Of a DNA stretch of 60,664 nt, positions 1-60,664 are shown one piece after another (positions within the stretch are counted from its first letter, which is position 1; each line of letters starts with the position of its first letter). Made by a program: the position numbers and the translations under genes. This DNA is from Actinomycetes bacterium (GTDB lineage Bacteria > Actinomycetota > Actinomycetes > S36-B12), in assembly GCA_014190275.1 (NCBI GenBank), contig BJGE01000006.1:1-60664 (forward strand). The letters are read 5' to 3'. The notes under the pieces were generated by a model. That model did no database searches, was not told the DNA's origin, and was given only the letters and a program-made list of their open reading frames with translations.

Positions 1-34
1 CCCGGTGACTGCCAATTCATCAACTGGATTCGCT

Positions 35-101
35 GGGTGCGCACGTTTTAGTCGTGAAACCCGCAGTTTCGGTCTGTTTCACGACCAAAACACGCGCACC
101 C
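35..101. repeat. Long imperfect inverted repeat (26-nt arms, 15-nt loop)
   Basis: Arms at 35-60 and 76-101 are reverse complements except at three positions. Read as minus-strand RNA, all three mismatches become G-U wobbles; as plus-strand RNA they are A-C mismatches. That asymmetry suggests a stem maintained in a minus-strand transcript. No T-run follows on the minus strand, so it is not a classical intrinsic terminator. The loop holds a further short GAAAC/GTTTC pair. It could be a structured RNA, a mobile-element end or a transcript 3' end. Confidence 0.75.
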
Positions 102-111
102 ACGAAAACCA

Positions 112-155
112 CACCTAATAAGCCGCTAAACCGCACCTAATAAGCGGCTACCAGC
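112..155. repeat. Two tandem 22-nt direct repeats with internal hairpin
   Basis: The 12-mer CACCTAATAAGC occurs at 112-123 and 134-145, 22 nt apart, in units sharing most of their length. The single C/G difference after the 12-mer makes AGCCGCT (121-127) and AGCGGCT (143-149) complementary, so the two copies can also pair as a hairpin. Function unknown. It lies just beside the long inverted repeat. Confidence 0.6.
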
Positions 156-297
156 GGCACGGGTATGTGTATGTCGGCCCGCGCTGCTGCCACCTGGGGT
201 GTTCGAGTTCACTAATGCAAACAACTGGCCCCGGGCCGCGAGCGGTCAGGGGCCAGCAACAGGGTTTAAACACCCCACCTAGCGGTAGGGAACGGTG

Positions 298-468
298 CTA
301 CTCTTCATTACCCTCAAAGCACATTCCCTGCATCCAAACAATCGGGGTGCCGGAGGGGTTTAAGTTGCCGCCGATACCGGCCACACCCGGGCGCACCCAA
401 CCAACACCAAGTGCCAACCGAGCACTGGCCACCGAACTAACCGGGGTACTAACTTCCACACGAGGCAT
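298..468 (-). CDS. Possible 56-aa small protein with strong ribosome binding site
   Basis: An ATG at 468 is preceded by AAGGAG with a 6-nt spacer, one of the best Shine-Dalgarno sites in the window, and opens a 56-codon frame ending in TAG. The product is neutral, rich in Gly, Val, Pro and Ser, contains three Trp/Cys residues near its end, and has no recognised domain, signal peptide or clear membrane helix. It overlaps the 3' end of another small frame by about 20 nt. The good ribosome site is the main support; conservation could not be tested. Confidence 0.4.
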   Translation of the reverse strand: MPRVEVSTPVSSVASARLALGVGWVRPGVAGIGGNLNPSGTPIVWMQGMCFEGNEE

Positions 469-634
469 TTAATTCTCCTTCCCAAAGGGTTAGCGGCCCG
501 CGGATGAGCCACGACAATGACAACACCGAAACCACGAAAAAGCAATAGCGAAACGCCCAGTGATCTAACCAACCGGTGCTCACCAACCCCCGGACTGACT
601 TAGACCAAAGCACCGGGTTTCGAGGCGAAACCAT
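449..634 (-). CDS. Possible small single-helix membrane protein
   Basis: This 61-codon frame has a central hydrophobic stretch of about 20 residues (residues 26-44, including FFVVSVLSLSWLI) followed by Arg, which would suit one membrane helix. ATG at 634 and an internal GTG near 578 are possible starts; neither has a convincing ribosome site. It overlaps the start of the 56-aa frame downstream, an arrangement typical of translational coupling. Without homologues this may be chance. Confidence 0.22.
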   Translation of the reverse strand: MVSPRNPVLWSKSVRGLVSTGWLDHWAFRYCFFVVSVLSLSWLIRGPLTLWEGELNASCGS

Positions 635-921
635 GGGGCAGACCCCACTAACCCAACTACCAAAGTTCTACCCTGTGACAGGAACTAAATGAGCGCCTAT
701 GTATATGTCTAGGTGTGGGGTAGCAAGGTAAGCCCCGGTCAACGAATCCCAGCAAGTACAAGTCCAAGGGATCGGTGGGCCCGCCAGCCAAGACTGCAGC
801 CGCAGTTGGATCGCGCGTAACGCGACCTTGGTGCCAAGGTCGGTACTCACTCAGATCGATTGACCAGATCAACGGACCCCTACCGAACCCTTTGTTGGGT
901 GGGGAGGCAAACCGATATGGG
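635..921. other. Non-coding stretch between small ORFs and the DUF4191 gene
   Basis: I see no credible gene here. The stretch lies downstream of the DUF4191 stop codon on the minus strand. It holds two adjoining palindromes at 811-842 (listed separately) and a small CCTG-TGA-CAGG hairpin near 675. No tRNA, tmRNA or RNase P RNA signature was recognised. Confidence 0.5.
811..842. promoter_or_regulatory. Two adjoining palindromes, operator-like
   Basis: TCGCG/CGCGA arms flank a short centre at 811-825. Immediately overlapping, a perfect 9-bp arm pair CGACCTTGG/CCAAGGTCG surrounds a 2-bp centre at 823-842. The second centre is too short for an RNA loop, which favours a DNA-binding site for a dimeric regulator over a hairpin. 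No adjacent regulator gene is seen, so the role is unknown. Confidence 0.3.
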
Positions 922-1596
922 CTAGCGGGGGCGGCGCACGGCGCGCGAGCTCGTCGGCATCGGGCCCTTTGGGATCGGCAGCGACCCACCGGTCTGGCTG
1001 ACGGCATCAAGTCGGCGGCGTACTTGGGTGATCTCACCACCGCGCAGATTGCGCGGCAGCTTGGTCAATGAGCGCTGGAGTTTGCCAAGGGGCACCTGCC
1101 CCGGCTCATCGCCAACCTGGATCTCATAGATTGGAATATCCGGGAGCCAGCGCGCGGTCTTCTTGCGCTCATTGCCGAGCATATGGCCGACCCGGCTCGA
1201 TGGTCCTTCAGAGATCAAGATGACACCGGGTTTGCCGACCACCCGGCTGATGAGGTCTTGGTTCTTGTTCACCGCAATACCCGGGGTGACCAACCAGCCA
1301 CCGCGCAGTGATTGCACCACCGCGGCGGCGGCTCCAGGTTGCCCTTCGATCTGGTGGTACGCCGCCTTCATCGCGCGGCGACTAAACCAGAAGACCGCGG
1401 CGAGGAGGCCAAGGGGAACCCCGACCAAGATGGCGGTGAACAGGTTCAAGAGGATGAAAGTCGGCACGAAACCAAGGGCGAACCCCAAGACGAATAGGCC
1501 ACCAACTTCAAGGGGCAAGGCCCGGTAGACCTTTTGGGTCATTGCCCAGTTCTGGGTTATCGAGGACAGTGTGGAACGGATTTTTCCCTTGGCCAT
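922..1596 (-). CDS. DUF4191 family membrane protein
   Basis: The 224-aa protein has two adjacent hydrophobic segments at about residues 29-70, followed by a soluble C-terminal half containing a conserved-looking GKPGVILISEGP segment. This matches the actinobacterial DUF4191 family, which is regularly found next to lipA and lipB. Its function is unknown. The start ATG at 1596 lies 9 nt after the MOSC gene stop, so it is probably the last gene of the lipB-lipA transcript. A basic Arg-rich tail ends the protein. Confidence 0.85.
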   Translation of the reverse strand: MAKGKIRSTLSSITQNWAMTQKVYRALPLEVGGLFVLGFALGFVPTFILLNLFTAILVGVPLGLLAAVFWFSRRAMKAAYHQIEGQPGAAAAVVQSLRGGWLVTPGIAVNKNQDLISRVVGKPGVILISEGPSSRVGHMLGNERKKTARWLPDIPIYEIQVGDEPGQVPLGKLQRSLTKLPRNLRGGEITQVRRRLDAVSQTGGSLPIPKGPMPTSSRAVRRPR

Positions 1597-1605
1597 GGAC
1601 CCAGC

Positions 1606-2133
1606 CTAGGGAAGCCGAACCTCGATCGATGCCCCGGCATGGATCAATCCCGGGTGCTCAACCCAGCCCGTCACCCCGCGCCGGCCCATGGCGGCGCTCG
1701 GGAACTTCTCGGCCGCCGTTGCGTATTTCGCCCCGACGAGGGCGCCGGCAATCGTGCAGGGAAAGTTCTCGCCGCCGAGCATGACAACGGCGCCACCGGC
1801 GAACAGCAATCTTGTCATCCGGGGCAGTTCGGTGAGCTTGGCGATGCCCTCGGTACAGATATTGTCGGCGATCACTCCGGGTGCAATTACCCCGATTCCG
1901 AGCGCGGCTGAGATGCTCGCGAGTTCGGCCATATCGACGATCGAGATTTGCCGGTGGTTGCGGATCGTCGTGCCCTTGGGGAAGACGTCCTTTTGCCGGG
2001 CATCTGAGGTCATGGTTAGCCCGTGATGGCGATCACCAACCGGTCCGCCCCAATCGAGCTCGAGATTATCGATCGGGGTGGGGATATCGACCCCGGTGGG
2101 CCAGATGTGCACCGCAACCACACTCGCGCTCAT
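1606..2133 (-). CDS. MOSC domain protein
   Basis: This 175-aa protein is a stand-alone MOSC domain, the fold shared with the C-terminus of molybdenum cofactor sulfurases. Visible marks are GDRHHG (about 33-38), [17 protein letters not shown] and the conserved Cys in the stretch [11 protein letters not shown] (about 123-133), followed by [13 protein letters not shown]. Known members transfer sulfur to, or bind, Mo cofactors, or act in N-hydroxylated compound reduction; the substrate here cannot be assigned. Its start overlaps the lipA stop by 4 nt, so it is translationally coupled to lipA. Confidence 0.85.
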
Positions 2134-3071
2134 GGTCTTGCTGCCATTGCCTGCTGGTAGAGGCGCCCGGCACGATAGCTCGAGCGCACTAGCGGCCCAC
2201 TCATCACTCCAACGAAACCAATTTGCGTTGCCCGCTTTGCCAAAGCGACGAAAACATCGGGTTTCACCCAGCGGTCGACCGGATGATGGCGAGGTGATGG
2301 CCGCAAATACTGCGTGATGGTGAGGAGATCACAACCGGCAGCGTGCAGATCGATTAGCGCGGTGTCAATCTCGGTGTCATCTTCACCCATACCCAAGATC
2401 AAGTTGCTCTTGGTGATCATGCCGGCCGCCTTGGCCTGGGTGAGAACTGCCAAACTACGTTCGTAGTAAAATGCCGGGCGGATGCGCTTAAAAATGCGCG
2501 GGACTGTCTCCAAGTTGTGCGCCAACACCGCTGGCTGCGCTGCAAATACCTCGGCTAACAACTTTGGTTCACCTGAGAAATCCGGAATCAGAACTTCGAC
2601 TTTGGTATCTGGATTAATCACTTGGATTACTCGCACGGTTTCGGCGTAAAGCCAGGCCCCCTGATCGGGTAGATCATCGCGGGCCACTCCGGTGACCGTT
2701 GCATAACGCAGGCCCATCGCCCGAACCGACTCGGCAACCCGGCGGGGCTCATCGCGATCCAGCGGTGCCGGCTTTCCGGTATCGATCTGGCAGAAGTCAC
2801 AGCGCCGGGTGCATTGCTCGCCGCCAATTAAGAAGGTCGCTTCGCGGTCTTCCCAGCACTCGTAGATATTTGGGCAGCCGGCTTCTTGGCACACGGTATG
2901 TAGGCCCTCGGCTTTGACGAGTGCATTGATCTTCAAGAATTCTGGGCCGGTCTTTAACTTGGTACGTATCCATTCGGGCTTGCGCTCGATCGGCACCTCG
3001 GCGTTGCGGGCCTCGATCCGAAGCAGGCGCCGGCCCGAGCTGGTTAGGTAATCCGGATCGACAAGAGCCAT
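2130..3071 (-). CDS. lipA: Lipoyl synthase
   Basis: Radical-SAM enzyme that inserts two sulfurs into protein-bound octanoyl groups to make lipoyl cofactors. The auxiliary cluster motif C-x4-C-x5-C ([12 protein letters not shown], about residues 60-71) and the radical-SAM motif CTRRCDFC (about 87-94) are intact. The C-terminal RSSY carries the serine ligand of the auxiliary cluster. The 313-aa length is normal. It starts 4 nt after lipB and overlaps the MOSC gene, so lipB-lipA-MOSC form one transcript. Its substrates are probably the nearby SucB and a glycine cleavage H protein encoded elsewhere. Confidence 0.97.
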
Positions 3072-3075
3072 GGGT

Positions 3076-3735
3076 TCAGCCTACGGGGTGCAGCACAACT
3101 GGGAGGGACTCGATCACGATGGGCAGCACTTCGGCAACTGATACCGAGCGGCTGAGTTCTCGGCTCAGTGAGGTGACTTCGGCATCTTTGATCCCGCAGG
3201 GCACGATTTTGTCGAACCACGACATGTCACAGTCGCAGTTAAGGGCGAAGCCGTGCAGGGTTACACCTTCGGTAACGCGAATTCCGATTGCCGCGACTTT
3301 GCGATCGGGGCCCCGGCCATCGGCCGGGATCCAGACTCCACTGCGGCCCGGGATGCGCGCGCTGGCCACCCCAAGTGCACTGCAGACGTCAATCAAGAGA
3401 CCTTCGATGCGGCGCACGTGGGCGATAACGTCAAGTGGGCTAGGGAGTCGGACAATTGGGTAGCCGACAAGTTGCCCGGGCCCATGCCAAGTGATTTTTC
3501 CGCCGCGATCAACCTCGATCACCGGCGTATCGTCGATTGGACGCTCATGCGGTTCGGTGCGGCGCCCAGCGGTATAGACCGAAGGATGCTCGAGTAGGAG
3601 CACGGTGTTGCTGGTCGAACCAGAGACGACATCAGCGTGCACCTGACGTTGCAGCTCCCACGCCGCGCGGTAGTCAACCGCGTCCACACCGAAGCCGATC
3701 ATGCGAATATCAAGTGCGGAGTCGGTGGCGGTCAT
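3076..3735 (-). CDS. lipB: Octanoyltransferase LipB
   Basis: Transfers octanoyl from acyl carrier protein to lipoyl domains, the step before LipA. Family marks: [12 protein letters not shown] (about 83-94), the catalytic Lys in [10 protein letters not shown] (about 145-154), [11 protein letters not shown], and the catalytic Cys in VPCGI (about 179). At 219 aa it is of usual length. The ATG overlaps the stop of the upstream FAD oxidoreductase gene by 4 nt. Confidence 0.97.
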
Positions 3736-4979
3736 CGCACGCCCAAGTCTGTCAGCACGGCATCGCCCGCCCGCCGCCCGCTCGCCATCGCGCCTTGGAT
3801 GGATGCGGTCTCGCGGTAATCACCGCAGATGAAAAGGCCATCGGTTAACTTCGCGGATCGTGGCACTTGTAACGGCGGCAGCATCGCTGGCAGTGCGTAC
3901 GGAATTGCGTAATGGGTAAGTGGCTCCCACCGATCGGTGCTGACCCCGTACAGAGCCGCGAGATGCGTGCGTACCCCTCGTTCGTCTTCAGCACTTGAGT
4001 TGACACCCAGGGCGGACGTTGAGATTAGTACCTTTCCTGCTGGTGCGTAGCTCGGCGCGGCATTTGTCATCACCACCGAGTTCAGGACCGGGCCACGGTT
4101 ATCGCCGTCGACAACGAGGACCCCCGCGCCATCGTTTAGCAGGTCACCTGTTTGCGTTGCCAAGTGATACCAGGTGGTGACGGAGTTGCCGGGCGGGATG
4201 GCAAGGCGCGGGTGTAGCACCTTGGCCTGCTGGGCGCCGGCGGCGATAACAACGGCGCGCACCCGAAACTCACCATTTTCGGTCACCACTAACCCAGCTT
4301 GGGCTTTGGTGACTTTGGCGTTGCAGCGCACCGCACCAGCCGGGAGGGCGTCAAGCAATTGCTCTGGTATCGCCTGCATACCCGAACTTGGCACGGCCGG
4401 CGTGCCGGCCACGAATGATTTGAGGATTAGATCCAGTTGGCGCCGTGAGGTTTTTAGGTCTGGTTCAAGGAAGACGCCGGCGAGGAAAGGGCGCAGCACA
4501 GTTTCAAAAAGGGCATCGTCAACGCCCGCGGCGCGCAGGGCCACGGCACTTGTTGTGTCCTCACGCTGGAGTAGGTTTCGCGCCGGGGTGCGCGCGACCC
4601 GCAGGGCATAGCGCGCAAAGCGGGCTTTACTAGGCAGCGAGCCGGTGCGCGAGGCGGCCGAGTCGATGGCCCAGCCCGGCCTACTGCGCGGATCACCTAA
4701 CCGGGTGCGCCCACCGGCGAAGGAGACGACGACTCCAGCGGTGAGCGGGCGCAGCTGCAGGGCTTGATGGTCGAGCACTCGGGCGGCTTCTGGGTACGCC
4801 GGGTTATAAAGCTGAAACCCGCGGTCAAAGGTGTAACCATCAACCCGGTCGGTACGAACGCGCCCACCCACCTCATCGCCGGCCTCGAGTACTAAGACAT
4901 TGAGTCCGTGCACCGAAAGTTGCCGCGCTGCCGCGAGTCCGGCCAAGCCGGCGCCGACAACGACAACGTCGTAAGGCAT
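3732..4979 (-). CDS. FAD-dependent amine oxidase-type oxidoreductase
   Basis: The protein opens with a dinucleotide-binding GxGxxG motif ([16 protein letters not shown]) and an acidic residue at the end of the next strand ([10 protein letters not shown]), typical of the amine oxidase/protoporphyrinogen oxidase/phytoene desaturase superfamily. The C-terminus has the second FAD-contact motif, [20 protein letters not shown] chose ATG 4979 because it forms a TAATG overlap with the upstream gene and places the Rossmann motif at the N-terminus, giving 415 aa; a longer frame to 5027 would overlap the neighbour. Substrate unknown. Confidence 0.85.
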
Positions 4980-5869
4980 TAGTCCAAGGCCGCCCGGATC
5001 GCCGATTCGATATTTGGGTCCTGCCAAGTGAAGCCTTCGGATTCAAGTACCGCGGGCACCACCCGGATACTGCCGAGGACTTCAGTTGAGAATTCGCCGA
5101 GGGCGGTCCTAAGTGCGAAGCTGGGCACCGGCAGCAGGGTTGGTCGTCCCAGCACCCGACCCATGGCGGCGGTGACCTCAGCGTTGGTTGCCGCATGGGG
5201 GGCGGTGAGGTTAACCGGTCCCGTGAGATGGTCTGAATTCATTAGAAACTCAAGGGCGGCTAACTCATCGCGCAGGGAGATCCAGGACCAGTACTGGCGG
5301 CCGCTGCCCATCTTGCCACCGAGTCCGAGGCGGAAAAGCGGGAAGAGTTTTGCCCAGGCGCCACCCGCCTTGGCCACCACTAACCCGGTACGGGCGTGCA
5401 CGACCCGAATACCTGCCTGGGCAGCGGGGTCGGCGGCGGCCTCCCAGGCGCGCACCACATCGGCCAGGAACCCGGTGCCGGCCGGGTCACTTTCAGTAAC
5501 GGCCCGGTCCCCGGTGTCGCCGTACCAGCCGATCGCCGAACCGGCAACCAACACCGACGGCTTGGGATCAAGTTGGGTAATTGCCCGCACGATGGTGGCG
5601 GTGCCATCGACCCGGCTGGTGAGAATCTCACGCTTGTAGTCATCGGTCCAGCGATGGTCTCCAACACCGGCGCCGGCCAGGTGAATTACCGCTTCGGTTC
5701 CGGTGAGCCGGGCAACATCAACGGTGCCGGCGACCGGATCCCAGGTGACCTCATCGGGCGCCGTCGACCGCCGGCGAACGAGTCGAAGCACCTGATGGCC
5801 CTGTGCTCGAAGGTGGGTGACGAGCGCCGAGCCGATCAACCCGGATGCTCCGGTGACTGCGATTTTCAC
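4979..5869 (-). CDS. TIGR01777 family NAD(P)-binding epimerase-like protein
   Basis: The 296-aa protein is an extended short-chain dehydrogenase of the TIGR01777 (YfcH) family: N-terminal TGASGLIG motif, VIHLAG (about 62-67), GSAIGWYG (about 111-118) and the C-terminal DUF1731-like region rich in small residues. Members are widespread and mostly uncharacterised. It lies 4 nt downstream of sucB and 1 nt overlaps the FAD oxidoreductase, so it probably shares their transcript. Confidence 0.88.
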
Positions 5870-5873
5870 CTGA

Positions 5874-7415
5874 TCACAGACCTAGCTCGGCTTCGAATGA
5901 AGCTTCTTCGAGTCGCTGGCGCATGGTCCCTAGGAAGCGTGCGGCATCAGCGCCATCGATAATTCGGTGATCGTAGGAGAGTGCTAGGTAGACCATTGAC
6001 CGGATTGCGATGACATCTTGTCCGGTTGAATCGGTAACGACGATCGGGCGCTTGACGACGGCCCCGGTGCCAAGGATCGCTACTTGCGGCAGGTTGATGA
6101 TCGGGGTATCGAACAAGGCGCCGCGGCTGCCGGTGTTGGTGACCGTAAAGGTGCCGCCGCTGAGTTCGTCGGGGCTGACCTTGTTGGTACGGGTGCGGTC
6201 GGCAACGTCTGCGATATGCCGTGCCAGCCCGGCGATGCTGAGATCCCCGGCATGTTGAATGACCGGCACAAGAAGTCCACGTTCGGTATCAACGGCGATA
6301 CCGAGGTTCTCCGAATCGTGGTAGGTGATGGTGCCTTCGGCCATATCGATTGAGGCATTGACCTGCGGGAACTGCTTGAGGGCCTCGACGGCTGCTTTGC
6401 AGAAGAACGGCAGGAACGAGAGTTTGACGCCCTCGCGGGCTTCGAACTCGCCCTTAACTCGATTGCGCAGGCTGGCAATTCGGCTGACATCAACTTCGAT
6501 CACGGTAGTTAGTTGCGCCGAAGTCTGGAGGGATTCGACGAGGCGTTCGGCAATCACCTTGCGCAGCCTCGGCATTTTTTCGGTGCGGCCCCTTAGCGGT
6601 GACGCCGGTGGGGTGGCCGCGGTTACGGGAGCCGGTGAAACTGGCGCAGCGGCCGCTGCTGCGACCGGGGCAACTTTAAGTTGCGCGGCGTCGAGCACAT
6701 CTTGTTTGCGGATGCGCCCGCCGACTCCGGTGCCGGCCAAGGTGGCTAGGTCAATATTGTTTTGGGCGGCCAGGCGGCGCACCAGCGGGGTCACATAGGC
6801 ATCCGATAGCTCGGCTGCTGCTACCGGCGCTGCTGCTACCGGCGCTGCTATTGCCGGCGCGCTAGCGCCGGTGGCAATGCGACCGAGTTCGGTGCCTACG
6901 GCGACGGTTTGATCCTCGCCGACGGTGATGGCGACCAAGGTGCCACTTGCCGGTGCCAGGATTTCGGTGTCGACTTTGTCGGTGGAGATCTCCAAAATCG
7001 GCTCGTCAGCGGCGACGGTGTCGCCAACCTGCTTGAGCCAGCGGGTGACGGTGCCCTCGGTGACACTTTCACCAAGTGCCGGCAAAGTAATACTTACTTC
7101 AGCTGCGCCTTGGGTGCTAGCCGGTGCTACTGGAGCGGCAGTTGGTGCAGGTGCAGGTGCTGGTGCAGGTGCTTCGCTGGCCGCACCGATCACGGCTAGT
7201 TCGGCACCGACCAGTACGGTTTCGTCCTCCTGGGCGCGAATCGCAAGTAGGACACCGGCGGCGGGAGATGGAATTTCGGTATCGACTTTGTCGGTGGATA
7301 CCTCAAGCAGCGGTTCGTCAGCAGCCACTTGATCGCCCACTTGCTTTAACCAACGCGTGACGGTGCCCTCGGTCACGCTCTCGCCGAGCTGCGGCATGGT
7401 GACTGAGAACGTCAT
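5874..7415 (-). CDS. sucB: Dihydrolipoamide acyltransferase (E2 of 2-oxoacid dehydrogenase), two lipoyl domains
   Basis: E2 core of a 2-oxoacid dehydrogenase complex. Two lipoyl domains, each with STDKVDTE around the lipoylated Lys (about 43 and 150), are joined by Ala/Pro linkers to an E3-binding domain (about 209-245, [19 protein letters not shown]). The catalytic domain ends with [16 protein letters not shown], holding the active His and Asp. Actinobacterial E2 of this form often serves both pyruvate and 2-oxoglutarate dehydrogenases, so the substrate is open. lpdA (E3) is directly upstream; lipA and lipB supply the cofactor. Confidence 0.93.
6817..6861. repeat. 15-bp tandem repeat in the sucB linker
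   Basis: Three copies of a 15-bp unit, two exact and one diverged, encode repeated Ala-Pro-Val-Ala-Ala in the flexible linker before the E3-binding domain. Because the unit is a multiple of three, copy-number changes only alter linker length. Confidence 0.75.
7144..7173. repeat. 6-bp tandem repeat encoding an Ala-Pro linker in sucB
   Basis: Five 6-bp units (GGTGCA or GGTGCT) encode alternating Ala-Pro between the two lipoyl domains. Such rigid linkers keep lipoyl domains mobile but extended. Confidence 0.75.
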
Positions 7416-7437
7416 GGTCGTGGGTCTCCTGTCGGTC

Positions 7438-8805
7438 TTAAGCGTGGGCGTGCAGTGGTTTGCCGGCTAAAGCCAGATGGGCTTCGCCCATGGCCTCGTT
7501 TTGGGTTGGGTGGGCGTGGATCAGCGATGCAACATCCTCGGGGTGGGCTTCCCAGTTGACTATCAGTTGGGCTTCGCCAATTTGCTCGGCCATCCGCGAA
7601 CCAACCATGTGAACCCCAACAACGGGGCCATCGATGACGCTGACGAGTTTGATAAAGCCGGCCGTGTCAAGGATCTGGCTCTTGCCGTTGCCGCCGAGGT
7701 TGTATTCGTAGACCTTGGTCTGATCGCCGTATTTGGCGCGGGCTTCGACCTCGGTGAGGCCGACACTGGCCACTTCGGGCTCGCAGTAGGTGACGCGGGG
7801 GATGTTTATGTCGGCTATGACCATCGGGTTCAACCCGCCGATCTCCTCGGCGATGAAAATACCGTGCTGGAAGCCGCGGTGGGCAAGCTGCAGGCCGGGG
7901 GTGATGTCACCGGCCGCATAGACACCAGCCACATTGGTGCGCAGGCGATCATCAACAAGCACCCAGCCGCGCTCCATCGCAATGCCTTGCTCTTCGAATC
8001 CCATGCCCGATGCATTTGGCCCACGGCCAACAGCAACTAGTAGGAGATCAGCGTCAAGGGTGGTGCCGTTTTCAAGAGTGACATGCACACCGGCATCGTC
8101 TTGGGTTGCCGATGCGAACTTAATGCCGGTCGAGAAATTAATTCCGCGCTTACGAAAAGCGCGTTCGAGGGCTTTCGAGCAAGCCTCATCCTCATTGGGT
8201 ACTAAGTGCGGAAGGCCTTCAACGATGGTTACTTCAGCGCCAAAGGAGCGCCAGACGCTGGCAAATTCAACACCGATAACGCCACCGCCCAAAACGATGA
8301 CGCGCTCGGGTACGTAATCAAGATTCAAGGCCTGATCGGAGGTCATGATGCGTCCGCTGATTTCCAGGCCCGGCAAGGTGCGCGCATATGAGCCGGTTGC
8401 GAGTACCACATTCTTACCGGTGTACTGCTCGCCGTTTACCTCGACAGTGTTTAGGGTGACCAGGCGGCCGGCGCCTTCGACGAAGGTGACGTTTCGACTC
8501 TTAATGAGCCCTTGCAGGCCCTTATAAAGGCGGCCCACCACGCCATCGCGGTATTCATTGACTTTCGGCATGTCGATGCCCTCGAATATCGCACGCACCC
8601 CAAAGGCTTTGCTCTCCTTGGCACTATCGGCAACCTCGGCGGCGTGCAATAGCGCCTTGGTCGGGATGCAGCCACGATGCAAGCAGGTACCACCCAACTT
8701 GTCCTGGTCGATCAAGATAACCGACATGCCCAGCTCGGCGGCTCGCAGGGCGCAGGCATAACCTCCGCTTCCGCCGCCAAGAATTACCAGATCGGCAGCG
8801 GGCAC
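7438..8805 (-). CDS. lpdA: Dihydrolipoyl dehydrogenase (E3)
   Basis: FAD/NAD enzyme that reoxidises dihydrolipoamide for E2 complexes and glycine cleavage. The N-terminal [15 protein letters not shown] binds FAD; the redox disulfide sits in [13 protein letters not shown] (about 38-50), with CLHRGC instead of the commoner CLNxGC. NAD binding is at [12 protein letters not shown] (about 181-192) and the C-terminal catalytic pair in [16 protein letters not shown] 8805 has an AGGAG 7 nt upstream. At 455 aa it is normal. sucB follows 22 nt downstream. Confidence 0.95.
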
Positions 8806-8848
8806 GAAGAACTCCTATCGGCGGTGGCGAGCGATGTTTATCTTGTCC

Positions 8849-10330
8849 TTATCCTGCCGCAAGCCCTTTGGCGACTTGCACGAAGGTGCGCACCGCGGCC
8901 CCGGTCCCGCCCTTTGGCGTGTAGCCATAGGGGGCCTTGTCATTAAATGCCGGCCCGGCAATGTCCAGATGCACCCAGGGCTGCCCATCGGGGATGAATT
9001 GCTTCAGGAAAACCCCGGCCGAGAGCATGCCGCCGAAGCCGTCGCCGATATTGGCGATATCAGCGGTTGCGGAATCCAAGGTGGCAAGGAGGTCATCGGG
9101 AAGTGGCATCGGCCACATGGCCTCACCACCCGCCTCGGCCGCCGCGCAGACCTGGGCCCGGGCCGCGTCGTCATTGGACATCACCCCGGCGGTCCTTGAG
9201 CCGAGGGCGACGCGCTGGGCGCCGGTCAAAGTGGCGACATCAATGATGAGGGTGGGTTTTTCCTTGGCCGCCAGCGCCAGCGCATCACCGAGAACCAAGC
9301 GGCCCTCGGCGTCGGTATTTAGGACTTCAACCGTCATGCCGTTGTGCATCGTGATGACGTCACCTGGGCGTTGCGCGGTTCCGCTCGGCATATTCTCGGC
9401 CGTTGGCACCCAACCGGTTACTTTCACCTTGAGCCCGAGTGCCGCGATGGCCTGCACCGCTGAGATCACAGCCGCGGCACCGGCCATATCGCCTTTCATC
9501 TCGTCCATGTTTTTGGCCGGCTTAATCGAGATACCGCCGGTGTCAAAAGTGATGCCTTTGCCGACAATGGCCAGATGGGCTTTGGCACCTCGCGGTGCAT
9601 AGACCATCTTGACCAGCCGTGGCGGATTCACCGAACCCTGCCCAACACCGAGAATCCCACCGCACCCAGCACGCTTGAGGGCGCGCTCATCCCAGATTGT
9701 CACGGTGACGGGGAGTCCAGTGACCGCTTTCTTGGCGGCGGCGGCCAAGGCGATCGGGGGGAGGGCATTTGGTGGGGTATTGACCAGGTCGCGGGTCAGG
9801 TCGACCGCGCTGCTGATGATATTTACTTCCGCGACGGCCAGTTTTTGGGCTGCGGTGCCGGGCCCTGATAACAACAACACGATGCTCGCCGGGGGCGCCG
9901 ACTTTGGGTCCGTCTTGGATTTGAATGCGGTGAATGAGTAAGCGGCCAATTGGGCACCCATCGCGGTTGCCTGCAGGTGCGCTGGCTGCGGATCGGCCAA
10001 GATGGCTACCTTCTTAAGCCCGCCCAAGGCGCGGATCGCGTTACCGTAGGCCCGCCGGATGGCTTCGAGGTCATCTTGGGCCTTGGGATCACCCAGGCCC
10101 ACGGCCACGATCATTTGCGCATTGAAACCGCTCAGGCCGCCAATCTTTGTCACCTCGCCAGACTTACCGGTGGCACCGAGGGCCCCGGTGGCGTCGGTGA
10201 CTGCTTTGGTCAAGGCGGCGGTCAAACCGCGGCTGGCCACCTCGACCGTGCGGCCTTTTGGCCGCACCGCCACGAGCAGGGCATCGCAGTTTGTGGTTTT
10301 CGGGGGAGTTTGGGCAAGTGTGAGAGTCAT
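8849..10330 (-). CDS. pepA: Leucyl aminopeptidase (M17)
   Basis: Cytosolic two-metal aminopeptidase that trims N-terminal residues from peptides. The C-terminal catalytic domain has GKGITFDTGGISIKPA (metal-binding Lys and Asp) and the hallmark NTDAEGRL (about 342-349), with metal and catalytic residues in place. The 493-aa length is typical. It is transcribed away from gcvT, with only 32 nt between the starts. This divergent pepA/gcvT order is common in actinobacteria. Confidence 0.95.
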   Translation of the reverse strand: MTLTLAQTPPKTTNCDALLVAVRPKGRTVEVASRGLTAALTKAVTDATGALGATGKSGEVTKIGGLSGFNAQMIVAVGLGDPKAQDDLEAIRRAYGNAIRALGGLKKVAILADPQPAHLQATAMGAQLAAYSFTAFKSKTDPKSAPPASIVLLLSGPGTAAQKLAVAEVNIISSAVDLTRDLVNTPPNALPPIALAAAAKKAVTGLPVTVTIWDERALKRAGCGGILGVGQGSVNPPRLVKMVYAPRGAKAHLAIVGKGITFDTGGISIKPAKNMDEMKGDMAGAAAVISAVQAIAALGLKVKVTGWVPTAENMPSGTAQRPGDVITMHNGMTVEVLNTDAEGRLVLGDALALAAKEKPTLIIDVATLTGAQRVALGSRTAGVMSNDDAARAQVCAAAEAGGEAMWPMPLPDDLLATLDSATADIANIGDGFGGMLSAGVFLKQFIPDGQPWVHLDIAGPAFNDKAPYGYTPKGGTGAAVRTFVQVAKGLAAG

Positions 10331-10362
10331 GCGGTAGAGAATAGTGGGATACGGTCAAGCCC

Positions 10363-11490
10363 GTGAATCCACTTCAGCAGACCCCGCTAGCCGAGCGTCA
10401 TCTGGCCGCCGGCGCGAAGATGGCCAACTTCGGTGGTTGGGAGATGCCAATCGAGTACACGGGTGTAGTCGCTGAGCACACCGCCGTGCGCACCGGCGTC
10501 GGTATCTTCGATGTTTCGCATATGGGCAAAGTCCGGATCAAAGGCCCCGGTGCCGCCGCCTTCCTAAATGGACTACTTACCAATGACCTAGCTCGAATTT
10601 CATCTGGGCAAGCGCAGTACACCATGTTGTGTAAGGAAGCGGAGTTACTCAGTGACTCTGGTGGCGTAATTGACGACCTCATCGTCTACCGGTGGGCCGA
10701 TGACGACATCTTCATGGTGCCCAATGCCTCGAATGCGCCAAGTGTTGTTGCGGTACTGCGAGCCGCGGCGCCCGCCGGAGTGGAAATAATCGACCAGCAC
10801 CATGAGTTAGGCATCATCGCCGTCCAAGGCCCGAGCAGTAAAGTTCTAATTGAATCAATGGGGATGCCCGCAGGGCATGACTACATGACCATGGCTGAGT
10901 CGAAGTTTCGGGGTGAGCCGGTCACCGTATGTCGAACCGGTTACACCGGTGAGCACGGCTATGAATTGGTGGCACCCGCCCCGGTGCTGGTTGATCTTTG
11001 GGACGCCTTACTGGCTCGCCGCGAGGAGTTTGGTGTGGTTCGAGCCGGGCTGGGTGCGCGCGACACTTTGCGAACCGAGATGGGCTATCCGCTACATGGG
11101 CAGGACCTGAGTTTGGATATTTCCCCCGTTCAAGCAGGGTTGACTTGGGCGGTGGGTTGGGACAAGCCGGTATTTGCCGGGCGTGCGGCACTTCTTGCCG
11201 AACGCGAAGTGGGCCCGAGGCGCCGGTTGCGCGGGCTAAAGTCGCTGGACCGCGGGATCCCGCGCCCGCATATGGAAGTGCGACGGGTGGCGGCCGAGGC
11301 CCTCGCCGGTGCGGTCATCGGCGAGGTCACCAGCGGTACTTTTTCGCCGACCCTTAAACAAGGAGTCGCACTCGCGTTACTTGATCCGTCCATCGATTTC
11401 GGCGACGAGGTAGTGGTCGACGTCCGCGGTCGGGAATCTCGATTCATCGTGACCAAGCCGCCATTTGTGGAACCGTCCACCCGAACTTAA
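10363..11490 (+). CDS. gcvT: Glycine cleavage system T protein (aminomethyltransferase)
   Basis: Takes the aminomethyl group from lipoylated H protein and passes a methylene group to tetrahydrofolate, releasing ammonia. The conserved Asp motif DDLIVYR (about 105-111) and RTGYTGEHGYEL (about 193-204) are present; the C-terminal barrel is complete. Length 375 aa, GTG start. No gcvH or gcvP is in the window, and the short upstream gap leaves no room for a glycine riboswitch. Its stop overlaps the cobS stop by 4 nt. Confidence 0.95.
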   Translation: MNPLQQTPLAERHLAAGAKMANFGGWEMPIEYTGVVAEHTAVRTGVGIFDVSHMGKVRIKGPGAAAFLNGLLTNDLARISSGQAQYTMLCKEAELLSDSGGVIDDLIVYRWADDDIFMVPNASNAPSVVAVLRAAAPAGVEIIDQHHELGIIAVQGPSSKVLIESMGMPAGHDYMTMAESKFRGEPVTVCRTGYTGEHGYELVAPAPVLVDLWDALLARREEFGVVRAGLGARDTLRTEMGYPLHGQDLSLDISPVQAGLTWAVGWDKPVFAGRAALLAEREVGPRRRLRGLKSLDRGIPRPHMEVRRVAAEALAGAVIGEVTSGTFSPTLKQGVALALLDPSIDFGDEVVVDVRGRESRFIVTKPPFVEPSTRT

Positions 11491-12257
11491 AACAGGGCGG
11501 CGACCACGAGGGCAGTAGTAGTGCTGGCCTCGATCACCGCCCCCAGCACATCACCGGTGATCCCGCCGAGCCGGCGCCTGGCGATAGCAACGGCAATCAC
11601 CCCAATGATGATTCCGGCGATAACCATGCCAACACCTGCGGCGCCCAAGCCAGTGAGATTAAGGGCGAAATAGGCTGCGAACAGCAGCACGAGCGTCCAG
11701 CTAATAGTTACGGGTAAGGGCACAGTGCCTGCAACGACCGCCCCGAGCCCATCGGGTCTTGCGGCTGGCACCTTATTGGTGCAGGCCCACAGCAAAGCGA
11801 CCCGGCCGGTGACCACGGCGATGATCATGATCAGGTAACCACGGCCGGCGCCCATCGAGGTGGCCGTCACAGCGCTGAGCGCAAATACCTGTAACAACAA
11901 GTTGAAGGCAATGGCCAGCACCCCGAAAGGTCCGATATCGGACTTACGGGCGATCACTAGGGCCTCGGCGGGTGGCTTGCCGCTGCCAAGTGCGTCAGCG
12001 GTGTCGGCTAGGCCATCGAGATGGAGGGCGCGCGTGCACCAGGCGAGGAGTCCAAGGCTAAGTGCCGACAGCAGTAACGTCCTAGCCAAGTTGTCGCTCG
12101 CTACCAATAATGGCAAGGCGCAGATTACGGACAGCACCAGCGCGATAACCGGTGCGAATGTCATAGCCCACCGGGCGGTAGCTCGATCGACTCGGCGCGG
12201 GGCTGGCACGGGCAGTCGTGTGAAGGTGCCAACAGCTAGCCGAAGCCAATCAGGCAT
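11487..12257 (-). CDS. cobS: Adenosylcobinamide-GDP ribazoletransferase (cobalamin synthase)
   Basis: Integral membrane enzyme that joins adenosylcobinamide-GDP to alpha-ribazole (phosphate) in the last steps of B12 assembly. The metal-binding motif HLDGLADTADALGS (about 79-92) is intact and several hydrophobic helices follow. The 256-aa length is usual. The start overlaps cobT by 8 nt. It is the last gene of the riboswitch-led cobalamin operon. Confidence 0.94.
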   Translation of the reverse strand: MPDWLRLAVGTFTRLPVPAPRRVDRATARWAMTFAPVIALVLSVICALPLLVASDNLARTLLLSALSLGLLAWCTRALHLDGLADTADALGSGKPPAEALVIARKSDIGPFGVLAIAFNLLLQVFALSAVTATSMGAGRGYLIMIIAVVTGRVALLWACTNKVPAARPDGLGAVVAGTVPLPVTISWTLVLLFAAYFALNLTGLGAAGVGMVIAGIIIGVIAVAIARRRLGGITGDVLGAVIEASTTTALVVAALF

Positions 12258-13323
12258 CGCGGTCTGACACCCCAGCTTCGGTGAAGGTGGCCATTTCGTT
12301 TAATAAGGCAATTGCGGATTGCACAATTGGCAGGGCCAGTAGGGCACCGGTGCCTTCACCGAGGCGCATTTGATAGTTAAGTAATGGGGTCATGTTCAGG
12401 CGGGTCAGGGCAAGTGCATGTGCTGGCTCGGCTGATAGGTGGCCCGCGAGCCACCAGTTCTTGGCCCGGTAGTCAATCCGGTCTGCGACGAGCGCGGCGG
12501 CCGTGGTGATCGTCCCGTCAAGGATGACCGGGGTGCGGCGAATGGCTGCTTGCAATAGGTAGCCGGACATCGCCGCAATGTCGGCGCCGGCCACCACCTG
12601 CAGTAACGTCCTCGGTTGGCCCATGAAGGGTCGACCGCGTTTCATCGCATCACGTACCGCCGCACATTTGCGCATCCAGGTGGCATCGTCTATTCCGGTG
12701 CCGGTGCCTGTCACGGTGGCGGCATCATTCGAAGTGAGCAGTCCGATCAACGTCGCTGCCGGGGTGGTGTTGCCAATACCCATGTCACCTGCGATCAAAA
12801 GATCCGCCCCGGAGTCGATTTCCTCATCGGCGATGCGCTGCCCGAGTGCAAATGCTGCTTCACCCTCGGCTTGGGTCAGCGCATCCTCGCGATCGATCGC
12901 ACCGCTACCTCTCCTGATGCGATGTTGTACGACCTCAGGACCGATGTTGTCGAGGTAGGCTGGATCACAATCGACACTGACGTCGATTACGCGAACCTGC
13001 GCACCAACCAGGCGCGCCAGTACATTGACGGCGGCGCCGCCGTTCAGGAAATTCAGCACCATCTGGGCGGTGACCTCGGGCGGGAAGGCCGAAGTTCCGA
13101 CCGCACGCGCGACCCCGTGGTCGCCGACGAAGACGACGACACTGGGTCGGGTGAAGGGGATCGGCGGGCAACGACCTTGAACTCCCGCGGCCCAGCTGCT
13201 GATTTCCTCCAAGCGCCCGAGCGCGCCGGCGGGTTTCGTAAGTGTTAATTGCCGTGCAGTTGCTTCCGCACTGGCGAGCGCATCAGGGAGGTCAACTTCA
13301 ATTCGATCAAGGTCCGGGTCCAT
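12250..13323 (-). CDS. cobT: Nicotinate-nucleotide--dimethylbenzimidazole phosphoribosyltransferase
   Basis: Makes alpha-ribazole phosphate, the lower ligand nucleotide of cobalamin, from nicotinate mononucleotide and a benzimidazole. Marks: VVFVGDHGVA (about 68-77), GDMGIGNTTPAA (about 179-190) and the catalytic Glu in MRLGEGTGALLA near residue 322. Length 357 aa is normal. It sits between cobU and cobS in one operon. No lower-ligand synthesis gene is seen here. Confidence 0.95.
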   Translation of the reverse strand: MDPDLDRIEVDLPDALASAEATARQLTLTKPAGALGRLEEISSWAAGVQGRCPPIPFTRPSVVVFVGDHGVARAVGTSAFPPEVTAQMVLNFLNGGAAVNVLARLVGAQVRVIDVSVDCDPAYLDNIGPEVVQHRIRRGSGAIDREDALTQAEGEAAFALGQRIADEEIDSGADLLIAGDMGIGNTTPAATLIGLLTSNDAATVTGTGTGIDDATWMRKCAAVRDAMKRGRPFMGQPRTLLQVVAGADIAAMSGYLLQAAIRRTPVILDGTITTAAALVADRIDYRAKNWWLAGHLSAEPAHALALTRLNMTPLLNYQMRLGEGTGALLALPIVQSAIALLNEMATFTEAGVSDRDA

Positions 13324-13327
13324 GCGG

Positions 13328-14734
13328 TTAGCCTCTCACCGTGGTCAATTCAACAAGTGGCACCGCTCTACCGGCGACCATGAAGGTCACCTGACGACAG
13401 TTTTGGGCGACTTGAGCATTGACAACTCCGAGCAGGTCGCGAAATAGGCGGCCGCTGCTAGTTTCCGGCACCACCCCTTGGCCCACCTCATTCGAAACCA
13501 AGATCACCTCGGCCCGCGTATTGTGCAAGGCGGCAATAAGTTGGGTGGTTCGCTGGCGCACGTCCTTCTGCGCCATTTCACTAACCTGCGGGTCGGTCGA
13601 CCAGCCATCTATGTCATCCAAAGTCCTGGTTAGCCAAAGCGCCAAGCAATCGATCACCAGGCAGCTACCGGCGGCTGCGCCCTCGATCTCTGCTACCAGG
13701 TCAATGGTCTCTTCGGTTCGCCAATGCCCCGGGCGGCGCCGGCGGTGCGCAGTAATCCGGGCATTCCAGTTTGGGTCTTCACCCGCCGGGTAACCGGTCG
13801 CCAGATAGGTGACATGGGCAGACTTGGCGGCGATGGTTTCGGCGAAGTGGGATTTACCGGATCGGGCGCCGCCCAAAATGAAGTGGTGGCTATTGCGGAT
13901 TGGCCGTTGGCCCACTTCAATGGCGGTGCCATCGTCGACAATGCGGGCGCGGCAGGCGAAGAGTTGAGCGCGTAGTTGCTCGGTGGGCGGATTGTGGTGG
14001 CTTAGGTGTATCGCAACAACATCGGTGTGCTCGGTGGTTGCGTTTATGTCGCGCAGTTCTTGTACGGCCTTCGCAAAGGTGTCTAGATCAAGATGTCCGT
14101 GCCCGTGGTCAAATTTGGTGCCAAAAGTCTCATCAAGTAGCACCAGGTCAAAGCACCGTCCACGAATCTGATCTAGCAAAGCCGCACCAAATGGCCCGGT
14201 ATCAGTTGCATAGAAGAGGCGGTGTCCATCGGGGGCGGTGACGTCAAAGAGCACGGCTTCCTCGGCGAGCACGTCGCCATCACCGGTGGCATGTGATGCG
14301 GGCAGTACTCGTACCGCATAGTCACCACTTCGTGTCACCAAGGTCAGCTCTTCGCCAGCTTCGATGGGATGCAGCAGCACGTCATCATTTGGTCCGATCC
14401 AGTCGCGGCAACGATTGAGGGATTCCGGTGGGGCCCACACATGTAACGTGAATCCGGGGTTAACCCAACTGCGCCAGAGCAGGAAGTCCGGGGCAAGGTG
14501 GTCCGGGTGGCCGTGGGTGATCAAAATATGCTCGAGCTCGGCGAACGAGGTGCCGAATCGACCGGCGGCGGCCGCCGCCGTGGGGCCGGCGTCCAGTAAG
14601 AGGCAGCCGTCCACCAGTGCTGCGGTCGGGCACCGAGTTCTGTCCGCAGCCCGTTCGCTGGTGCATGACTGGCAGCGGCAAAACGGGTTGGGCCAACCGT
14701 CTGCGGATCCCGTGCCCAGGAGATGGACGATCAT
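13328..14734 (-). CDS. cobU: Fused metallo-beta-lactamase-fold hydrolase and CobU kinase/guanylyltransferase
   Basis: Residues 1 to about 280 form a metallo-beta-lactamase-fold domain with HGHPDH (about 74-79), further metal-site His/Asp residues and an N-terminal Cys-rich CRCQSC segment resembling PhnP-type phosphodiesterases. From about 284 a complete CobU follows: P-loop ILGGARSGKS and the guanylylation His region AHRRRRPGHW. CobU phosphorylates adenosylcobinamide and converts it to the GDP form for CobS. The start overlaps the S-component stop by 4 nt. Similar fusions occur in other actinobacteria as far as I recall; the hydrolase substrate is unknown. Confidence 0.9.
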   Translation of the reverse strand: MIVHLLGTGSADGWPNPFCRCQSCTSERAADRTRCPTAALVDGCLLLDAGPTAAAAAGRFGTSFAELEHILITHGHPDHLAPDFLLWRSWVNPGFTLHVWAPPESLNRCRDWIGPNDDVLLHPIEAGEELTLVTRSGDYAVRVLPASHATGDGDVLAEEAVLFDVTAPDGHRLFYATDTGPFGAALLDQIRGRCFDLVLLDETFGTKFDHGHGHLDLDTFAKAVQELRDINATTEHTDVVAIHLSHHNPPTEQLRAQLFACRARIVDDGTAIEVGQRPIRNSHHFILGGARSGKSHFAETIAAKSAHVTYLATGYPAGEDPNWNARITAHRRRRPGHWRTEETIDLVAEIEGAAAGSCLVIDCLALWLTRTLDDIDGWSTDPQVSEMAQKDVRQRTTQLIAALHNTRAEVILVSNEVGQGVVPETSSGRLFRDLLGVVNAQVAQNCRQVTFMVAGRAVPLVELTTVRG

Positions 14735-15534
14735 GGCACCGGCACAAAGGTGGGCTGTGGGTCAAATACCGCGCGGCGCGAAACCCGTCGTAGTGCATTC
14801 AAAATTGGCGCGCCCGCGATAAGGATCAACGTGACCGTTAACACCGCACGCGGAATGTCATAACCAAGGGACGTCACAAGGGTGAATCTGACCCACGAAA
14901 TTAGATTTTCAACCATTGGTGCACCTGGAACATAAGACAGGGCTGATGGCAGATTGGCGGTGAACGGCCAGAACCAAAGATTCAGCAGCAGGCCGTAGGC
15001 AAAGCTGGCGACCGCCCCGTAGGCGGCGAGGAGTACTAGCTCAGGTCGGCCGGTAGCCCGGGGCAGCAGGCCAGCACCGAGGCCGACCCATGCGGCCCCG
15101 AGCATTTGAAATGGCAGCCACGGCCCGACCCCACCGGTTAGTAGCGCCGAGGAAAATAGCGATACTGCCCCAAGGGCAAAACCAAACCCAGGCCCAAGGG
15201 CTCGACCACCCAGCACCAGCACCACCCAAATCGGCTCGAGCCCGGCAGTACCGCCACCTAGTGGTCGCAGTACGGAGACCACTGCCGCTAGCACTCCGAG
15301 CAGGGCGATCGCCTTGGCGTCCATACCACCATCGGTGAAAGATGAAACCACCACGGCGAGCAGTAGCGGGATGACGATGGCAAATAACCAGGGTGCATCC
15401 GCGGCGTGGGCGACCGCACTTGAAGTCGGGGCAGCGATCAGTGGCCAGCCAAAGGCGACAATCCCGACCAGCGAGGTGGCCGCGATGGTGATGATTGATC
15501 GCGGTCCAAGCCGAAGGGCCAAGGAGGTACTCAC
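14731..15534 (-). CDS. ECF transporter S component, probable cobalamin/corrinoid specificity
   Basis: A very hydrophobic 267-aa protein with about six helices and no ATPase motifs, encoded directly after the ECF A and T components. In ECF importers the S component binds the vitamin. The cobalamin riboswitch at the operon head and the cobU-cobT-cobS genes that follow argue for cobalamin or cobinamide as substrate, functionally like CbrT. GTG start overlaps the ATPase stop by 1 nt. Specificity is inferred from context, not from the sequence. Confidence 0.85.
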   Translation of the reverse strand: MSTSLALRLGPRSIITIAATSLVGIVAFGWPLIAAPTSSAVAHAADAPWLFAIVIPLLLAVVVSSFTDGGMDAKAIALLGVLAAVVSVLRPLGGGTAGLEPIWVVLVLGGRALGPGFGFALGAVSLFSSALLTGGVGPWLPFQMLGAAWVGLGAGLLPRATGRPELVLLAAYGAVASFAYGLLLNLWFWPFTANLPSALSYVPGAPMVENLISWVRFTLVTSLGYDIPRAVLTVTLILIAGAPILNALRRVSRRAVFDPQPTFVPVP

Positions 15535-17156
15535 TACCCGACCTGCTCAGTCATTGCGGCTCGAACCTCGGAGACCGTCAACCAATCCTCGGGCGCCAAG
15601 ATCTTCGCGACCTGCGGTGCGAACATGGGGGAGGCCAGCACCACTGCTTGGGTCGGCCCATCAGCAACCACTTCGCCATCAGCGAGCACGATCACCCGGG
15701 TTGCTACCTCAGCGGCGAGCTCCACATCATGGGTTGCCAGCACGATCCCGTGTCCGGCCGCTGCCAGCTCCCGAAGTACTTTTACCAATCTTGCCTTGGT
15801 GGGATAGTCAAGGCCACGCGTTGGCTCATCGAGTAAAAGCAGTGGCGGTCGGGCGGCGAGCACGATAGCCAGTGCTAAGAGCAGTCTTTGGCCTTCGGAT
15901 AGATCCCGCGGGTGCGTACCGTCCATGACTTCGGGTGCGAGAAGAGCCAGAACCGCGCGGGTGGTTCCTGGTTCAACCCCGGCGTCATGATCTGATGAGC
16001 GGCACTCGCCGGCGACGGTCGAGGCTTCGAGTAGGTCACCGGGGTCTTGCGGTACTAGGCCAACACTGTGCACGAGTTCTGGGCCTTTGATCTCGCGTGG
16101 GTCTTTACCGTTCGTGCGGACTACCCCCGAACTTGTTGGCCTTAGGCCCACCATGGTGCTCAGCAGCGTAGATTTACCGGCTCCATTTCTGCCCATTAGC
16201 GCAACGATTTCACCTCTGTTGATGGTGGTGCTCACATTGCGCAGGGCGGCCACGGCTCCGTATCGCACGGTCAACTTGTCAGTGATCGTCAGTGGCGTCG
16301 CGTCGCGCGCACCCTTGATGATTCGAAGTGGCGCCACGTGACCGGTCAAGAGCTCGCGCAAAGGGCCGGCGGCACGCCTGGCATCGCGAATTGTCAACGG
16401 GAGTGGCTGCCAACCGGCAAGTCTGCCAAGTTCAACAACAGGTGGGGCGATTGGCGAATTGCCCATCATGTCGCTCGGGGTGCCGCTGCTAACGGGCGCA
16501 CCGTCGCCGGGAACGATTAAAATGCGATCGGCATATTGCACCACTCGCTCCAACCGGTGTTCCGCCATCACAACCGTGACATTGAGATCGTGAACCAATC
16601 GCTGGAGTGCGGCAAGAACATCTTCGGCGGCGCCTGGGTCTAATGCCGAGGTGGGCTCATCGAGGACGAGCACTTTCGGGTGCGAAGTCAGCACCGAGCC
16701 GATTGCGACTCGCTGCCGCTGGCCGGCCGAGAGCGAAAGCAGTGGTCGGTTTCGCAGGTCTGCTAAGCCCAGTAGGTCAAGGGTTTCTTCAACTCGCCGG
16801 CGCATGACATCAGGTGCCAGGCCGAGGCACTCCATGCCGTATGCGAGTTCCTCTTCCACCGTGTCGGCAACAAATCCGCTCATCGGATCCTGTGGCACCA
16901 CCCCCACCAGATCGGCCAACTCGCGGGGCGGGTTGGCGGCGGTATCGCGTCCGTCGACAAGGATTCGGCCGGTGAGCGTGCCACCGGTGAAGTGCGGGAC
17001 CAAGCCGTTGATGGCTCGGAGCAAGGTGGTCTTGCCACTGCCGGTGCGGCCCACGACCAACACGAGTTCACCCTCGGGGATTTGCAAATTCACCTCGGCT
17101 AGTACCGGCTCGGTGGCGCCCGGGTAGGTAATAGAAACGCATTCGAAGTTGATCAT
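15534..17156 (-). CDS. ECF transporter ATPase, two fused ABC domains
   Basis: A 540-aa protein with two complete ABC cassettes. The first (about 1-235) has Walker A VGRTGSGKTTLL, signature LSAGQRQRVAIGS and Walker B VLVLDEPTSALD. The second (about 285-520) has MGRNGAGKSTLL, LSEGQRLLLALAI and LLLLDEPTRGLD. This fuses EcfA and EcfA' in one chain, a common actinobacterial arrangement. It powers import with the T and S proteins encoded on either side, with which it overlaps by 4 and 1 nt. Confidence 0.92.
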   Translation of the reverse strand: MINFECVSITYPGATEPVLAEVNLQIPEGELVLVVGRTGSGKTTLLRAINGLVPHFTGGTLTGRILVDGRDTAANPPRELADLVGVVPQDPMSGFVADTVEEELAYGMECLGLAPDVMRRRVEETLDLLGLADLRNRPLLSLSAGQRQRVAIGSVLTSHPKVLVLDEPTSALDPGAAEDVLAALQRLVHDLNVTVVMAEHRLERVVQYADRILIVPGDGAPVSSGTPSDMMGNSPIAPPVVELGRLAGWQPLPLTIRDARRAAGPLRELLTGHVAPLRIIKGARDATPLTITDKLTVRYGAVAALRNVSTTINRGEIVALMGRNGAGKSTLLSTMVGLRPTSSGVVRTNGKDPREIKGPELVHSVGLVPQDPGDLLEASTVAGECRSSDHDAGVEPGTTRAVLALLAPEVMDGTHPRDLSEGQRLLLALAIVLAARPPLLLLDEPTRGLDYPTKARLVKVLRELAAAGHGIVLATHDVELAAEVATRVIVLADGEVVADGPTQAVVLASPMFAPQVAKILAPEDWLTVSEVRAAMTEQVG

Positions 17157-18274
17157 GCGGCGACCTCAATCCGGGGCAATTGGGAAATGTTAGTGCGGGG
17201 GAGCGCGGGCGCGGTAAATGCCGGGGTGGCTGCGATGACGAGACCGATCAGGGGCAGTAGTGGCAGTGCGGGCCAGGTCGGGGGATTGCTGGGGGTATCG
17301 AGTCCAGCAACCGAAAGCCAGGCGGCGGATACGAAAATAACTGCAAGGAAAACTCCGGCACCTGCCACCAAAACTTCGGGCAGAGCCCAGGGATCCGGCC
17401 GGTACTTAGTTCGGACGGCGGCGCGAGCGGAGAGGGTAATCGAAAGTAGGCAAACACTGACTCCGACAACCAGCAGCGGCAGGCCGAGTGCGACCGGGGA
17501 CCCTGCGGCGATGAGCGCGTAAGTGCCGATGCAGGCAGCGACCAACCCGGTGAGGAGGAGTGCGGAATTCGCGCGCCGGGTGGAGGAGCTAATTGATCCG
17601 CGCCGTCCGTAGCCGCGCGAATCCATGGCCGCTGCAAGGGTCACAGATTTTTCTAAGGCGCCCTCGAATACCGGCATTGCTGAACCGGCGATTGCCCGAA
17701 TGCCGCTTGTGGGGCGACCGCGTAGGCGGCGGGCGGTGCGTACGCGATCGACATCGGCAACCAACTGGGGAGTAAATGTCATAGCCACCACAACACTCAC
17801 CCCGAATTCATAGAGTGCTGCAGGGACGGATTTAAGCAACCTGCTTGGTGATGCGAGTGAATTTGCGGCCCCAACGCAGATCAAAATCGTTGCAAGGCGC
17901 AGGCCGTCGTAGCAGGCGAGGAGCAGACTCTCGAAGGTGATGTCACCGCCAAGTCGAACACCTGCTAACCATGAAGGCAAAGTCACACCGGGCAGGTTGA
18001 GCAGCACGGTGGTGCCGAAGGCGGCACCGAAAATCACTTGAACGCCGACTCGAATGACGATCACCGCCACCCCTAGGCGCAGGAAGAACTTGAATGAACG
18101 CCCCCACGGCGCATCCGGTTTTCGCGCGGAAACCACTAAGGCGGCAACTGCAATGATCAAGGCAAGGAGTAGCGGATTGGTGGTGCGACTTGCCGCTGCG
18201 GCCAGGCCAAGTGCCCAGATCCACCATGCTGCCGGGTGCAGTGATCTGGGAAGGGCAAAAAGTGATCCGGTCAT
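17153..18274 (-). CDS. ecfT: ECF transporter T component
   Basis: The 373-aa membrane protein couples the ATPases to the S component. The cytoplasmic coupling region has two Arg-containing short helices typical of EcfT (RTARRLRGRPTSG near 190 and MDSRGYGRRG near 223). Hydrophobic segments flank them, and an extra C-terminal block of helices makes it longer than the roughly 260-aa minimal family. ATG 18274 overlaps the upstream stop by 4 nt. Confidence 0.88.
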   Translation of the reverse strand: MTGSLFALPRSLHPAAWWIWALGLAAAASRTTNPLLLALIIAVAALVVSARKPDAPWGRSFKFFLRLGVAVIVIRVGVQVIFGAAFGTTVLLNLPGVTLPSWLAGVRLGGDITFESLLLACYDGLRLATILICVGAANSLASPSRLLKSVPAALYEFGVSVVVAMTFTPQLVADVDRVRTARRLRGRPTSGIRAIAGSAMPVFEGALEKSVTLAAAMDSRGYGRRGSISSSTRRANSALLLTGLVAACIGTYALIAAGSPVALGLPLLVVGVSVCLLSITLSARAAVRTKYRPDPWALPEVLVAGAGVFLAVIFVSAAWLSVAGLDTPSNPPTWPALPLLPLIGLVIAATPAFTAPALPRTNISQLPRIEVAA

Positions 18275-18975
18275 GGCACCCGCCTACGTTGCAGGACCCA
18301 AGCACCGACTAAGCCAAGCGCAATAACCACTCCAACGGCGATGAGTGGCACCGGGCTGCCACCTGCGGGTGCCGGGGCGGCCGCGATAGCACTGTTGCTG
18401 GCCGCTGCTGACGGCGCGGCTAAAACATCGGTTTCCGCATCTTCGCCGATCGAAGTCGCGGTGGTTTCAATGGCGATCGCGCATTCACCGGTTGGGTAAG
18501 AGTCAATCCCGCAGACCAACCCCGACTGGACTCGCGCAGTTGCCACCGCCATCAGGACATCGGCGCCGGATCCGGTTTCATCAATAACCGCGCACGCGCC
18601 GCGTGCTGGTGGGGGCACTTGACCGGCGGGTGCTGCATTCGCGACCCCCGGATCAATTACCATCGCGACTCGAATTTGGCCTTCGGGTCGCGGTACGGAC
18701 CCGCAGATTCGCTTGAATGCTTGAGTCGGGTCGGTGCGCGGTGAATAGGCACTACCACTCGCGTTTGCGGTAACCGCAAATCGCCAGGCCTGCACATCAC
18801 CATCGTTAGGTGCGGTGCCTGCCGGACCAACCTGGGAGAAAACCCATTGGCCGTTGCTCACCGTCCAAAACGTCCAATAGCGGTATGCCGTCTCGGCCCG
18901 GGCGGCCGGGGCGAATACCAGCGCCGCAAGACAAATTGCGACGCTGATGCAGGTGGCCCGGACCGAGATCGGCAT
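18271..18975 (-). CDS. Exported, membrane-anchored SCO2322-family protein, transcobalamin beta-domain-like
   Basis: The 234-aa protein has a signal peptide (about 1-27, ending APAARA), an extracellular domain, an Ala/Pro-rich spacer and a C-terminal helix (about 208-228) followed by QRRRVP, so it is anchored facing outwards. It matches the actinobacterial SCO2322 family, of unknown function. Near residues 31-70 YWTFWTVSNGQW...DGDVQAWRF resembles the YW-F---NG-W...DGD-(V)-WR pattern of DUF4430, the C-terminal beta domain of transcobalamin and intrinsic factor. Four Cys may form disulfides. Genes on both sides and the cobalamin riboswitch point to corrinoid capture; this is inference. Confidence 0.75.
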   Translation of the reverse strand: MPISVRATCISVAICLAALVFAPAARAETAYRYWTFWTVSNGQWVFSQVGPAGTAPNDGDVQAWRFAVTANASGSAYSPRTDPTQAFKRICGSVPRPEGQIRVAMVIDPGVANAAPAGQVPPPARGACAVIDETGSGADVLMAVATARVQSGLVCGIDSYPTGECAIAIETTATSIGEDAETDVLAAPSAAASNSAIAAAPAPAGGSPVPLIAVGVVIALGLVGAWVLQRRRVP

Positions 18976-19997
18976 TACTGCTGGCTCTGCTGCACTGAAG
19001 TGATCAAATTAATGCCGCCGAAATTGGTTGGCTTTTTGTTTGTCGCTTCGCTGACCAGCAGGAGTAAACCCAGTGCGCCGGGATTTGCCACCCCGGCTGG
19101 GATCGCGTAGCTGCCTGTATTTGCAACCAAGGTGGTGGTGCCTTTGGAGACAGCTTGCTTACCGTTGGAATTTGCCACGAAACCAAGAATCGCAAATGCG
19201 GTAGATGTGTAGTCGAACCCTTCACCGAATGAATTAGGCAAAGCGCCAGATTTGGTAACTAAGTTGGCCAGATAACTGCCAGCATTGCTCACGGTAGTAC
19301 TTCCACAAGTCGGGTTACCTTGCATCTTTTTCGAGCCTTCAACTTTTAACCCGTCGGTAAGCCCGGTGAAAGCCTGAGCAGTTGCCGAGGCATTTGCGGA
19401 CCCGGGCTTTTGGTACGCGAGCCCGCCGCCACTGGCGCAGGATAACTTGATCGATGTCAAATAATTACCGGCTTCTCGAATGGCGGTCGAATTTTTAGGA
19501 GAAGTTGCCAGCTTTACTGCTGCTAGGACAAGTCCGGTTGAGTTGGCGTCGGAGTCGGAACCGACGTAGAAGGGCCAGCCCCCATCCTTGTTTTGGTTCT
19601 TGGCCAACCAGCTAGCGGCAGCGGCAGCGTCCGAGACCTGATTCACTGCGAGGAGTGCACTTAGGGCCAATGCGGTGGAGTTGGTGTCGGGGCCGGTGTA
19701 GTTGACCGGATCGGAGGAGCCGCATGGCACGGTGGTATCGGCTCGAAAAGATTCAAAGCTGCCATCAGCACATTGCTGTCGAAGGAGCCACGTGATTGCC
19801 GCCTTGTTGGGTTTGACATCATTTGCGACCAAACCCAAGATTGCTAAGGATTGGCGAAACACGCCGTCGTAAGTGGCATCCGCGCTGCCATAGAGTCCTG
19901 ATGTAGCGGATGGGCCGGCATGTGCTGGGCTGATCGCTGTGGTCAATGCCAGGCTAGCTGCGGCCAGCGCGACGATTGCGGAAATACGTTTGGACAT
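18975..19997 (-). CDS. Exported alpha/alpha-barrel repeat protein (prenyltransferase/squalene cyclase-like repeats)
   Basis: First gene after the cobalamin riboswitch. A signal peptide (about 1-28, ending SPAHA) precedes repeats of the form DGxF/W...D-x-NSTALALSAL, seen near 70-115, 130-160, 190-215 and 250-275, typical of alpha6/alpha6-barrel prenyltransferase and squalene oxidase repeats. No cyclase DxDD motif is evident, so it is probably a binding protein. Transcobalamin has this same barrel fold. Cys pairs may form disulfides. I chose ATG 19997 (340 aa); GTG 20003 and TTG 20006 are in frame, and none has a clear ribosome site. Confidence 0.8.
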   Translation of the reverse strand: MSKRISAIVALAAASLALTTAISPAHAGPSATSGLYGSADATYDGVFRQSLAILGLVANDVKPNKAAITWLLRQQCADGSFESFRADTTVPCGSSDPVNYTGPDTNSTALALSALLAVNQVSDAAAAASWLAKNQNKDGGWPFYVGSDSDANSTGLVLAAVKLATSPKNSTAIREAGNYLTSIKLSCASGGGLAYQKPGSANASATAQAFTGLTDGLKVEGSKKMQGNPTCGSTTVSNAGSYLANLVTKSGALPNSFGEGFDYTSTAFAILGFVANSNGKQAVSKGTTTLVANTGSYAIPAGVANPGALGLLLLVSEATNKKPTNFGGINLITSVQQSQQ

Positions 19998-20053
19998 GGT
20001 CACCAATTCTTAATTGGGCGGTGTTGGACTGGTGCCCACGCCCAACCCGGCCA

Positions 20054-20085
20054 TAAAAAACCCTTCAGCATTGCTGCATGAAGGG
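20054..20085 (-). terminator. Intrinsic terminator of the cobalamin riboswitch
   Basis: On the minus strand CCCTTCA (20079-20085) and TGAAGGG (20061-20067) form a stem, followed by six T (20055-20060). It lies between the riboswitch and the first operon gene. A competing hairpin GGAGCCCGGG/CCCGGTCTCC at 20084-20109 overlaps its 5' arm by two bases. This suggests transcription attenuation when cobalamin is bound. Confidence 0.85.
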
Positions 20086-20109
20086 AGACCGGGTAAAGAC
20101 CCGGGCTCC

Positions 20110-20235
20110 GTTCCGTTACCTCGACGGGTGGAGCCGCTCGTAACTGCCAGGTGCTCCGACTCGCCCAGTTACTGGGATCACGGTTGCGGGACAGCGCCGG
20201 GATTTCACCGGACTTTCCCTGGATTCAATTACGCG
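20110..20235 (-). ncRNA. Cobalamin riboswitch
   Basis: Minus-strand RNA carries the consensus core GGGAA-GTCCGGTGAAATCCC (about 20199-20219), then CTGTCCCGCAACCGTG (about 20180-20195), and the B12-box region with GAGTCGGAGCACCTGGCAG (about 20145-20163). Order and spacing fit the B12 element family, which binds adenosyl- or other cobalamins and shuts off downstream genes. It governs the eight-gene transporter and salvage operon at 11487-19997. Confidence 0.93.
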
Positions 20236-20251
20236 GATTCAGTTGTAAAAG

Positions 20252-20282
20252 TAATCTCCCATGATTGGTTCTGTGTTGTCAA
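20252..20282 (-). promoter_or_regulatory. Candidate promoter of the cobalamin operon
   Basis: TTGACA (20277-20282) and AGATTA (20252-20257), read on the minus strand, are separated by 19 nt, slightly long for a housekeeping sigma factor. The position just upstream of the riboswitch is right. The -10 match is weak. Confidence 0.4.
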
Positions 20283-20429
20283 TGCCGACCCGCTAGACCG
20301 CCTGGGCACCCCACCACAAGTCAAGATTTAAATATGCGGCCGGTTGCACCCTAGAATGGGGCTACGTCGGTAATTGCAACTGCGATGACCTAAGTTGGCG
20401 TCAATCACTTCTCGGCTATAGGAGTTCCA

Positions 20430-20645
20430 ATGGGTTGGTCCTGGCAGTATTTGACAGGCGAGGGCGTCGTCGTAGCGGAACTCCCTGATTTTTCAATGGC
20501 TACTGAGTTCCCAACACAATCTGATGCCGAGACCTGGATAGGTGAGGTGTGGCCGACCCTGCTCGAAGCTGGTATCGAGCAGGTGTTGCTGCTGGAAGAG
20601 GATCGAATCGTCTACGGCCCGATGGGGCTGCGCCCGGCCAACTAG
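20430..20645 (+). CDS. Conserved actinobacterial small protein
   Basis: The 71-aa acidic protein resembles short actinobacterial hypothetical proteins with the pattern FPTQSDAETWIGE...LLEAGIEQVLLLEEDRIVYGPMGLRP. No catalytic motif or membrane segment is visible, and the function is unknown. ATG 20430 follows AGGAG at a good distance. It is divergent from the cobalamin operon and its stop overlaps the DUF3043 gene stop by 4 nt. Confidence 0.85.
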   Translation: MGWSWQYLTGEGVVVAELPDFSMATEFPTQSDAETWIGEVWPTLLEAGIEQVLLLEEDRIVYGPMGLRPAN

Positions 20646-21256
20646 ATCTTGGGCGCACCGCCGCGACGCACCCGCGGGGGTGGCAGGCGCAGGCGGCGTA
20701 ACTGCAAGGTGCGCAAGCTGGCGTAAAGCAGTAGGCCCTTGCGGTCCTTGGCTTCGGGGAATGCCTTCTTTGCTCGAAGGCTCATTTGCACCAGTAGCAC
20801 GACGGTGTCGATGACTATGAGCGCCGTGAGGGCAAAGAACCCGATCGATACCCAACTTTGAATCAATGGATTTCGAATGAAGCCGAGGGCTAGCACGGCG
20901 ATTGCGATGAAGATGAAGAACTCAGCCAAAGTAACGCGGCCGTCGACGAAGTCGCGCACGAAGGCTCTGGCCGGACCCCGGTCGCGGGCGGGCAGGTACT
21001 TCTCCTCGCCATTGCGCATGCCCTGTCGGGCACGGGCGCGTTCTTCTTGGTCGCGTTGCCGCGAAGCCTTCTTGGCAGCCTTGGGGTCTTTGGGGATTTT
21101 CAACTGGTTCTTGCGGGCGTCTTCGGCCTCGCGACGAGACGGGGTGGCGTGGCCTTTGCCGGTGGTGGTCCCGGCAACCGAATTCTGGCCCGACGAATCG
21201 TGTACTGAAGAAGTTTCAGCTGCCGTCGATGGGTTCTTCCTATTAAGTCCAAACAT
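20642..21256 (-). CDS. DUF3043 family membrane protein
   Basis: The protein has a charged, Lys/Arg-rich N-terminal half (about 1-105) and two hydrophobic helices (about 113-132 and 138-160), then a basic tail. This is the layout of the actinobacterial DUF3043 family, of unknown function. I start it at ATG 21256 (204 aa, MFGLNRKNP), because the longer frame would run into nadA and adds no family-like sequence. Confidence 0.85.
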   Translation of the reverse strand: MFGLNRKNPSTAAETSSVHDSSGQNSVAGTTTGKGHATPSRREAEDARKNQLKIPKDPKAAKKASRQRDQEERARARQGMRNGEEKYLPARDRGPARAFVRDFVDGRVTLAEFFIFIAIAVLALGFIRNPLIQSWVSIGFFALTALIVIDTVVLLVQMSLRAKKAFPEAKDRKGLLLYASLRTLQLRRLRLPPPRVRRGGAPKI

Positions 21257-21267
21257 GATTGCGCAGC

Positions 21268-22458
21268 CTAGTCGACCTTGGCATTTGGGCCGGGTAGGGC
21301 AAGCATTCGATCGAGTGAGATCTTGGCCCACTTAGCAGTTTCGGTATCAACCTCAATTCGATTTACCACGTTGCCGGCTACCAAGGACTCAAGCACCCAA
21401 ACCAGATGTGGAAGGTCGATCCGGTTCATGGTCGAGCAAAAACAAACTGTTTTATCAAGATAGGCGATGGTCTTATCGGGGTGATTTTGGGCGAGACGTT
21501 TCACCAGGTTCAATTCGGTACCAACCGCCCAGGCACTACCGGCAGGCGCATCCGCGATGGTGGCAATGATCTTTTCGGTGGAGCCGACTAAGTCTGCCTT
21601 GCTGACCACTTCGTAGGTGCACTCCGGATGGACGATTACCGTGACACCCGGGATGCGCTCGCGGACATCGTCCACGCAATCGGCGGTGAATCGCCCGTGC
21701 ACTGAGCAATGGCCTTTCCACAGGATTACCTTCGCGGCGCGGAGTTGGGTGGTGGTGAGGCCACCGGTTGGCTTGCGCGGGTCGAAAACCACGCAATCAG
21801 AAAGTTCGAGGCCTAGTTCGCGCACGGCGGTGTTACGCCCAAGGTGTTGGTCGGGGAGGAAAAGAACTTTCTCGCCGTTTTCGAAAGCCCACAGCATGCT
21901 GCGTTCGGCATTACTGGATGTGCAGACCGCGCCACCGTGCCGGCCGGTGAAGGACTTGATCGCTGCAGTGGAATTCATATAAGTAATAGGAATAGTGATG
22001 TCCGCAACACCGGCGTGCTCTAAGACCTCCCAGCATTGCTCCACCTGCACGATATTGGCCATATCTGCCATTGAGCAACCGGCCGCGAGATCAGGAAGTA
22101 TCACCTGCTGGTTATCGGCGGTGAGAATGTCCGCGCTTTCGGCCATGAAGTGCACACCGCAAAAAACGATGAACTCGGCTTCGGGGTGCGCGGCAGCTTG
22201 TTGAGCGAGTTTGAATGAGTCGCCGGTGACGTCAGCGAAGTCAATGACCTCACTTCGTTGATAGTGGTGACCCAGAATGAACAGTCGTTCGCCCAAGGCC
22301 GCCTTGGCTGCGGCCGCGCGATTAACCAGGTCTGGATCACTTGCCGCGGGCAGCGCCCCCGGGCACTCAACGCCGCGCTCACTTGCCGGGTCGGCGTCTT
22401 GGCCGAGGAGCAGTAAGGCCAGCGGGGTCGGCTGCGGTTCCTGGAGCAATTCGGTCAC
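21268..22458 (-). CDS. nadA: Quinolinate synthase A
   Basis: [4Fe-4S] enzyme that condenses iminoaspartate with dihydroxyacetone phosphate to give quinolinate for NAD synthesis. The three cluster Cys lie in CGVHFMAES, HPECTYEVV and KTVCFCSTMNR. LGHHYQRSE near the N-terminus binds substrate. I chose GTG 22458 (396 aa); the frame stays open upstream to 22695 but that part is unlike NadA and overlaps erpA on the other strand. nadB and nadC are not in the window. Confidence 0.94.
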   Translation of the reverse strand: MTELLQEPQPTPLALLLLGQDADPASERGVECPGALPAASDPDLVNRAAAAKAALGERLFILGHHYQRSEVIDFADVTGDSFKLAQQAAAHPEAEFIVFCGVHFMAESADILTADNQQVILPDLAAGCSMADMANIVQVEQCWEVLEHAGVADITIPITYMNSTAAIKSFTGRHGGAVCTSSNAERSMLWAFENGEKVLFLPDQHLGRNTAVRELGLELSDCVVFDPRKPTGGLTTTQLRAAKVILWKGHCSVHGRFTADCVDDVRERIPGVTVIVHPECTYEVVSKADLVGSTEKIIATIADAPAGSAWAVGTELNLVKRLAQNHPDKTIAYLDKTVCFCSTMNRIDLPHLVWVLESLVAGNVVNRIEVDTETAKWAKISLDRMLALPGPNAKVD

Positions 22459-22618
22459 CCCCGTATTGTTCCGTACCGGAGCCGAATTGGCCCAACAAGG
22501 GGGCCGACCGCATCGAATCTGGACCTTGGGAATAGCGGTGCTGGGCGTAAGGTTTAAAATGGCGTAGACTGCGGTAGAGGTTTGACCCACCCGGGGTAGG
22601 GCCAACGAAGGAGTAGAA

Positions 22619-22978
22619 ATGTCGGCTGACACCACGACCGAGCAAATCACCAGTGATGGCATCGTTCTAACCGATGCTGCTGCGCTCAAGGTCAAGGCAC
22701 TCCTTGCGGCTGAAGGCCGCGAAGATCTGACCCTTCGGGTGGCCGTGCAGCCCGGTGGCTGCTCGGGCCTGCGCTATCAGCTCTTCTTCGATGACCGCAG
22801 CCTGGACGGTGATGTCACCAAGGATTTCAATGGGGTAGGCGTCGTGACCGATCGGATGAGCTCCCCGTATCTCGGTGGGGCCACCATTGATTTCGTTGAC
22901 ACCATCGAAAAGCAAGGCTTCACAATCGATAACCCGAACGCGGGTAGCTCATGTGCCTGCGGGGATTCTTTCAGCTAG
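22619..22978 (+). CDS. erpA: Iron-sulfur cluster insertion protein, A-type carrier
   Basis: HesB/IscA-type carrier that passes Fe-S clusters to apo-proteins. Conserved Cys in GGCSGL (about 42-47) and the C-terminal SSCACGDSF, where the usual CGC is CAC, keep all three cluster ligands. ATG 22619 has GAAGGAG upstream. Length 119 aa. LipA and NadA, encoded nearby, are the sort of 4Fe-4S enzymes it could serve. Confidence 0.93.
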   Translation: MSADTTTEQITSDGIVLTDAAALKVKALLAAEGREDLTLRVAVQPGGCSGLRYQLFFDDRSLDGDVTKDFNGVGVVTDRMSSPYLGGATIDFVDTIEKQGFTIDNPNAGSSCACGDSFS

Positions 22979-22988
22979 ATCGACGATA

Positions 22989-23363
22989 ATGGGAGCACAA
23001 GCCACGGTCCTCTTTGACGGCGACTGTGGCTTTTGCACGTGGAGTGCAAGAAAACTACAGCGCTGGGTCAAGCCCCCTTCGACCATAATCCCCTGGCAGC
23101 GCGCTGATCTCGCGGCACTGGGGGTTTCGCAAGAGCAGTGCGAACGGGCGTTGCAGTGGGTGCCCGAAGCAGGTGCCCCGGTGGCTGGGGGTCGGGCGGT
23201 GGTGGCAATCCTCTTGGCGTCACCGCAGCCGTGGCGGGCTCTCGGTGCGGTGCTCTGCGCGCCCGGGATCAGGTGGCTGGTCGATAAAGGTTACGAGTTA
23301 ACCGCGTCCAATAGGCACCGGTTACCCGGCTCGACGCCGGCCTGCGCCAATTCGCCCCTCTGA
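22989..23363 (+). CDS. DCC-family thiol-disulfide oxidoreductase-like protein (DUF393)
   Basis: The start MGAQATVLFDGDCGFC places the family motif DGDCGFC at residues 10-16, with its CxxC. The rest (WSARKLQRW, WLVDKGYELTASNRHRLP) follows the DUF393 pattern. The reaction is not established. I chose ATG 22989, 10 nt after erpA, giving 124 aa; the longer frame overlaps erpA. Confidence 0.85.
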   Translation: MGAQATVLFDGDCGFCTWSARKLQRWVKPPSTIIPWQRADLAALGVSQEQCERALQWVPEAGAPVAGGRAVVAILLASPQPWRALGAVLCAPGIRWLVDKGYELTASNRHRLPGSTPACANSPL

Positions 23364-23381
23364 CAGGTAGGGTCTGCTGGC

Positions 23382-24368
23382 GTGGCTGTCCTAATTACCG
23401 GGTCCATTGCGACCGATCACTTGATGACGTTTCCGGGTCGGTTCGCCGATTCGCTGGTTGCCGACAAGTTGGACAAAATCTCGTTGTCCTTCTTGGTTGA
23501 GGCACTTGAGATCAGACGTGGGGGAGTAGCCGCCAATATCGCGTTCGGAATGGGCTGCCTTGGCCTCAACCCGGTACTCGTTGGGGCCGTTGGTGCGGAT
23601 TTTAGTGATTACGACTCTTGGCTACAACGCCATGGGGTTGATACCTCTTCGGTGTTGATCTCTGATGTGCATCACACCGCGCGTTTTGTCTGCACTACCG
23701 ACCTCGAGCAAAATCAAATTGCTTCTTTTTATCCAGGCGCCATGTCAGAAGCCCGCGGAATTGAGCTGCAACCGGTAATAGATCGAGTTGGCAATGCGGA
23801 CATAGTGCTAGTCGGACCAAATGACCCTGAGGCGATGCTTCGGCACACCGACGAGTGCCGTTTTCGTGGTATCGCCTTTGCCGCGGATCCAAGTCAACAA
23901 CTTGCGCGGATGGAGGGAGGTGACATCCGCCCACTCGTCGAGGGCGCAGCGTTGCTCTTCACCAATGAATATGAATCAGCTCTCATTCACCAAAAGACCG
24001 GTTGGAGTGCCCAAGACGTCGCGTCCCGGGTCGAAGTGCGGGTCACGACTTTGGGTCCAGCGGGTGCGCGTATTGAGCGCCGTGGTGAGCCAGCGGTAAC
24101 GGTCACCTGCCCGGAGGAAGAGCGCAAGGCCGACCCAACCGGGGTCGGCGATGCCTTTCGGGCTGGCTTCTTGGCCGGACAGGCTTGGGGCCTGAGCGAT
24201 GAGCGCAGTGCACAAATCGGCTCACTCTTGGCAACCTATGTCATTGAAACTATTGGGACCCAGGAGTACTCAATCGCCCAGCGGCACTTCTTGGATCGGA
24301 TCGCCAAGGCCTATGGTGACGATGCCGCAGCGGAAATTGAGCCGCATATCTCCTGCCCGCGGCCCTAA
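23382..24368 (+). CDS. adoK: Adenosine kinase, PfkB family
   Basis: Strongly resembles mycobacterial AdoK (formerly CbhK), which phosphorylates adenosine to AMP for purine salvage. Shared stretches include TGSIATDHLM, the SFYPGAMSEAR segment, FAADPSQQLAR and the catalytic DPTGVGDAFRAGF (about 250-262). The position beside erpA and ctaC matches Mycobacterium. GTG start, 328 aa. Confidence 0.9.
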   Translation: MAVLITGSIATDHLMTFPGRFADSLVADKLDKISLSFLVEALEIRRGGVAANIAFGMGCLGLNPVLVGAVGADFSDYDSWLQRHGVDTSSVLISDVHHTARFVCTTDLEQNQIASFYPGAMSEARGIELQPVIDRVGNADIVLVGPNDPEAMLRHTDECRFRGIAFAADPSQQLARMEGGDIRPLVEGAALLFTNEYESALIHQKTGWSAQDVASRVEVRVTTLGPAGARIERRGEPAVTVTCPEEERKADPTGVGDAFRAGFLAGQAWGLSDERSAQIGSLLATYVIETIGTQEYSIAQRHFLDRIAKAYGDDAAAEIEPHISCPRP

Positions 24369-24386
24369 CTCGGTAAGACAAGTGCC

Positions 24387-25049
24387 ATGCGGGTAGAGCC
24401 GCCGCCCTGCGAATGGCAGTTACCTGACCCGTGGCGAGCAGATCTGGGTCAAGACCTAGTTGGTTTCGGGGCTGATCTGGCGCCCGGCACGGTGCTGCAG
24501 TCGTACCGAATGGGCCTATTTCCGATGCATATCGATACCGGTCAGTTGGGGTGGTGGTCACCGGATCCCAGAGGGATTTTGCGCCTCGCGGACCTGCGAG
24601 TAAGTAGGTCCCTCCGCAAATCAACTGGTCAATTCGAGGTTACCTTCGATCGGGATTTCAATCGAGTGATGCGAGAGTGCGGTGACTCGCGCCGAGATGG
24701 TGTTTGGATTACTGAGGAGTTCATCGCGGCATATTCAACGCTGCACGATATGGGTTGGGCCCACTCGATCGAGGTGTGGAGTAGTGATGAGTTGGTCGGC
24801 GGGTTGTACGGTATTGAGGTAGGTGGAGTTTTTGCGGGGGAGTCCATGTTCTACCGTCGACGTGATGCATCCAAAGTCGCCCTGGTTGCCCTTGTTGATC
24901 TATTGCGCACCCAAGGTGATGAAAGGTTCATCGATGTGCAGTGGCGCACCAAACATCTTGCCAGTCTTGGGGCGGTAGCCATTTCGCGCGGAGAATACTT
25001 GACGGCGCTGGCAACTGCGCTGCTTATTGAGCCCTGCTTCACGAACTAG
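24387..25049 (+). CDS. aat: Leucyl/phenylalanyl-tRNA--protein transferase
   Basis: Adds Leu or Phe from tRNA to the N-terminus of proteins that begin with Arg or Lys, marking them for ClpS/ClpAP. Motifs LQSYRMGLFPM (about 36-46), WWSPDPRGIL (about 54-63) and GLYGIEVGGVFAGESMF (about 138-154) are typical. The 220-aa length is normal. Its stop overlaps that of the tusA-like gene by 11 nt. Confidence 0.94.
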   Translation: MRVEPPPCEWQLPDPWRADLGQDLVGFGADLAPGTVLQSYRMGLFPMHIDTGQLGWWSPDPRGILRLADLRVSRSLRKSTGQFEVTFDRDFNRVMRECGDSRRDGVWITEEFIAAYSTLHDMGWAHSIEVWSSDELVGGLYGIEVGGVFAGESMFYRRRDASKVALVALVDLLRTQGDERFIDVQWRTKHLASLGAVAISRGEYLTALATALLIEPCFTN

Positions 25050-25290
25050 CGCGCGCCGCGTTCAGCTGCACCGTAAAGACTAACCCGCCGCCGTCCGCAG
25101 GAGCGCTTTCGCTCAGGAGGGTCGCGTTCTTCAGACGGCACCATGCTGGAACATCAAACTTTGCCGCCGGATCGTCGCTTATCAGGGCTATGACGGTGCC
25201 GGCAGGATGCTCCATGGCGACGCGATTGAGTGCAATGATCGGAAGTGGGCAGCGAGTGCCGCGCTCATCAAGCCAAATGTGGGTGTCCAC
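25039..25290 (-). CDS. TusA-like sulfur carrier
   Basis: The 83-aa protein has the TusA motif RGTRCPLPIIALN with the persulfide-carrying Cys and the CPxP segment near residues 14-17. A second Cys lies in PAWCRLKNA. TusA proteins relay sulfane sulfur. The GTG start overlaps the stop of the cysteine desulfurase homologue by 1 nt, so the two proteins are coupled; in Streptomyces related proteins appear as one fused chain, as far as I recall. Confidence 0.87.
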   Translation of the reverse strand: MDTHIWLDERGTRCPLPIIALNRVAMEHPAGTVIALISDDPAAKFDVPAWCRLKNATLLSESAPADGGGLVFTVQLNAARASS

Positions 25291-26399
25291 TAAATATCTG
25301 CCCTTACCGCGGCAACCGCATCAGGTAGTACATCGAGGAAATCCACCACGGTTTCGGTGGTGCAACCAAGTGGCAGTGAAATTCGGATATTGCCACCGGT
25401 GTAGGCGCCCATGGCTGCGAGCACATGGCTGGGCCGGGCTTCGTCGGCAACACATGCCGATCCACTCGCTACCGCGAAGCCTCGCCTATCAAGTTCGATG
25501 ACTAGCGCTTCGCCGGAAACATAGAGCACCGAGAAGGTGAGTATGTGCGGTAGCCGCCAGACCGGATCCCCCAACACTTCGACATCGGAGATCTTGTTGG
25601 CGATGCCCGCGCGAAGTAAGTCGATCTTGGCGAAAGCCTGCTCGCTCGAGGTGGCCTGCTCGTAAACCAACTCGGCAAGGGCGGTGGCGGCGCCCACTGC
25701 ACCGGGGATATCGGTGAAACCACCCAGTAGGCCATTGCCACTGTTTAGGGGTGGTACCCAGTGCACGCCCCGGCGTATGACGAGGATTGCGACCCCGGCC
25801 GGCCCGGCCCAATCGCAGGCTCCCGCGGTGAGGATCGACCACCCGTCGGGTAACGGGATACGCCCAAGACCTTGGCTGGCGTCCATCAAAATAGGCAGGT
25901 TGGCGTCTGCGGTTGCCACCTGCGCAACTGGCTGGCAGGTACCAACCTCGGTATTGGCCAGTTGCAGTGCCGCCAAGGCCTTACCCGCCGCGGCCAGGTG
26001 GAATTCGGCGGGATCGATGCGCCCGAGTGGGTCAACCCCAACCAGTTGGGATCTTGGGTGGCTGGTGCCAAGATCGAGCAAGGTGGTGGTCTCAACGGCA
26101 CTCATGACCAACGCACCCGGGTAGCCGGCCAGCGCTAAGGCTTGCGCTTCCCGCACCGATGGCGTGAAATAGATCTCGTCAGCGCCAATCTTGGTGCCGG
26201 CTGCAGCCGACAGGCTCTGGGCCAAACTGCTGCGAGCGGCGGCCAGTAGTGCGCCCGCTTGCCGACCAGCATGGTGCAATGCCTTGGGATCGGCCCACGC
26301 ATGGGCGGCGGCGGCCATTGCGCTGGTGGCCGCGGCCGAAACTGGTTGGCCACCCACGGCGTCGAGTAACCCCGCGGGTGGTTGCCAGTTATTGACCAT
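25290..26399 (-). CDS. Degenerate cysteine desulfurase-like protein lacking the PLP lysine
   Basis: Aminotransferase class V fold, 369 aa, NifS/IscS-like throughout. The Asp and Gln that contact PLP (ILMDASQGLG) and the mobile-loop Cys (SGSACVADEARPSHVL) are kept. The PLP-binding lysine motif S-A-H-K reads G-A-C-D (TAGACDWAGPAGV), so His and Lys are replaced by Cys and Asp. The upstream stacking His is Thr (SAVETTTLLD). PLP Schiff-base chemistry is therefore unlikely. Start ATG 26399 places the fold correctly; the frame is open to 26813. The tusA-like gene follows. Confidence 0.85.
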   Translation of the reverse strand: MVNNWQPPAGLLDAVGGQPVSAAATSAMAAAAHAWADPKALHHAGRQAGALLAAARSSLAQSLSAAAGTKIGADEIYFTPSVREAQALALAGYPGALVMSAVETTTLLDLGTSHPRSQLVGVDPLGRIDPAEFHLAAAGKALAALQLANTEVGTCQPVAQVATADANLPILMDASQGLGRIPLPDGWSILTAGACDWAGPAGVAILVIRRGVHWVPPLNSGNGLLGGFTDIPGAVGAATALAELVYEQATSSEQAFAKIDLLRAGIANKISDVEVLGDPVWRLPHILTFSVLYVSGEALVIELDRRGFAVASGSACVADEARPSHVLAAMGAYTGGNIRISLPLGCTTETVVDFLDVLPDAVAAVRADI

Positions 26400-26496
26400 G
26401 GAAGGCACGTTAGTCGGCTCCGGGCCATGTGGTGAATACCTCACCGGAATTTGCCTGGGGCCAGAAGGCAACCACGCCAGTGAGGCGCTAAAGTAA

Positions 26497-27363
26497 ATGG
26501 CAGTTGCAGTTTCCAGCGGAGGGCGTTTCGTGGGTTTGACGAAGGTGGCAGCGCGGCTGCGCCGCCCGCGTACTTTAGTCATTGTTCTAGGGTCGGTAGC
26601 CGCCGTGACCCTGCTCAGTGGTTGCACGGTGAATGAGGCCTTCTTCTTCGATATGCCCGAACCCGCCTCGAAGGAAGCCCACACCATTTTGAGTCTGTGG
26701 AATGGGTCTTGGTTGGCCGCCTGGGGCGTTGGGATCTTGACCTGGGGCCTGATGCTTTGGGCCGCTGTGGCGTACCGCCGCCGGCATAAGGATGAGGTAC
26801 CGGAGCAGACCACCTACAACCTGCCACTGGAGTTGCTCTATACCGTCGTGCCGCTCATCATGATTCTCGGCCTGTTCTGGTTCACCGCGCGGGATCAAAG
26901 CGAACTGCTGACGATCAAGAACGACCAGGCCCAGACGGTCAATGTGGTGGCTTTCCGCTGGAACTGGGGCTTTAATTACCTAGACGAGGGTGTTTATGCG
27001 GTCGGTAGCCCGGCCCAGAACGCGGTGCTGGTGCTGCCCGTGGACGAGAAAGTGCGCTTCGAGCTCACTTCCCCGGATGTCATCCACTCCTTTTGGATAC
27101 CCGATTTCCTGTTCAAGATGGACGTAATCCCGGGCAAGACCAATGCCTTTGAATTGACGCCTGACAAGATCGGTACCTACCCGGGTCGGTGCGCCGAATT
27201 GTGCGGGGTCCAACACTCGAGCATGCTTTTCACCGTCAAGGTGGTTGATAGAGCAGAATTTGACGCTTATGTCGAACAATTGAAGGCTCAGGGCCAGACC
27301 GGACTACTTGATACGGGCAGGAGCACCGACGAAGGTCAGATGCCAGAGGAGACAACAATATGA
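26497..27363 (+). CDS. ctaC: Cytochrome c oxidase subunit II
   Basis: Carries the CuA centre that accepts electrons from the bc1 complex. A lipobox-like LLSGCT (about 39-44) suggests lipid attachment. Two membrane helices follow (about 72-92 and 111-130). The CuA site [12 protein letters not shown] (about 229-240) is complete. Length 288 aa. It overlaps ctaD by 4 nt (ATGA), heading the ctaC-ctaD-ctaF operon. A few in-frame alternatives for the start exist. Confidence 0.95.
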
Positions 27364-29057
27364 CGATTCTCAGTGACCGCCCTACTTCATCGGATCAGGC
27401 GCCGCAAGCACCGCAGCGCAAGAAGAAGAGTCCTGGCTCGATGGTGGTGTCGTGGCTGACATCTACTGACCACAAGGTCATCGGGTACATGTACTTGATA
27501 CTGGCGACATTTTGGTTTTTTGCAGCTGGGGCGATGGCTTTGGTTATGCGCGCGGAGCTGGCGATACCGGGCTTGCAATTCGTTTCACTTGAGCAGTACA
27601 ACCAGTTATTTACGATGCATGGCACCATCATGCTCTTCTTGTTCGCGACTCCATTATTCGTGGGTTACGCAAATGTCATCATGCCGCTCCAGATCGGCTC
27701 GCCGGACGTGGCCTTCCCGCGATTGAACATGCTAGGGCTCTGGCTGTTCGCTTTAGGTGGACTAACGGTGGCACTGGGATTCATCACCCCGGGGGGCGCC
27801 GCGGCATTTGGTTGGTTTGCCTACGCGCCGCTGAGTAACGCCCTGTATTCCCCCGAGGTGGGCGGAGACTTGTGGCTGCTCGGCTTGGCGATGGGTGGTC
27901 TAGGCACCATTCTTGGCTCGGTAAACTTCGTGACCACTATTTTCTGCATGCGTGCCCCGGGTATGACCATGTTCCGGATGCCGATCTTCACTTGGACTAT
28001 TTTCGTCACCAGTGTGCTGGCGCTACTTGCCTTCCCGGTGCTTGCGGCTGCCCTCGCCTTGGCCTTTATCGACCGCAATTACGGTGCGGTGGTGTTCGCC
28101 CCCGAGAACGGTGGGGCCATGCTCTGGCAGCACCTTTTCTGGTTCTTTGGGCATCCTGAGGTCTATATTTTGGCGCTGCCGTTCTTTGGCATAGCAAGCG
28201 AAATCATCCCGGTATTCTCCAGGAAGCCAGTTTTTGGCTACAAGGGTCTAGTTTTTGCGACCTTGGGTATCGGTGCCCTGTCGATGGCGGTCTGGGCGCA
28301 CCACCTTTATGTAACCGGTTCGGTTTATCTGCCGTTCTTTGCCTTCATGACGATGTTGATCGCGGTGCCCACCGGAGTTAAGTTCTTCAACTGGATCGGC
28401 ACCATGTGGAAGGGCTCCATTTCATTCGACACCCCAATGCTGTGGACGATGGGCTTCATGTTCACGTTCTTGTTCGGCGGGCTAACCGGCATCATTTTGT
28501 CGGCGCCGCCGCTGGACTTCCACCTTTCAGATAGTTATTTCGTGGTCGCGCACTTCCACTACACGGTCTTTGGCACCGTGGTGTTCATGTTTTTCGCCGG
28601 CCTTTACTTCTGGTGGCCCAAGATGACCGGGAAGATGCTCGATGAGCGTTTGGGAAAGATCCACTTCTGGCTGTTGTTCGTCGGGTTCCAGACAACCTTC
28701 TTAGTGCAGCATTGGGTGGGCGTGCAGGGGATGCCAAGGCGTTACGGGGATTACCTACCCTCTGATGGCTTCTCAACCCTTAACGCGGTCTCGACCGTGG
28801 GGGCTGCAATTCTAGGTATTTCAACCCTGTTCTTCATCTGGAATGTGATCAAGACTTCCCGTACCGCGCCTCTAGTCGGCGTTGACGACCCGTGGGGTTG
28901 GGGTGGCTCCCTGGAATGGGCGACCTCGTGCCCACCGCCGCGCCACAACTTCGTGTCGATCCCAAAGATTCGCTCGGAGCGGCCGGCATTTGACCTGCAT
29001 CACCCCGAATTGGCTGCAACGCCGAGTGCTCCCGTGGTCCAAGAGCCACGGTCATGA
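27360..29057 (+). CDS. ctaD: Cytochrome c oxidase subunit I (aa3 type)
   Basis: Twelve-helix catalytic subunit that reduces O2 and pumps protons. Haem a ligand MHGTIML (about 84-90), [10 protein letters not shown] with the CuB His-Tyr pair (about 264-273), the CuB pair WAHHLYVTG and the haem ligands HFHYTVFG (about 398-405) are intact. Length 565 aa. It overlaps ctaC and ctaF by 4 nt each. Confidence 0.97.
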
Positions 29058-29449
29058 GAATCGAAGGCTCCATTTTCGGCCTCGGGGCGATTTTCTTCCC
29101 GCTGACAGCGGCGATCTACTGGTATTTATCGCGGGATCCGATCGGCACGACCGCCCTGGCCCTGTCCGGCTCCTTGGCCTTCCTGGTCGCCTTCTATGTG
29201 CTGTACACCTCCAAGCGGGTTTATCCAAGGCCGGAGGATCGACCGGATGCAAATATCGACGAAGCCGATCCCGAGTACGGCTTCTTCAGCCCGCATTCAT
29301 GGTGGCCGCTGGCTGTGGGATTTGCCACGTTCTTGGTGGTGCTTGGTTTGATATTTGCAGTTTGGCTCGTGGTCTTGGGAGTCACGGCCTTGGTCATCGC
29401 ATTGGTGGGCTGGCTCTTTGAGTACTACCGAGGCGAATTCGCCCACTGA
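29054..29449 (+). CDS. ctaF: Cytochrome c oxidase subunit IV (actinobacterial type)
   Basis: The 131-aa protein has four hydrophobic helices and the [18 protein letters not shown] segment typical of actinobacterial CtaF, a small subunit of the bc1-aa3 supercomplex. The ATG overlaps the ctaD stop. It ends the ctaCDF operon and faces qcrB. Confidence 0.93.
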
Positions 29450-29495
29450 TACGAGTTTTTGAGCGCAAGCATTTACCAATCGGCCAATATCTTGG

Positions 29496-29528
29496 GCCGC
29501 CGTCTCTTTTTGGAGTCCTAACGGCGGC
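29496..29528. terminator. Stem-loop between convergent ctaF and qcrB
   Basis: A perfect 8-bp stem, GCCGCCGT (29496-29503) and ACGGCGGC (29521-29528), lies in the 110-nt gap between two converging operons. No T-run follows on either strand, though the loop itself has a T5 run. It may act as a bidirectional transcript end, but the evidence is only the stem and its position. Confidence 0.4.
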
Positions 29529-29559
29529 AGCGGTTAAGAATGACAGCAGGCTATTTAAA

Positions 29560-31332
29560 TTACTGCTCGGAACGCCCGGTGAGTTGCTCAGTGTTGGAAT
29601 TTGCCATACCCGGATGGTGCAGCACCCCGCCATGGGCGTTGCGGATCTCGTCGGCATCCTCATAGGCGTGCAGCGGAGCCTCTAGGGCAGCAGCATGATT
29701 AACGTGGTGCTGGGCCGCCTCTATCTCCGCGGCCGTGGGTTTGGCGATGTTGTCGGCGTAGAAGAAGTTGCTGAGCTTGGCACGCAGAGCCTGGATTCGG
29801 TACCTACGGTTGGCAACACCGTCGGCATCAACCTTGACCGGGGCCGGCAGGGGCGCAATGTCCGTCTTTGAGGTGATGACGGCCAGCTCCTTGTAGTTGA
29901 TGGTCTCGTGCACCTCAATGAACTCACCGTGGGGTAGGCGCAGTACCCGACCGGTTTCGTAGCCGTGCAGTAATTTGTCACGATCGCGGCGTTGCAAGGC
30001 CAAGCAGATGCGCTTGGTCACTAGGAACGCAATCGGGGGCAGGATGAAGATGGTTAGGCGCAGGAACCAGGTGATTGAGTTGATGGTCAGATTAAAACTC
30101 GTTGCAATGATGTCATTTCCGCCACCGATCCACAGCAGGCCGTAGAAGGTGATTGCCATGACTCCGATGCCGGTGCGAGTCGGGTTGTTGCGCGGGCGAT
30201 CAAGGAGGTGGTGCTCGCGTTTGTCGCCGGTGACCCAGGCCTCCAGGAACGGATAGAAGGCAAGGGCGGTGAAAACGAGGCCGGGCATGATGACGGCTGG
30301 GATCAAGATATTCCAGGAGATGGTGTAGCCGAAGAAGTAAGACTCAAGATTCGGCATGATCCGTAGCGCCCCATCGAGCCAACCGATGTACCAGTCAGGC
30401 TGGGATCCGGCACTTACCTGATCTGGGGTGTAGGGCCCGAAGATCCAGATCGGGTTCAAGGTGACGAGCCCGGCGATCAGGGTGCAGATGCCGAAGACTA
30501 TGAAGAAGAAGCCGCCCGCCTTGGCCATGTAGACCGGCATCAACGGGTAGCCCACCACATTGCTGTTGGTGCGGCCCGGGCCGGGGAACTGGGTGTGCTT
30601 TTGGGTCCAGACCAGCATCAGGTGCACGGTGACGAGGGCGAGAATGAGCCCGGGTACCAGCAAGATGTGGATACCGTAAAGCCGTGAGATGAAGTCGGTG
30701 CCGGGGAACTCGCCGCCGAAGAGCAAGAACGCACCCCAAGTACCGACAATCGGAATCGACTGGATGATGCCCCGAGCAATCTGCAACCCGGTGCCGGAGA
30801 GTAGATCATCGGGCAGGGAGTATCCGGAGAAGCCCGCGGCTAGCGCCAAAGTGGCGAGGCCGACACCGAGGATCCAGTTGAACTCACGTGGCTTGCGAAA
30901 AGCCCCGGTGAAGAAGACCCGGAACATGTGCACCGCGATGGCGGCAACGAAAATCAATGCTGCCCAGTGGTGCATTTGACGTATTAAGAGGCCACCACGT
31001 ACATCGAAGGAGATGTCCAAAGTGGAGGCATAAGCCTCGGACATCTCAATGCCCTTCAGGGGCACGAATGAGCCGTCGTAGATGACCTCAACCATCGAAG
31101 GCTTGTAGAATAAAGTCAGGTAGACCCCGGAAATTAGTACCACCAAGAAGCTGTAGAGGGCGATTTCGCCCAGCATGAATGACCAATGGTCTGGGAAAAC
31201 CTTGCCGAGGTTGCGCCCCAGGAACTTATTGCTGCCCACGCGCTCATCAACATAGGTGGCTACAGCTCCGCCGGCGGCCTCAATTGGGCTCGACGCAACA
31301 GGGCTAGCCGATGTTGAATTAGTGGTGCTCAT
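29560..31332 (-). CDS. qcrB: Cytochrome bc1 complex cytochrome b subunit
   Basis: The 590-aa membrane protein holds the two b haems and the quinol sites. The N-terminal b6-like region (MHHWAALIFVAAIAVHMFRVF, with paired His), the IHILLVPGLILALVTVHLMLVW second His pair and an extended hydrophilic C-terminal part (about 420-590), usual in actinobacteria, are visible. It overlaps qcrA by 4 nt as the last gene of ctaE-qcrC-qcrA-qcrB. Confidence 0.96.
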   Translation of the reverse strand: MSTTNSTSASPVASSPIEAAGGAVATYVDERVGSNKFLGRNLGKVFPDHWSFMLGEIALYSFLVVLISGVYLTLFYKPSMVEVIYDGSFVPLKGIEMSEAYASTLDISFDVRGGLLIRQMHHWAALIFVAAIAVHMFRVFFTGAFRKPREFNWILGVGLATLALAAGFSGYSLPDDLLSGTGLQIARGIIQSIPIVGTWGAFLLFGGEFPGTDFISRLYGIHILLVPGLILALVTVHLMLVWTQKHTQFPGPGRTNSNVVGYPLMPVYMAKAGGFFFIVFGICTLIAGLVTLNPIWIFGPYTPDQVSAGSQPDWYIGWLDGALRIMPNLESYFFGYTISWNILIPAVIMPGLVFTALAFYPFLEAWVTGDKREHHLLDRPRNNPTRTGIGVMAITFYGLLWIGGGNDIIATSFNLTINSITWFLRLTIFILPPIAFLVTKRICLALQRRDRDKLLHGYETGRVLRLPHGEFIEVHETINYKELAVITSKTDIAPLPAPVKVDADGVANRRYRIQALRAKLSNFFYADNIAKPTAAEIEAAQHHVNHAAALEAPLHAYEDADEIRNAHGGVLHHPGMANSNTEQLTGRSEQ

Positions 31333-32384
31333 CCACGCTCCCAGAAACTTGGTCCAACAGGTTCAGCGAAAGGTGCCTTCGCCACTATGTATCCTTCCGC
31401 ATCCACGCCAATCGGCAACTGGGGCATTCGGCGCGCAGCCGGACCAAACACCACGTGCCCGGAGTCGGCGAGATCAAAGGTGGACTGGTGACAAGGGCAC
31501 AGCAGGTGGTGCGTGCGCTGCTCATAAAGTGCAATTGGGCAACCGACATGGGTACAGATCTTCGAATAAGCGAGGATCCCTTGGATATCCCAGCCATCGC
31601 CTTGTTGGGAGACGATTTCGGAAGGGTCCATGCGGATCAAGATGATGGCGGCTTTCCCCCGGGCATTCAGGTTGCCCGCAAGCTCTTGAACCTCCATTAG
31701 GTCTGCTGGCGCCGCTGAAACGAGCCCACCCACCGGGATGTCCTCTGGCCGGATCGGTAGGTAGGTGGCATCGGTCACAACGCGGATGCCGTCGGCCCAC
31801 AAAGTGGTGGTGAGCAGTTCGGACGGGCTGGGGTCACCGGGCGGTGAAACCCATAGGTCGCGCAGCATGACGACGAGCGGGATCGGGAACAAGACCATCG
31901 CGCCGATCAGGGTGCGCCGGATGACCTTAAAGCGCGCGAACCCGGATTCCTCCTTGCCGCGCTCGTAGTTAGCCGCTGCCTCGTCCTTGGCCTCGGTTGG
32001 GGAGGACAGATCGTGCCGCTCCTGCACTACTTCAACATCGGGCATCAATTTCTTGGCCCACTGGATCGCGCCGGTGCCGATCAGGAATATCGCAGCACCC
32101 ATGGTGAAGCCGAGGGTGATATTCATCGCCCCGACCACACCGAATACCGGGATGTAGACGTTTGCCGACTTGTCAATAGCAATATACGCGACGAAAAAGA
32201 GCAGCACGAAGAGCATTGACAGCAAGAACATTGACGCCACTTGACGTTCAGCCCGGCGCGCGGCTTTGGGGTCGGTATCTGCTACCCGAGGGCGGTGCGG
32301 GATGTCGGCAACCGGGGAATAGCCCAACTTCGCTGGCGTATTCTCGCCATGGCCGGGCTGCGAGTTGGTGCTGATATCGGTCAT
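31329..32384 (-). CDS. qcrA: Cytochrome bc1 complex Rieske iron-sulfur subunit
   Basis: Three membrane helices (about 55-75, 85-108 and 163-180) precede the Rieske domain, with CTHVGCP and CPCHQS binding the 2Fe-2S cluster (about 287-311). The multi-helix N-terminus is characteristic of actinobacterial QcrA, in contrast to the single helix of proteobacteria. Length 351 aa. It overlaps qcrC and qcrB by 4 nt. Confidence 0.96.
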   Translation of the reverse strand: MTDISTNSQPGHGENTPAKLGYSPVADIPHRPRVADTDPKAARRAERQVASMFLLSMLFVLLFFVAYIAIDKSANVYIPVFGVVGAMNITLGFTMGAAIFLIGTGAIQWAKKLMPDVEVVQERHDLSSPTEAKDEAAANYERGKEESGFARFKVIRRTLIGAMVLFPIPLVVMLRDLWVSPPGDPSPSELLTTTLWADGIRVVTDATYLPIRPEDIPVGGLVSAAPADLMEVQELAGNLNARGKAAIILIRMDPSEIVSQQGDGWDIQGILAYSKICTHVGCPIALYEQRTHHLLCPCHQSTFDLADSGHVVFGPAARRMPQLPIGVDAEGYIVAKAPFAEPVGPSFWERG

Positions 32385-33172
32385 CGCGCCTTAATTCCAA
32401 TCCAGACGGCCACCGCGATCAGGGCGCCGAATACCGCGATCCAAAGGAACAGGCCCTCGGTAACCGGGCCGAGCCGGCCCAGGGACAGCCCACCGGGGTC
32501 GGCGGCATTTTGCAGGTTATCTACGTAGGCCATGATCGCTTTCTTATCTTCTTCCGGCAGTGTGGCATCGCTGAACACCGGCATGCTCTCCGGGCCGGTA
32601 ACCATGGCTTCGTACATCTGGGTCGGGGTGGCATTCATCAGGCTCGGGGCGTATTTACCCTGGGTGAGGGCGCCACCTTGGCCCGCGGCCTGATGGCACT
32701 GCTGGCAATTAACACGAAAAAGCACCCCGCCTTCGGCCACATCGGCGCTAGCGAAGTCAACCTGCTCCGCGCTCGGGATGGCCGGGCCCGGTGCCAGCGA
32801 GGCGATATAGGCGGCTAGGGCGGCGGTCTGCTCCTCGTTGTACTGCCGGGGCCCGGGAACCGCTTGCACGCCAGGTGCCGCCAGGGGCATCCGCCCGGTG
32901 GAAACCTGAAAATCAACGGCGGCCGCGCCCACGCCGATCAAGGTGGGCCCGTTGGTGGAGCCTTGGGCTTGGAGACTATGGCAGGAGGAGCAGCCTTGTA
33001 GATAAAGCTGCTTGCCCATCTCTACCTGGGTTTCGCTGCTAGCTGCGCCCGCGGCTTCGGCCGGGCGTACCGTCCCGACGGCGGCATAAACACCACCGAC
33101 CGCAACAAGTGCGAAGAGCAACATTGCCAAGGCGACGACGGGTTGACGTCGTCGGGCGGCGAGGAACTTCAC
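32381..33172 (-). CDS. qcrC: Cytochrome bc1 complex dihaem cytochrome c subunit
   Basis: A membrane-anchored dihaem cytochrome c with an N-terminal helix (about 12-32), haem motifs CSSCH (about 61-65) and CQQCH (about 160-164), and a C-terminal helix (about 240-258). Having two haems in one chain removes the need for a soluble cytochrome c and fits the bc1-aa3 supercomplex. Length 263 aa. Confidence 0.96.
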   Translation of the reverse strand: MKFLAARRRQPVVALAMLLFALVAVGGVYAAVGTVRPAEAAGAASSETQVEMGKQLYLQGCSSCHSLQAQGSTNGPTLIGVGAAAVDFQVSTGRMPLAAPGVQAVPGPRQYNEEQTAALAAYIASLAPGPAIPSAEQVDFASADVAEGGVLFRVNCQQCHQAAGQGGALTQGKYAPSLMNATPTQMYEAMVTGPESMPVFSDATLPEEDKKAIMAYVDNLQNAADPGGLSLGRLGPVTEGLFLWIAVFGALIAVAVWIGIKAR

Positions 33173-33191
33173 GCGGGCAAGCCTTCCGTCG

Positions 33192-33797
33192 TTACTTGAG
33201 GATGTAAATCATGAAGAACAGGGCGATCCAGACCACGTCAACAAAGTGCCAGTAATAGGACACCACTATTGCGCGGGTGGCCTGATCGTGGGTAAAGCGT
33301 TTGGTTACATAGGTCGTCGCCAGCACCAGCAAGAAAGCGATGAGCCCGCCGGTGACGTGCAGTCCATGGAACCCGGTGGTCAGGTAGAAGGCGGAACCAT
33401 AGGCATTCGCCGAGAGAGTCAAACCCTCGTGCACCAGCGCCACATATTCGGTGACCTGCCCGGCGATGAAAAAGGAGCCCATGAAGAACGTGATGATGAA
33501 CCACCGGCGGAGGAGTTTAACCTCGCCCCGCTCGGCCGCGAAAACACCCAATTGGCAGGTCACACTAGAAAGCACCAAAACCGTGGTGTTCACGCTCGCG
33601 AACGGAATATTGAGTAACTTGGTCTCTTCGGCCCACAGTTCTGGGTTCACGGCCCGCAAGGTGAAATACATCGCGAAAAGGGCCGCGAAGAACATAAGTT
33701 CGCTGGCTAGCCAAATAATGGTGCCGATGGCCACCGTATTGGGCCGGTTGGCGGGGGCGTGCTCATAAGCCGCCGGAACTTGGGTAGTCGAAGCCAC
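33192..33797 (-). CDS. ctaE: Cytochrome c oxidase subunit III
   Basis: Five-helix subunit III with the conserved [15 protein letters not shown] segment and a C-terminal [13 protein letters not shown] chose GTG 33797 (201 aa), the length usual for CtaE; the frame is open to 34007 but that extension is not family-like and overlaps the divergent gene. It heads the ctaE-qcrC-qcrA-qcrB operon, so oxidase genes are split between two converging operons as in other actinobacteria. Confidence 0.95.
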
Positions 33798-33929
33798 GTA
33801 CGCAGTCTGACAGATGATCGGCGTTGTTTCCCGCCCACCCCTAGTGAATCTCATCACGGTCTTTGGCAGCTCGCGGGCTAATTTGCCCCACGGGCTCTTG
33901 GGGGTAAAGGCTCGGTCTATTGTTGGCGC

Positions 33930-34370
33930 GTGAGCGAGGAGTTGACCCCCAAGACAACCGGCAGCTTCAAGGTCGTGGTCTATAGCGATGACCGTCAGGT
34001 GCGCCAAGATGTGCGGTTAGCGCTGGGCCGGAGGCCCGCGCCAGATTTAGCCGAGCTGGACTATGTCGAGTGCGCCACCGGGCCAGCCCTGATCCCCTTG
34101 GTGGACAAGGGCCGGTTCGACCTGTTGATCTTGGATGGGGAGGCCACTCCAACCGGGGGCATGGGCCTGGCCCGGCAGTTAAAGGATGAGATTTTCAATT
34201 GTCCGCCGATCCTGGTCCTTATCGCGCGGCCCCAAGATGCGTGGTTGGCCACTTGGTCACGGGCCGATGCGGTTTCCGCACACCCGATCAACGCGGTGCT
34301 GCTGGCAGATGCAGTCACCGGCTTACTTCGCGGGAAACTGACGAAGTCTTCCGTCGTTGCCACGGCGTGA
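33930..34370 (+). CDS. Orphan response-regulator-like (receiver) protein
   Basis: The 146-aa single receiver-like domain has an acidic pair (YSDD, about 19-22) and a possible phosphorylation Asp in LLILDGEA (about 70). The conserved Lys at the end of strand 5 is missing (AHPIN instead of a KP motif), and the switch Thr position is also changed. The segments [24 protein letters not shown] match a family conserved next to ctaE/trpD in actinobacteria. No kinase or output domain is nearby. GTG start. It may be a phosphorylation-independent pseudo-receiver. Confidence 0.82.
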
Positions 34371-34409
34371 ATTGCTCCCAAACCATCAATTGAAATTGGG
34401 TATTCCTTG

Positions 34410-35495
34410 ATGGCACCGCTGACCTGGCCGCAGATCCTGCGCACCCTGCTATCTCGAGCAGACCTATCGGCCGAAAGTGCGACCTGGGCGATGACCCAGA
34501 TTCTGGGCGGTGCTGCCACCGATGTGCAAGTAGCCGGATTTGTGACTTCGCTGCGGGCAAAAGGCGAGACGCCGGTCGAAGTTCGCGCGCTGGTCGAGGT
34601 GATGTTGGCGCATGCGAATCGGGTAAATGTCGACACGGTGGTGCTCGATGTGGTGGGCACCGGTGGCGATAACTCACATTCGGTGAATATCTCGACAATG
34701 ACCGCAATTGTTGCCGCGGCAGCTGGGGCGCCGGTGGTAAAACACGGTAACCGTGCGGCATCATCCTCGACCGGTACCGCCGATGTCCTCGAGGAGCTCG
34801 GGGTCGTAATTGATCTACCACCTGAAATGGTCGAAGTTTGTGTACAAACAGTTGGAATCGCATTTTGTTTTGCACCGCTACACCATCCGGCAATGCGCTA
34901 TGCGGTGACCGCTCGCCGAGAGCTCGGTGTCCCAACCGTATTCAACCTATTGGGTCCGCTAACCAACCCGGCGTTAGCGCAAAGTGCCTTGATCGGCTGT
35001 GCCGACGCGAGTCGAGCCCCGGTCATGGCTGATGTGCTGGCGCGCCGCGGGGTGAAGGCAATAGTTGTCCACGGTGCAGATGGCCTTGACGAGATCTCGA
35101 CATGTGCGGTTACGCATGCCTGGGACGTAACAGGCTCTGGGATCCGTGAGGTTGTTATTGATCCGCGTGAGCTTGGTATTGAGTTTGTCGCCGCTGAGTT
35201 GATTACCGGTGGTGATCGGGTTCGTAATGCAATGCTGCTGCGAAAGACTCTCAGTGGGGTTGAGGCGGATGATGTCGATGCTGATCGCGTGGCGGCAATC
35301 GGCGATGCCGTCGCGTTGAACACGGCGGCAGCACTGGTCGCTTATGAGGCGGCTACCGGAGCCGGTGACGCTGAGCAGGCCCTGCTGGACCGATTGCAGC
35401 TAGCGTTGCCAAAGGCTCGGGCGGTTCTTGATGCTGGCGCTGGCGCGAAGTTGTTGGATCGCTGGATTGAAGTGACCAGATCCCTTAAATCGTAG
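34410..35495 (+). CDS. trpD: Anthranilate phosphoribosyltransferase
   Basis: Transfers phosphoribose from PRPP to anthranilate in tryptophan synthesis. The PRPP site DVVGTGGDNSHSVNIST (about 75-91), VKHGNRAASSSTG (about 110-122) and the metal-binding DE of HGADGLDEIS are present. Length 361 aa from ATG 34410; TTG 34407 is directly before it. Its position near ctaE is conserved in Mycobacterium. No other trp gene is in the window. Confidence 0.95.
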   Translation: MAPLTWPQILRTLLSRADLSAESATWAMTQILGGAATDVQVAGFVTSLRAKGETPVEVRALVEVMLAHANRVNVDTVVLDVVGTGGDNSHSVNISTMTAIVAAAAGAPVVKHGNRAASSSTGTADVLEELGVVIDLPPEMVEVCVQTVGIAFCFAPLHHPAMRYAVTARRELGVPTVFNLLGPLTNPALAQSALIGCADASRAPVMADVLARRGVKAIVVHGADGLDEISTCAVTHAWDVTGSGIREVVIDPRELGIEFVAAELITGGDRVRNAMLLRKTLSGVEADDVDADRVAAIGDAVALNTAAALVAYEAATGAGDAEQALLDRLQLALPKARAVLDAGAGAKLLDRWIEVTRSLKS

Positions 35496-35502
35496 GGGCT
35501 CG

Positions 35503-37293
35503 CTAAGCAATTCGGCTGACGATATTGCGCCGGGCGGTCGCGGTGAGCCACTGGTAATCAACGGGTTCTCGGGCTCTTATCTCACCCCGCACCTGGCCTA
35601 ATTGCGCAAGCAGGGCGCCCCCGCACCCGATTGGCAACGCCAACGCGGCACTGGAGCGCACTAGTCGGACGGCATCAGAATCCAGCCAAGCCAAGATGGC
35701 CTCGGCTTCTTCGGTCAAGCCAGCGACTTTTGAGGGTGCGGGCGCGGTGATGTGGTCGGCGGCCGAAATCATCGCGTCAACCACCGGCAGCGGCTCAACA
35801 CCGGGGTCGATCGTCACCGCGCCCGCTAGTGCACCGTAGCGAATGCAATGCACCTCCCACCCACCCGGTGGAGTCGCTTTGGCCGCGACCACTTGCTCAA
35901 TTCGGGCCAGCATCATCAGCCGATGAGTGCGCACGCTGGCCTGCACGAAGTGGGCGAGGCGATCGCGCCAAAGCGCGGCATCCTCGAATCTACTTTGCTC
36001 GGCTAAGTAACGCATCCGCACCTGCACCGCCGCAGTGACCGGGCCCACCGCACCGGACATTGCCGATCGGACCTGGGCAACTAGGTCGTCATAGGCCAGG
36101 TGGTCAACCGCCGCGGTGCAAGGTGCTAGACATTTACCTAACTCAGCGAGGGCGCAGCCGGCCGTGGTACTTCGTGGATTGCGAGCTAATTTCTTGGTGC
36201 ACACCCGGAGGGGAAATGCGTATTGCAGGGCGTCACTCGCCTCCTGCGCGGCCGCGCTTGACCTAAATGGTCCTAGGTAGCAGGCCCCGACTTCAGTGTC
36301 GTCGCGAATCTCACGCACTATTGCCAACCGCGGGGCAGCTTCGGCTGTTAATTTAAGCCAGGTTTGCCGCTCGGGCCGCTTTGATCGCTGGTTGTATCTT
36401 GGCCGATTAGCCGCGATCAGCCGCAACTCGCGAACCCGGGCTTCGAGTACTGTTGCGCAGACTATTGGATCGACCGAAGTGGCTATGGTAATCATCTGGG
36501 TCATGCGGCGCCGAGTTTCAGACGCCGTGAAGTAGGTTCGCACCCGCTTGCGAATATTCTTTGAAGTTCCTATATAAAGTGCCTCACCCTTTGGGTCGCG
36601 AAATATGTAGACCCCTGGTGCATCTGGTAAACCCGCTGCCAGCTTTCGATTCGTTCGTTGGGCCGGGCTGACGCGGGAGGAAAATGCGGCAAGATCCTCG
36701 AGGGTTTCGACCCCGAAATCACCAACCCTTTCCAGTAGTCGATGTAGCACGTCAGCGGTAGCCCGAGCGTCGTCAAATGCCCGGTGCGTGGGTGCGATGT
36801 CGGTGCGAAAGTAGGCTGCAAGGGTAGCAAGTTTGCAATTTGCCACTTCGTCACGCTGCAGTGTCAGTCGGGCCAGTCGAGCCGTATCGATAACGTGATT
36901 ACCCGGCCACTCTTGCTCTAGTTTGGCGCAGGCGCCTTTTAGGAATCCGATGTCGTAGGGGGCGTTGTGAGCCACTAACACACTACCCCGCGCGAACTCC
37001 AAGAAAGTTGGTAGCACCGCACCCAGCCGTGGTGCCTGGGCAACCAGGGAATTGGTGATGCCGGTGAGCGCAGCTATAAAGGACGGAATCGGGATCTCGG
37101 GGTTGACGAGGGTGGCGAACTCGCCGATGACCTGACCACTTCGAACTTTCACCGCGCCGAACTCGGTGATGCCGGCCTGGGCCGGGGCTCCGCCGGTGGT
37201 CTCTAGATCAACAACGACAAAGGTGGCATCGCGCAACCGGGTACCTAAATCGGTGATGCTCAACTGTTGGTTAAGCCGGACCGAGTTGGGCAT
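35503..37293 (-). CDS. DEDDh exonuclease fused to GIY-YIG (UvrC/Cho-like) nuclease
   Basis: The N-terminal domain (about 20-190) is a DNA polymerase III epsilon-type 3'-5' exonuclease with FVVVDLETTGG, VAHNAPYDIGFL and HRAFDDARATADVL. From about 210 a GIY-YIG nuclease follows (PGVYIFRDPKGEALYIGTS), then UvrC-like sequence with a Cys cluster (about CTKKL...GKCLAPC). This two-nuclease fusion is known in actinobacteria and probably acts in DNA repair. I chose ATG 37293 (596 aa); the frame to 37353 adds no family sequence. Confidence 0.9.
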   Translation of the reverse strand: MPNSVRLNQQLSITDLGTRLRDATFVVVDLETTGGAPAQAGITEFGAVKVRSGQVIGEFATLVNPEIPIPSFIAALTGITNSLVAQAPRLGAVLPTFLEFARGSVLVAHNAPYDIGFLKGACAKLEQEWPGNHVIDTARLARLTLQRDEVANCKLATLAAYFRTDIAPTHRAFDDARATADVLHRLLERVGDFGVETLEDLAAFSSRVSPAQRTNRKLAAGLPDAPGVYIFRDPKGEALYIGTSKNIRKRVRTYFTASETRRRMTQMITIATSVDPIVCATVLEARVRELRLIAANRPRYNQRSKRPERQTWLKLTAEAAPRLAIVREIRDDTEVGACYLGPFRSSAAAQEASDALQYAFPLRVCTKKLARNPRSTTAGCALAELGKCLAPCTAAVDHLAYDDLVAQVRSAMSGAVGPVTAAVQVRMRYLAEQSRFEDAALWRDRLAHFVQASVRTHRLMMLARIEQVVAAKATPPGGWEVHCIRYGALAGAVTIDPGVEPLPVVDAMISAADHITAPAPSKVAGLTEEAEAILAWLDSDAVRLVRSSAALALPIGCGGALLAQLGQVRGEIRAREPVDYQWLTATARRNIVSRIA

Positions 37294-37342
37294 GGCATGC
37301 ACGCTAAGGCACAGCCCTGACAAACCGCGGTAAGGTGCTGCC

Positions 37343-37615
37343 GTGGCCAACACCCTCCCGGACGCAAAATCCCGCTTTCGCTGCGCTCATTGCGGCAACC
37401 TAACCCGCTTTGACGTGGTGCGCTTGGCTAAAGTCAGCGAATTTTGGCATGTTGATATTTCGGGTAGCCCGGTAGTAGAGGAAACCTCGGTGCTTACCCA
37501 GGAGATCGAGCAGGTTCGGTGTCGCTGGTGCGCTGCGGCCGACCGCATCGAGTTGGTGCCGCGCCCAGAATTCGGCGGACCCAGCGCCGAGGGCCCAGGT
37601 GACGGCGGCCCCTGA
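37343..37615 (+). CDS. Small zinc-ribbon-like conserved actinobacterial protein
   Basis: The 90-aa protein has two Cys pairs, CAHC (about 14-17) and CRWC (about 59-62), spaced like a zinc ribbon, with FRCAHCGNLTRFDVVR typical of a conserved actinobacterial hypothetical family. Function unknown. GTG 37343 lies 49 nt from the divergent exonuclease start. The C-terminal tail is Gly/Pro-rich. Confidence 0.8.
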   Translation: MANTLPDAKSRFRCAHCGNLTRFDVVRLAKVSEFWHVDISGSPVVEETSVLTQEIEQVRCRWCAAADRIELVPRPEFGGPSAEGPGDGGP

Positions 37616-37654
37616 GCTGGGCCCATTGTCAGACCCCCGGGTTAGTTTCGGGGC

Positions 37655-37870
37655 ATGATCATTGATTGCGGTACCTGCCAAGTTGCGGGCCTGGCCTGCA
37701 GTGACTGTGTCGTCACAGTTTTACTTGGCCCACCGGCGGCCACGGTGCAAATATCGGACGACCACGAAGTTGCGGTCGGGGTATTGGCCGATTCAGGCCT
37801 GATTCCGCCCCTGCGACTGGTGACCGGGGGAAAACAGCCTGATGTCCGATATGTCGGTTTAGGGGCCTGA
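37655..37870 (+). CDS. Conserved actinobacterial small Cys-containing protein
   Basis: The 71-aa protein begins MIIDCGTCQVAGLACSDCVV, holding four Cys as two CxxC-type pairs within 17 residues, and continues with VLADSGLIPPLRLV, a pattern I recognise from short actinobacterial proteins of unknown function. A metal or Fe-S site is possible. It precedes the NlpC/P60 gene by about 150 nt. Confidence 0.75.
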   Translation: MIIDCGTCQVAGLACSDCVVTVLLGPPAATVQISDDHEVAVGVLADSGLIPPLRLVTGGKQPDVRYVGLGA

Positions 37871-37907
37871 ATTAGCCTTAGGAAAAGGTGCGAGAAATGA
37901 AGGACGT

Positions 37908-37978
37908 GGCAGTTTGCTGCCGGGAAACCGGCCCCAGGATGTCTGTTACCGTGGTGGCGAAGGCAAGATATTGGTAAC
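37908..37978 (+). promoter_or_regulatory. Possible structured 5' leader of the NlpC/P60 gene
   Basis: Three consecutive stem-loops can form: GGCAG/CTGCC (37908-37921), CCGG-GAAA-CCGG with a GNRA loop (37920-37931), and GTTACC/GGTAAC (37945-37978). The first and second share two bases, so they may compete. Leaders of cell-wall hydrolase genes in actinobacteria often hold cyclic di-AMP riboswitches, but I could not match that consensus here. Confidence 0.3.
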
Positions 37979-38022
37979 CGGCTTATTCATGGGTGCGAAG
38001 TTGGGTGAAGGGAGCGCAAGCG

Positions 38023-39096
38023 GTGCGATTGAATCGAAGTGGCTCTCGGTATCGCACTTGGCTCGCCTGCGTTGGAGTCGTGCTCAGCTTGGGCTTTTGG
38101 AGTCTCGCTTGGGCGGTGCCGGCGGCGGCCCGCGATCTGGGCGAGGTGCGCGAGCAGGTTTTTGAACTCGAGGCCAAGGCCGAGTCGGCCCACGAGCGCT
38201 TCAATGATGCACAAGCCCGGCTAGACGAAATCAACGATGCACTGGCGACCCTTAAGAATAAGATTGCGGTTGAGCGCCGGGAGCTCAATGCGATCTCCGG
38301 TGCGGTTGATGACCTCGCCCGCGCCACCTACACCGGTGGTGGGGTTGATACGTCGCTGCAGGTGCTCTTGGCTGAAGATCCAGCACAGTTCTTGGCCCAG
38401 GCCTCGGCCCTTGACCAAGTGGCCAAAGGTCAGGCCGATGCCTTGCGGGCCTCGCAAACCGCGAGATTGCGGTTGGCGCAAAGTGAAGCCGCATTGCAGC
38501 AAAAGGAGGCCGCTGCCAGGCAAGTGCGTGCTGAAATGGCCGATGCCAAGCGGGAGGCTGACGATCGGCTCGCCGAGGCGGAGGCGATCTTAAATTCCTT
38601 AGAGGCAGCAGAACGGCAGCGTTTGTCGGCGCTAGCGGCCAGTGAGCGCCAAGCCTCACTCGCCGCCGCCGCCGCCGCGGTACAAGAGTTAAACAGCAGC
38701 AGCACTAATGGTGGGGGCTACTCGGTTAGCAGCCGGGCCATCGCCGCAGTGCGGTACGGGTTGTCGCAGGTTGGCGATCGCTATGTTGCCGCGGCGGCTG
38801 GTCCGAGTTCATTTGACTGCTCGGGGCTAACAATGAGCGCTTGGCGCCAAGGGGGAGTCTCATTGCCCCACTACAGCTACTCCCAATACCAGAAGGCGAA
38901 CAAGATTCCCTTAAGCCAGGCCCAACCCGGTGACCTCGTTTTCTATTTCGGCGGTAGTGTGCACCATGTTGGCCTCTACATCGGCAACGGAAAAATGGTA
39001 CATGCAGCTAACCCCAGGGACGGAGTGGTTGTAACCAACGTGCTCGGCCCTTGGTACGCCCAGCATTTCACCGGAATCGGCCGGGTTGTCGGCTAG
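38023..39096 (+). CDS. Secreted NlpC/P60 (C40) peptidoglycan hydrolase with coiled coil
   Basis: A signal peptide (about 1-36, ending PAAA) is followed by a long Glu/Ala/Lys coiled coil (about 38-225) and a C-terminal NlpC/P60 domain (about 240-357). The catalytic Cys is in SSFDCSG and the His in VHHVGLYIGNG. Such RipA/RipB-like enzymes cut stem peptides during cell separation; the coiled coil may block or recruit. I chose GTG 38023 because AGGGAG lies 8 nt upstream (357 aa); earlier in-frame GTGs at 37993 and 38005 lack a site. Confidence 0.9.
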   Translation: MRLNRSGSRYRTWLACVGVVLSLGFWSLAWAVPAAARDLGEVREQVFELEAKAESAHERFNDAQARLDEINDALATLKNKIAVERRELNAISGAVDDLARATYTGGGVDTSLQVLLAEDPAQFLAQASALDQVAKGQADALRASQTARLRLAQSEAALQQKEAAARQVRAEMADAKREADDRLAEAEAILNSLEAAERQRLSALAASERQASLAAAAAAVQELNSSSTNGGGYSVSSRAIAAVRYGLSQVGDRYVAAAAGPSSFDCSGLTMSAWRQGGVSLPHYSYSQYQKANKIPLSQAQPGDLVFYFGGSVHHVGLYIGNGKMVHAANPRDGVVVTNVLGPWYAQHFTGIGRVVG

Positions 39097-39137
39097 TCCC
39101 AACGCCCTAAGAAAAACGCCCTAAAAAAAGTAGCCCC

Positions 39138-40934
39138 TCAGGAATAAAGGGCGGCGATATCGGCTTCGCATTCCTTCATCACCACACCCCGCTTCAACTT
39201 CATTGACGGTGTCATCTGACCACCCTCTTCGGTCCAATCGTGCGGCAAGACCGCAAACTTCTTGATGGCCTCAGCATGTGAAACTGCCTTATTGCCCTCG
39301 TCGATAGCACCTTGCACTAGGGCAATTAAGTCAGGGTCACCGACAAGGTCGGCGATGGTTGCAGATTCTGGCTTTCCAGCTTGCTTGCGCCAGGCGGGGA
39401 AGGCCTCGGGGTCGATGGTGACAAGTGCGGCAATGAAGGGTTGGGCGTCACCAACCACCATGCACTGCGAGACCAGCCAGTTGGCTCGGATGCGATCCTC
39501 GAGTACCGCCGGCGCTACATTCTTGCCACCGGCCGTGACGATGAGCTCCTTCTTGCGTCCGGTTATCCGGACAAATCCTTTATCGTCGATCTCCCCGATA
39601 TCGCCGGAGTGGAACCAGCCGTCCGGCTCGATAGCTTCGGCGGTGGCGACTTCGTTATTCCAATATCCGGCGAAGATCTGCGCACCGGCGAGCATCAGTT
39701 CGCCATCATCGGCAACTTTGACGCTGGCACCGGGCAAGGGCTGGCCCACGCTGCCAATGCGTAGAGCATGCGGCCGACTTATTGTGGTGGCGGCACTTGT
39801 TTCGGTCAGGCCGTACCCTTCCAAAATGGTGACCCCTATACCGCGGAAGAAGTGACCGAGGCGGGAGCCCAGCGGTGCGCCGCCGGAGACCGCCCACTTC
39901 ATCTTGCCGCCCATTGCGGCCCGCAGTTTCTTGTAAACCAAACGATCAAAAATCGCGTGCTTGATCTTCAGACCGATACCGGGGCCGCCGTCGTCTAGGG
40001 CCATGCTGTAGTCAATGGCGACTTGACTAGCTGTTTCAAAGATATGACCCTTACCGGCCGCGGTGGCTTTTTGCTGCGAGGAGTTGTATATCTTCTCGAA
40101 AACCCGGGGTACGGCAAGGAGGAATGTCGGCTGGAAGGTTTGCAGATCTGCGAGCAACTCCTTGATATCGGCGGTGTGCCCAAGGCGTACCCGAGCGCGA
40201 ATGCAGCCCAATTGGATGAGGCGGCCGAAGACATGCGCAACCGGTAGGAATAGCAGGGTAGATGAACCGTCAACCAAGAAGACGTCATCGAGGCCTTGCA
40301 CCACGTTATCGACTTCGAACATCAAGTTGCTGTGCGTTAGCACGCAGCCTTTGGGGCGCCCGGTGGTGCCGGAGGTGTAAATAATGGTGGCGATCGACGT
40401 CGGGCCCAAGGTAGCGCGCCTGGCTTCGAGCACTTCGTCACTTACCTCGCGGCCGGCTGTCTTAAGTTCGGCAAGGATCCCGTCATCAAGTACCCACATG
40501 CGAGTGACGCTAGGGATTCCTACTGCAACTTGATCAAATACTGCCCTGTGTTTGTGAGTCTCGAGGAATACGGCAACCGCACCAGAGTCACTGAGTATCC
40601 ACTGCACTTGCTCGGCGGATGAGGTTTCATAGATCGGCACACTGGTCGCGCCGGCGTACCAAACCGCATAGTCCATCAGGGCCCAGTCGTATCTGGTGCG
40701 CGACATGATGCCAATTCGCTGGCCGGGCTCTACCCCGTTTGCGATGATGCCCTTTGCTATCGCTTTGACATCGTCATTGAACTGCTTCGCCGTAATTCCC
40801 ACCCAAGCGGCGCCGCGTGGCACCGAGAAGACAACTAGATCGGGGACCTGCTCGGCATTTTCGGCGATGTGATCCACGAGGTTACCCGAGGTGGGGGCCG
40901 GGACGATTACCGGGACACTGAACTCCTTAAGCAC
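39138..40934 (-). CDS. Long-chain fatty acid--CoA ligase
   Basis: AMP-forming acyl-CoA synthetase of the FadD15/SCO2131 type, 598 aa. Motifs: IIYTSGTTGRPKGCVLTH (about 182-199), EGYGLTETSAA (about 375-385), HSGDIGEIDDKGFVRITGRKKE (about 445) and a C-terminal Lys near KLKRGVV. It activates fatty acids for lipid synthesis or degradation. It faces the NlpC/P60 gene and is divergent from the SRPBCC/phosphoesterase group, as in Streptomyces. Confidence 0.92.
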   Translation of the reverse strand: MLKEFSVPVIVPAPTSGNLVDHIAENAEQVPDLVVFSVPRGAAWVGITAKQFNDDVKAIAKGIIANGVEPGQRIGIMSRTRYDWALMDYAVWYAGATSVPIYETSSAEQVQWILSDSGAVAVFLETHKHRAVFDQVAVGIPSVTRMWVLDDGILAELKTAGREVSDEVLEARRATLGPTSIATIIYTSGTTGRPKGCVLTHSNLMFEVDNVVQGLDDVFLVDGSSTLLFLPVAHVFGRLIQLGCIRARVRLGHTADIKELLADLQTFQPTFLLAVPRVFEKIYNSSQQKATAAGKGHIFETASQVAIDYSMALDDGGPGIGLKIKHAIFDRLVYKKLRAAMGGKMKWAVSGGAPLGSRLGHFFRGIGVTILEGYGLTETSAATTISRPHALRIGSVGQPLPGASVKVADDGELMLAGAQIFAGYWNNEVATAEAIEPDGWFHSGDIGEIDDKGFVRITGRKKELIVTAGGKNVAPAVLEDRIRANWLVSQCMVVGDAQPFIAALVTIDPEAFPAWRKQAGKPESATIADLVGDPDLIALVQGAIDEGNKAVSHAEAIKKFAVLPHDWTEEGGQMTPSMKLKRGVVMKECEADIAALYS

Positions 40935-41080
40935 CTTTTAACTCCTTGGGTCTAGTTGTGGGCCGGTAATTTCAAGTGGTTGATATAACGCTAACCGAAC
41001 TTGGGCCTGCAGGGAAGGGGAATGTTGTTCCCAGTCACCCCAGGGCGCGCTCTGGGCTAAGTCATGGCATTCTCGGGACC

Positions 41081-41491
41081 ATGGGCAGTTTGGATCTGGT
41101 CGATGAGACCTATGTGGTGGTTGATCGGGCCCTACTTGCTGCGGTGATCGCCGATCGGGCCCGCTGGGTCAGTTGGTGGCCGGAATTAACCTTGACGGTT
41201 TTTATGGATCGGGGGCTAGCGGGCATCAGGTGGTCGGTTTCGGGTGCCTTGGTGGGCTCGAGTGAGATCTGGCTGGAGCAGGTGGGTGATGGGGTGCTCC
41301 TGCATTACTACTTGCGCGCCGATCCGGCAGCCCCCGGCTCACCCGCGACGGCTCGGATGAGCCCAGCTAGTCCACACGGCCGGCGCCAGATTGACGCCCT
41401 TCGGACGCGGCACGCGATCACCTGGAAGCGCTCGGTTTGGGCGCTTAAGGATGAACTTGAGGGGGCCAGGCGACCGGGTGATCCGCGTTGA
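41081..41491 (+). CDS. SRPBCC (START/polyketide cyclase-like) protein
   Basis: The 136-aa protein matches small actinobacterial SRPBCC proteins: VDRALLAAVIADRARWVSWWPELTL at the start of the fold and a C-terminal helix ITWKRSVWALKDELE. These bind hydrophobic ligands; none is known here. Start ATG 41081 was preferred to the longer frame from 40976 because the fold begins right after it. It overlaps the phosphoesterase start by 4 nt. Confidence 0.75.
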   Translation: MGSLDLVDETYVVVDRALLAAVIADRARWVSWWPELTLTVFMDRGLAGIRWSVSGALVGSSEIWLEQVGDGVLLHYYLRADPAAPGSPATARMSPASPHGRRQIDALRTRHAITWKRSVWALKDELEGARRPGDPR

Positions 41492-42267
41492 GGGTGCATG
41501 TGGTCTCCGATGTGCACGGTGCGAGCGATGCCCTTGCGCGGGCGGCAGCTGGCTCCGACCTATTTGTTTGTTTGGGTGACCTGATTCTCTTTTTGGATTA
41601 CGACGATCCAACAAGGGGTATCTACACGGATCTTTTCGGGCCGGAGCACACGCGGGCTTATATCGATGCGCGCACCGCTAACCGTTTCGACGAAGCCCGT
41701 GAGCTAAGTGCCGCCGCATGGCGCAGCCGTGGCGTATTCGACCACGCGGATCGGTGGGAGTCACTAGAGGTGATGATCCGCCAGCAGTACCGGGGCCTCT
41801 TCGATGCGATGCCGGAACCGGCGCTGCTGACCTATGGCAATGTGGACGTACCCGCTTTGTGGCCGGAATTCTTAAAGGCTGGCCACCAAGTTGTTGATGG
41901 TGCGGTCATTAACATCGAAGGTATCCGGATGGGATTTGTCGGTGGTGGTTTGGCTAGTCCGATGCGCACCCCCTATGAGCTCACCGAAGAACAATACGCC
42001 GAAAAGATTCAAGCCTTGGGCCCGGTTGATGTGTTGTTTACCCATATCCCTCCCGCGGTGCCGCAGTTGACCTATGACACGGTCGCAAGGCGCTTTGAAG
42101 TCGGGAGTGGGGCGATCTTGGAATACCTGAAGGAATATGCACCGGCTCTGCACCTATTTGGCCACGTGCATCAGCCACTTAGGGCGCGGGCTCGCCTTGG
42201 CAAGACCGAATGCATGAATGTGGGTCATTTCCACGGACGCAAACTCCCGTTCGTCATCGACCTGTAG
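41488..42267 (+). CDS. Calcineurin-like metallophosphoesterase
   Basis: Metal-site motifs run in order: SDVHG (about 7-11), CLGDLI (about 29-34), YGNVD (about 114-118), THIPP (about 187-191) and FGHVHQP (about 219-225). Substrate unknown. TTG 41488 gives a 4-nt overlap (TTGA) with the SRPBCC stop and the usual MRVHVVSDVHG N-terminus; GTG 41494 is the alternative. Length 259 aa. Confidence 0.87.
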   Translation: MRVHVVSDVHGASDALARAAAGSDLFVCLGDLILFLDYDDPTRGIYTDLFGPEHTRAYIDARTANRFDEARELSAAAWRSRGVFDHADRWESLEVMIRQQYRGLFDAMPEPALLTYGNVDVPALWPEFLKAGHQVVDGAVINIEGIRMGFVGGGLASPMRTPYELTEEQYAEKIQALGPVDVLFTHIPPAVPQLTYDTVARRFEVGSGAILEYLKEYAPALHLFGHVHQPLRARARLGKTECMNVGHFHGRKLPFVIDL

Positions 42268-42329
42268 CCGCGCGCTGTTAGGTAGTAGCCTTTGGCTTCG
42301 GTCCAAGTGGCGGCAACAGAGGAGTAAAC

Positions 42330-42785
42330 ATGGGCGATAAGACCGAGGCCAGCATCGTCATTGCTGCCTCGCCGGCGGCGATCATGTCGGTTATCGCAGA
42401 CCTTGCCGCATATCCGCAATGGAGTGATGGCATTTCTTCGGTTGAAGTGCTGTCCTTGTACGAAGAGGATTCACGCCCGGCCGATGCCAGATTCAGTTTG
42501 GCATCTGGCCCAATCAAGGACACCTACGAACTCGAATACGATTGGGATGGGGATAACTCAGTTTCGTGGACGTTGACCAAGGCAGAGATGCTCACCGCGA
42601 TGGATGGCAGCTATACGCTGAAGAACAATGGAGATGGTACGACGACGGTGCATTATGTATTAGCGGTTGACGTGAAGATTCCAATGATCGGAATGATCAA
42701 GCGGAAAGCCGAACGAGTAATCGTCGACACCGCACTTAAGGGACTTAAGAAACGTGTCGAATCAAATTCGCCTAATTCTCTTTAG
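42330..42785 (+). CDS. SRPBCC family (START-like) protein
   Basis: The 151-aa protein has the typical start of the fold (ASIVIAASPAAIMSVIADLAAYPQW) and a long C-terminal helix ending GLKKRVE. Proteins of this type next to an ArsA-like ATPase are conserved in actinobacteria; the ligand is unknown. ATG 42330 has AGGAG upstream. The 3' end overlaps the ATPase gene by 32 nt. Confidence 0.85.
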   Translation: MGDKTEASIVIAASPAAIMSVIADLAAYPQWSDGISSVEVLSLYEEDSRPADARFSLASGPIKDTYELEYDWDGDNSVSWTLTKAEMLTAMDGSYTLKNNGDGTTTVHYVLAVDVKIPMIGMIKRKAERVIVDTALKGLKKRVESNSPNSL

Positions 42786-43923
42786 CGGCAAGGGCGGCGT
42801 TGGGAAATCAACTCTTGCGGCTGCGACCGCTGTTCAACTAGCCGATGCGGGTCGCCGGGTGCGCTTAGTTTCCATCGACCCAGCGCACTCATGCGGTGAC
42901 GTGCTACGCCTGCCGATGAGCCCGGGGGCTGTGAATTTCGTTAACAAGTCGTTCTCCGTAACTATCCTCGATGCGCATACGCAGCGAGCTGCGTCGTGGC
43001 GGGCCCTGCAGGCTATAGCGGTGGAGTTGCTCACCGGAGCCGGTATCGACCCGATACATGCGGCTGAATTGACGGTACTTCCCGGTATTGACGAGTTACT
43101 CTCACTTTTAGCGGTGACGGATTTACTAGAAGATCCAGAAATTGACGTCGTCGTGGTCGATGGTGGACCGACCGCCGAAACCGCGAGGCTATTGGCGTTG
43201 CCGGAAGCCCTAGAACAACTACTGAAAACCATCATGACCCCCGCGTTCGCGCTTGCTAGAGCCACACGCGGTCCCGTCTCCGCCGAGACAACCGTGCTCA
43301 CCGCTGTTCAGGGGTTAGCGGCTGACTTACGTCGCGTCCGGCAGGTTCTAACGGGTGGGAATAGCGTGGTGCGTCTGGTTGCCACACCGGAAAAAGTGGT
43401 TTTGGCTGAAACGCGCCGGCATCTTGCAACTTTGACCCTGCTGGGGCATCACGTTGATGCGGTGTTCGTGAATCGGTACCCGTTGAGCATCGACAACTGG
43501 CCGCGCAAATGGGCAAGAAAGCAGCGCAAGCGGGTTCGCGGTCTTCGGGCCGACCTAGTCCATACCCCGATCATCACCGTGCCATTTAAGACGGCCGAGC
43601 CGCTAGGAGAGGCCGGGCTCCGCAAGTTACCGGTTTCGATTCGGCGCCGCCCGCCGGATACTTCGTTCACCAAGGCGGTGCCAAGCGGGATAATGCCCAC
43701 AGTCTTTGGTTACGAGTGGCGGATCCCACTTGATGATCCGGCGGGTCAGGTAATCAAGGTGGGCCGGCTCGGCGACAATGCAATTGTCGTTGTTGGATCA
43801 ACTAGGCGCGTGATTGCGCTACCCGCGGTGCTATGCAGGTGTGTCATGAAAGGTGCGGAGGTGCGGGCACAGCAGGTAGTCATCGCATTCGAGCCCGATG
43901 AATCCATTTGGCGGCAGGAATGA
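42754..43923 (+). CDS. ArsA/GET3-like ATPase
   Basis: Deviant Walker A GKGGVGKSTLAAA (about 11-23) and the SIDPAH switch motif (about 41-46) place this 389-aa protein in the ArsA/MinD P-loop group. The C-terminal part (about 290-389) resembles the small alpha-crystallin-like domain in bacterial ArsA homologues. No arsenic genes are nearby, so arsenite transport is unlikely; partnership with the SRPBCC protein is suggested by the overlap. GTG start. Confidence 0.85.
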   Translation: MSNQIRLILFSGKGGVGKSTLAAATAVQLADAGRRVRLVSIDPAHSCGDVLRLPMSPGAVNFVNKSFSVTILDAHTQRAASWRALQAIAVELLTGAGIDPIHAAELTVLPGIDELLSLLAVTDLLEDPEIDVVVVDGGPTAETARLLALPEALEQLLKTIMTPAFALARATRGPVSAETTVLTAVQGLAADLRRVRQVLTGGNSVVRLVATPEKVVLAETRRHLATLTLLGHHVDAVFVNRYPLSIDNWPRKWARKQRKRVRGLRADLVHTPIITVPFKTAEPLGEAGLRKLPVSIRRRPPDTSFTKAVPSGIMPTVFGYEWRIPLDDPAGQVIKVGRLGDNAIVVVGSTRRVIALPAVLCRCVMKGAEVRAQQVVIAFEPDESIWRQE

Positions 43924-44234
43924 GCGATGAGCAGAGGTCGTTTGACCCCACCGCAATTGTCGGCGCCCTAAACCAACTCCTCACCTGGGCCGCGCAGACC
44001 GTAGTGGGACCGCACGCAGAGCATATGGATCCAGGTGAACATCTCGAATGCCTGATGTGTCGTGGCATGGGAGCAATGCGAGCCCTCGGTCTGGACGCCT
44101 TAGTTAATCAGGCCGGTGCCGGTGGAGTCACCGAGTGGGATTTGGATAATTCAGCGAATGTAACAGAGCGTGTAACTTTTGTTGGTAACGACGAAGATGT
44201 TACTTGGGTCCGCGTCAAGCGCCAGCGCCCGTAG
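43920..44234 (+). CDS. DUF5304-like actinobacterial protein
   Basis: The 104-aa protein has a CLMCRGM segment (Cys pair about 45-48), a preceding GPHAEHMDPGEHLE and an acidic C-terminus. It matches the small proteins found between ArsA-like ATPase and glucokinase genes in actinobacteria, of unknown function. Start ATG 43920 gives a 4-nt overlap with the ATPase stop. Confidence 0.75.
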   Translation: MSDEQRSFDPTAIVGALNQLLTWAAQTVVGPHAEHMDPGEHLECLMCRGMGAMRALGLDALVNQAGAGGVTEWDLDNSANVTERVTFVGNDEDVTWVRVKRQRP

Positions 44235-44243
44235 GCTGACGGC

Positions 44244-44735
44244 ATGACTTTCAGTGTCGGTGTCGACGTCGGCGGCACCAAGATACTCGCTGGCTTAGTT
44301 GACGAGACCGGTGCCATTGTCGCCACCGCGCGACGTGAGTCACCGCGCGACGTGAGTCACCGCGCGACGTGAGTCACCGCGCGACGTGAGTCACCGCGCG
44401 ACGTGAGTCACCGCGCGACGTGAGTCACCGCGCAATGATGTCGATCAGGCCTTGGTTGTGGTCGGAGTGGGTTTGGGTGCTGCTGGAAAATGTGGTGCAC
44501 ATTCCGGTAATCGTCGAAAACGATGGAAATGCAGTCGCCTGGGGTGAGTTCAGGTTGGGCGCCGGTGTCGATGTCGAGGACTTAACCGTGGTGACCGTGG
44601 GTACCGGTATCGGTGGCCACTTAGGCATTCACCCTGGTTGGTACCTGGCTGGGTCGGGGACGCGCGGATTTGGCGGCGATCTTGGACCCAACCGCATTTG
44701 TAATTGGCGTAGGGGTTCGTGAAGCCGGTGACTGA
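44244..44735 (+). pseudogene. glkA: Remnant of ROK-family glucokinase gene
   Basis: The locus begins like an intact ROK glucokinase (VGVDVGGTKILAGLVDETG) but stops after 42 codons inside a 17-bp tandem repeat. Later fragments lie in different frames: NDVDQALVVVGVGLGAAG (frame 1), then VHIPVIVENDGNAVAWGE...VVTVGTGIGG, then DPTAFVIGVGVREAGD ending at 44735. About 30 codons before the END motif and a larger piece with the zinc-binding Cys motif are missing. Position after the DUF5304-like gene matches the glucokinase of Streptomyces. No functional kinase can come from it. Confidence 0.9.
44324..44433. repeat. 17-bp tandem repeat, six full copies and a partial seventh
   Basis: The unit CACCGCGCGACGTGAGT is repeated exactly six times (44324-44425), followed by its first 8 bases. 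All copies are identical, which suggests recent expansion by slippage or unequal exchange. With a single copy the flanking glucokinase codons read through in frame. It lies inside the broken glucokinase gene. Confidence 0.97.
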
Positions 44736-44753
44736 CTGCTGACCTAGCGCGTC

Positions 44754-45266
44754 CTAATTAAAAGTAGTCCCGTAGTCGCTGAAATAGATAGACACCTTGG
44801 AACCGGTGCTGGTGAAGCCGGAGTTAATCAACTCACCTGCGACCCCGGCGTATTTCCCGGTACCACCGGTGATGGCGAAGAACTGTGCCTTGTTCGGTGC
44901 CACATTGGGAGTTGCCGTGATCAATGACTTGGCGTAGATCACCCCACCCGGTGCGCTGATGGTCAGGTTCACATCGCGATTCTCCTGGCCACCGGGCAAG
45001 CCCGAGCGCACCGTTATCTGACTGGTTGTGTAGAAACCGATCTCGGTACCGGCGGGCTTACGTGCCAATGTGCCGGTTGAGATTGAGATATCGCCGACAT
45101 TTGATTCTGGCGTTGACAGATCGACAACGGTGCGAGTTGGCGAACCGAGGTACCAGACCAGATCGGCCTTGGCGGCGCCGGCGCCGGGGGCGTAGACCAA
45201 AAAAAGCCCAGCAATCGCGGCAATGAAAGTCGCGGCCCGGCGGGCGGGCGTCAATTTATTTCGCAT
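44754..45266 (-). CDS. Secreted protein, allene oxide cyclase/dirigent barrel-like
   Basis: A 170-aa protein with an N-terminal signal peptide (about 1-32, ending APGAGA) and a beta-rich mature part. The segment FFAITGGTGKYAGVAGEL (about 130-147) resembles the conserved turn of allene oxide cyclase/dirigent barrels. The role is unknown. ATG 45266 is used; the codon before it is an in-frame GTG. It faces the glucokinase remnant. Confidence 0.65.
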   Translation of the reverse strand: MRNKLTPARRAATFIAAIAGLFLVYAPGAGAAKADLVWYLGSPTRTVVDLSTPESNVGDISISTGTLARKPAGTEIGFYTTSQITVRSGLPGGQENRDVNLTISAPGGVIYAKSLITATPNVAPNKAQFFAITGGTGKYAGVAGELINSGFTSTGSKVSIYFSDYGTTFN

Positions 45267-45287
45267 CACGGAACTGTAGTGGGTCTA

Positions 45288-45704
45288 CTAGACAACTGCC
45301 CCATCGTCACGCTCATCGGCGCCGAAAACTCGTTCGCGTTTGCGGGCGACCAAGGTGATAAACCCGGCGATGGCGGCAAGAAGTGCCACCGTGGTCAAGA
45401 ACCCACCGAGCCCAAGAACGTAGACGACCACCAAAAAAATCGGTCCGCCGATGGCGCCAGCCCAAGCGAATCTGCCGATGGTGTCGGGCATGGGGATAGG
45501 CGGTGGCTCGGGTGGCTCGAAACTCCCCTCGGCGAGTAGCTCCTCGATAAATGGATCGGGTTCTTCCACCCGCGCTAGTTGCTTATTGAGGTCGCCAATA
45601 TCCATCCGAATGTCGCCGGAAAGGCCGGCGACGATTGCTTCCCAAGCCGCATCCTGAGTGGGATCGGGTTGCTCAGTTGGTGGGTCGGAGTTTGGCGGTG
45701 TCAT
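45288..45704 (-). CDS. Conserved membrane protein with acidic N-terminus
   Basis: The 138-aa protein has an acidic, Pro-rich N-terminal half (about 1-75) and two hydrophobic helices (about 83-103 and 103-120) near the C-terminus, ending in a basic then acidic tail. It resembles small actinobacterial membrane proteins encoded near the glucokinase/acyltransferase locus; function unknown. Its start overlaps the esterase stop by 1 nt. Confidence 0.75.
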   Translation of the reverse strand: MTPPNSDPPTEQPDPTQDAAWEAIVAGLSGDIRMDIGDLNKQLARVEEPDPFIEELLAEGSFEPPEPPPIPMPDTIGRFAWAGAIGGPIFLVVVYVLGLGGFLTTVALLAAIAGFITLVARKRERVFGADERDDGAVV

Positions 45705-46462
45705 CAGCTGGCGGCGATCCGGCGGACGAATTCGATGCTGCCGTCTTCGATTACTGCTGCGTCATAGTCAACAGTGGCGACATGGAAGGATCTCGTTAGT
45801 AGCACGTCGGTTTTGTCGGCGGACCGAGTATTGGCCAAGATCCACGCGGTGTTAGAGGGTTCCACCACGTGGTCTTGCTCGCTGTGGAAAATCAGCAACG
45901 GTTGCGTAACTTTGGCAATATCGGCTTTGACCGCGGCCCAGAGTTTGGTCAGTGAGTAGGCGGCCTTAAGTGGCAGGCGGTCGTAGGCGCCTTCATCTGA
46001 GTCTGGTTTTGCAATGTCATTTGAGACCCCAGGAAATGATGGGATGAAGCGGTAGATGAGCGGAAGTAGATGACGGTCGGGGCGCTCTGAGTGCACCGCG
46101 GGATTGACAAGCACGATGCCGGCGATGGCGGGCCCATGTTGCTCGGCAATTCGCAGGCTGAGCGAACCGCCCATCGAAAGGCCCATAATGAAGACTTTGT
46201 CGTGGGCTTGCAGTAATTCGCGAACTGTGCGATCGGCCTCCGCGTACCAATCCTCCCAAGTGGTGATGTTCATGTCCTGCCATCGGGTGCCGTGCCCGGG
46301 TAGTCGGGGCACCCGCACCGTCCAGCCGACGGCGGCGAGGGCCCGCCCCCATGGGGTGACCGATTTAGGGGACCCGGTGAATCCATGGAGGACACAGATG
46401 GCGACCGAATTCGACTCGGGTCCATCGAATGCGAATGGCTGTGCGTCAGGCATCAGGGGCAT
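45704..46462 (-). CDS. Alpha/beta hydrolase, carboxylesterase-like
   Basis: Oxyanion-hole HGFTGSP (about 26-32), nucleophile GLSMGG (about 94-99), the acid in SEQDHVVEPSN (about 195) and the catalytic His in RSFHVATVD (about 226) make a complete triad. It resembles Est30-type carboxylesterases and monoacylglycerol lipases. I chose ATG 46462 (252 aa). It is divergent from the lysophospholipid acyltransferase gene, so a lipid role is possible. Confidence 0.88.
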   Translation of the reverse strand: MPLMPDAQPFAFDGPESNSVAICVLHGFTGSPKSVTPWGRALAAVGWTVRVPRLPGHGTRWQDMNITTWEDWYAEADRTVRELLQAHDKVFIMGLSMGGSLSLRIAEQHGPAIAGIVLVNPAVHSERPDRHLLPLIYRFIPSFPGVSNDIAKPDSDEGAYDRLPLKAAYSLTKLWAAVKADIAKVTQPLLIFHSEQDHVVEPSNTAWILANTRSADKTDVLLTRSFHVATVDYDAAVIEDGSIEFVRRIAAS

Positions 46463-46517
46463 AGCCACTAGTGTGCCACCAGGAAGCTCGAAGATTGACG
46501 CGATCAAGGAGATCAAG

Positions 46518-47240
46518 GTGCTCTACTGGGTACTTAAGTACGCGGTGATCGGCCCGTGGCTCCGCGTGCTGTTTCGTCCGTGGGTTGAGGGCCGGGAGCA
46601 TGTCCCAGCTGATGGCCCTGCGCTGCTGGCCAGCAACCACCTCTCGTTCTCCGATTCCTTCTTCTTGGCCGTGGTGCTTAACCGGCCGCTCACCTACCTC
46701 GCGAAAAGTGATTACTTCACGGGTCGGGGGATCAAGGGCTACTTCACGAAACTCTTCTTTAAAGGGGTGGGGCAGGTGCCGGTTGACCGTTCCGGTGGGC
46801 GCAGCGCTGAAGCCGTGATTCAAACCGCTACCCGATTGCTAGGTGAGGGGGTACTGCTCGGAATTTATCCCGAAGGCACCCGCTCACCTACTGGCACCTT
46901 GTACCGCGGGCGAACCGGCGCGGCTCGAATGGCGCTGGAGGCGAAGGTAGCCATCATTCCGGTTGCCATGATCAACACCTATGAGATCCAGCCTCCCGGG
47001 GTCATTAAGCCAAGGCTTCGTCGAGTCGGTATTCGGGTTGGCAAGCCACTCACCTTTGATCGTTATGAAGGACTCGAGGACGACCGTTTCATCCTACGTT
47101 CAGTTACCGATGAGGTTATGTACGAGTTGATGACTTTGTCAGGTCAGGAGTACGTCGACATGTATGCAACGCGGGCGAAGGAGCTAATCGCCAAGGGCGA
47201 CCCGGCCGATTCACAATCCTTGGTGAACTCCGAAAACTAG
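46518..47240 (+). CDS. Lysophospholipid acyltransferase (PlsC-like)
   Basis: Acylates lysophosphatidate-type lipids on the inner membrane face. The H-x4-D motif is NHLSFSD (about 39-45), and PEGTRSPTG (about 118-126) is the acceptor-binding motif. GTG 46518 is preceded by AAGGAG with a 6-nt spacer, which settles the start (240 aa); a longer frame runs opposite the esterase gene. Its stop overlaps that of glpK by 4 nt. Confidence 0.92.
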   Translation: MLYWVLKYAVIGPWLRVLFRPWVEGREHVPADGPALLASNHLSFSDSFFLAVVLNRPLTYLAKSDYFTGRGIKGYFTKLFFKGVGQVPVDRSGGRSAEAVIQTATRLLGEGVLLGIYPEGTRSPTGTLYRGRTGAARMALEAKVAIIPVAMINTYEIQPPGVIKPRLRRVGIRVGKPLTFDRYEGLEDDRFILRSVTDEVMYELMTLSGQEYVDMYATRAKELIAKGDPADSQSLVNSEN

Positions 47241-48748
47241 GTAGTGGCCCAAGCGGTACTGCGTTTTACGGCGGCGCGCCAGCGCTCGTGCCCTCTTGGG
47301 TCGGCTTCACCAGGGGTGAAAATCCCAGAACTGCGGCGAGTGCTGATCAGTTCCTCGGTTGACGTCCACATGCCCGTACCCAGTCCGGCTAGGAAGGCGG
47401 CGCCGAGTCCGGTTGTTTCCAGTTGCGCGGATCTATCGACCGGAATACCAAGTGCATCGGCTTGTAACTGACAGAGCAAGGAGTTGGCTGCGGCGCCACC
47501 GTCAACGGCCAAGGACGAAAGGTTAACTCCACCCTCGTCGCGCATGAGTCGCACTAGGTCAACAACTTCGTAAGCGATGGCATCGAGGGTGGCGCGTGCT
47601 AGATGCGCGCCGGTGGTGGCTCGGGTGATGCCAATTATTAGCCCGCGGGCATAAGGGTCCCAGTCCGGTGCACCAAGACCGGTAAGTGCCGGCACAAAAA
47701 CAACGCCACCAGCATCGGGCACACTTCGTGCGAGGGCTTCAACCTCGGCTGCGCTGTCGATGATCCCTAGCCCATCGCGGAGCCATTGCACGGCCGCACC
47801 GGTGACGAATACCGAACCTTCGAGTGCGAAATCACGCCCACCAGTTGGATGCTGGAGGGCAACCGTGGTCAATAGACCATTGGTTGAGATCGCAGGCTTC
47901 GTGCCGGTGTGTACGAGCAGGAAGGAGCCGGTGCCGTAGGTGCACTTGGCGGCCCCAGCGGTAAAACCCGCCTGACCGACAAGGGCCGCTTGTTGGTCTC
48001 CAGCGATCCCGGCTATGGGGACCTCGAGTCCGACGAAACTTGCAGGATCACTATTGCCGATCACCCCGTAGGAGGAGACGATCTGGGGGAGGGCGTTGAT
48101 CGGGACTCCGAAAAGTTCACAGAGCCACGGGTCCCAAGTGCCGGTTGTCAGGTTGTAAAGCAGGGTGCGCGAAGCATTAGTGGCATCGGTTACGTGGTGC
48201 AGTCCGCGTGTTATTCGAGCGGTGAGATAAGAATCAACAGTGCCAATGGCCACCCGACCATTAAGAACCTGACTCCAGGTTTGCTCATCGTTTTCGCGTA
48301 CCCAGGCGATCTTGGTCGCGGAGAAGTATGGATCCAGCCGTAGTCCGGTCAATTCGGTGACTTTTGAAGCGTGACCTGCGCCACGAAGCTGTTCGCAGAT
48401 TGCAGAGGTTCTTCGGTCTTGCCAAACAATGGCCCGCCGGGCCGATCCGAGAGTTTCGCGGTCCCAAAAGCAGATGGTTTCGCGCTGATTGGCAATGCCG
48501 ATGGCGCTTATTCGCAGGTCAACCGCAGTTAACGCCGTGCGGGTCGCGGCCAAAGTCGCTGCCCAAATCTCACCAAGTTCGTGTTCAACGTGCCCATCGG
48601 CGGGGAAGTATTGGGGGAACTGTGCGTATCCCTGTGCCACCACCAACCCGGCCGCGGTTACTACCAGGGCGGTAACGCCGCTGGTCCCGGCATCGATTGC
48701 CAAAATAGCCGAGTCGGCTGATCTGCCCGGTGGCCCCACGGGTAGCAC
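47237..48748 (-). CDS. glpK: Glycerol kinase
   Basis: FGGY kinase that makes glycerol 3-phosphate. Motifs IDAGTSGVTALV (about 18-29), GTVDSYLTARI, and IAGDQQAALVGQ (about 247-258) are intact; the C-terminal GGAAANSLLCQLQAD binds ATP. Start is uncertain: GTG 48748 (503 aa, normal length) is used and GTG 48739 is possible. The frame stays open to 49180, but that part lies opposite pfkA. It shares a short divergent region with pfkA. Confidence 0.92.
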   Translation of the reverse strand: MLPVGPPGRSADSAILAIDAGTSGVTALVVTAAGLVVAQGYAQFPQYFPADGHVEHELGEIWAATLAATRTALTAVDLRISAIGIANQRETICFWDRETLGSARRAIVWQDRRTSAICEQLRGAGHASKVTELTGLRLDPYFSATKIAWVRENDEQTWSQVLNGRVAIGTVDSYLTARITRGLHHVTDATNASRTLLYNLTTGTWDPWLCELFGVPINALPQIVSSYGVIGNSDPASFVGLEVPIAGIAGDQQAALVGQAGFTAGAAKCTYGTGSFLLVHTGTKPAISTNGLLTTVALQHPTGGRDFALEGSVFVTGAAVQWLRDGLGIIDSAAEVEALARSVPDAGGVVFVPALTGLGAPDWDPYARGLIIGITRATTGAHLARATLDAIAYEVVDLVRLMRDEGGVNLSSLAVDGGAAANSLLCQLQADALGIPVDRSAQLETTGLGAAFLAGLGTGMWTSTEELISTRRSSGIFTPGEADPRGHERWRAAVKRSTAWATT

Positions 48749-48866
48749 TCTAGGCCGCCGGATTTTGCTCGACCCGTTTGGTCGGGTAACCGGCCGCACC
48801 GCCCCCACTTTGGCTTGATAGCGTTTACATTGGATGAGTTTTCCGCTAGTGGATGGGACGGCAATC

Positions 48867-49892
48867 ATGCGCATTGGAGTACTGACCGGAGGTGGTGATT
48901 GCCCCGGTTTGAATGCGGTTATTCGCGGGATCGTGCGACGTGGTGTAACTGAATATGGCTTCTCATTCGTAGGCTTTCGCGATGGGTGGCGGGGCCCACT
49001 CGAGGCCATCACGATGCCTTTGGATATTACGACGGTTCGCGGAATCCTGCCCCGCGGTGGCACCATTTTGGGCTCCTCCCGTACCAACCCACTAAAAGTC
49101 GATGGTGGAATCGGAGCAATTGAGAAGAATCTAAATGATCTCGGGATCGATGCGCTGATCGCAATCGGCGGCGAAGACACCCTGGGTGTGGCAACGGTGC
49201 TTCATGAACATGGTATTTCGGTAATCGGTGTGCCGAAGACAATTGACAATGACCTAAGCGGCACCGACTACACCTTTGGATTTGACACCGCGGTGATGAT
49301 TGCAACCGAAGCCATAGATCGCTTACACACCACCGCGGAGTCGCACCATCGGGTGCTCATCTGCGAGGTCATGGGGCGCCATGCGGGCTGGATCGCGCTG
49401 CACTCTGGGATGGCCGGGGGTGCGAATGGCATTTTGATTCCGGAAGTGCCATTTGATCTTAATGAGGTGGTGGGCTGGGTTGAGTCGCGGTTCCGATCGC
49501 ACTACTCACCGATCTTGGTCGTTTCCGAAGGCGCGCTACCCAAAGATTGGGATCTGATTACCAAGGACGCCACCTTGGACGATTTCGGCCATGTAAAACT
49601 CTCGGGAATCGGCGAGTGGCTGGCTGGCCAAATCGCAAGTCGCACCGGCAAGGAAGCCCGCACGACGGTGCTAGGTCATGTGCAACGGGGCGGTACCCCG
49701 ACCGCGTATGACCGGGTGTTGGCAACCCGTTTCGGGCTTAATGCGGTCGCGGCGGCAAAGGATCAAGATTGGGGCAAGATGGTGGCTCTGCAGGGCACCG
49801 AGATTGTGCGCGTACCCTTGGCTGCTGCCACCGGAGTGTTGAAAACCGTGCCCTTAGCCCGATATGTTGAGGCGTCGGCCTTCTTCGGCTGA
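48867..49892 (+). CDS. pfkA: 6-phosphofructokinase, probably PPi-dependent
   Basis: Phosphorylates fructose 6-phosphate. The N-terminal GVLTGGGDCPGLNAV, catalytic TIDND (about 127-131) and MGRHAGW are typical of group III PFKs. The donor site reads GGEDT, with Asp where ATP enzymes have Gly (E. coli 104), and VPKTIDND has Lys at the position of E. coli Gly124. That Asp/Lys pair is the known mark of PPi-dependent enzymes. ATG 48867, 341 aa. It is divergent from glpK. Confidence 0.92.
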   Translation: MRIGVLTGGGDCPGLNAVIRGIVRRGVTEYGFSFVGFRDGWRGPLEAITMPLDITTVRGILPRGGTILGSSRTNPLKVDGGIGAIEKNLNDLGIDALIAIGGEDTLGVATVLHEHGISVIGVPKTIDNDLSGTDYTFGFDTAVMIATEAIDRLHTTAESHHRVLICEVMGRHAGWIALHSGMAGGANGILIPEVPFDLNEVVGWVESRFRSHYSPILVVSEGALPKDWDLITKDATLDDFGHVKLSGIGEWLAGQIASRTGKEARTTVLGHVQRGGTPTAYDRVLATRFGLNAVAAAKDQDWGKMVALQGTEIVRVPLAAATGVLKTVPLARYVEASAFFG

Positions 49893-49912
49893 TACTGCTC
49901 TACCCTTGGCCT

Positions 49913-51244
49913 ATGTCCGCATCGTCTTATGACTGGCCAGACCTACCGGCCCAGCAGCAACCCCCGTGGCCTGATGCCGGTGAACTTGCTCGCGCGCTAG
50001 GGCAGTTGCGGGCACTTCCGCCTCTGGTATTTGCCGGTGAGTGCGATATTTTGCTTGAGCGGTTGGCGTCGGCCGCCCGTGGCGAAGCATTTGTCTTGAT
50101 GGGTGGTGACTGCGCCGAAACCTTCGAGGCCAATACCGCTGACTCGATTCGTGCGCGTTTGCAGACTGTGCTTCAGATGTCAGTCGTCTTGACCTATGCC
50201 GCGTCTTTGCCGGTGGTCAAAGTTGGTCGGCTTGCGGGGCAGTACTTCAAACCGCGAAGCCAGGGGATCGAAGTCCGAGATGGGGTTGAGTTAACCTCAT
50301 ATCTTGGTGACGCAGTCAACTCCATTGAGTTCACCGAGCAAGCCCGGCGGCCAGATCCGCAGCGGTTGGTCAGGGCCTATAACGCATCGAGTGCGGCTTT
50401 GAATCTAGTGCGAGCTTTCACCCAGGGTGGTTACGCGGATCTGCGCCAAGTACATGCCTGGAACCAAGATTTTGTTCGCGACTCAACCGCTGGCCAGCGA
50501 TATGACACCTTGGCGGCGGAAATTGATCGGGCGCTTTCGTTCATGCACGCATGCGGCGCAAACCCAGATGAGTTCAAACGGGTTGAGTTCTTTGCCGCGC
50601 ATGAGGCGCTTTCGATCGACTATGAGCGGGCGATGACACGCATTGATTCGCGAACCGGTTTGCCTTATGACGTTTCTGGGCACTTTTTGTGGATCGGAGA
50701 GCGCACGCGACAACTTGATGCGGCGCATCTGCAATTTGCGTCGGTGATCCATAACCCGGTCGGCGTCAAGGTTGGACCGACGGCTGCCGCTGATGACATC
50801 GTCGAGATTGCCGAGCTACTAAATCCCGACCGAATCCCGGGTCGACTCACGCTAATAACCAGAATGGGTGCCGGTCAGGTGCGCGAGGTATTACCCGGCA
50901 TTGTCCAGAAAGTTGATGCAAGCGGGGTGCCGGTGGTTTGGGTCTGTGATCCAATGCACGGCAACACCCGCGAAGCAACAACGGGGCACAAGACGAGAGT
51001 TTTCGATGACATCATTAACGAGGTCGAAGGCTTTTTTGAGGTCCATAATGATCTTGGCACCTTCCCCGGTGGGATTCACATTGAATTGACCGGCGACGAT
51101 GTAACCGAATGTGTCGGCGGCACCGGCGGGGTGCTAGAGGTGAATCTCGGGGATCGCTATGAGACGGCCTGTGATCCTAGGCTCAATCGCGAGCAGAGTC
51201 TCGAGCTGGCTTTTTTGGTAGCCGACATGCTGATTAAGCGCTGA
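49913..51244 (+). CDS. 3-deoxy-7-phosphoheptulonate synthase, class II
   Basis: First enzyme of the shikimate pathway, joining PEP and erythrose 4-phosphate. At 443 aa, it is a class II enzyme: FAGECDILLERLASA (about 40-54), MGGDCAETFEA (about 62-72), KVGRLAGQYFKPRS, KVGPTA, and WVCDPMHGNT with metal-binding residues. It is downstream of pfkA by 20 nt and may be co-transcribed. The order DAHP synthase to PASTA kinase matches Streptomyces. Confidence 0.95.
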   Translation: MSASSYDWPDLPAQQQPPWPDAGELARALGQLRALPPLVFAGECDILLERLASAARGEAFVLMGGDCAETFEANTADSIRARLQTVLQMSVVLTYAASLPVVKVGRLAGQYFKPRSQGIEVRDGVELTSYLGDAVNSIEFTEQARRPDPQRLVRAYNASSAALNLVRAFTQGGYADLRQVHAWNQDFVRDSTAGQRYDTLAAEIDRALSFMHACGANPDEFKRVEFFAAHEALSIDYERAMTRIDSRTGLPYDVSGHFLWIGERTRQLDAAHLQFASVIHNPVGVKVGPTAAADDIVEIAELLNPDRIPGRLTLITRMGAGQVREVLPGIVQKVDASGVPVVWVCDPMHGNTREATTGHKTRVFDDIINEVEGFFEVHNDLGTFPGGIHIELTGDDVTECVGGTGGVLEVNLGDRYETACDPRLNREQSLELAFLVADMLIKR

Positions 51245-51259
51245 GTGAGTAAAGAGTAA

Positions 51260-51748
51260 ATGACGACACTTTCTTACACGACTTCGAAAATACCAGGCGG
51301 AAGTATTGCGGTGGTTGTCGCAGATGGTGTAGTACTCGCCTCGTCTTTTCGTGGCATTGCCGGTATTCGGTCAAGGCTGCCGGCTGGAGTCACTTTCAAG
51401 AAGGCGGAGCTGCCAGCAATTACCGAGGTGCTGGACCGTTACCGTGGGGGCGAATTAACGGCCCTAGATGAGGTTGAGGTGGCGCAGCCCGGGGGCGTAT
51501 TCCAGCAGGCCGTTTGGATTTCCATGCGTACCATCGAGCCGGGAACAGTTGACAGTTACGGGGGCTTGGCGGCTCGGGCCGGCAAGCCGCGGGCCTATCG
51601 AGCGGTGGGAACTTCATGCTCGCTAAATCTGGTCGCCCCGTTCGTACCATGTCATCGCGTAGTCGCGGCTAATGGGATCGGCGGGTACGGCTACGGTCTT
51701 GATGTTAAGCGGGCGCTACTTAGACATGAGGGCGCTAGCTTCGAGTGA
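51260..51748 (+). CDS. ogt: Methylated-DNA--[protein]-cysteine S-methyltransferase
   Basis: Suicide repair protein for O6-alkylguanine. The acceptor Cys is in VPCHRVV (about 133-139) and the helix-turn-helix motif region RAVGTSCSLNLVAP precedes it. Length 162 aa. It starts 15 nt after the DAHP synthase and its stop overlaps that of the convergent decarboxylase by 14 nt. Confidence 0.92.
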   Translation: MTTLSYTTSKIPGGSIAVVVADGVVLASSFRGIAGIRSRLPAGVTFKKAELPAITEVLDRYRGGELTALDEVEVAQPGGVFQQAVWISMRTIEPGTVDSYGGLAARAGKPRAYRAVGTSCSLNLVAPFVPCHRVVAANGIGGYGYGLDVKRALLRHEGASFE

Positions 51749-53183
51749 GGAACTGGGCCAGGCGTGCAATGGTGCCGGCGATGTCGTCGGTGGTCGTGCT
51801 CGGGTTTATGGTGCAAAGGCGCAAAACGGTTTGCCCCTTTAGGACGGTACTTGAAACCGCCGCATAACCATCCTCGGTGAGTCGAGCGGCGGCACGCACG
51901 TGATCATCAGCGTCTGAATTGACGCCAGCGAATGTCACGATGCCTAGGGCCGCCGGGGTAACGACTTTCAGTCTTTCATCCTGCTCCACCAGGTATTGGG
52001 CGTACTCGGCCAAGCCGATACCCCGCTCTACTGCGGCCGCAAGCGTCTGGAGCCCATAGGAGCGGAAAGTTAGCCAGAGTTTGACGGCGCGGCTGCGGCG
52101 AGTCAGTTCAAGGCTTCGGTTTTGCATCTCGACCGCTCCGCCTGCAACGTCCTTTAGGTATTCGGGGTACATGGCGAAGGTGCGCTCGAGGGCGCCGGGC
52201 GTTTTCACAAACAAGCAGGCGATGTCATAAGGCTGGAAGAGCCACTTGTGGGGATCGGTGACGAATGAATCAGCGTGCTCGAGTCCAAGGAGTGCTGATC
52301 GGCCGGTGGTACATAGCGCCGCTGGGCCGCCGTAGGCGCCATCAACATGCAGCCACAGGTTGAATGACACACAAAGATCAGCTAGCGCGGGTAGATCGTC
52401 AACCGCACCGGTATTCGTGGTGCCCGCTGTTGCGATAACAAGCATCGGGTGCAAACCACTTTCGAGATCTATCTCGATGGCGGCTTTAAGGTCGATCGGG
52501 CTCAGTCTAAAATTGGCATCTGTTGCCAGGGTGCGAATATGGTCGGCCGGTTGCCCGATCGCAAGGAGCCCGCGCTTAATGGATGAATGGGTTTGATCCG
52601 AAAGATAAATGATGCCGGCGCCCTTGTGGGCCCGGGCAGTGATCACCGCGGTGATATTTGCCATTGAGCCCCCCGACAGCAGCACCCCTTCGCAGGACGG
52701 AGCCAGGCCCAACCCATCTCGTAACCAAGCGCAAGTGATGGTCTCTAGGGTGCTGGGCCCGGATCCGCCGCCCCAAGATGAGGCGACCGACTGCATTCCG
52801 GTCGCGAGCCACTCGCCAAGAATGGCCGGATAGGAAGATGGTCCGGGTACCCGTGCGAAATATCTTGGATGGTCACCATGTTGCTGATTTGCCAAGGCGA
52901 TATCGGCCAAGATGGCTAGGTTTTCGGAGATCGAGGAGCCTTGCTGGGGAATTTGCCCACCCAATTGTGCGGTTAGGCGATCTTTGTCACCGGTGGTCAG
53001 GGCGCGTTGCTCCCGGATCGTGGTCAGGTGTTCGATCACCCGATCCACAACTTCGTAGCCGAGGCGGCGCATCTGGTCTGCGTCCAGGGCCAAGATATTT
53101 TCTGGGATGGCAAGTGCCCGCTGGGTCTGTGCCGAGAGTTTCCCCATGAGTTTCCGTTCTGCAAGGTTTGGCAATTGCGGCAT
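51735..53183 (-). CDS. PLP-dependent group II decarboxylase, aromatic-L-amino-acid type
   Basis: The 482-aa protein has the PLP Lys in TDPHKWLFQPYD (about 308-319), DGAYGG (about 281-286) holding the ring-contacting residue, and THSSIKRG. This resembles aromatic-L-amino-acid and related decarboxylases; the substrate is unclear. ATG 53183 immediately follows the kinase stop (TAA-ATG); ATG 53147 is a possible alternative. Confidence 0.88.
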   Translation of the reverse strand: MPQLPNLAERKLMGKLSAQTQRALAIPENILALDADQMRRLGYEVVDRVIEHLTTIREQRALTTGDKDRLTAQLGGQIPQQGSSISENLAILADIALANQQHGDHPRYFARVPGPSSYPAILGEWLATGMQSVASSWGGGSGPSTLETITCAWLRDGLGLAPSCEGVLLSGGSMANITAVITARAHKGAGIIYLSDQTHSSIKRGLLAIGQPADHIRTLATDANFRLSPIDLKAAIEIDLESGLHPMLVIATAGTTNTGAVDDLPALADLCVSFNLWLHVDGAYGGPAALCTTGRSALLGLEHADSFVTDPHKWLFQPYDIACLFVKTPGALERTFAMYPEYLKDVAGGAVEMQNRSLELTRRSRAVKLWLTFRSYGLQTLAAAVERGIGLAEYAQYLVEQDERLKVVTPAALGIVTFAGVNSDADDHVRAAARLTEDGYAAVSSTVLKGQTVLRLCTINPSTTTDDIAGTIARLAQFLTRS

Positions 53184-55049
53184 TTAGATAATACGAATAA
53201 TGACTGAACTGCCCTTAGGGAGCATGGTGCCGGCCGGCGGATCCTGTGAGTAAACCCGATTAAGTGGGGTTGCCGCCGCTTCGAGCACTTTAGGCTTCAG
53301 GCCCAAACCCTTAAGCACGCTAATGGCCTTGGCCTTGGGTAGGTCAATGAGGTTTGGAACTTCGACCGGTGGCGGCCCCTTAGAGGTAATAAGTTCGACT
53401 TCGGTGCCGGAGTTCACGATGGTGCCCGCTCCCGGCCTAACCGCGATCACCAACCCTTCGGCGACTTGCTCGGCGAACTTCTCTTTGACTGTAACGGTTA
53501 GCCCAAGGTCGGTAAGGGTGCTCGTGGCCGCAGTCGCCTTCTTACCGGCTAGGTCTGGAATGGGTACCGGCTTTGGCCCTTTGGAAACCGAGATATCAAC
53601 GCTGGTACCAGGTTTGACTTCAGAGCCAATTGTCGGATTAGTGCCCACCACCGCGGCTGCAGGTACCTGGTCAGCGAAGACCTGGGTGGTTGCGCCAATG
53701 ACCAAATTGGCACCCGTTAGTGCCGCGGTGGCTTCAACTACGGTGAGCCCCTGAACATCTGGTATGACATAGCGCTCGGGGCCCTTTGAGATAATGGCGC
53801 CGACGGCCCCTGCCTCGCGAGTACCGCCACCGGCCTGCGGGTCGCTGCTGATGATCTGATCGGCAGGTACGTCTTCGCTGAATTGCTCTTCGGTTATGAC
53901 CAGGGTGAGACCGGATTTCGACAAAGTTTCAGTGGCAGCTGCGGTGGTCTGGCCGACGATATTTGGGGTTGGCACAGTTTTACCGGTGGCAAGCAACCAA
54001 CCGCCGATACCGGCCCCGAGAACGGCGAGCACGATCACCAGTGCGATCCAAGGCGCCTTGCGGCGTTGGCTGCCTTTCGCATCGACCGGTGGCGATGCTG
54101 GGGCGGATTTTGGTGCGGCGGGCCGCCCAGCCAAGAGGCGGGCCGCAGCGGAGGCATCAACGACCAAGGTGTCATGTGCTTCGACGAAGGGCCGGGGTGG
54201 GGGCAAACTCAGCCGAACCCGTTTTGCATCGGCGAGGAAGTCCGCCGCGTGCTGATAACGCAGGTTCGCGTCGCGCCGAGTCGCACGTACAACAAGTGCG
54301 TCGATTTCCGGTGGAATGCCCGAACGAATTGTCGATGGCGCCGGAACGTCATTGTTGACGTGGGCGTAGGCGACCGAGAGCGGGCTATCGCCGGCATGTG
54401 GTACCTGTCCGGTGACCATTTCAAAGAGTAAAATTCCGGCTGCGTAGAGATCGGATCTTTGGTCGGCTTCGCCACGCTCAACCTGCTCTGGGGAAAGATA
54501 GGCAACGGTGCCCATTATCAATCCTTGGGTGGCACTGGTATTAGAAGTCGATACCGCTCTCGCTAAGCCGAAATCCGCAACCTTGACGCGACCGTCGTCG
54601 GCCAGCAGCACATTTTCAGGCTTGATGTCGCGGTGCACGAATCCTGCCGCATGTGCCGCAGCCAATCCCTCCAGCACGGGTTCAAGTATTACCAGGGCTT
54701 GTTCTGGGGTCAGTGGTCCGAAGTCGCGCATCACATCGCGCAGGGTGCGCCCGGGCACCATCTCCATTGCTAAATAAACTCGGCCGTCGCCATGACCTTG
54801 GTCGTAGACCGCAACCACGTGCGGATGTGAAAGTCGCGCGGCTGCTTTAGCCTCACGCTCAAATCGGGCGACGAAGTCGGGGTCCTCGGCGAGGTGGCGG
54901 TGCATGACTTTAAGGGCAATGACCCGATCAAGGCGAAGATCGACCGCCTCGTAAACGGTTGCCATGCCGCCACGGGCAAGGCGCGCACGTATCAGGTATC
55001 GCCCATCAATTGTCTGCCCGACTAACGGGTCAGGCACAGACTGCTCCAC
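53184..55049 (-). CDS. PASTA-domain Ser/Thr protein kinase
   Basis: Membrane kinase that senses peptidoglycan or lipid II. The N-terminal kinase domain (about 12-285) has GGMATVYEA, HRDIKPENVLL and VADFGLAR; all catalytic residues are present. A Pro/Ala linker precedes one helix (about 335-358) and four PASTA repeats (about 362-621), each beginning with a P-N/D-(hydrophobic) turn. GTG 55049 is chosen (621 aa); GTG 55037 also possible. Related to PknB/SCO2110. The decarboxylase gene follows without a gap. Confidence 0.92.
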   Translation of the reverse strand: MEQSVPDPLVGQTIDGRYLIRARLARGGMATVYEAVDLRLDRVIALKVMHRHLAEDPDFVARFEREAKAAARLSHPHVVAVYDQGHGDGRVYLAMEMVPGRTLRDVMRDFGPLTPEQALVILEPVLEGLAAAHAAGFVHRDIKPENVLLADDGRVKVADFGLARAVSTSNTSATQGLIMGTVAYLSPEQVERGEADQRSDLYAAGILLFEMVTGQVPHAGDSPLSVAYAHVNNDVPAPSTIRSGIPPEIDALVVRATRRDANLRYQHAADFLADAKRVRLSLPPPRPFVEAHDTLVVDASAAARLLAGRPAAPKSAPASPPVDAKGSQRRKAPWIALVIVLAVLGAGIGGWLLATGKTVPTPNIVGQTTAAATETLSKSGLTLVITEEQFSEDVPADQIISSDPQAGGGTREAGAVGAIISKGPERYVIPDVQGLTVVEATAALTGANLVIGATTQVFADQVPAAAVVGTNPTIGSEVKPGTSVDISVSKGPKPVPIPDLAGKKATAATSTLTDLGLTVTVKEKFAEQVAEGLVIAVRPGAGTIVNSGTEVELITSKGPPPVEVPNLIDLPKAKAISVLKGLGLKPKVLEAAATPLNRVYSQDPPAGTMLPKGSSVIIRII

Positions 55050-55119
55050 ATTTGCGATTCTAGGTAAGCCCACAGCGCCGATGCTGTTGCCACGCTTGCC
55101 CCGGCCGACCAAGTGCCGA

Positions 55120-55665
55120 CTATTGTTCCAACAGTGAGTGGACCGCCAGCAGTCGATCGTTGACCGTGCCGTCAATTCGATGCACTTTGATGCCCGCAGG
55201 CCTGAGGTCATTGCTTACCACTTCGCAGATCAGACCATCGACCTGTGCTCGATATTCGGGGCCGTCGCGTTGGTTGCCATCAGGTTCCCATGGGATGTCG
55301 GTGCCACACCAAATCAGGGTTCGATATGTCTTCGCGTGCAATATCGCTGATGCGAGCAGGGAGCGATCCTCGAAATAGGCGATGCTGTAGATGGCGGTCA
55401 TCAAGGCGGCGGGGTCGCAGATGACCAGTGTTTTAGGACCCGATGCGGCCAGGGCGGCGGTTTCAGCTGCGATTTGAGTGGTCATGATTTCGGCTTGCTC
55501 TAATTCAGTTGGCGCGCGCCCGGTGTTGCTGACGAACTCGCGTAGATACTCCGCTACCACTACTGCATCAAGGCGGTCGCATAAAGCTTTGGCAAGTGTG
55601 GTTTTGCCTGTACATTCGCCCCCGAGCAACCCGATGGTTCGTGCGGAATTAATAGTTTCGCTCAT
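55120..55665 (-). CDS. NadR-like P-loop kinase, candidate vitamin kinase
   Basis: The 181-aa protein has P-loop LLGGECTGKTTLA (about 13-25) and the segment YLREFVSNTGRAP, resembling the C-terminal ribosylnicotinamide kinase domain of NadR; no adenylyltransferase domain is attached. ATG 55665 overlaps the pnuC-like gene by 4 nt, and the pair lies under a TPP riboswitch. The kinase may therefore act on thiamine or a derivative rather than nicotinamide riboside. The family assignment is by motif; the substrate is inferred from context. Confidence 0.8.
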   Translation of the reverse strand: MSETINSARTIGLLGGECTGKTTLAKALCDRLDAVVVAEYLREFVSNTGRAPTELEQAEIMTTQIAAETAALAASGPKTLVICDPAALMTAIYSIAYFEDRSLLASAILHAKTYRTLIWCGTDIPWEPDGNQRDGPEYRAQVDGLICEVVSNDLRPAGIKVHRIDGTVNDRLLAVHSLLEQ

Positions 55666-56261
55666 AGGTGGACGGGCTCAGCGAGTGGGGCACGTTTGGC
55701 GAGCCAACTGCGCAGGCCAATTACCGCCATCACAATTAAGACCGCGTAGAACATCGAGGTGAACCACAGATTCTGGGTGGCGTAGAGCGCGGCGCCGACG
55801 ATATTGACGATAATCCAAAGCACCCATGACTCTGCGTATTCCCGGACCATCAGCACCTGGGCCACGACACTTCCGACGAAGACAAAAGTATCGGGCCAAG
55901 GCGCCGGATCACCAATCGCGGCCAGCACCGGGACTAAAGCCAGCCACGCCACCAAGCTCCCCACCAAGATGATCAACCGGGTGCGGTTCGTTACGGTCGT
56001 CGGGGTGATGGATTTTGGTCCCCAGCCGAACCAGCCCCAAATTGCGGCGGCGATAAAGACCAATTGCAGGGCTGCTGTGCCGTACAGGGCATACTCCCAA
56101 AGCAGCCAGCCATAAAGGGCGCTGGAGAGGAAGTAGAAGGGCCAAGCCCATCTGGTGCCGCGAATGGCAAGGCCGATGCCGATGAAGGCGGTGATTACGG
56201 CCAGTAATTCAAGCACGGTCACTTCATAGTTCCAGGCACTGAAAGCAATATCCATGAACAT
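55662..56261 (-). CDS. pnuT: PnuC-family transporter, probable thiamine transporter (PnuT)
   Basis: A 199-aa membrane protein with about seven helices. WGWFGWGPKS (about 79-88) and ESWVLWIIVNIVGAALY (about 148-164) are PnuC family marks. PnuC imports nicotinamide riboside by facilitated diffusion; members under TPP riboswitches (PnuT) take up thiamine. ATG 56261 has AGGAG, 5 nt upstream, at the 3' end of the riboswitch; ATG 56255 is an alternative. The kinase downstream would trap the substrate by phosphorylation. Confidence 0.85.
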   Translation of the reverse strand: MFMDIAFSAWNYEVTVLELLAVITAFIGIGLAIRGTRWAWPFYFLSSALYGWLLWEYALYGTAALQLVFIAAAIWGWFGWGPKSITPTTVTNRTRLIILVGSLVAWLALVPVLAAIGDPAPWPDTFVFVGSVVAQVLMVREYAESWVLWIIVNIVGAALYATQNLWFTSMFYAVLIVMAVIGLRSWLAKRAPLAEPVHL

Positions 56262-56267
56262 TTGGCT

Positions 56268-56360
56268 CCTCCCTACGCCGGAATTACCCGGACAGGTTCG
56301 AACGGTCGGCGACGCCGTGCTGTCGCCCTCTCAGCTCCACTAGGCAGGAGCTCCCGTGCA
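56268..56360 (-). ncRNA. TPP (thiamine pyrophosphate) riboswitch
   Basis: On the minus strand the THI box is clear: CACGGGAGCTCC, then GCTGAGAGGG, then GAACCTGTCCGGGTAATTCC and GGCGTAGGGAGG. Spacing fits the family. No terminator follows, and the AGGAG of the downstream gene lies at its 3' end, so control is probably at translation initiation: TPP binding would hide the ribosome site. It is the basis for assigning the PnuC-like protein to thiamine. Confidence 0.95.
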
Positions 56361-56379
56361 TGTTTAATTGTGTTACGAC

Positions 56380-56409
56380 AGTATATGACCGTGCCCGCGA
56401 ATTTGTCAT
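56380..56409 (-). promoter_or_regulatory. Candidate promoter of the TPP-riboswitch operon
   Basis: Read on the minus strand, ATGACA (56404-56409) and TATACT (56380-56385) are separated by 18 nt, close to the housekeeping consensus. Transcription would begin just before the riboswitch. The promoter lies within the first codons of the divergent lycopene cyclase gene. Confidence 0.55.
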
Positions 56410-56741
56410 ATGTGGCTATTTTGGGGTTCGTGTTGGCCGGCAGCGTCTGGCTTGAGTTTTCATGTCGAACCCGGGTGTTCATCCGGACCAAGCGACTTGC
56501 ACTAAGCATGGTGCCCGCAATTATTATCTTCTTTAGTTGGGATGCGTACGCGATCGCGAATGGGCACTGGTCCTTTGATACCGAGCGCATTCTGGGTTGG
56601 TACCTACCAGGTGCGGTTCCCATTGATGAAGTGCTGTTCTTTATCGTTATCCCAATCGCGGCAATTTTGACTTTGGAGGCGGTGCGAGCGGTCAAAGGCT
56701 GGCGCGTCGGCGATGAGGGCGAGCAGGACGGTCCATCGTGA
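56385..56741 (+). CDS. crtYc: Lycopene cyclase domain protein, first half of a heterodimeric cyclase
   Basis: A 118-aa protein with three hydrophobic helices, matching the CarR/CrtYc domain of actinobacterial two-chain lycopene cyclases (FSWDAYAIANGHWSF and PIDEVLFFIVIP). It cyclises lycopene ends together with the next gene's product. ATG 56385 is chosen; the longer upstream frame runs through the TPP riboswitch on the opposite strand. It overlaps crtYd by 4 nt. Confidence 0.88.
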   Translation: MTVPANLSYVAILGFVLAGSVWLEFSCRTRVFIRTKRLALSMVPAIIIFFSWDAYAIANGHWSFDTERILGWYLPGAVPIDEVLFFIVIPIAAILTLEAVRAVKGWRVGDEGEQDGPS

Positions 56742-57115
56742 CATATACCCAACTTGGGTGTCTGGCGGTGACCCTCGCGATCGTCGTTGACGTGTTATTC
56801 CTGCGCACCAATTTGATCACGCGAAAGGTATTCTGGGTCTCATATGCGATCATCTTTTTCTTTCAACTTATAACTAACGGGATGTTCACCGGGTTCGGCA
56901 TTGTGCGCTATGAAGATGCCGCCATTATCGGCGGTACCTCACCAGAGGTTGGTGCGCCACCATTAATCGGTGATGGCCGGCTCGCCTTCGCGCCGGTCGA
57001 AGATTTGCTATTCGGGTTCGCGCTCGTGCTGATTTCACTGTGCTGTTGGGTTTGGCTCGGACGCCGTGGCTTACAACGCACGCCAAAGGCCGGACCACCT
57101 ATCTGGCGGCGCTAG
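56738..57115 (+). CDS. crtYd: Lycopene cyclase domain protein, second half
   Basis: A 125-aa membrane protein with three or four helices, the partner CrtYd half. FAPVEDLLFGFALVLISL (about 88-105) mirrors the PIDEVLFF motif of the first half. GTG 56738 overlaps the crtYc stop by 4 nt. The heterodimer forms beta- or gamma/epsilon-type rings. The stop overlaps crtB by 4 nt. Confidence 0.87.
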   Translation: MTYTQLGCLAVTLAIVVDVLFLRTNLITRKVFWVSYAIIFFFQLITNGMFTGFGIVRYEDAAIIGGTSPEVGAPPLIGDGRLAFAPVEDLLFGFALVLISLCCWVWLGRRGLQRTPKAGPPIWRR

Positions 57116-58065
57116 CTTGCATTTTGATGTAAGCCGCGCACTTGGCCGGACCCGAATTGGCGACGCGCGCGTCGCGCACGGAGCCAGGCTGGTGCCGCGA
57201 CACTCAGCCTGCGCGTTATCGGTACAGACGCGCGCTTGGCAAAAACCTCGTAGTCAATCCTTTCGACTTCGTCGACAATCCCACAATAAAGAACCCGAGC
57301 CGCTTCAATGCAGTCCTGAGACGATGGGTGGAGCATTTTGATACCGGGACGGGAGCGTTCCTCCAATTCCTTAACGCGGTCGATTTGGTAGCGCAGGGCA
57401 TTCTTGATCGCTGGGGTGGCGACGCGCGCCTGTAGCTGGTCTCGAGTGACACCAAACTTTGCAAGATCATCAAGTGGTAGGTAAATCCGACCTCGGTCAA
57501 GATCTTCACCTACATCGCGGACGAAGTTGGCAAGCTGGAAGGCGACCCCGAGATCCTTGGCCTTTTCGGCGGCCGCCGGTGAAGTGGGTTCAAGAATAGG
57601 CACCATTTGTAAGCCGATAACAGCTGCCGAGCCGTACACATATTCATAAAGATCAGCGAATGTTTGATAATGCGTGATGGTCAGATCCATTTTCATGGAA
57701 TCCAAGAAAGCCTCGAAATGGCTTTTCGGAATGTCCCAGCGTTGGACGGTATCGATCACTGCTCGGCAGACGGGATCGGTTGATTGCCCCTTGTCGAGGT
57801 CGTCGAGGAAGGCCTGTCCCCAGTGCATCAGCCAGTCAGCTTTTTGCAGTTCGGTCAGTGTTGAAGCAAGGTCATCAACAATCTCATCTGCGTACCTGGC
57901 GAATCCGTACAGAGCGTGAACATAGGGGCGTTTACCGGGTGGGAGCAACAAGGTCGCGAGATAGTAAGTCTTGCCGTGCGCGGCATTTAATTGGCGGCAT
58001 AGTTCGTAGGAGGCGCGTAAGTCCGGGTCAGTTATGCCGGCCGCATCGAGATCCCTTGAACGCAA
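57112..58065 (-). CDS. crtB: Phytoene synthase
   Basis: Condenses two GGPP into phytoene. Aspartate-rich motifs DEIVDD (about 60-65) and DVGEDLDRGRIYLP (about 187-200) bind the diphosphates. YGFARYADE and NFVRDVGED are typical. Length 317 aa. It lies 2 nt after crtI on the same strand, so crtE-crtI-crtB are probably co-transcribed. Confidence 0.95.
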   Translation of the reverse strand: MRSRDLDAAGITDPDLRASYELCRQLNAAHGKTYYLATLLLPPGKRPYVHALYGFARYADEIVDDLASTLTELQKADWLMHWGQAFLDDLDKGQSTDPVCRAVIDTVQRWDIPKSHFEAFLDSMKMDLTITHYQTFADLYEYVYGSAAVIGLQMVPILEPTSPAAAEKAKDLGVAFQLANFVRDVGEDLDRGRIYLPLDDLAKFGVTRDQLQARVATPAIKNALRYQIDRVKELEERSRPGIKMLHPSSQDCIEAARVLYCGIVDEVERIDYEVFAKRASVPITRRLSVAAPAWLRARRARRQFGSGQVRGLHQNAS

Positions 58066-58067
58066 TT

Positions 58068-59633
58068 TTAACTCCTGCGTGCGCGTGAGAAATAGTTTGG
58101 GTCCTTGCCGACAATACGCTCAGCGGCGAGCCGTCCCGAGACCAGCACCATCGGCACGCCCACGCCCGGCTGGGTACCCGAACCAGTGAAAACCACGTTC
58201 TCGCCCCAAAGATTTCCGGGCCGAAATGGGCCGGTTTGCATAAACGAGTGGGCAGCAGCAAAGGGCGCACCGCGTTCCATTCCGCGCTCTTGCCAGTCCA
58301 AGGGAGTGGTGATGTCCTCGACCTCAATAGCATCGCCAAATCCGACGTATCCTCTTTCCTCGAGAATTCGCACCACCTCATCGCGATACTGCGGTCCGGT
58401 GGTGCGCCAATCAATGTCCGCATCAAGATTTGGAGTTGGAAAGAGTACGTAATAGATATGTTTTCCATCCGGCGCGAGGCCTGGGTCAGAACGGGAGGGA
58501 TTTGTCACAAGAATACTCGGGTCGCTCATTAGTTGTTGTTTGTCGATTAACTCATCAAATACTCCTCGCCAGCTTCGGCCAAAGTGAATATTGTGATGAG
58601 CAATCTTGCTGTAGTTCGCCGAGGATCCGGCGAGCATTAGAAAGCATGAAGGGGAGTAGTTGAGTCGGCCGACAGACCAAGGGGTCTTGCCGAGTAAATC
58701 TCGATATGCCACCGGTAGATCGGGGTTCAAGACGACAACATCGGCTTCGATCCGTTCGCCGGTTGCGGTGATGACCGCGGTTGCCCGGTCCCCGTTGGTC
58801 TCAACCGAGGTTACCGTGGTGCCGTATTCAATCGCCACTCCATGTTTCTGCGCCGCCGCTGCCATTGCCACTGGAAGTGAGTGCATGCCGCCCTTAGGGA
58901 AGAACACCCCGGCTATGGAGTCCATGTAGGCAATAACCGCATAGATAGCGAGGGCATCATAAGGGGAAAGGCCGGCATACATCGCTTGGAAAGAGTAGAT
59001 GCGTTCGGTGCGCGGATCCTTTAAGTATTCACGTACCTTCGGAGCCAACTTGCGAAAGCCTCCTATGGCCACGAGTTTCGCCAAGTCTGGTGTCACTAAA
59101 TCGAATGGGCTATCGATATTGCGGTCGATGAAGTCTTTCATCTCATACTTATAGAGTTTGGAAACAAAATCTACATATTTTAGATATCCGGCGGCCTCAT
59201 CAGCCCCAATGACTTCGGTGATCTCCTGCGCCATCTGCGTAACGTCTGCGTGCACATTAAGGATTGACCCGTCGGGGTAAAAGGCGCGATATAGCGGTGC
59301 CACCGGTTCCAGTTCCAGCCAATCTTGCATGGTCTCACCGATTGCGTCGAAGCAGTCAGCGATTAGATCCGGCATCGTTAGGACAGTAGGGCCCGTATCG
59401 AACTTGTAGGTGCCATCAGCAGTCTTTATTTCAACGCGTCCGGCTCTACCGCCGGGTACGAGTTCGCGTTCCAAAATGGTGACTTTGCGGCCAGCTCCGA
59501 CTAGGCGCATGGCTGCGGACAGGCCAGCGAGCCCGGCCCCGACAATCACGACATGATCGGTAGGCCCAGTGACAGTGCGTGGGGTGGTGCGCGGCAGCCA
59601 CCGGGTAATGGCTCGACCTGTCGGAAGGCTCAT
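58068..59633 (-). CDS. crtI: Phytoene desaturase
   Basis: FAD enzyme that converts phytoene to lycopene by successive desaturations. The N-terminal [16 protein letters not shown] (about 29-44) is the FAD site, and the C-terminal GSGTQPGVGVPMVLVSGR the conserved CrtI motif. Length 521 aa. Together with crtB, crtE and the cyclase halves it gives a short cyclic-carotenoid pathway; no ketolase or hydroxylase is visible. Confidence 0.95.
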   Translation of the reverse strand: MSLPTGRAITRWLPRTTPRTVTGPTDHVVIVGAGLAGLSAAMRLVGAGRKVTILERELVPGGRAGRVEIKTADGTYKFDTGPTVLTMPDLIADCFDAIGETMQDWLELEPVAPLYRAFYPDGSILNVHADVTQMAQEITEVIGADEAAGYLKYVDFVSKLYKYEMKDFIDRNIDSPFDLVTPDLAKLVAIGGFRKLAPKVREYLKDPRTERIYSFQAMYAGLSPYDALAIYAVIAYMDSIAGVFFPKGGMHSLPVAMAAAAQKHGVAIEYGTTVTSVETNGDRATAVITATGERIEADVVVLNPDLPVAYRDLLGKTPWSVGRLNYSPSCFLMLAGSSANYSKIAHHNIHFGRSWRGVFDELIDKQQLMSDPSILVTNPSRSDPGLAPDGKHIYYVLFPTPNLDADIDWRTTGPQYRDEVVRILEERGYVGFGDAIEVEDITTPLDWQERGMERGAPFAAAHSFMQTGPFRPGNLWGENVVFTGSGTQPGVGVPMVLVSGRLAAERIVGKDPNYFSRARRS

Positions 59634-59659
59634 CAGGTTCTTCTTTGCATATAAATCAA

Positions 59660-60664
59660 TTAGACCGATCTTTTAGTCGCCGCATGGGCGAGGTCGGTGA
59701 AGATGACGCGGGCTTGGGGGTTTATGACCGCGGTGTCAAGTGCGGAAAGTGAGCTTTCGAGCAGGTTTGCGATGAGTTGTTCAGCGTGATCACGGGCGCC
59801 GGTTGCGGAAATAATTTCACGGAGTTTCTCGACTCCTGTTAGGTCAAGCGCGGGATCACCAAGGTGGGTCCTAATCGCTGACAGCTGGGCACTCGAAGCC
59901 CGTTGTGAGGCGATTGCGATAAGTACCGTGCGCTTGCCTTCGCGCAGATCATCGCCCGCAGGTTTACCGGTCTCCTTCGGGTCCCCGAACACACCGAGGA
60001 TGTCATCGCGCAGTTGAAACGCTTCGCCAAGGGGTAGGCCGAATGCGGTGTAGGTCGAGAACACCGCAGGTGGCGCGTCAGCGAGAGCTGCTCCCAGATG
60101 CAATGGTTTCTCGATTGTGTACTTTGCGGATTTGTACCGAACCACCCGCAGTGCTCGCTCGATCGAGCCGCCGCCGCGGGCTTGTTCCAGGAGATCTAGG
60201 TATTGGCCGGCCATGAGCTCGGTGCGCATCTCGTCGTAGACGGGTTTGGCTCGACTTATTGCCGCATCGGGCATTCCGGAGGTCAGCAGGACCTGGTCTG
60301 ACCAGGACAGGCACATATCGCCGAGCAAGATCGCTGCACCGATACCAAAGTGCTCTGGAGACCCGAGCCAAGACTGGTTGCGGTGCAGGTTGGCAAAGCG
60401 CCGGTGGGCGGCCGGCTGACCGCGCCGGGTATCTGAACCGTCCATTACGTCATCGTGGACGAGCGCGCACGCTTGCAGGAACTCAAGGGCCGCCGCCGCC
60501 CGCATCGCCGGCTCGTCCAGTTCAGTTGGTGGTTGGCCTTCGGCCAAAGCCCCGCGCCAGCCCCAGTAGCAAAAGGCCGGCCGTAGTCTTTTGCCCCCCG
60601 CGAGTAATGCGGTCAGTGCCTCCACTAAAGGCAAAAGATCAGTGTCGATCGCGGTGAGTCGAGC
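59660..60664 (-). CDS. crtE: Geranylgeranyl diphosphate synthase, 5' end cut by the window edge
   Basis: Polyprenyl synthetase that makes GGPP for phytoene synthase. The first Asp-rich motif is HDDVMDGSDTRRG, and the second RDDILGVFGD; GGKRLRPAF near the visible N-terminus binds IPP. The reading frame stays open to the last base of the window, so the true start lies outside and only about 334 codons are seen. The ATG-like start at 60634 is internal. It precedes crtI by 26 nt. Confidence 0.9.
   Translation of the reverse strand, partial: ARLTAIDTDLLPLVEALTALLAGGKRLRPAFCYWGWRGALAEGQPPTELDEPAMRAAAALEFLQACALVHDDVMDGSDTRRGQPAAHRRFANLHRNQSWLGSPEHFGIGAAILLGDMCLSWSDQVLLTSGMPDAAISRAKPVYDEMRTELMAGQYLDLLEQARGGGSIERALRVVRYKSAKYTIEKPLHLGAALADAPPAVFSTYTAFGLPLGEAFQLRDDILGVFGDPKETGKPAGDDLREGKRTVLIAIASQRASSAQLSAIRTHLGDPALDLTGVEKLREIISATGARDHAEQLIANLLESSLSALDTAVINPQARVIFTDLAHAATKRSV

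Follow-up and report, generated by a model that had tools for sequence, protein, structure and literature searches.

A circularly permuted relative of DUF4430 and an exported alpha/alpha barrel in a probable corrinoid import operon of actinobacteria

The SCO2322-family protein encoded in the window (the whole stretch of DNA analyzed here, 60,664 nucleotides) is a circular permutation relative to homologues that occupy the same operon slot in other actinobacteria, with its C-terminal hairpin placed first. Its gene lies between those of an SCO2321-family barrel protein and an ECF transporter, under a cobalamin riboswitch. We consider it probable that SCO2321, SCO2322 and the ECF operon constitute a corrinoid capture-and-import system, in which the pair most likely picks up extracellular B12-type molecules ahead of import. 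The operon, the riboswitch, the predicted folds, the permutation by comparison to same-slot homologues and the profile homology to DUF4430 were computed directly.

A riboswitch-led operon with two exported proteins

Eight genes on the minus strand form an operon led by an AdoCbl-II riboswitch, which exceeds the Rfam gathering score of 36.5 bits. As a preliminary description of this DNA had proposed, a cobalamin riboswitch heads the operon and ECF genes are present downstream. The order is SCO2321 barrel, SCO2322 anchored protein and EcfT, followed by a double EcfA, EcfS, a fusion of a metallo-beta-lactamase (MBL) domain with CobU, CobT and CobS. Most adjacent frames share one to a few bases, and the others are in near contact. 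EcfT, EcfA/EcfA' and an S component are all encoded in this one operon.

20141-20231, minus strand: AdoCbl-II (cobalamin) riboswitch aptamer (Rfam RF01689, 49.6 bits, E 4.8e-9)
18975-19997 including stop, minus strand: SCO2321-family exported alpha6/alpha6 barrel, candidate alpha module, 340 aa
19917-19997, minus strand: signal peptide of the barrel, about residues 1-27 (hydropathy and sequence)
18271-18975 including stop, minus strand: SCO2322-family exported, membrane-anchored protein, candidate beta module, 234 aa
17153-18274, minus strand: EcfT of the CbiQ family (Pfam PF02361, 26.8 bits, and family profile)
15534-17156, minus strand: EcfA-EcfA' double ATPase (profile matches)
14731-15534, minus strand: EcfS-like S component (weak TIGR04518 match and homologues in other loci)
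13328-14734, minus strand: metallo-beta-lactamase (PhnP-like) fused to CobU (profile matches)
12250-13323, minus strand: CobT (PF02277, 412 bits)
11487-12257, minus strand: CobS (PF02654, 145 bits)

In a profile search, no named family fits the S component of the window well, and homologues of it are present in nearly all sufficiently long loci as well as in DUF4430 loci. Elsewhere in the window there is a TPP riboswitch (56253-56367, minus strand, 64.6 bits).

Re-reading of both leading genes bore out the coordinates and the anchored-protein motif given in the preliminary description. Based on hydropathy, the SCO2322 protein starts with a signal peptide and ends with a transmembrane helix followed by RRR. 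It contains YRYWTFWTVSNGQW...NDGDVQAWRF, so that export, membrane anchor and the YW..NG.W..DG..W pattern are all present as described. The protein scores 144.7 bits against SCO2322_fam NF040672 and passes the curated cut-off of 85. The solo SCO2322 of one other locus (L050) apparently lacks the C-terminal membrane anchor, and short frames in small-genome relatives suggest the same.

The barrel protein matches SCO2321_fam NF053823 with 211.5 bits (E 1.8e-62) and does not reach the equivalog cut-off of 300 bits; it is homologous, but outside the strict equivalog. Its matches to Prenyltrans/SQHop profiles are weak, and a DXDD motif was not found in its sequence. The structure model (P0002; pLDDT 92.5, pTM 0.92) has twelve helices arranged as six pairs in an alpha6/alpha6 fold. 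Together with the signal peptide, this agrees with the earlier proposal of an exported alpha/alpha barrel devoid of an evident cyclase motif. The folds nearest to the model are squalene-hopene cyclase (Z 22), drimenyl cyclases and complement TEDs. Transcobalamin was not among the barrel matches listed in the fold searches, VIA-align included, nor in the barrel sequence search. Judged from the model, nothing in these comparisons appears to single out transcobalamin or to speak against it. Barrel and beta domain were never fused in one chain and are encoded by separate genes in all loci examined. The SCO2321 family was not found in the plasmid collection.

SCO2322 is circularly permuted relative to its same-slot homologues

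The anchored protein can be divided into the following parts, by comparison to the unpermuted domain.

18772-18891, minus strand: hairpin YW..NG.W..G..DG..WRF, residues 29-68, corresponding to the C-terminal half of the unpermuted domain
18679-18771, minus strand: linker with a helix and an invariant Cys, residues 69-99, the permutation joint
18478-18678, minus strand: beta-beta-alpha-beta-beta half with three invariant Cys, residues 100-166, corresponding to the N-terminal half of the unpermuted domain
18286-18366, minus strand: C-terminal transmembrane anchor, about residues 204-230, then RRR (hydropathy)

The two domain halves stand in the opposite order in weak relatives of SCO2322 from other actinobacteria (L060-L069 and L158). 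In these C-N proteins, VVVDF...C...TG..AL..AG...FICRIDGKP..C comes first and is followed by YWSYW...W.YS..G......EGW.F. Of the reading frames that contain both halves, 90 have the N-C order of the window protein and 16 the C-N order; three-piece intermediates (N-C-N or C-N-C) were not found among them. An HMM of the C-N group matches native SCO2322 proteins in two pieces in reversed order, with a median of 28 bits for the best piece, and re-ordered SCO2322 proteins as one full-length domain with a median of 60.8 bits. Similarly, the hhalign score of the SCO2322 profile against the C-N profile rises from 86.6 in the native order to 156.1 after rotation at the linker, and in a scan of all rotations the maximum falls exactly at the linker. 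SCO2322 has four invariant cysteines, one at the end of the linker and three in the C half, and most C-N relatives have counterparts of all four with the order kept. In L065, L066 and L067 there are two C-N beta-domain genes per locus, which bring to mind the pairs of SLBB proteins described by Burroughs et al.

The SCO2322 model (P0001; pLDDT 88.5) comprises a hairpin, a strand, the linker helix, two strands, a helix and a hairpin, giving a predicted strand order of bb-(h)-bb-a-bb. In this model, a beta-hairpin (strands 122-125 and 128-132) directly follows a helix (112-119), which is a trait of the transcobalamin-like SLBB clade. The chain order of transcobalamin-like SLBB domains, bb-a-bb-bb, is not found in SCO2322, the predicted order bb-h-bb-a-bb being a rotation of it. 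It is likewise a rotation of the order bb-[abb]-bb given for the transcobalamin domain 4zrpA02 in a 2026 paper (PMC13385337). Foldseek and VIA-align found no PDB fold match for the native-order model; the structural similarity to DUF4430 expected in the preliminary description was not seen with Foldseek. This blank is expected for a permuted model because both aligners are order-dependent. We did not take the blank searches as support for a new fold.

A relationship to DUF4430, the beta domain of transcobalamin, had also been proposed. Direct HMM comparison gave no match, as PF14478 (DUF4430) recognized neither the native nor the re-ordered window protein in a Pfam scan, a failure we attribute to the circular permutation of the domain. 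Profile-profile comparison with 27 DUF4430 sequences from other classes, gathered through PF14478, did support the kinship. Native SCO2322 gave an hhalign score of 38.8 over 62 columns; the rotated profile reached 44.4 over 99 columns (probability 92.8) and aligned along the whole length of DUF4430. The highest score among 60 column shuffles was 18.0.

The DUF4430 profile in turn finds human transcobalamin-1 (4kki) with E 6e-4, and SCO2322 may accordingly be linked to human transcobalamin through DUF4430, transitively only. A direct match was sought and rejected: when the transcobalamin-1 segment was compared with the SCO2322 and C-N profiles, 8 and 56 of 100 shuffles scored equally well, and for this reason we claim no more than the transitive link. 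Run against the PDB set, the A5 profile did not retrieve transcobalamin.

In a tree of the EcfA proteins, DUF4430 loci are placed outside, the C-N group is basal and the N-C group of the window lies inside, a topology that suits a derivation of N-C from C-N. The N-C and C-N labels require four to five changes on this tree, and one N-C pair (L057 and L059) stands among C-N rows, so that a single origin of the permutation is not established. In the available portion of the beta-grasp review by Burroughs and colleagues, the E1 UFD domain is the sole case of circular permutation listed, with none of the transcobalamin type (PMC1949818).

Distribution and genomic context

Of 297 genomes sampled within the class, 103 have a protein scoring above the NF040672 cut-off, and in a 246-genome sample of the phylum no genome from another class does. 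PF14478 has the opposite distribution, with 40 of its 42 positive genomes in the phylum sample lying outside the class. Of 93 records of window-type SCO2322 loci, 85 have an EcfT gene no more than 3 kb away on the same strand; a few places were fetched twice among these records, and L036 and L088 represent a single place. Of the 41 permuted records tested for a cobalamin riboswitch, 38 have one immediately upstream in the correct orientation (26 at the gathering score, 12 below it at E 0.00015-0.04). These counts are in line with the earlier suggestion that the gene pair belongs under B12 riboswitches beside ECF genes. The arrangement is far beyond chance, since the pair is a conserved family with neighbors recurring in dozens of genomes.

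Among the eight records in which EcfT is not nearby, four are at contig ends and four (L044, L053, L055 and L056) have no EcfT in the stretch read; L053, L055 and L056 are also the three of the 41 tested in which no upstream riboswitch was found. In L055 and L056, divergent SCO2322-like genes adjoin CobU and CobS, with no ECF genes, barrel or detectable riboswitch, and L044 and L053 contain SCO2321-SCO2322 pairs with the riboswitch kept in L044. Five GenBank records of metagenome-assembled genomes titled Bifidobacterium breve (L073, L077, L083, L084 and L085) have operons that group with those of freshwater actinobacteria, and the genes of L073 and L077 are 86% and 77% identical to the window gene; these records look mislabeled.

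An SCO2321 match is absent from 12 genomes that carry SCO2322, some of them of 1.3-1.4 Mb and most with ECF genes and a detected riboswitch. A two-module clamp is therefore not obligatory, and in these genomes the beta domain has to function by itself or together with a different protein.

In other classes of Actinomycetota, DUF4430 takes the same place in the operon, in support of the relationship put forward in the preliminary description. Homologous EcfA and EcfS are found in seven of eight such loci, EcfT and a barrel also in three, and a B12 riboswitch in four. L154, L155 and L156 have EcfT, an alpha/alpha toroid and cobalamin riboswitches of 108, 106 and 116 bits. A second locus in a Streptomyces-type genome (L158) encodes a C-N protein, EcfT, EcfA, EcfS, a toroid and a DUF4430 protein in a row, its riboswitch being on the opposite strand. 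Another Streptomyces-type genome (G163) has both one N-C and one C-N locus.

Proposed corrinoid capture and alternative functions

Drawing on homology and context, we propose corrinoid binding, a two-chain clamp and hand-over to EcfS. At low AdoCbl, the riboswitch would permit expression of the operon. SCO2322, as a putative permuted DUF4430/SLBB transcobalamin-type beta domain, would be held on the outer face of the membrane by the anchor at its C-terminus, and SCO2321 would be a secreted alpha6/alpha6 barrel. A corrinoid (cobalamin, another cobamide or cobinamide) could be held between the two, in a two-chain counterpart of the single-chain grip of transcobalamin. The captured molecule would then pass to EcfS, with import driven by the EcfT-EcfAA' module, and CobU, CobT and CobS would complete incomplete corrinoids to cobalamin.

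Of the preliminary view that the pair represents the same two modules as transcobalamin, the alpha6/alpha6 barrel and the kinship to DUF4430 hold, but not the native order, a direct match or obligatory pairing. We regard as evenly balanced the more specific proposition of a vitamin importer of the ECF type that relies on a dedicated clamp of two chains outside the cell. The beta half of this clamp would have been derived from the transcobalamin-type domain by a natural permutation within actinobacteria, which would put the membrane anchor behind the opposite side of the domain that closes over B12. If true, this would be a B12 receptor geometry new to description. The domain that closes over B12 in human transport proteins would gain an example of natural circular permutation, and the view that ECF transporters can do without extracellular binding proteins would have an exception in an importer fed by such proteins. 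The capture-and-import reading provides a testable function for two widespread uncharacterized families, which occur in Streptomyces-like and abundant freshwater actinobacteria, and a pointer to the B12 supply of these organisms.

Single-marker searches of the genome of the freshwater host, which is 96.8% complete, found no CbiC, no Peripla_BP_2/BtuF-type binding protein and no BacA, and the genome encodes five B12-binding domains. In combination with the riboswitch and CobU, CobT and CobS, this makes the window operon the best candidate for a corrinoid importer of the host. It seems unlikely to us that this architecture serves the import of a corrinoid precursor or constituent (cobinamide, alpha-ribazole, dimethylbenzimidazole or cobalt) and not of complete cobamides. 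CobU, CobT and CobS are encoded downstream in the same operon, and cobalt-importing ECF transporters are known, but cobalt or the base alone would be insufficient for a host with five B12-binding domains in which neither CbiC, a marker of corrin-ring synthesis, nor another known B12 importer was found. A large cavity with a DUF4430 cap, moreover, fits a corrinoid. Cobinamide could still be a cargo. It is highly improbable that SCO2321 is an exported enzyme of the terpene-cyclase or glycosidase type and the pair is unrelated to corrinoid binding. Although squalene-hopene and drimenyl cyclases are its best fold and sequence matches, the missing DXDD motif, the export, the invariant cysteines and the constant association with ECF genes and the B12 riboswitch all argue otherwise.

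The 12 barrel-less genomes, most with SCO2322 in riboswitch-ECF loci, and the solo beta domains known in bacteria and fish (PMC1796856, PMC4350170) leave room for a tentative alternative in which SCO2322 alone is the ECF partner, as surface receptor or EcfS cap, with the barrel in a dispensable role as helper or as tether to the cell wall. We consider this doubtful, given that the barrel, where present, is the first gene of the operon, that barrels also lie beside DUF4430 in other classes, and that fused toroid-SLBB proteins are common (PMC1796856).

The proposed capture-and-import system resembles animal transcobalamin, haptocorrin and intrinsic factor in combining an alpha6/alpha6 barrel with a small, apparently beta-grasp domain in an extracellular B12 context. 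It differs from them in comprising two separate chains and in a beta domain that is permuted, membrane-anchored and devoid of a direct sequence match. With ECF-CbrT B12 transporters it shares an ECF module and an S component; to our knowledge, CbrT systems have been described without extracellular binding proteins. Capture of B12 at the surface ahead of the transporter is also a feature of the BtuG/BtuH lipoproteins of Bacteroides, which have unrelated folds and serve the outer-membrane BtuB system. Like bacterial SLBB (DUF4430) CbiO/CbiQ systems, the operon encodes a secreted or anchored beta domain, an alpha/alpha toroid and ECF genes with homologous EcfA and EcfS, but unlike the SLBB proteins, SCO2322 escapes recognition by PF14478.

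The general idea of bacterial transcobalamin-like proteins acting with CbiO/CbiQ is already published (Burroughs et al. 2007, PMC1796856). The available portion of that account proposes a role in B12 scavenging for SLBB proteins of the transcobalamin-like type, which are fused to alpha/alpha toroids or encoded next to them and to CbiO/CbiQ genes, and assigns the clade to low-GC Gram-positives, planctomycetes and some archaea; in it, neither an SCO2322-type actinobacterial family nor the permutation appears. SCO2322 was not named in the literature searched, and both the family of this type and its permutation appear to be new.

As a minor observation on the salvage genes, the MBL domain forms the N-terminal part of the CobU fusion, and this long fusion is also present in the related loci L072, L074, L078, L080 and L082. 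The fusion may fill a missing salvage step, for example, the hydrolysis of alpha-ribazole phosphate.
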